Shown here piece by piece: positions 1 to 20,716 of a stretch of 20,716 nt of DNA. The first letter of the stretch is position 1, and every line of letters starts with the position of its first letter. The notes under the pieces were generated by a model. That model was given only the letters and a program-made list of their open reading frames with translations, was not told the DNA's origin and searched no databases. Source of the DNA: Chloroflexota bacterium (lineage in GTDB: Bacteria; Chloroflexota; Dehalococcoidia; UBA3495); NCBI GenBank assembly GCA_022563275.1, contig JADFNR010000059.1, forward strand, positions 1 through 20,716, written 5' to 3'. Made by a program: the position numbers and the translations under genes.

Positions 1-2
1 CA

Positions 3-755
3 TTGGTGGACATCGTGGCCCGGCTGCGCGCGCCCGGCGGCTGCCCTTGGGACCGGGAGCAGACCCACGACTCCCTGAAGCGCAATCTACTGGAAGAGTC
101 TTACGAGGTTATCGAGGCCATCGACCAGGGCGACCCCGCCGTCCTCTCCGAGGAGCTTGGCGACCTGATGGTCCAGATCGCTTTCCACGCCGACATCGCA
201 CGGGAGGCTGGCGAATTTCAGCTTGAGGACGTGCTGCGCAAGATCAACGGCAAGTTGGTCCGCCGCCACCCCCATGTATTCGCCGGTGGGCATGCCGAGG
301 ACGCCCGGGAGGTGGAGCGGAACTGGGAACAGATCAAGGCGCAAGAACGCCAGGCCAAGGGGGAAAGCAGGTCGCCCGTTGAGGGGATCCCCATCGGCCT
401 CCCGGCCCTGGCCTATGCTCAGTTGATGCAGGACCGGGTGGGCAAAGCGGGATTCGAGTGGGACGATGTCTCAGGCGTGCTGGATAAGATCATTGAGGAG
501 GTGGCCGAGTTCAAAGCGGCCGTCACCCCGGAAGAAAAGGCCCATGAACTGGGCGACCTGCTGTTCTCCATGGTCAACCTGACCCGCTGGGCCGGCGCCC
601 ACGCCGAGGATGTCCTGCGTCAGGCCAACCAGCGCTTTGGCAAACGTTACCTCCAGATGGAAAAGCTGGCTGTCGAGCGGGGTCTCGACTTCGACGCCCT
701 ACCCCTGGGTCAAAAAGAGGAACTCTGGCAGGAAGCCAAACGGATGGTGGGTTAG
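3..755 (+). CDS. mazG: Nucleoside triphosphate pyrophosphohydrolase MazG (5' end outside window)
   Basis: MazG hydrolyses (d)NTPs to NMP and pyrophosphate in the cytoplasm, cleaning the nucleotide pool. Both MazG domains are visible. The first has E31, E32 and E35 followed by E51 and D54 (EExxE...ExxD) just after the family signature GGCPWDREQTH. The second repeats the pattern at E165, E166, E169 and E182, D185. The C-terminal RAxKRF-like stretch and the ending match the two-domain E. coli type. The readable frame starts with TTG at base 3, but known MazG proteins carry about ten more residues before this point, or a fused methylase domain. The true start is therefore probably upstream of the window. 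The stop is TAG at 753-755, 11 bp from the stop of a convergent gene. Family assignment is secure; only the N-terminus is open. Confidence 0.93.
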   Translation: MVDIVARLRAPGGCPWDREQTHDSLKRNLLEESYEVIEAIDQGDPAVLSEELGDLMVQIAFHADIAREAGEFQLEDVLRKINGKLVRRHPHVFAGGHAEDAREVERNWEQIKAQERQAKGESRSPVEGIPIGLPALAYAQLMQDRVGKAGFEWDDVSGVLDKIIEEVAEFKAAVTPEEKAHELGDLLFSMVNLTRWAGAHAEDVLRQANQRFGKRYLQMEKLAVERGLDFDALPLGQKEELWQEAKRMVG

Positions 756-766
756 TCAGCCGGCTG

Positions 767-2020
767 CTACTCGTGGGGTATCAGGGGCGTGATGGTGAAA
801 ACCAGCGCCTTCCACCTCGAAGCCGGACCATCTCCACGTATCTTCGCCGAGAGGACGCGTCCCTTGACGCTGATCATCGACTCTTCCAGCCCTCCCATCC
901 ACGCCTGTAGGTCCGCGTTGTCAGAGAGGCGTCGCTCCAGCCTCTGCTTATTTTCTGCCGCTGTTTGCGCGTCGCTGTGCACCAGGGCCAATGCCAGGTA
1001 CGGCCCGGTGTCGTCATGTCCCGGCCCAGTGCTGAACGTCAGATAGGGCAGGAGTAAAGAAGAACCGCCGATCTCGGCGATCAGATTTTCTTGGAAATCG
1101 GGCACGACACCGAAAGTGAAGGTAGAGTTGGCGTCTGGCTCCGCGCCGACCTTTTGGGTGCGGTCGGTGAAGAACGCCGCATAGGTATCCAGACTCGACA
1201 TAGCTTGGCCCAAGAGACGGAATTCATCTGCGTCAGCCAGGGACCGACCGACCCCGGCCCTGGCATCGATCAATGCCTTCATGCCCGGCGTCTCCACGGT
1301 CCGGTAAACGTACTCGCTGGCAACTGCGATGCGGCCGCCTCGTCCCAGGTGATCGAAAGCCGGCGGCCCATTCCGCCCCCTTAGGTTCCCCTGATGGTCC
1401 CCGCCCCATGAGTAGAACGAGACACCGTTGTGGGTCACGATGTCCGGCGGCGGGCACTCGGAGCAAGCATCCAGCGCTTGGGCGGTTGCGGCGGGGTCGA
1501 AGCGCCCAAACGCAACCTCCAATATGGAGGGGATGACACCGGCTTCCACGCTCTGGTCAACGTTCCTGCCGTCGAAGGCGAGGAATTCCCTTCGGGGATG
1601 GTCGAAAACGTCCCGGCTCATGCCGGTGATGAACGGAGCCTCAGCAGTGTAAACCTTGATCTTGGTTGGGTCCGGTTCCTGACCATCTCTGACGACACTA
1701 TCGATGGCATACTGTATCAAGACTGGATATTCTTCGTCGGGACCGGCAGGAGAAAGCCCGAGCAGATCCCGGACTGCGGCGTAATCATTGATCATCACCG
1801 ACTGGCGGGTGTCCGGCGTGTCGGGAATCCCGGCCAGGAGATTTCCGAAGAAGGAGAGCTCTGCGGGTGGTGAGGCAGTGGGCGGTATGGCAGTGGGTGG
1901 TGTGGCAGTGGGTGCGCTGGCCGGGGCGACCGTGACTTCGCCTCCGCCGCATGCCGCCAACACCGAGATGAGCGCCAAAAACCCGATTCCCGCAATGGTC
2001 GTCCGGCCGAAATCCCACAT
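767..2020 (-). CDS. Secreted lipoprotein of unknown function
   Basis: This is a predicted lipoprotein of 417 residues. The N-terminus has a hydrophobic signal segment and a lipobox L-A-A-C with Cys24, followed by GGG and a Pro/Thr/Ala linker (about residues 30-50). Such a linker is typical of lipoproteins that hold a domain away from the membrane. The rest is a mixed globular domain that I do not recognise; it contains two close cysteines (Cys-Ser-Glu-Cys) near its middle. I chose the ATG at 2020 because GGAG lies 6 nt upstream. A GTG 12 nt further upstream is in frame but lacks a comparable site. The gene converges on mazG and is transcribed after the S49 peptidase (33 bp gap), so the two may share a transcript. 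Function is unknown. Confidence 0.8.
   Translation of the reverse strand: MWDFGRTTIAGIGFLALISVLAACGGGEVTVAPASAPTATPPTAIPPTASPPAELSFFGNLLAGIPDTPDTRQSVMINDYAAVRDLLGLSPAGPDEEYPVLIQYAIDSVVRDGQEPDPTKIKVYTAEAPFITGMSRDVFDHPRREFLAFDGRNVDQSVEAGVIPSILEVAFGRFDPAATAQALDACSECPPPDIVTHNGVSFYSWGGDHQGNLRGRNGPPAFDHLGRGGRIAVASEYVYRTVETPGMKALIDARAGVGRSLADADEFRLLGQAMSSLDTYAAFFTDRTQKVGAEPDANSTFTFGVVPDFQENLIAEIGGSSLLLPYLTFSTGPGHDDTGPYLALALVHSDAQTAAENKQRLERRLSDNADLQAWMGGLEESMISVKGRVLSAKIRGDGPASRWKALVFTITPLIPHE
1874..1918 (-). repeat. Three 15-bp tandem repeats encoding a TPP-A linker
   Basis: Three in-frame 15-bp units beginning GGCAGTGGG on the plus strand (1874, 1889, 1904) encode the Thr-Ala-x-Pro-Pro repeat of the lipoprotein linker. 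As a multiple of three, copy-number change would lengthen or shorten the tether without breaking the frame. Confidence 0.7.
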
Positions 2021-2053
2021 ACCCCTCTCCACTTGCCGGTCAGACCATGTTGG

Positions 2054-2896
2054 TTAACCGGATGCGCCTGGGTAGTCACCTGCGATGTATCCAGGCTCCA
2101 GGTAGTATACCCCTCCGGTAAGCAACCTTTGCAACCCTTCAGCGAGTATATTCCCCCCGCTTTGCTGCCCGATGCCGGAGCGGCCCAACAGCCGCTGGGA
2201 CAGACTGCGCCTGGGGCGTATCCACCGGGGCGTGGGTCTGCAATTTCCGGCTTCGGCGACGGCCTCCAGCGCATCTCTGAAATCGCCGATCTCATCCACC
2301 AGCCCCAGGCCGATGCCTCGTTGGGCGGTCATGATTTCACCCGTGGCAATCTCCCGGACTGCCGTCTCCTCCAGGGAGCGTCCCCTGGCCACCACCGCCA
2401 CGAAGTTGTCGAAGATCTCGTTGATCAGTTCCTGGAACTTGGCCGACTCTTGGTCGGTGGGACTGCGCCAGAATCCGGTCATGTCCTTGAATTCCCCGCT
2501 CTTGTACACCGAGAATTCCACGCCCACCTTGGACAGCAATTGTTCCAACACGGGGCGGAGATAGATCACGCCGATGGACCCGACCAATGCCGTGGGCAGG
2601 GCGTAGACCTTGCTGGCGGCGCAGGCCAGGTAGTACCCGCCCGAGGCGCCCATCCCACGCACGTAGGCGTAGACCGGCTTCTCCTCGGCCACTCGCTGTA
2701 TGGCCCGGTAAAGGACCTCGGAGCCGGTGGCCGACCCACCCGGAGAGTCGATGTCCAACAACAGGGCCCGCAAGCGCGGATTTCTGGCCACGGCATCGAT
2801 CAACCGCGAATATTCCGGTATCTTCACGTGGGAACCGATAACCCCATGTATCTCGATCACGGCTACGCCGGAGCGCCGTCTGAATCTGAGGGGCAT
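2054..2896 (-). CDS. sppA: Signal peptide peptidase SppA-type (S49) serine protease
   Basis: S49 proteases degrade leftover signal peptides and membrane peptides using a Ser-Lys dyad. In this 280-residue protein the nucleophile is Ser85 in GMGASGGYY. The likely general base is Lys137 in KSGEFKDM, 52 residues later, the same spacing as Ser147/Lys199 in Bacillus subtilis SppA; Lys132 lies close by. DIDSPGG (about 48-54) and GSIGV (about 106-110) are further family motifs. The length fits the short, one-domain SppA form. The start is the ATG at 2896 because AAGGAG lies 9 nt upstream; the frame is open 43 codons further but those lack a ribosome site. No transmembrane segment or signal peptide is visible with either start, which is unusual, since the family normally has an N-terminal anchor. 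The C-terminal tail is basic. Confidence 0.88.
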   Translation of the reverse strand: MPLRFRRRSGVAVIEIHGVIGSHVKIPEYSRLIDAVARNPRLRALLLDIDSPGGSATGSEVLYRAIQRVAEEKPVYAYVRGMGASGGYYLACAASKVYALPTALVGSIGVIYLRPVLEQLLSKVGVEFSVYKSGEFKDMTGFWRSPTDQESAKFQELINEIFDNFVAVVARGRSLEETAVREIATGEIMTAQRGIGLGLVDEIGDFRDALEAVAEAGNCRPTPRWIRPRRSLSQRLLGRSGIGQQSGGNILAEGLQRLLTGGVYYLEPGYIAGDYPGASG

Positions 2897-3072
2897 GGCA
2901 GCTTTCTCCTTGATTGAGTCGGCCCAATTGTACTTTATCTGCCTCGGTCGGGGAGCCGCCTGATATAGAAGAGCCGGATCCGCCACGATGGTTGTCGAAA
3001 TGAATAAGCCGTCGGGGTAAGACACCTGCCCATGGATGCCCTGACGGGTAGGAGCGTGGTTTACGAATGCCA

Positions 3073-3094
3073 GGGCGGGTTAAAAACGCCGCCC
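3073..3094. repeat. Short palindromic repeat GGGCGG...CCGCCC
   Basis: GGGCGG (3073-3078) and CCGCCC (3089-3094) form a 6-bp stem around an A-rich loop. The right arm runs into CCGCCCCTAC (3089-3098), a 10-mer that recurs exactly at 7643-7652. Confidence 0.5.
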
Positions 3095-3143
3095 CTACAT
3101 GGCGCAAGAATCCCTTGATTCCAATGTTGGTCGGAATGACGTA

Positions 3144-3174
3144 GGGGGCGCCGCCGGCAAACAGCAGCGCCCCC
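3144..3174 (-). terminator. GC-rich hairpin after the binding-fold gene
   Basis: GGGGGCGC (3144-3151) and GCGCCCCC (3167-3174) are perfect 8-bp arms around a 15-nt loop, 30 bp past the stop of the minus-strand gene. There is no T-run on either side. It could be a rho-independent-like end, an mRNA 3' stabiliser or simply a palindromic repeat. Confidence 0.4.
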
Positions 3175-3204
3175 CAATGTTCCTGGTCAGGTCTTGGCGT
3201 TGAA

Positions 3205-4125
3205 CTAGTCGTCGGCCGCGACCGGTTCAGCGCCCCGGTTGTCCACGAAATCGGCGGCGCAAACGGAGGCGTTAAGCAGGTCCCAGCGCACCATCCAATT
3301 GTAAGTGTCTTCCAACTGCTCTTCGGTGTAGGGCCGTGGATGAGCGTAACGCAGGCGGGGCAGGTGGAAGTCGTCCACGGTGAGACCGCCCCATTCGGCA
3401 GCCGCCTCCACGAACTTGGGTTGTTCGATCAGGTAGTGCAAGAACCGTTTCTTGTCCGAGTTGATCAGGTCCACCGCCTTGGAGACAGCCCGGTTGATGG
3501 CGGCGAAGGTTTCGTCATCCATGTTGTCGCTGGCGTTCTCCGCGCCCAGGTAGTGGCCTTCGCAGACCGCCCGGCAGCCGTTCTTCTCAGCCAGGGCGAT
3601 CCAAGGCTCCATCAGCATGGCGGCATCGACCTCCCCGCTCATCATGGCCTCGAACCGGTAGCGGGGGCTTCCGTAATGCAGCAGATTGATCTTCTTCGCC
3701 GGAATGTAACCCTCCAGCAGCCGCAACGCGGTGTAATGGGAGCCGGCGTGGAACTGGACGGCGATGGGCTTATTGGCCAATGAACTGGGGTAGTAATGGT
3801 CGGATTCCGCCCTGACCATCAACGCCTGACTGGCCACGGCGGACCGCAGCCCAATCACCTTGGCGCCCTGTTTGCTCTCGTAGGCCCGACGGACCTGACC
3901 CTCTTCTCAAGCCCGGTAGATGGCGACTTGCTGGTCCTCGAAAGGCGTGTGGCCCAGGATCGGATCGACCTCATTCGGATCGGTGGTATGCTGGTCAACC
4001 TTCACGGCGATGGACTCGACAAACTCCATGTCGATGCCTTCTTCCGTGAAGAAGCCCTCATCCTTGGCCACGAACCAAGGGAGACTGAAAACCGCGCCGC
4101 TGGTTTCGCTCACTACCTTTTTCAT
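3205..4125 (-). CDS. NMT1/SsuA-like substrate-binding-fold protein with one in-frame TGA; candidate selenoprotein
   Basis: Two open segments, 4125-3910 and 3906-3205, lie in the same frame and are separated only by a TGA at 3909-3907. Read through, they give 306 residues with the unknown residue at position 73 (context IYRA-x-EEGQVRR). The N-terminal part (SLPWFVAKDEGFFTEEGID) and the later part (AVQFHAGSHYTALRLLEGYI, then AAMLMEPWIALAE) are typical of the NMT1/THI5/SsuA periplasmic-binding fold. The whole length is right for a complete family member. The start is the ATG at 4125 with AAGG 9 nt upstream; a GTG at 4131 is possible. No signal peptide or lipobox is present, and no permease or ATPase gene is near. 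No other lesion is visible, and a hairpin sits 10 nt after the TGA. Selenocysteine insertion is my preferred reading. A fresh nonsense mutation or a sequence error is the alternative. Confidence 0.7.
3882..3909 (-). promoter_or_regulatory. Candidate bacterial SECIS element following the in-frame TGA
   Basis: Reading the minus strand, TGA (3909-3907) is followed by 10 nt and then AGGTCC-GTC-GGGCCT (3896-3882). This is a 6-bp stem with one G-U pair and a loop starting G-U. In E. coli fdhF the SelB-binding upper stem-loop starts 11 nt after the UGA and shows G-U in its loop. The stem here is shorter and I see no clear bulged U, so the match is suggestive only. Confidence 0.45.
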
Positions 4126-4263
4126 AGCCACCAGCCTTATCTCTCGTTTCTAATAAATGTTGTCTGAGTTACGCGGCGAGTTTACCACAGCCTGTATCCT
4201 TGGTCGAACCTCGGCCTGGCCCGCCATGCCGTTGATTTTGTGCCTGGCCCACGCCTAATATCC

Positions 4264-4292
4264 TTGACAGCGATGGGGGCCTGACTTAGTAT
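4264..4292 (+). promoter_or_regulatory. Sigma70-like promoter of the first LLM gene
   Basis: A perfect -35 box TTGACA (4264-4269), a 17-nt spacer and a -10 box TAGTAT (4287-4292, 4 of 6 consensus bases) lie about 80 bp before the start of the plus-strand LLM oxidoreductase. The predicted leader is about 75 nt. Confidence 0.6.
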
Positions 4293-4373
4293 CAGCCCGT
4301 ATCGAAGCCCAAGTGAAAACCCCGCGTGGAAGCCTGCCAATCAGGCCGTTCGCCAGCGGCGAAAGGAGTGCCC

Positions 4374-5453
4374 ATGGAATTCGGACTGTTCATGATGCCG
4401 CTGCATCCACCCCACCGCAGCTACGCTGATTCTTACGACCGCGACCTGGACCTGATTGTAAAAGCTGACCAACTTGGCTACACCGAAGCTTGGATCGGCG
4501 AGCACGTCACGGAACGGTGGGAGAACGCCCCCTGTCCCGACCTGCTCATCGCCAAAGCGTCGGCAATGACCGAGAACATCATCTTCGGCACCGGTGTCAC
4601 TCTGCTGGCCATTCACAACCCCGTTGACCTGGCCCACCGGCTGGCCATGCTGGACCACCTGTGCCGCGGCCGGTTCTACTGGGGCATCGGCACCCGGGCC
4701 ATACCCACGGACCTGGAGCTTTACGGCCTGGACGCCAGCGACCGTCAGGCCGTGGGAGAGCGCTCGATGGAGGTGCTGGATGTTGTGCTGAAGATCTGGG
4801 CGAACGAGGGCAAGTTTGAACATCACGGCAAGTATTTCGACATCTCAGCCCCCGAGTTGGACCCCGTCAAGGAACGGGGCCTGTACATGAAACCCTTCCA
4901 GCTCCCCCACCCGCCCATCAGCGCCGCCGCCACCACCATTCGCTCCGATTCGATGAAGAACGCGGGAGCCAATGGGTGGATACCAATGAGCAGCCCCACT
5001 CTATCGGTCCCCAACCTAGTCGGCCATTGGGAAGTGTTCTCAGACGGAGCAACCGGCGCCGGCCGCACCCCTGACCGGGGCCAATGGCGCATCGCCCGGG
5101 ACGTTTTGGTGGCGTCCACGGCCCAGGAGGCCAGGGAACGGGCCAACGCTGTCTTGGTGCGCAACTACCAGGTACACCAGCAGCCCAACCGCCAGGCCAG
5201 CCTGTTGGCCGGTTCCAAGACCGACCCCAACCTCCCCGACGAGGCCATCGACGTCGAATACCTGATGGACAACATCTGGATAGTGGGCGACCCCGAGGAG
5301 TGCGCCGGCCAGATCCGAAAGATCTACGGGGAGGTGGGCGGTTTCGGCACGCTGCTGACCGTCACCCAGGACCCCGACGACCACCAATGGCAGCATGAGT
5401 GCCTGGAACTTCTCAAAAATGACGTAGGCCCCAGGATCGCCGATTTGGGATAA
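4374..5453 (+). CDS. LLM-class flavin/F420-dependent oxidoreductase
   Basis: This is a 359-residue bacterial luciferase-like (TIM-barrel) oxidoreductase. Family signs are the N-terminal strand MEFGLFMMP, the segment ADQLGYTEAWIGEHVTE, GTGVTLLAIHNPVDLAHRLAMLD with the following GRFYWGIGTR, and the C-terminal IVGDPEECAGQIR. These proteins use FMNH2 or F420 for monooxygenation or hydride transfer. The sequence does not tell me which cofactor or substrate applies. The start at the ATG 4374 is supported by AAAGGAG 5 nt upstream; the frame is open a little further 5' but without a site. It has its own strong promoter and converges with a second LLM gene 133 bp away. The two LLM proteins differ clearly in sequence, so this is not a recent duplication. 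Confidence 0.9.
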   Translation: MEFGLFMMPLHPPHRSYADSYDRDLDLIVKADQLGYTEAWIGEHVTERWENAPCPDLLIAKASAMTENIIFGTGVTLLAIHNPVDLAHRLAMLDHLCRGRFYWGIGTRAIPTDLELYGLDASDRQAVGERSMEVLDVVLKIWANEGKFEHHGKYFDISAPELDPVKERGLYMKPFQLPHPPISAAATTIRSDSMKNAGANGWIPMSSPTLSVPNLVGHWEVFSDGATGAGRTPDRGQWRIARDVLVASTAQEARERANAVLVRNYQVHQQPNRQASLLAGSKTDPNLPDEAIDVEYLMDNIWIVGDPEECAGQIRKIYGEVGGFGTLLTVTQDPDDHQWQHECLELLKNDVGPRIADLG

Positions 5454-5586
5454 CGACCAGGTCCGCCCACAAGCGTAGGAACATCCCGATTCCATCGGAA
5501 CCGTGCCCTTCTTGTCTGTAAAGCGGTCTCCTCGGGCCCCAGAATGACAGGCGATTCACAAGACCAGCAGGTATCAGGGCCTGGAC

Positions 5587-6783
5587 TTAGCCCAGGGGGC
5601 ACTCGGGCGCGGCCTGGGCGTCGCCGCTGCGGAACTCGGGTATCACGTGTTTGCCGAACATCTCGATGGACTTCATCACGTCCTTATGACCCACGGTTTC
5701 GGTGGCCATCAGGAACTGGAGCTCGTCCACGCCCGTGGCCTCATGGAGCTTGGCGCCTTTGATGCAGGCCTCCGGGTCTCCGGCCACGATTATGCCCCGG
5801 TCCGCCATGGTCTCGGCGTCGAATTCCTCCCAGATCTTCTGGGCCAAGGCCCCGCCGCCCGACAGGTCGAAATTGGTGGCCGAGTTGCCGTCGGCGCCGG
5901 ATGAGGTCTCCTTAACGTCGATGTACCGGGAGAAATTCTGCACCAGGTGTTCGGGGATGCCGCCCCACTGCTCCAGCAGACGCTGGTAGATGTCCTTCTG
6001 GTCTTGGACGTAGGGCCGCCCCGGTCCGAAGAAGGTCTTCAGTGATTGGGCCGATAGTTCCTGGGTAGCCTTGTTGTCCTCGCCGCACAGGCCGAAGCAG
6101 GAGTTCAGCCACTGGTTGTTGACGAAGGCGCCCACCGGATCGGCCTCTTTGATGGCGGTTTTGTATTTCTTTATCTCCGGCTCCAAGACCGAGGGCGCGT
6201 TCACGCCCAAAGCCATGACCCCGATACCCTTTTGAGCGGCGATCTCATAGGTTGACGACTGCAAGGCCGCCACCCAGATGGGTGGGTGAGGCTTCTGGTA
6301 TGGCTTGGGCAGCACCTGGCGGGGAGGCACGTTCCAGAACTTGCCCTCGAATTCGAAATAATCCGACTGCCAGATCTTGGGAATCATGCCCAGGGCCTCG
6401 TCCCACATCTCGCGTGTGTTGCGGGGGTCGATGCCCATGCCCAACTGTTCGTATGGGGCCGAGCGTCCGGTGCCGAACTCAACGCGGCCGTGGGACAGTT
6501 GGTCCACCATGGCCACCCGTTCCGCCACCCGGACCGGGTGGTGGTAGGGGAGGATCACCACGCCGAAGCCCAGGTGTATGCGCTTGGTCAGCCGGCTGAG
6601 CGCGCCGAATATGACCTCGGGACAGGGAGACTCGGAGAAGGTTGTCAGGAAGTGGTGTTCCACGAACCAGACGGAGTCGAACCCCATCTCGTCCGCCAGG
6701 ATGCACTGTTCGATGGTTTCCTCGATGACCGCATGGTCGTCGAGCATTGGCCGTTGCATCTCGTAGGCCAGAGAGAATTTCAT
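5587..6783 (-). CDS. LLM-class flavin-dependent oxidoreductase (second, divergent member)
   Basis: This is a 398-residue luciferase-like oxidoreductase. Motifs are MKFSLAYEMQRP at the start, ADEMGFDSVWFVEHHF, the barrel stretch HLGFGVVILPYHHPVRVAER, GRVEFGTGRS and, near the C-terminus, GIIVAGDPEACIKGAKL. The EHHF and HHPVR motifs place it nearer the alkanal monooxygenase-like LLM branch than its neighbour, although substrate and cofactor remain unknown. The start is the ATG at 6783 with GAGGG 7 nt upstream; 24 further open codons upstream lack a site. The C-terminal part is slightly longer than usual, with an insert around residues 290-320 (KETSSGADGNSATN). It is convergent with the other LLM gene and divergent from the toxin-antitoxin pair. 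Confidence 0.9.
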   Translation of the reverse strand: MKFSLAYEMQRPMLDDHAVIEETIEQCILADEMGFDSVWFVEHHFLTTFSESPCPEVIFGALSRLTKRIHLGFGVVILPYHHPVRVAERVAMVDQLSHGRVEFGTGRSAPYEQLGMGIDPRNTREMWDEALGMIPKIWQSDYFEFEGKFWNVPPRQVLPKPYQKPHPPIWVAALQSSTYEIAAQKGIGVMALGVNAPSVLEPEIKKYKTAIKEADPVGAFVNNQWLNSCFGLCGEDNKATQELSAQSLKTFFGPGRPYVQDQKDIYQRLLEQWGGIPEHLVQNFSRYIDVKETSSGADGNSATNFDLSGGGALAQKIWEEFDAETMADRGIIVAGDPEACIKGAKLHEATGVDELQFLMATETVGHKDVMKSIEMFGKHVIPEFRSGDAQAAPECPLG

Positions 6784-6908
6784 GGCATCGCCCTCGATAA
6801 AAATGGGAGTGAAGAGAGTCGCGCCAATTCTAATGGCCACGCCAGGGGAGGGCAAGCACGGCGGTCAAAAGCAGCTTGCTTTGGGCTGCTGGAATGACTG
6901 GGCAGCAA

Positions 6909-6936
6909 TTGTTATACTTAGCAGTGATAGTTATAC
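6909..6936 (+). promoter_or_regulatory. Candidate promoter/operator of the vapBC-like pair
   Basis: Two GTTATAC direct repeats (6911-6917 and 6930-6936) lie 20-46 bp before the antitoxin start in a locally AT-rich patch. TTGTTA (6909), 16 nt and TTATAC (6931) could be -35/-10 boxes; TATACT (6913-6918) is a second -10 candidate. Paired repeats over the promoter would suit binding by the antitoxin, as is common for such operons. Confidence 0.35.
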
Positions 6937-6956
6937 CGAAAGGATAAAGTCATACT

Positions 6957-7235
6957 ATGGCTAATGTAGTTGGAAAGAAAGGTCAGGTCGTTATTACCAA
7001 GAAATTAAGGGACGAGCTGGGTGTGGAGCCCGGTTCGTTGACCTATCAGACGGTCGTAGATGGCCACCTAGAGATACATTTTTTCCCACCGGAGCACAAT
7101 CGGTCGTTGTTGGGGTCTCTGGCGCCTTACACGGATGTTGTGGTCCAGCCGGGTGAGGAGTGGCGCAAAGCGAAGGAAAAGGCCTGGGAGGCTGCGGCCA
7201 GCGAGAAAATGGAAAAGTTGGGCACTGGCTTGTGA
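6957..7235 (+). CDS. vapB: AbrB/VapB-family antitoxin
   Basis: This is a small 92-residue protein with an N-terminal SpoVT/AbrB swapped-hairpin DNA-binding domain (residues 1-45): VGKKGQVVITKKLRDELGVEPGS follows the family pattern of a strand, a G-Q turn, 'ITKKLR' and a Leu-Gly-Pro-Gly turn. The C-terminal half (about 55-92) is charged and helical with two Trp-containing segments (EEWRKAKEKAWEAA), expected to wrap the toxin. AGGA lies about 12 nt before the ATG. The stop TGA (7233-7235) overlaps the toxin start GTG (7232-7234) as GTGA, a classic translational-coupling arrangement. It is expected to bind and neutralise the PIN toxin and repress its own promoter. The VapB name is by pairing and fold, not by close sequence match. 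Confidence 0.8.
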   Translation: MANVVGKKGQVVITKKLRDELGVEPGSLTYQTVVDGHLEIHFFPPEHNRSLLGSLAPYTDVVVQPGEEWRKAKEKAWEAAASEKMEKLGTGL

Positions 7236-7633
7236 GCGGATTTCTCGATACGTCGATGCTGGTACGATATTTGGTCCGAGACGTGCCTGAGATGGCGGAA
7301 CAAGCGGCCAAACTCATCGACGGTGAAGAGGACCTCTGGGTCACGGGAGTGGTATTGGCTGAAGTCAGCTATGTGCTGAGATCGACTTACCTGCTGCCGA
7401 GGGAGATGGTCATAGACCATCTCTTGACGTTCCTGAGCAAGCAGAATGTATCCTGTTACGGTTTGGATAAAGGGACAGTCCAACAAGCGTTGCTCATGTG
7501 CCGGCCAACCGGCCGTATCTCAGTCGCCGATGCAATGATCTGGGCGGCAGCCAGGAGTTCAGGCCTGAACGTCGTCTATTCGTTCGACCAGAGGTTCCCC
7601 AGCGAAGGTATAGAAGTGCGGACCGGGCCATAA
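7232..7633 (+). CDS. vapC: PIN-domain ribonuclease toxin, VapC type
   Basis: This is a 133-residue PIN-domain protein. The four expected acidic residues for Mg2+ binding are visible: Asp6 in FLDTSMLVRYL, Glu44 in LAEVSYVL, Asp100 in SVADAMIWA and Asp119 in YSFDQRF. VapC toxins cleave tRNA or rRNA when freed from antitoxin. The start is the GTG at 7232 because it places the conserved LDTS strand at the N-terminus as in the family and overlaps the antitoxin stop. A longer frame upstream lies entirely within the antitoxin gene. No strong ribosome site precedes it, which agrees with coupled translation. The RNA target cannot be told from sequence. Confidence 0.87.
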   Translation: MSGFLDTSMLVRYLVRDVPEMAEQAAKLIDGEEDLWVTGVVLAEVSYVLRSTYLLPREMVIDHLLTFLSKQNVSCYGLDKGTVQQALLMCRPTGRISVADAMIWAAARSSGLNVVYSFDQRFPSEGIEVRTGP

Positions 7634-7648
7634 CCCAAAAGCCCGCCC

Positions 7649-8827
7649 CTACCCGCCCTTGATCAGCACGACCTCGTGTTGGACCGGGGAGCTGGCGAAG
7701 GGGCCGTCGGCTGACATGAACACGTCGATCTCCGACCGGACCCCGAACTCGGGCAGGTAGATGCCCGGCTCGATGGAGAAGCAGATCCCGGGGATGATGC
7801 GGCGGGTGTCATGGGTCTCGAATCCGTCCAGGTTGACCGCCTCGCTGTGGACTTCGAACCCGATGCTGTGGCCCAACCGGTGGGTGAAGTACTCGCCGTA
7901 GCCTCGGCTGGCGATGTGATCGCGGGCCACCTGGTCGGCCTGCCAGCCCTGGACGGCCGTTCCCTGGTTGTGGGCGTCCTCCAGATAACGCAGCGCGGCG
8001 TCCCTGGCGCCCACGACAATGTCGAAGATCTCCTGATGCCGTTGAGGGACGCTGTCTCCGACGTAGGCCACCCAGGTGATGTCGGCATAGACACTGCCAG
8101 GTTCTGTCCCCTTGGCCCAAAGGTCGATCAGCAGCCAATCGCCCTTCTTGATGGCGCTGGTCCGGTCGGCCGAAGGTTCGTAGTGTGGGTCCGAGGCATT
8201 GGCGTTGACCGCCACGATGGGGCCGTCCGGAGTAGTGATACTCTCTGCGGCGAACCGCTCCCGGATGAACTCGGCCACTTTGAATTCAGTTACTCCCTCC
8301 GCCAGATTTTCCCCGGCGTAGGCAAAAGCCTCGTTCACGATCCGTCCCAACTTGTCCGCGGTGACGCGGTGGTCGGCCAGTTGCTCAGGCGTCCACTGAT
8401 GGGTGGCGTACTGCATCAGGTCGGCGGAAGAGACTACCTCGGGGCCCAGGCCGCGCACCAACTCCACCGTGCCGGCGTCCACCCGGGACACACGGGGCAG
8501 GGCGTTACCGGGAGAGTACTCCATGGCGACCCGGTTCACCCCGGACAGCAGGCCCTGTAGCGCCGTGAGCATGGAATCCCGGCTGCTGTAGACCGTCACC
8601 GAAACGCCGGACTCGGAGAACTTTCCGGCATCGACGTGATGGACCAGCAACGTCGGCTCTCCATGAGCGGGAAGGTAAAAATAACAGGGCCGGGTGACAT
8701 GCCCCGATGCCGGGATGACCAGCGAGAAAATGGGGTTGGACTGGCGGTAGTCGTAAACCAGCCAACCGGGAATCCCCTCCTTTGAGAGAAATTCTTGGGC
8801 CATACTGTAGATCTGAGTTTGTTTCAT
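7649..8827 (-). CDS. M24-family metallopeptidase (Xaa-Pro aminopeptidase/dipeptidase-like)
   Basis: This 392-residue protein has an N-terminal creatinase-like domain (about 1-145) and a C-terminal pita-bread peptidase domain. All five metal ligands of the family are present: Asp235 (LLIDLWAK), Asp249 (YADITWV), His320 (HRLGHSIGFEVH), Glu353 (SIEPGIYL) and Glu366 (VRSEIDVF). It is therefore probably an active dinuclear metallopeptidase that removes Xaa-Pro ends, although creatinase-type hydrolases share this fold. I chose the ATG at 8827, but no clear ribosome site precedes it. A TTG at 8884 with AAAGG almost adjacent is the alternative. The stop TAG lies inside the recurrent 10-mer CCGCCCCTAC (7643-7652), so the gene end touches a dispersed repeat. 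It lies 80 bp downstream of an SDR gene in the same direction. Confidence 0.9.
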   Translation of the reverse strand: MKQTQIYSMAQEFLSKEGIPGWLVYDYRQSNPIFSLVIPASGHVTRPCYFYLPAHGEPTLLVHHVDAGKFSESGVSVTVYSSRDSMLTALQGLLSGVNRVAMEYSPGNALPRVSRVDAGTVELVRGLGPEVVSSADLMQYATHQWTPEQLADHRVTADKLGRIVNEAFAYAGENLAEGVTEFKVAEFIRERFAAESITTPDGPIVAVNANASDPHYEPSADRTSAIKKGDWLLIDLWAKGTEPGSVYADITWVAYVGDSVPQRHQEIFDIVVGARDAALRYLEDAHNQGTAVQGWQADQVARDHIASRGYGEYFTHRLGHSIGFEVHSEAVNLDGFETHDTRRIIPGICFSIEPGIYLPEFGVRSEIDVFMSADGPFASSPVQHEVVLIKGG

Positions 8828-8907
8828 TAGATGGGTCGCTGAGCCATTGGTTAGTCTCTGATTCCCAAATTGGAGGGAGGACAAACCTTTGATAAGTTGA
8901 TTATCGC

Positions 8908-9702
8908 CTAGTTGATCGTCTGGCGCATGCCGCCATCCAGCACCACGCTGGTGCCGGTGATGAACGAGGCCCGGTCTGAGGCCAAGAACGCAACCAGATC
9001 GCCCACTTCCTCGGGTTTCCCCAGCCGGCCCATGGGGATGGCTTTAACGGTGTCCTTCATCAGGTCATCGAACGCCTTTCCGGACTCCTGAGCTTCGGAC
9101 TCGATGGACGAAGCCAGGTAGTCGGTTTCCACCGGTCCCGACACCAGGTTGTTGACGGTGATATTGAAGGGGGCCAGCTCGTTGGCCAGCATCTTGGAGT
9201 AGCCGATCAATGCCAATTGCGAGGCGGCGGACAGGGCTGCGCCGCTGGCCGACCTCCGGCCCAGGGAGGGCAGAAGGTGGACGATGCGCCCCCAGCGCTG
9301 TTGTTTCATATATGGGATGACTTCCCTGGTAAACCGGACTGAACTTAGGAAGTTCTCCTCCAGGGCGGTCATGATGGTTTCGTCGCTGAATTCTGAGGGA
9401 CGTCCTAGGGGGCCGTAACCCATGTGGGTGACCAGGATTCCGATCTGGCCGAACCGGTTGAATGTGTCCCGGACCACGCGCCGGATGTCCCGGGCGACGG
9501 ACAGGTCGGCGGGAATGGCCAAGACGTGTTGCTGGGAGCCCACGCGGGCCAGCTCGATCTCCGTGTGGCGGAGGTCGGTTTCCGTGCGGGCGCAGATCGC
9601 CACGTTGGCCCCTTCCTGGGCAAACGCCAGGGCGATGGCCCGGCCCATGCCTCTGCTGGAGCCTCCAACGATGGCAACCCGGTCTTTAAGTCCCAAGTCC
9701 AT
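8908..9702 (-). CDS. SDR-family protein lacking the catalytic Tyr-Lys pair
   Basis: This is a 264-residue short-chain dehydrogenase/reductase fold. The nucleotide-binding glycine motif is GGSSRGMG (13-20), with CARTE after the second strand and a C-terminal FITGTSVVLDGGM, all as in FabG-like reductases. However, the active-site segment reads ALSAASQLALIGYSK. At the YxxxK positions it has Leu157 and Ser161, and NNAG is replaced by THMG. The known beta-ketoacyl-reductase-like SDR subgroup (the cd05344 type, from memory) also lacks the tetrad and has a similar 'LSxAAR' segment, so this is probably a family trait and not damage. It may bind NAD(P) or an acyl-CoA without standard reductase chemistry. 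The start ATG has GGGAGG 10 nt upstream. Confidence 0.88.
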   Translation of the reverse strand: MDLGLKDRVAIVGGSSRGMGRAIALAFAQEGANVAICARTETDLRHTEIELARVGSQQHVLAIPADLSVARDIRRVVRDTFNRFGQIGILVTHMGYGPLGRPSEFSDETIMTALEENFLSSVRFTREVIPYMKQQRWGRIVHLLPSLGRRSASGAALSAASQLALIGYSKMLANELAPFNITVNNLVSGPVETDYLASSIESEAQESGKAFDDLMKDTVKAIPMGRLGKPEEVGDLVAFLASDRASFITGTSVVLDGGMRQTIN

Positions 9703-9828
9703 GGCCGCTCAACCTCCCGGGTCTAGGTCTTGGAGAGCCCCCAGATTTTTGGGACGGTCCATATTAAGACCCTGGAACACCGGCCAGACTAACACGCGGA
9801 TTTCTCTGGCACAATTCCCCCGTTGGGG

Positions 9829-9870
9829 TTGGATTGGTGGACTTGGATTGGTGGACCCGGTTTGGTGGAG
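9829..9870. repeat. 14-bp tandem repeat, two perfect copies plus one degenerate
   Basis: TTGGATTGGTGGAC occurs at 9829-9842 and again at 9843-9856, followed by a third copy matching at 10 of 14 positions (9857-9870). It lies in the 197-bp gap between the SnoaL-like gene and the SDR gene. No function is evident. Confidence 0.75.
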
Positions 9871-9899
9871 AGAGTACATGATTCGATTTTGAAGCGGAA

Positions 9900-10322
9900 T
9901 CAAGAGATCTCTGGGGTAGGGGCGCCAACCTGCCGCATCAGTCCGATGGTGTCTCCGTAGACCAGACCGCTGGTTATCCGGCCATCTGAAATCTTGAATA
10001 ACGCGATCCCGCCATACTCAACTCTTTTGCCGGTAGGGGCGGCCCCGTACAGTTCTCCCAGATGAGTCCCGCTGTAGGTCAGCCGGGCCATCACCCCGTC
10101 GCCCTCGGCCAGCAATTCTTCGACATGGTTGTGAAAATCAGGGAAGGCGGCCCGGACCTGTGCCACGTATCCGCGAAATTTGCTTCTGCCAGCCACGGTC
10201 ACACCCAACGAACCCCGGAATTGGATGTCCGGGGCGATAATCTCGTCGATAACCGCGTCGTCCCACCGGTTCCAGAGGTCGTCGTAGTAGTGATGGATCA
10301 GTTTTTTGTTGTCGTCTAGCAT
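9900..10322 (-). CDS. SnoaL-like (ester cyclase / NTF2-fold) protein
   Basis: This is a 140-residue NTF2-like cone fold of the SnoaL/ester-cyclase type. The signs are the N-terminal helix NKKLIHHYYDDLWNRWD followed by IDEIIAPDIQFRGS, the segment AFPDFHNHVEELLAEGD with VMARLTYSGTHLGEL, and TGKRVEYGGIALFKISDGRI near the end. Members range from polyketide cyclases to enzymes of unknown substrate; the Asp-His of PDFHNH is the usual catalytic region. The start ATG lies 18 bp after the stop of the CoA-transferase gene, so the two are probably co-transcribed. The stop is TGA, an ordinary use of TGA as terminator in this genome. Substrate unknown. Confidence 0.82.
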   Translation of the reverse strand: MLDDNKKLIHHYYDDLWNRWDDAVIDEIIAPDIQFRGSLGVTVAGRSKFRGYVAQVRAAFPDFHNHVEELLAEGDGVMARLTYSGTHLGELYGAAPTGKRVEYGGIALFKISDGRITSGLVYGDTIGLMRQVGAPTPEIS

Positions 10323-10340
10323 TGGGCCCTGGCCTGGGAA

Positions 10341-11534
10341 CTAGATGACCTCTTGGCTTTTGAGCTCCTCGATCTCGGCGGAGGAAAAACCCAGGTCTTG
10401 AAGTATTTCCTGATTGTGCTCTCCCAACAGCGGCGGATGGCGGTCCAGACCACCCGGAGTGCGGGAAAACTTGATGGGCAGGCCGGTCTGCTTGATCATG
10501 CCCAACGTAGGGTGAGACATCTCCAGAACCATGTCTCTGGAGAGCAACTGCGGGTCTGAAAACACATCGGCCAGATCGTTGATGGGGCCGCAGGGCACGC
10601 TGAATTTCTGCAGCTTCTCCACCCAGTAGGCAACTGGATGCTTGATGAATATTCCCTGTAGATGGGGCACGATCTTGCTCCGGTTGTGCGCCCGCTCCAC
10701 GTTGGTCGTATAGTCCGGGTCGTCCTTCAACTCCGGCATCTCCATGCCCTCGCAGAACCGCTCCCAGATGCGCTCAGAGCCCACGGCCAAGTTGAGGTAC
10801 TTGTTGTCTTGGCACATAAAGGCCTGGTAGGGCACCAGGTTGGGATGGGCGGCGCCCAAACGTTTTGGCGGCTCTCCGCTGGCGAAGAAATTTGCCGCTT
10901 GATAGGTGAGCCAGGCCACCTGGGCGTCCATCATAGAGATGTCGATGTACTGTCCCTGGCCCTCGCCCTCTTTAGACCGGCTGTGGATGGCGGTCATGAC
11001 CGCGAAGGCGGCCCACATTCCGGCTCCGATATCGGCCACCGCGATCCCCACCTTTTGGGGGTCGCCATCGGGCTCTCCGGTGATGCTCATCAGACCGCTG
11101 ATGCCCTGCATGATCTGGTCATAAGCGGGCCGGTTGCGGTAGGGTCCCGTCTGGCCGAACCCAGAGATGGAGCAAAATACGATGCCGGGGTTGACGGCGT
11201 TAACCGCATCGTAGCCCAGGCCGAAACGGTCCATCACGCCTGGGGTGAAGTTCTCCACCACCACGTCGGCGTCCTTGGCCAGCTTCAAAAAAATCTCTTT
11301 GGCCTTCTCCTCTTTGAAGTTGAGGGTCAAGCTCCGCTTATTGCGGTTGATGGACAGGAAATAGGCGCTCTCGCCGCCCAAGAACGGAGGACCCCATTTG
11401 CGGGTGTCGTCGCCGGAGCCGGGTATCTCGATCTTTATGACATCGGCGCCGTAGTCTCCCAACATCAGCGTGCAGAACGGACCGGCCAGGGCCCGGGTCA
11501 GGTCCAATACCCTGATCCCTTCAAGTGGTTTCAT
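10341..11534 (-). CDS. Class III CoA-transferase (CaiB/BaiF family)
   Basis: This is a 397-residue class III acyl-CoA transferase that moves CoA between carboxylic acids through an aspartyl-CoA thioester. The N-terminal motif MKPLEGIRVLDLTRALAGPF, then GADVIKIEIPGSGDDTR, RNKRSLTLNFK and ADVVVENFTPGVMDRFGLGY are all characteristic. The catalytic aspartate is Asp168 (GIAVADIGAGM), matching Asp169 of formyl-CoA transferase. The start at ATG 11534 has AAAGGAG 11 nt upstream. The frame stays open a further 210 codons 5', but that part is not protein-like and runs through an intergenic hairpin. It heads a minus-strand run with the SnoaL-like gene and possibly the SDR. The acids used cannot be inferred. 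Confidence 0.93.
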   Translation of the reverse strand: MKPLEGIRVLDLTRALAGPFCTLMLGDYGADVIKIEIPGSGDDTRKWGPPFLGGESAYFLSINRNKRSLTLNFKEEKAKEIFLKLAKDADVVVENFTPGVMDRFGLGYDAVNAVNPGIVFCSISGFGQTGPYRNRPAYDQIMQGISGLMSITGEPDGDPQKVGIAVADIGAGMWAAFAVMTAIHSRSKEGEGQGQYIDISMMDAQVAWLTYQAANFFASGEPPKRLGAAHPNLVPYQAFMCQDNKYLNLAVGSERIWERFCEGMEMPELKDDPDYTTNVERAHNRSKIVPHLQGIFIKHPVAYWVEKLQKFSVPCGPINDLADVFSDPQLLSRDMVLEMSHPTLGMIKQTGLPIKFSRTPGGLDRHPPLLGEHNQEILQDLGFSSAEIEELKSQEVI

Positions 11535-12018
11535 GCCTATTTGGTCTCCTTTGATCAATGGGGTTGGGTGGAGCCCTGCTCGAGGCAGCCCCATTGCCAG
11601 GCCAAATATTACCACAGGGATGCAGGCCCGTTGGGCCTCCGGAGCAACTTTCCGTTTGGATGGGCCGGATAGGGGGCGGGCATCACGCCTGCCCCTATAT
11701 TTTTTCTTTTCCCACCCCTTGATTGGCCCAGTTGGCCCCCACGAATGGCCCCTGTCGCTTGTTCCTATTGGCCCTGTGAGAACAGGTATTCCGGCCCCAT
11801 CTGAACCACAGAACCGGACCGACGTTGCCTTAATCATAAGGAGCCAGATTGAAAGAATTGCTATACCGGACCGGATGCCGCTCCTGGTAGATCTGAGGGC
11901 GGATATCCGGCCGGACGGATCCCAACGTTTTGCCCGGCGGCCCAGATGCCTGATGGACAAGGTCATTCTGGACACCTTCTGCTGGTCTACCGGGCCTACA
12001 TGGAAGTGTGAAGAATCA
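11535..12018. other. Gene-free 484-bp divergent spacer
   Basis: No convincing gene lies between the CoA-transferase and lipoprotein starts, which are divergent. It carries the CoA-transferase ribosome site (about 11546-11552), a small hairpin AGGCCC-gtt-GGGCCT (11624-11638) and a large palindrome followed by a T-run (11669-11710). The remainder has several TGGCCC-type repeats (about 11710-11780). Both frames that cross it are tails of neighbouring open frames and do not read as protein. Confidence 0.6.
11669..11710 (+). terminator. Palindrome with T-run, terminator-like but without an upstream gene
   Basis: ATAGGGG and CCCCTAT border an inverted repeat with GCGGGC and GCCTGC inner arms around a short ATCAC loop (11669-11698, one extra G in the left arm). 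ATTTTTTCTTTT follows on the plus strand. This is the form of a rho-independent terminator for plus-strand transcription, yet no plus-strand gene ends here. It may act on antisense or unannotated RNA, or be a mobile palindrome. Confidence 0.45.
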
Positions 12019-12846
12019 ATGATCAAACCGTTCCGTATAGCAGCGTCCCTGCTAATCATCGCGATCGTTTCTGTTGCCTTGTCAGCCTGCGGTTCCGGCG
12101 GCGCCAACGTGGCGGCGCCGCAAGATACCGAGGCTCCCTCAGCGATGGCGGCTGAGACCACCACGCTTGCAGAACCCTCGGAGCCGGCAAAGCCTGAAGC
12201 AAACGTGATCGCGGCGCCCTCGCCGGCAGATACTCCGGCCGATTCAACTGTTCAAGCAGTCCCTGAATCACCGGCGGAAACGACTGCCGATACCGGTGAG
12301 ACGGCCAGCGCCGAAGTGGCATCGGTCCAAGATTCGGCCACGGTGGAGGTGAACTTACCCGAGGCCGAGGCGGGTGAATCGGCCCTGCTGACTTTATATG
12401 CCGATTACGGCTTCTCACTCAAGTTGGACCTGGGCGCTGAGATCCAGGCCTCCGGATGGACCGAGCCCGGACCCAGCGTGACCCAGGGAATCATCGCTTT
12501 CACCTATGGCGGAGTTAACGCCAATCTCGTGTGGGGTCCCCCCGAAGACCGCACCGCCCTCACCTTCCTGGCCGACACCTACAACATCCTGAGGGCCAGC
12601 CAGCCAACCGTGACCTTTGAATCGATCAGCGACGGCGACCTTTTGATCAGCGATCAGGAAGGCGTTTACGGGGGATTCAAGGCCGCGGACGACAGCGGCG
12701 CCTCCATCGGCGGAGGGCTTATCGGCGCTTGGATCTGCGGAGACAGCGAGACCGCGTTCCGCATGACTCTAACCGGAGAGGACGCCACGGTAGTCCAACT
12801 GCGTTTTGACCGGCTCCTCGAGAACTTTGCGTGCTCATCATCCTAA
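12019..12846 (+). CDS. Secreted lipoprotein with Ala/Pro/Thr/Glu-rich linker, unknown function
   Basis: This is a predicted lipoprotein of 275 residues. MIKPFR is followed by a hydrophobic stretch and the lipobox L-S-A-C with Cys24. Residues about 30-120 are a low-complexity linker rich in Ala, Pro, Thr, Glu and Asp. The globular part (about 125-275) begins near LYADYGFSLKLDLGAEIQ and ends in FDRLLENFACSSS. It contains two cysteines (WICGD and FACSS) and reads as a compact beta-rich domain that I cannot name. I chose the ATG at 12019 as the only start that puts a signal peptide at the N-terminus; the ribosome site is weak. The next gene, encoding the large repeat protein, starts 49 bp downstream on the same strand, so the two may be co-expressed and act together at the cell surface. 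Confidence 0.82.
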   Translation: MIKPFRIAASLLIIAIVSVALSACGSGGANVAAPQDTEAPSAMAAETTTLAEPSEPAKPEANVIAAPSPADTPADSTVQAVPESPAETTADTGETASAEVASVQDSATVEVNLPEAEAGESALLTLYADYGFSLKLDLGAEIQASGWTEPGPSVTQGIIAFTYGGVNANLVWGPPEDRTALTFLADTYNILRASQPTVTFESISDGDLLISDQEGVYGGFKAADDSGASIGGGLIGAWICGDSETAFRMTLTGEDATVVQLRFDRLLENFACSSS

Positions 12847-12895
12847 GTTGGCAGTCTTAGACCAAAGACCCAAATCTTAAAAAGGTAAGGAAAGC

Positions 12896-15568
12896 ATGAC
12901 CAAATTACTTCAAACCGTGATGATATTTGCGGTGGTGATAGCGGTTGTGGGCGCGTTTACCGTCTACAGCAGCGGCCGCACGGTAGACTTTGCATTCGCC
13001 GACGGCCACGACGGCGGTGGAGAACCGCCGCCCGACGACTCGTATAGTGAGCCGCCGCCCGACGACTCATACAGCGAGCCGCCGCCCGACGACTCATACA
13101 GCGAGCCGCCGCCCGATGACTCATACAGTGAGCCGCCGCCCGATGACTCATACAGTGAGCCGCCGCCCGATGGTGAATACTATGAGCCTCCCCCGGAGGA
13201 CTGCGCCGACTGTACGTTCGATCAGCCGCCCCCCGATGGCGGGACCTACGACTGCACTGATTGTACGTTCGATCAGCCGCCCCCCGACGGTGAGTACTAC
13301 GACTGCGCCGACTGTACGTTTGACCAGCCGCCCCCTGACGGTGAGTATTTCGCGTCGGTGGACGGGTTTGATCCAACCGATTCAGAATTCTATTTCGAGC
13401 CGCCAACCGGCGAGTTCTTCTACGAGCCGCCCCCCGGAGATTTCTTCCCCGGAGACTTCGCTGATGGCGGCCCCTATCCAGACGGAGGAGATTTTCCGGA
13501 CCCGGGCTTCCAAGGGACGTTCTTCTTTGACGAACGGGGAGACTTCGTATTCGATGGCGTTCCGACGTTCGACGGTGGACCCGGATTCGACGGCGGTCCT
13601 GGTTTTGCCGACCCGGCCTTCGGAGGCCCCGGTTTCTTCCCCGACGGCGAATTCTATGGTTTCTTTGATCCAGGCGATTTCGCACCGGACCTGTTTTTAG
13701 ATACCTTCAGGCCGGACCAGTTCGCCGGTGACTTCGGTGACTTCTTCCTGGGCGGAGATTTCGAGCCTGGGGCGTTTGACCAGCTGTTCGACCCTGGCGA
13801 GTTCCGGCCGGACGAGTTCGGCAGCTTCTTCGCCTTTGAAGATTTCAAGCCTGGAGACTTCGGCGAATTCGCCACCGTTGGCGCCACCTACGTCGACTTT
13901 GGCGTGCACTTCGACCAGTTCTGGGGCGAGCGAGGCGAGGGCGCCCAGCAGGCCAGCGATTTCTTCGATGGCTTACTGCCTGGCGACTTCAGCTTCATCC
14001 CGCCGGAAGACCTGCTGGGCGAGCTGCAGAATTTGGATTACCAAGGTTTCCAGAACTTGGATGCGGGCTTCGTCGCCGACCTTTTCCAAAACGGCCTGGA
14101 AGGCCAGGAGTTCGACCTTAGAGGCGACCAATGGGCCGGCGCTTTCAGCAAGTTTGATGTGGAAGACATCCGGGGTTTCGACCAGGACTTCATCACGGGC
14201 GCGGTCCACGACTTTGCGCCTGAAGACTTCCTGGGCATCCCCGGCGACCAGGCGTTCGCCATGTTTGAGGCCACCTTCTTCGGCGCGCCCCCTTCGGGAG
14301 CGCCATTTGAAGGCGGACCTGAGGGAGCGGCGCCTCCGCCGTTCTTCGACCCCGGGTTCTTCGAGCAGCGCCTGGATGAGTTCCAAGGCCAGATCGGAGG
14401 GTTCCTGGGCGCCATGGGGGCGGAGAACTTCGATAAGATCGAAGACAGCCAATTGGTGGACATGTTCGGGAAGATCGACTTCCTCGCCCCGGACTTTGAC
14501 CGCACCGTATTGGGCGGAGAAGACCTGGGCGGCATCTTTGCTTCGCTGGAGCATGAGTCGCTGGCCGCCATGGGCCAGGACCAGATCATGGCGGCCATCG
14601 GCGGTCTGAACGCCAACGACTTCCGCGGTTGGGATCCCGGCGCGGCCTTCAACGTGTTCGACAATATCGATTTCGACCAATCGAAGGGCCTGGAACACAT
14701 GGGTGGCCTGGTCGGCGCCATGGGCCCGGACCAGTTCCAAAACATCGAAGGCGACAAGCTGTTGGGCTTGTTTGACTCCTTCTCCTTTGGCGGACCCGGG
14801 TTCGACCTGGGTTCGTCCGGCATGGACCAGGACGATATCGCCGCCATGATGGGCGCCATGGACTTCGAGCACATCTCGGAGTTGGGCAACGAGGGCATCG
14901 TTGGCGCTCTCCAGCACCTGGACAACAAAGCCATGGGAGCTTGGGATGGCAGCACGGCTTTCGATATATTCTCCACCATCGGCTTCGAAGAAGCCCTGGG
15001 CATCGACCAGCTAGAAGGCATCGTAGCCAACTTTGCCGGGGAGCACATTCAACAACTGGGCGGCAATCTGGGCAGCCTGCTGGGAAGCCTGGACTTCCAG
15101 AACAACGGCGACATCCTCCGGGATTTCTCCTTTGACACCTTGGGAGTCCTTTCCCCAGAGGACTTCCAGGCCCTGGGGAACCAGCAACTGGCGGACCTGG
15201 CCAACAACATCGGCGGTGAAGGAATCACCGGCTTGGACGCCGGACAACTCTACGCCTTTGTCGAGAATATCAAGTCTGACTTCTTCGGGGATTTCGATCC
15301 TTCAGTGGTGGGCGGCATGTTCGCCGGACTGGACAACGACCAGATCGGTGGATTTGACCATGAAACCATGAAGGCGGCCCTGGAAGCCGCCGGCGCCGAC
15401 CTTCTTGGCGGCCTGGGCGACTTCGGTTCCATCGCCGGCGCCAGCACCGCTTTCGACGAATTGGCCAACCTGGCCGATCTCGGGGCGGCGCTGGAGCAAG
15501 ACGGCGCCTCCGTAATACAAGACGGGGCGTTCATCTTCTTCGGCGGAAACCTGTTTGGTTCCAACTAA
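12896..15568 (+). CDS. Secreted 890-residue acidic Phe-rich repeat protein, novel
   Basis: The protein begins with a signal-like hydrophobic segment (about 8-24) and a possible AFA cleavage site near residue 35. Five EPPPDDSYS repeats follow (43-87) plus a variant (88-96). Three 17-residue DCxDCTFDQPPPDG units (102-152) hold all six cysteines of the protein. A zone rich in Phe, Asp, Gly and Pro with PGDF/PDEF/PGEF motifs comes next (about 155-330). The C-terminal half (about 372-890) is made of degenerate repeats of about 100 residues. By hand count Phe is about 113 of 890 (13%) and Lys only about ten, so the protein is strongly acidic. AAGGAA lies just before the ATG, and a strong terminator follows the stop. 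I recognise no catalytic domain. A surface filament, adhesin, S-layer-like or matrix protein, perhaps metal-binding, is an inference. Confidence 0.85.
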   Translation: MTKLLQTVMIFAVVIAVVGAFTVYSSGRTVDFAFADGHDGGGEPPPDDSYSEPPPDDSYSEPPPDDSYSEPPPDDSYSEPPPDDSYSEPPPDGEYYEPPPEDCADCTFDQPPPDGGTYDCTDCTFDQPPPDGEYYDCADCTFDQPPPDGEYFASVDGFDPTDSEFYFEPPTGEFFYEPPPGDFFPGDFADGGPYPDGGDFPDPGFQGTFFFDERGDFVFDGVPTFDGGPGFDGGPGFADPAFGGPGFFPDGEFYGFFDPGDFAPDLFLDTFRPDQFAGDFGDFFLGGDFEPGAFDQLFDPGEFRPDEFGSFFAFEDFKPGDFGEFATVGATYVDFGVHFDQFWGERGEGAQQASDFFDGLLPGDFSFIPPEDLLGELQNLDYQGFQNLDAGFVADLFQNGLEGQEFDLRGDQWAGAFSKFDVEDIRGFDQDFITGAVHDFAPEDFLGIPGDQAFAMFEATFFGAPPSGAPFEGGPEGAAPPPFFDPGFFEQRLDEFQGQIGGFLGAMGAENFDKIEDSQLVDMFGKIDFLAPDFDRTVLGGEDLGGIFASLEHESLAAMGQDQIMAAIGGLNANDFRGWDPGAAFNVFDNIDFDQSKGLEHMGGLVGAMGPDQFQNIEGDKLLGLFDSFSFGGPGFDLGSSGMDQDDIAAMMGAMDFEHISELGNEGIVGALQHLDNKAMGAWDGSTAFDIFSTIGFEEALGIDQLEGIVANFAGEHIQQLGGNLGSLLGSLDFQNNGDILRDFSFDTLGVLSPEDFQALGNQQLADLANNIGGEGITGLDAGQLYAFVENIKSDFFGDFDPSVVGGMFAGLDNDQIGGFDHETMKAALEAAGADLLGGLGDFGSIAGASTAFDELANLADLGAALEQDGASVIQDGAFIFFGGNLFGSN
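13022..13183 (+). repeat. 27-bp in-frame tandem repeat (EPPPDDSYS)
   Basis: Five 27-bp units start at 13022, 13049, 13076, 13103 and 13130; a sixth, diverged unit runs 13157-13183 (EPPPDGEYY). The first five differ only at synonymous sites (GAC/GAT, TCG/TCA, AGC/AGT, TAT/TAC, GAA/GAG), which indicates selection for the peptide after duplication. Confidence 0.9.
13199..13351 (+). repeat. 51-bp in-frame tandem repeat with DCxDC motifs
   Basis: Three 51-bp units (13199-13249, 13250-13300, 13301-13351) encode D-C-A/T-D-C-T-F-D-Q-P-P-P-D-G plus three variable residues. Each contributes one CxxC pair flanked by Asp. Confidence 0.88.
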
Positions 15569-15634
15569 ACAGACAGCAAATCTTGAGTAATTCCGGCGGG
15601 GGTGGATAACCAAGGGCCTCCGCCGGACATGATC

Positions 15635-15675
15635 AAAGGGGCATCCCGATTCATCGGGATGCCCCTTTTTGTTTT
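15635..15675 (+). terminator. Strong rho-independent terminator after the repeat-protein gene
   Basis: Perfect 13-bp arms (15638-15650 and 15653-15665, GGGGCATCCCGAT and its complement) are followed by TTTTTGTTTT. It lies about 70 bp past the stop of the 890-residue gene. AAA before the left arm can extend pairing with the T-run. Confidence 0.9.
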
Positions 15676-15698
15676 CGCCGCATCCAAGAATCCAGTCC

Positions 15699-15726
15699 AC
15701 ACCGTGGTACCACATCTCACCGGTGT
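15699..15726. promoter_or_regulatory. Nested palindromes before a lipoprotein gene, possible operator
   Basis: ACACCG (15699-15704) and CGGTGT (15721-15726) are inverted arms. Between and partly inside them lie two further perfect palindromes, GTGGTACCAC (15704-15713) and CACCGGTG (15718-15725). The cluster lies 100 bp before the lipoprotein start and directly upstream of a TAGAAT (15729-15734) that could be a -10 box; no good -35 is visible. Confidence 0.3.
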
Positions 15727-15825
15727 CGTAGAATGTCTGGCATCGGATTTTATGGGACAATCAGACCGGAGTGGTTTGCCGCGCGTGCATGCGGCCGGCC
15801 GGTGAGGTTTATGGGGAAGGTCAGA

Positions 15826-16575
15826 ATGCTGAGATTAATGGCCGTGCCTGTCATGGCTGCGGCGATCGCCGTTTCGGCGGCTTGCGGCGGAGCGAATGAC
15901 GCGCCGAGTCTGGCCACCGCTGTTCCCTCAGCCACCCAACCGAGCCCTACCATAACCCTGGCCCCGCGACAGCTTAGGGCCACCCTCGAGGGTGACGGTT
16001 CCGAGATGCTCGGGCCTTTTACAATGGGCGCCGGGGTGCTGGTTGCCTTTGTCCGTTACGACGGCGATGGCCCCTTCTCTTTGACCTTTAACGGAGGCGA
16101 GAAGGGTCTCGTAAAATCCATAGAGTCCAGCCCCGGCCCCTACCAGGGCGAACGGGTGCACAGCGTATTCGAGGGCAACAGTAGGGGACTGGCCCCGGGA
16201 GACTACACGATCGAGATTGAAGCCGATGGCGCCTGGCGTTTGAGGTTGATCCAGGAGCAGGTCTCCACCGGTCAATCGCCCAAGATCACATTGGTGGGAA
16301 GCGGCGATGGCGGCGGTAGCTGGCTGCGGCTGGACGAGGGCGATTACACCATGGCCACGATTCACACCGGGACCTCGGGTTTCACCGTCGAACTCTTCGA
16401 CTCCCAGGGTCTGCCGCCATACCGGATCGTCCAAGTTACCGGCGATCATGAGGGGGAAGAGGGGTTCACGGTCGGTGGCGGAGTGCCGGGCGAGAACCCT
16501 CAGGCGGGGTTATATGCCATGGGCGTAAGGTCGGAGGGTGATTGGGAAGTGACCATCACTATCGACGATGACTAG
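15826..16575 (+). CDS. Secreted lipoprotein, beta-rich, unknown function
   Basis: This is a predicted lipoprotein of 249 residues. MLRLMAVPVMAAAIAVSAAC gives a lipobox with Cys20. A Thr/Pro/Ser linker (about 27-45) is followed by a globular part with two similar beta-type segments, GDYTIEIEADGAWRLRLIQ and, near the end, GLYAMGVRSEGDWEVTITID. The repeated pattern of GDYT/GLYA, then 'DGxWxVxI', resembles two beta-sandwich repeats of the kind seen in surface-bound sensing or binding domains. I chose the ATG at 15826 because GGAAGG lies 5 nt upstream; an ATG at 15811 and one at 15733 are in frame but give a poorer signal peptide. It lies behind a strong terminator, so it probably has its own promoter. 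The SRPBCC gene starts 24 bp downstream and may share its transcript. Confidence 0.82.
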   Translation: MLRLMAVPVMAAAIAVSAACGGANDAPSLATAVPSATQPSPTITLAPRQLRATLEGDGSEMLGPFTMGAGVLVAFVRYDGDGPFSLTFNGGEKGLVKSIESSPGPYQGERVHSVFEGNSRGLAPGDYTIEIEADGAWRLRLIQEQVSTGQSPKITLVGSGDGGGSWLRLDEGDYTMATIHTGTSGFTVELFDSQGLPPYRIVQVTGDHEGEEGFTVGGGVPGENPQAGLYAMGVRSEGDWEVTITIDDD

Positions 16576-16599
16576 TAACAAAGCTGCTGGGTTGACACG

Positions 16600-17196
16600 A
16601 TGTGTTGGCCTCCGTCGTGCGATCCAGTGATCGGTCCGGTCAAGGAACCCGAGAGATGGGTGCTGATCAACGCCAGCCCCGAGGCGGTGTTCGCCTATCT
16701 GGCCGATCTGCCGCGTCACGGTGAGTGGGACGCCCACACAGGGTTCAGGGTGGTGCGGACATCGGATGGACCGGCAGTGGAGGGTTCATTCTGTGAGAGA
16801 GAACGGTTTGAGATATTTCAAGCGCCCACCCTGCGGAGTGGCGGCCTCTCCACCCAGGTCTCCTGGGTCAAGAGCCTCACCGTCACGGGCTGCGAACCCA
16901 ATCGGAGTATCGACTTCGAGACCAAGGACATCTACAACGGCCTGTCCATCGGTTCGGAATCCATCTCCTTCAGATTGGTCCCTGAAGGCACCGGCACCGT
17001 GCTGATGATGGCCAACAAAAGGAGCGCCCACATGCCGGGACCCTTTTACGTGGTTAAAGTGGCCACGGAATTTGTCCAAGACTTGGCCTCACGGCTATTT
17101 ATTGGCTGGTTGTTTCGAGTATTTCCCCGCCTGCGCACCAACGGTCAGTTGTCCCGCATCAAGAAGGTAATGGAGCAGGGTCGGACTACCCCTTGA
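16600..17196 (+). CDS. SRPBCC (START/polyketide cyclase-like) protein
   Basis: This is a 198-residue protein with the SRPBCC helix-grip fold: WVLINASPEAVFAYLADLPRHGEWD is the classic first strand and helix, followed by strands ending in TVTGCEPNRSIDFETK and SISFRLVPEGTGTVLMMA. A basic, aromatic C-terminal stretch (LFIGWLFRVFPRLR) may pack on the hydrophobic pocket or a membrane. These proteins bind small hydrophobic ligands; a specific ligand or reaction cannot be told. The ATG at 16600 has no clear ribosome site; a GTG at 16627 is an alternative start that would still keep the whole domain. It follows the lipoprotein gene by 24 bp and ends with TGA, 31 bp from the convergent regulator gene. 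Confidence 0.82.
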   Translation: MCWPPSCDPVIGPVKEPERWVLINASPEAVFAYLADLPRHGEWDAHTGFRVVRTSDGPAVEGSFCERERFEIFQAPTLRSGGLSTQVSWVKSLTVTGCEPNRSIDFETKDIYNGLSIGSESISFRLVPEGTGTVLMMANKRSAHMPGPFYVVKVATEFVQDLASRLFIGWLFRVFPRLRTNGQLSRIKKVMEQGRTTP

Positions 17197-17227
17197 ACCA
17201 AAACACGCCTCGGCATGAAAGGAGCGG

Positions 17228-20200
17228 TTATTCATCCACTTCGGAGTTCGGTCCTACTAATCCGTGTGTATGGGCGTAGCTTGCCGCCTCGGTCCGGTTG
17301 GCGGCGGCCACTTTGTTGAGGATGTTTCCAACGTGGGTGGTCACGGTCCTGGTGCTGATTACCAGCTCCTCGGCGATCTCCCGGTCGGTCTTTCCCGCGG
17401 CCACCAGGCGCAAGACTTCGACCTCTCGTTGGGTCAACCCGTCTGGGTAAGCTGGTGACCGGACCGGCGCTGACTCTGCCCGCTCCTGAAGGGCGGTCAC
17501 ACGTTCCCGCAATGGCCGCATGCCCAACTCCGTAGAAACAGCCAGAGCATCTTCCAATAGAGATAGGGCCTTGCTGCGGTCATCCTGTAGAGGCGTACGG
17601 CCGTTCCCCCTGGCAAGCAGCATTTCGGCATAGTCGTGACAGGTCCAGGCCAGCTCAGGCCGGTAGCCGGCCTTGCGGCAGAATGTTAGGGCCTCTTCAA
17701 AGTGAGCGGCCGCCTGGTCCAGGTCGCCCATGGTCTGGGCCAGGAGTCCCAAAACACGATCACCAGATATCGTTAAATAGGCACCACCGGCTAAGCCCAA
17801 GCTATAATATTGCTCCTTTGCTGCTCCTACATCCCCCCGTAGAACAGCCATCAAACCCAAACCTAGCCTGGCGATTCTAGAGGTCAGCGGGTTTGCTGAC
17901 ACCGTCGAAAGCACCGTTGCTGCGGCGCTCTCAGCCATGTGTAGTTGGTCCACGGCACCGGTGATGCGAGCTGCAACCGGTATCATCAGGGCAGCGGTCG
18001 CATGGTCGTATCTGGGTTCGGGCGATAATATCCGAAGAGCTTCCACCAATTGCTCCAGATAACTATGACCCTGTATCTCGTTACCTAATTCGTACTCCAT
18101 TAGCATTCTGGTGCCGAGAAGACGGGTGTCAGAGGGTGACACGAGTAACCCTCGCTCATTAAAATTTTTGGCGGTTTGCCACTCACCTTGGCACGTAGAA
18201 AGCAAATGGTTGAACCAAAGAGCGGTAGCCAGCCGGTAGCGGTCACGTAGCCTCTCCGCAGAAGCCAGAATTGTTCCCGCATGTGGTTGTGCTGCCTTTG
18301 ATTCACCTAGGTGCCAAAAAGCAGCTCCCAACAAAACCTGGCAATCACTTCCCACAAACTGGTCTGCGGCTAGCCGGGCCATTTCAACGACGCTCAATCC
18401 CTTTTCTATCGTCTCTTGCCATCGCATGTGCCAGTAGTCAACTGTCGAAGAGTTGGCCAAGGTCCGCATCTCCAACGCCACGTCTCCGGTACGCTGGGCG
18501 ATGGCCAAAGCGCTATCGAATGCCTCCATAGCACCCTGGTAGTCTCCTTCCTCCAATCCCATGACAAGGACATAATTAGCCAACAGGCGGCCAGCTTCCG
18601 GAGAGTCGGGAGGAATTAGTCGCAATGCCCGACCCACAAGCTTCGCGGCGAGTTGGTGGCCTGGCAGCGTCTGCATGGGAAACTCGGCAACGGCTATTGC
18701 GTGGGCTGTTTCATTGGTCTCAGCGTAGAAATCGAACGCTCGACTTAAGCTAGCAAATGCCACGTCAAGGTTGTGTCTGTGTAGTGTCGCCGCCTGGGCA
18801 CGGCCAAGGCCGAACAGAAGCGCCGCCGCTTCGGCGTCGGGGGCCGGGGTAGTGCTCTCCACCTCCAGGCCCTTAGCAAGCAGCCCTCTCTGGAAATGAC
18901 CAAGGGCCTCTTCGTGGGCATATGTCTCAAGCGCCCTCTCCCCAGCCAACGTGGTGTATTTGACCAGTTTGTCCGGCCCAACGACCGGTTCGGCCTCGGA
19001 AAAGTGGTAGGCGAGTTCGGCGGCGTTATCGCCCGGCTGGTCTCCGTATAGGGTTTCCAGTGTTTCCCCGATCCTGACGTGAAGCCTGAGCCTGCGGCTG
19101 GTGGATAGCCGCTCCCGCAGCGTCTGCTGCACCAGGGCGTGGCTGAACTCGTAGATGTCCCCTTGTCCCGGCACATCTTGGATCAAAAAGGCAGCCAGCC
19201 CTTCATCGATGGACTCCAGTAACTGAATCTGGGTCGTCTCTTCGCTCAACGATGCCAACAGACGGAAATCAAACCGGCGGCCGATTACCGCTGCTGTAGT
19301 CAAGATGCTTTCACAATCCGCGGATAACCGGTTCAGCCGTTGCCCGACCACCTCCAGCACGCTCTGAGGTATCTCCAATTCTTCCAGGCTTTCCTCTGTA
19401 GACTGGCCGGAAGCCAAGCGTCTCTCCGCCAAGAGCCGGATGATCTCGGTCATGAAGAATGGGTTGCCTTCAGTGTGGCCGAAGATGGCTTGGGCCAATT
19501 CTTCCGACGGCTCAGCGCCGCTGATAGCTTTGATCAACTGGCTGACGCTTTCCCCCTCCAACCCGCCCAGTTCCACCCGGTGATAGGCGTCGCCGCGGGC
19601 CAATTGGGCCAGGGTTTTAAAAAGCGGATGCTCGCGGGTCACTTCAATATCCCGGTAGGTCCCCACGATCAAGATTTTGCTTTCGGACATCTGTCCGGCT
19701 AGAAACTCCAGCAACAGAAGGGACGGCTCGTCCGCCCATTGCAGATCATCCAGCACCAACATCAGTGGCTGTGCCTGGGTGAGATTGCTGAAGAATCTGG
19801 AGATCGAGTCGAACAGACGGAAGCGGGCCTGCACCGGCTCAAGGGGCGAGGCGGCCTCCAGGTCGGGCAGCTTGTCCCGGACCTCGGGGATGATCTCGGA
19901 GATGTCCGCCGCCCCCGGACCCATCTGGGCGCCCAGCGATTCGGAATCGGTCCGTTGGATGTATGAGCGGATGGGCTGGACCCAGGGCCAATAGGGAGGC
20001 GCGCCTTGTTCTTCGTAGCACCAGCCCCAGAGGACCTGGGCGCCTCGCTCTTCAGCGAGCGCGGCCAGCTCTTGGGCAGTACGGGTCTTGCCGATACCCG
20101 GTTCGCCGGCCAGCATGACCAGTTGCCCATGTCCAGACAGGGCTTCATCCAACGCGGTCCTAAGCTCAGCCATCTCCCGCTGGCGGCCAACGAAGACACG

Positions 20201-20233
20201 GCTAATATAGTTTGTGCGCTGCGACTCTAACAT
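17228..20233 (-). CDS. AAA-ATPase LuxR-type transcriptional regulator (large LAL/MalT-like)
   Basis: This is a 1001-residue signal-transduction ATPase of the large LuxR type. The N-terminal AAA/STAND domain has Walker A GEPGIGKT (43-50) and Walker B LMLVLDDLQWAD with Asp162-Asp163; FVGRQREMAEL precedes them as usual. The middle (about 400-900) is helical and TPR-like. The C-terminus carries a LuxR/GerE helix-turn-helix (about 932-993: GLTQREVEVLRLVAAGKTDREIAEEL...TRTVTTHVGNIL). Such proteins bind a small inducer and ATP, oligomerise and activate promoters. The start ATG (20233) overlaps the stop of the upstream paralogous gene by 7 nt, so translation is probably coupled. Which genes it controls is unknown. 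Base and codon use look like the neighbours. Confidence 0.93.
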   Translation of the reverse strand: MLESQRTNYISRVFVGRQREMAELRTALDEALSGHGQLVMLAGEPGIGKTRTAQELAALAEERGAQVLWGWCYEEQGAPPYWPWVQPIRSYIQRTDSESLGAQMGPGAADISEIIPEVRDKLPDLEAASPLEPVQARFRLFDSISRFFSNLTQAQPLMLVLDDLQWADEPSLLLLEFLAGQMSESKILIVGTYRDIEVTREHPLFKTLAQLARGDAYHRVELGGLEGESVSQLIKAISGAEPSEELAQAIFGHTEGNPFFMTEIIRLLAERRLASGQSTEESLEELEIPQSVLEVVGQRLNRLSADCESILTTAAVIGRRFDFRLLASLSEETTQIQLLESIDEGLAAFLIQDVPGQGDIYEFSHALVQQTLRERLSTSRRLRLHVRIGETLETLYGDQPGDNAAELAYHFSEAEPVVGPDKLVKYTTLAGERALETYAHEEALGHFQRGLLAKGLEVESTTPAPDAEAAALLFGLGRAQAATLHRHNLDVAFASLSRAFDFYAETNETAHAIAVAEFPMQTLPGHQLAAKLVGRALRLIPPDSPEAGRLLANYVLVMGLEEGDYQGAMEAFDSALAIAQRTGDVALEMRTLANSSTVDYWHMRWQETIEKGLSVVEMARLAADQFVGSDCQVLLGAAFWHLGESKAAQPHAGTILASAERLRDRYRLATALWFNHLLSTCQGEWQTAKNFNERGLLVSPSDTRLLGTRMLMEYELGNEIQGHSYLEQLVEALRILSPEPRYDHATAALMIPVAARITGAVDQLHMAESAAATVLSTVSANPLTSRIARLGLGLMAVLRGDVGAAKEQYYSLGLAGGAYLTISGDRVLGLLAQTMGDLDQAAAHFEEALTFCRKAGYRPELAWTCHDYAEMLLARGNGRTPLQDDRSKALSLLEDALAVSTELGMRPLRERVTALQERAESAPVRSPAYPDGLTQREVEVLRLVAAGKTDREIAEELVISTRTVTTHVGNILNKVAAANRTEAASYAHTHGLVGPNSEVDE

Positions 20234-20716
20234 TCTGCTTCAATCAGTTCGTTTTTTATGGCGTACCTGGTGGCTTCGGCCCGGTTGGCGGCGCCGATCT
20301 TTTCGTAGATGTTGGCCACGTGCCTGCGGGCCGTGCCCTCGGCAATGACCAGCTCTTCGGCTATTTCCACGTTGGTCTTTCCGGCGGCGATGAGGCTGAG
20401 CACCTCCACCTCCCGCTGGGTGAGGCCGTCGGGGTAGGTGGGGGGTCTGACCGGCCCGGCCTCAACCCTTTGCTTGAGGGCGACCACCCGCTCCATCAGT
20501 GGCGGCATTCCAAGTTCAGAGGAAATGGCCAGTGACTCCTCCAGTAGGGCTATGGCATTGGCTCGATCGCCGTAATCGTCACGTTGGAGTAGCATGTCCC
20601 CATAGTCGCAGCAGATCTCGGCCAGCCCGGGCCGGTAGCCCGCCTTCCGACAGAAGGCCAGGGAGTCTTCGAAGTGGCCGTCTGCCTGATCTACGTTCCC
20701 CATGGTTTGGGCCAAG
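20227..20716 (-). CDS. LuxR-type regulator, C-terminal part (paralogue; cut by window end)
   Basis: Only the C-terminal 162 residues or so lie in the window; the frame stays open to the right-hand edge. A TPR-like segment (AQTMGNVDQADGHFEDSLAFCRKAGYRP) is followed by a LuxR helix-turn-helix (GLTQREVEVLSLIAAGKTNVEIAEELVIAEGTARRHVANIYEKI). It aligns almost residue for residue with the C-terminus of the downstream 1001-residue regulator, so the two are a tandem duplication. They differ in the recognition helix (EGTARRHVANIY versus TRTVTTHVGNIL), which suggests different DNA targets. The full protein probably also has an AAA domain outside the window. Confidence 0.88.
   Translation of the reverse strand, partial: LAQTMGNVDQADGHFEDSLAFCRKAGYRPGLAEICCDYGDMLLQRDDYGDRANAIALLEESLAISSELGMPPLMERVVALKQRVEAGPVRPPTYPDGLTQREVEVLSLIAAGKTNVEIAEELVIAEGTARRHVANIYEKIGAANRAEATRYAIKNELIEAEC

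Follow-up and report, generated by a model that had tools for sequence, protein, structure and literature searches.

A solute-binding-fold protein of marine SAR202-type bacteria appears to carry selenocysteine where its relatives have cysteine

Selenoproteins of the solute-binding protein (SBP) type are already represented by SaoX (NF040735) and SaoB (NF040727), whose Sec motifs are given as UxP and CUxxT in the accessible part of a 2026 review (PMC13188914). The protein described here, which is encoded in a window of 20,716 nucleotides (the whole stretch of DNA that was analysed), is also of the SBP type, but its Sec motif reads AUEEG instead, and it gave no match to the SaoX and SaoB NCBIfam models at E up to 1; a Cys homologue (P0030) reached 21.8 bits of 300 against the SaoX model. 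The family is absent from the table of 119 families and subfamilies in that review, as far as the review was accessible (PMC13188914), and was not found in print in the accessible parts of the literature, subscription papers, preprints and supplements aside (PMC12013277, PMC9312934, PMC2398784, PMC5029168, PMC1088965, PMC1794560, PMC6100217). As to other described proteins, SsuA and TauA, which share about 17% identity with the window protein, are periplasmic sulfonate-binding proteins, whereas the window protein lacks room for a signal peptide, and the HMP-P synthase Thi5, the desulfinase DszB and MqnD share 12-17% identity with it, Sec73 falling near the Thi5 His66 segment in a weak alignment only (hhalign probability 19%). 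The closest described proteins are Cys forms of the same family, annotated as 'ABC transporter substrate-binding protein' (PF09084/PF13379), which are 47-51% identical to the window protein over its whole length (38 in the alignment) and have Cys in the Sec column, but which carry Trp at +2, where Sec forms carry Glu or Cys.

The gene lies on the minus strand at positions 3205-4125. The first-pass annotation had described two intact segments split by a single TGA, and these indeed form one frame of 306 residues with an NMT1/SsuA-like fold when the TGA is counted as one residue: 72 N-terminal residues (3910-4125), the TGA at codon 73 (3907-3909), 233 further residues and a final TAG stop, the frame being otherwise intact. 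Across the TGA the sequence reads IYRA-x-EEGQVRRAYES, exactly as had been proposed, and TGA is a genuine stop for at least three neighbours, as had also been claimed: it ends the ORFs at 6957-7235, 9900-10322 and 16600-17196. Since TGA thus terminates 3 of the 16 main ORFs of the window, a genome-wide reassignment of this codon is unlikely. The gene starts with an ATG preceded, 9 codons upstream, by an in-frame TAG, so that a signal peptide would not fit. The N-terminal 72 residues are missing from standard annotation, and a 217-aa ORF with an internal GTG start (3205-3858, minus strand) represents the type of fragment that gene callers report.

A protein search returned 599 relatives with E-values up to 0.001, and the column of the TGA was counted in the best 120 of these. 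It was occupied by Cys in all 44 full-length proteins (43 with CEWG and 1 with CHWG), and six distant paralogues (36-39% identity) all had CEWG as well, three of them coming from a genome (G001) that also has the TGA form. The conserved Cys in a CEWG-like motif, which the first-pass annotation had named, was therefore correct. The remaining 76 of these 120 matches begin downstream of codon 73, 72 of them being 203-219 aa long and the others 178, 179, 186 and 286 aa. At the DNA level, we scanned 250 genomes in the order of G001, in 46 of which a relative was found with an E-value of 1e-30 or less: exactly one TGA was found in 35 matches from 30 genomes, with 62-91% identity to the window protein, and five genomes each had two TGA-form paralogues. 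Counting the window gene and these 35 genes from other assemblies, codon 73 is TGA, with EEGQVRRAYES following it, in all 36 close genes. Because so many other assemblies carry the identical TGA, a sequencing read error at this codon is very unlikely. The column, when inspected across homologues, held Cys or, in the closest relatives, TGA, and we saw none of the residues (Arg, Trp or Gln) that had been put forward as marks of a nonsense mutation.

These observations bear on two readings in which the TGA would not encode selenocysteine. If the gene were a decaying pseudogene with a nonsense TGA, this TGA would hardly be common to all the close genes with the frame intact after it, nor would one expect the synonymous constraint found directly past it (see below) or the Cys at the same column elsewhere. 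One relative (L004/L072, from the MAG UBA2158, G004) does have TAA at the Sec codon together with an in-frame internal deletion, its hairpin stretch being intact, and its sequence looks like the decay of one copy; for the window gene, we consider decay extremely improbable, and for the whole family the comparative data already argue against it. The UGA could also be a true stop followed by a restart at the internal GTG, yielding two separate proteins, and the top 29 database matches (among the best 120 of 599) are in fact fragments of 204-219 aa that all start past the TGA column. Yet the first residue of such fragments varies among relatives, and the product would miss strands 2-8, 31-37 and 69-72 of the first lobe in the structural model, so that a restart has next to no credibility in our eyes. 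On the selenocysteine reading, the family escapes annotation and the SBP-fold protein appears in the databases as a truncated fragment because its selenocysteine codon is a TGA. A few matches of the 250-genome scan were atypical: a contig-edge fragment (L081, G212) has a second in-frame TGA about seven codons upstream of the Sec codon, which may be a second Sec codon or else reflect a mutation or an error; G182 gave only a partial match beginning after the TGA column; and five low-scoring matches show TAG or TAA somewhere, one of which (L145) turned out to be CEWG when re-read.

The Sec and Cys forms also differ at position 75, which is Trp in all 44 full-length Cys matches (best 120 of 599), Glu in 37 of 37 Sec rows and Cys in one further TGA form (L136, described below). 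Judging from these alignments, the Sec/Cys state and residue 75, two residues past Sec, apparently differ together, and such Cys and Sec versions with a matched difference two residues away would provide a natural test of what selenium adds. Besides position 73, R80, H126, H130 and Y131 are invariant across 52 sequences.

Downstream of the TGA, we identified a SECIS-like hairpin, AGGUCC-GUC-GGGCCU (3882-3896, minus strand), with a 6-bp stem and a 3-nt GUC loop that starts with G and lies 16 nt past the UGA. According to the Fig. 2 legend of the partly accessible review (PMC13188914), bSECIS elements have a loop of 3-9 nt, a stem of 4-16 bp, 16-37 nt between UGA and loop and a G within the first two loop positions; the window hairpin agrees with these published rules on loop, stem, G position and UGA spacing. 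The corresponding codons 77-81 (CAG GTC CGT CGG GCC) do not vary among all 36 TGA genes, while gene-wide synonymous diversity is 0.425, and only 7 of the 110 degenerate codons with an invariant residue use a single codon, 5 of these 7 being codons 77-81. Five of six Cys homologues compared at the DNA level (L131, L134, L141, L142 and L143) differ in the codons of the hairpin stretch. The sixth, on an alphaproteobacterial Mesorhizobium plasmid (L130), reads CAG ATC CGT CGG GCC and thus has 4 of the 5 codons in common with the Sec forms, showing that part of the hairpin codon choice also occurs without Sec; this overlap after its TGC may be due to chance or may be the trace of an old SECIS. The minimum free energy (MFE) of the window hairpin, -8.6 kcal/mol, falls within the published bSECIS limit, given as -7.5 kcal/mol or below in the accessible text, but this energy is unremarkable (z -0.32, with 73 of 200 shuffles equally stable) and gives the hairpin no support. 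With Rfam, the window gave two weak matches (E up to 1), both distant from the gene and far below gathering scores.

Genes of the selenocysteine machinery were searched for in the genomes of the relatives, G272 (which carries L136) being outside all counts and G328 outside the SelA count. In the four nearest genomes, SelA, SelD and a tRNA-Sec with a UCA anticodon, to which the first-pass annotation had pointed along with SelB, were over the cut-off in all four, whereas SelB was over the cut-off in three, the fourth having a weak C-terminal piece only. Among the TGA genomes, SelA was found in 28 of 30 (all but G203 and G218), tRNA-Sec in 26 of 31 (all but G183, G189, G204, G207 and G218) and SelB in 26 of 31 (all but G003, G203, G204, G207 and G218), so that G218, a 1.9 Mb assembly, is the only TGA genome with none of the three. 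The presence of SelA does not discriminate, since 201 of the 250 genomes of the order have it; tRNA-Sec and SelB searches with the same thresholds were positive in 2 of 14 control genomes, which were E. coli and M. jannaschii. An in-frame TGA also occurs in the SelD gene of each of the four nearest genomes, and after it comes a hairpin of 7-8 bp whose loop reads GUC or GUU. In G001, SelD was matched as two adjacent pieces with an ambiguous base (L062-L063), probably an assembly fault, and two tRNA-Sec genes occur in this one assembly (C87 and C33; L008 and L009), perhaps reflecting a mixed bin.

Since readthrough restores a full protein, one might also imagine that this lineage suppresses UGA or now reads it as one of the standard amino acids. 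Against this stand the TGA-terminated ORFs of the window, the tRNA-Sec with UCA anticodon that relatives carry and a homologue column that is Cys and not Trp, and we give reassignment or suppression only the slightest chance. With its conserved TGA, Cys column, constrained hairpin and sel genes in relatives, the candidate selenoprotein of the first-pass annotation is well supported, and comparative sequence data make it very probable that the gene encodes a selenoprotein of a genuine new bacterial family. SelB and Sec-tRNA would bind the hairpin 16 nt downstream and insert Sec at UGA 73. If true, this enlarges by one family the selenoproteome of bacteria that are uncultured and largely marine.

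To see how far the Sec form extends, we searched for the TGA-hairpin pattern, allowing up to 3 mismatches, in 393 genomes of the class, and found matches in G001 and in G328, which belongs to another order; the other six of the 7 genomes sampled from that order yielded no relative with an E-value of 1e-60 or less. The G328 protein (L083) is 48% identical to the window protein and reads UEEGQVRRA. At the fifth pair of its hairpin, U-A replaces C-G, a compensatory change in which both changes are synonymous, although the covariation rests on this one row and was matched by 32 of 500 shuffles; its MFE is only -6.5 kcal/mol, against the limit of -7.5, and its MFE fold differs from the proposed hairpin. 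Profile searches, in which at most 5-6 candidates were scored per genome, gave a match at E up to 1e-70 in at least 8 of the 393 genomes of the class, G272 among them, and a match in at least 4 of 400 genomes of a phylum sample, where G001 itself was the sole TGA form among the scored candidates. The G272 protein (L136), from outside both orders' lists, shares 37% identity with the window protein. Its gene has a TGA at the same column, followed 24 nt later by a SECIS-like hairpin, CGGGCU-CGUGUU-AGCCCG, that is unlike the window hairpin; of the stretches tried, the longest alone gave this hairpin as its MFE fold.

In a tree of 74 rows, from which three Haloterrigena rows (branches 6-10) had been dropped and in which 22 near-identical Sec and Cys rows had been thinned, three changes of the Sec label are required, L083 is paired with the Cys protein P0060 and a single Sec clade is rejected (AU p 0.0007), a test to be read with the caveat that the long branches of L136 and L137 meet in this tree. 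An earlier tree of 93 rows, built before L136 was known, had two changes of the Sec label. On these trees and alignments, Sec/Cys exchange is taken to have occurred more than once, accompanied by loss of the Trp at +2.

The window protein has a type II SBP fold that is closest to SsuA by Z; four weak profile hits were obtained in the PDB, where a single-sequence search returned no homologue at E up to 0.01. In the structural model, strand 1 begins at residue 2, and Sec73 sits where strand 69-72 gives way to helix 74-83, a junction that we take, from the known architecture of the fold, to form the wall of the interlobe cleft. By inspection, we found no signal peptide or lipobox, with the TAG 9 codons before the ATG and strand 1 from residue 2. 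Lacking space for a signal peptide, the protein is probably not a transport protein; the substrate-binding-like assignment of the first-pass annotation consequently stands for the fold, while a transport role is improbable.

We propose that the product would be a cytoplasmic type II solute-binding-fold protein and an enzyme of the Thi5/DszB/MqnD kind, in which the selenol (a thiol in Cys forms) would act on a small organic ligand, either as a nucleophile or by donating a proton. The selenoprotein is probably a cytoplasmic enzyme with its selenol in the ligand cleft; we lean, without great assurance, towards an enzymatic role with catalytic use of Sec, and any particular reaction is doubtful. 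Sec catalysis on an SBP fold is not described in the accessible parts of the literature examined. As a tentative suggestion, the family could represent a new selenoenzyme class on this fold: a cytoplasmic lyase type of Dehalococcoidia, not thioredoxin-like and with no Mo/W/Ni ligand, in which Cys and Sec were exchanged more than once, Sec forms lack the Trp at +2 and selenium would accelerate the transfer of a proton or group on a compound of the organosulfur or carboxylate type.

Sec could also be real in a protein that is a soluble ligand sensor or binder (of a metal, metalloid or electrophile, for example), where it would hold the ligand with no catalysis. The proximity of the fold to SsuA by Z is consistent with this, as are the binding or transport names that the SBP-type selenoproteins SaoX, SaoB and BtuF bear in the accessible table of the review (PMC13188914). 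Family 5 solute-binding proteins come after L083 and next to a paralogue locus (L100), the latter also adjoining two ABC ATPase genes of the oligopeptide type. But the lack of room for a signal peptide argues against a sensor or binder, the window ORFs scanned contain no ABC permease or ATPase, and the invariant R80, H126, H130 and Y131 would suit an active site, even if they could bind a ligand too; we regard a non-catalytic role as conceivable, if on the unlikely side.

Two luciferase-like monooxygenase genes adjoin the selenoprotein gene (4326-5453, plus strand, and 5587-6855, minus strand). When 22 loci were compared (the window, L001, L002, L004 and L084-L101), no partner was conserved throughout and most other neighbours were without annotation; luciferase-like monooxygenase genes lie near at least 10 of the 22 (L088 included), many of which are close relatives with shared synteny. 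A pathway built on these neighbours was rejected given this synteny among close relatives and the lack of a partner in all loci, and the reaction is without contextual support because the gene neighbours are not conserved. Cys homologues are found in 14 plasmid records, and their contexts are mixed in the four viewed: a Haloterrigena plasmid has three tandem genes named substrate-binding protein and no ABC genes, and a Geminicoccaceae plasmid has a transporter with its own SBP near the Cys homologue. Elsewhere in the window, an ORF with no Pfam or NCBIfam match (12896-15568, plus strand) encodes an 890-aa protein with PPPDDSYSE-type and GDF-rich repeats.
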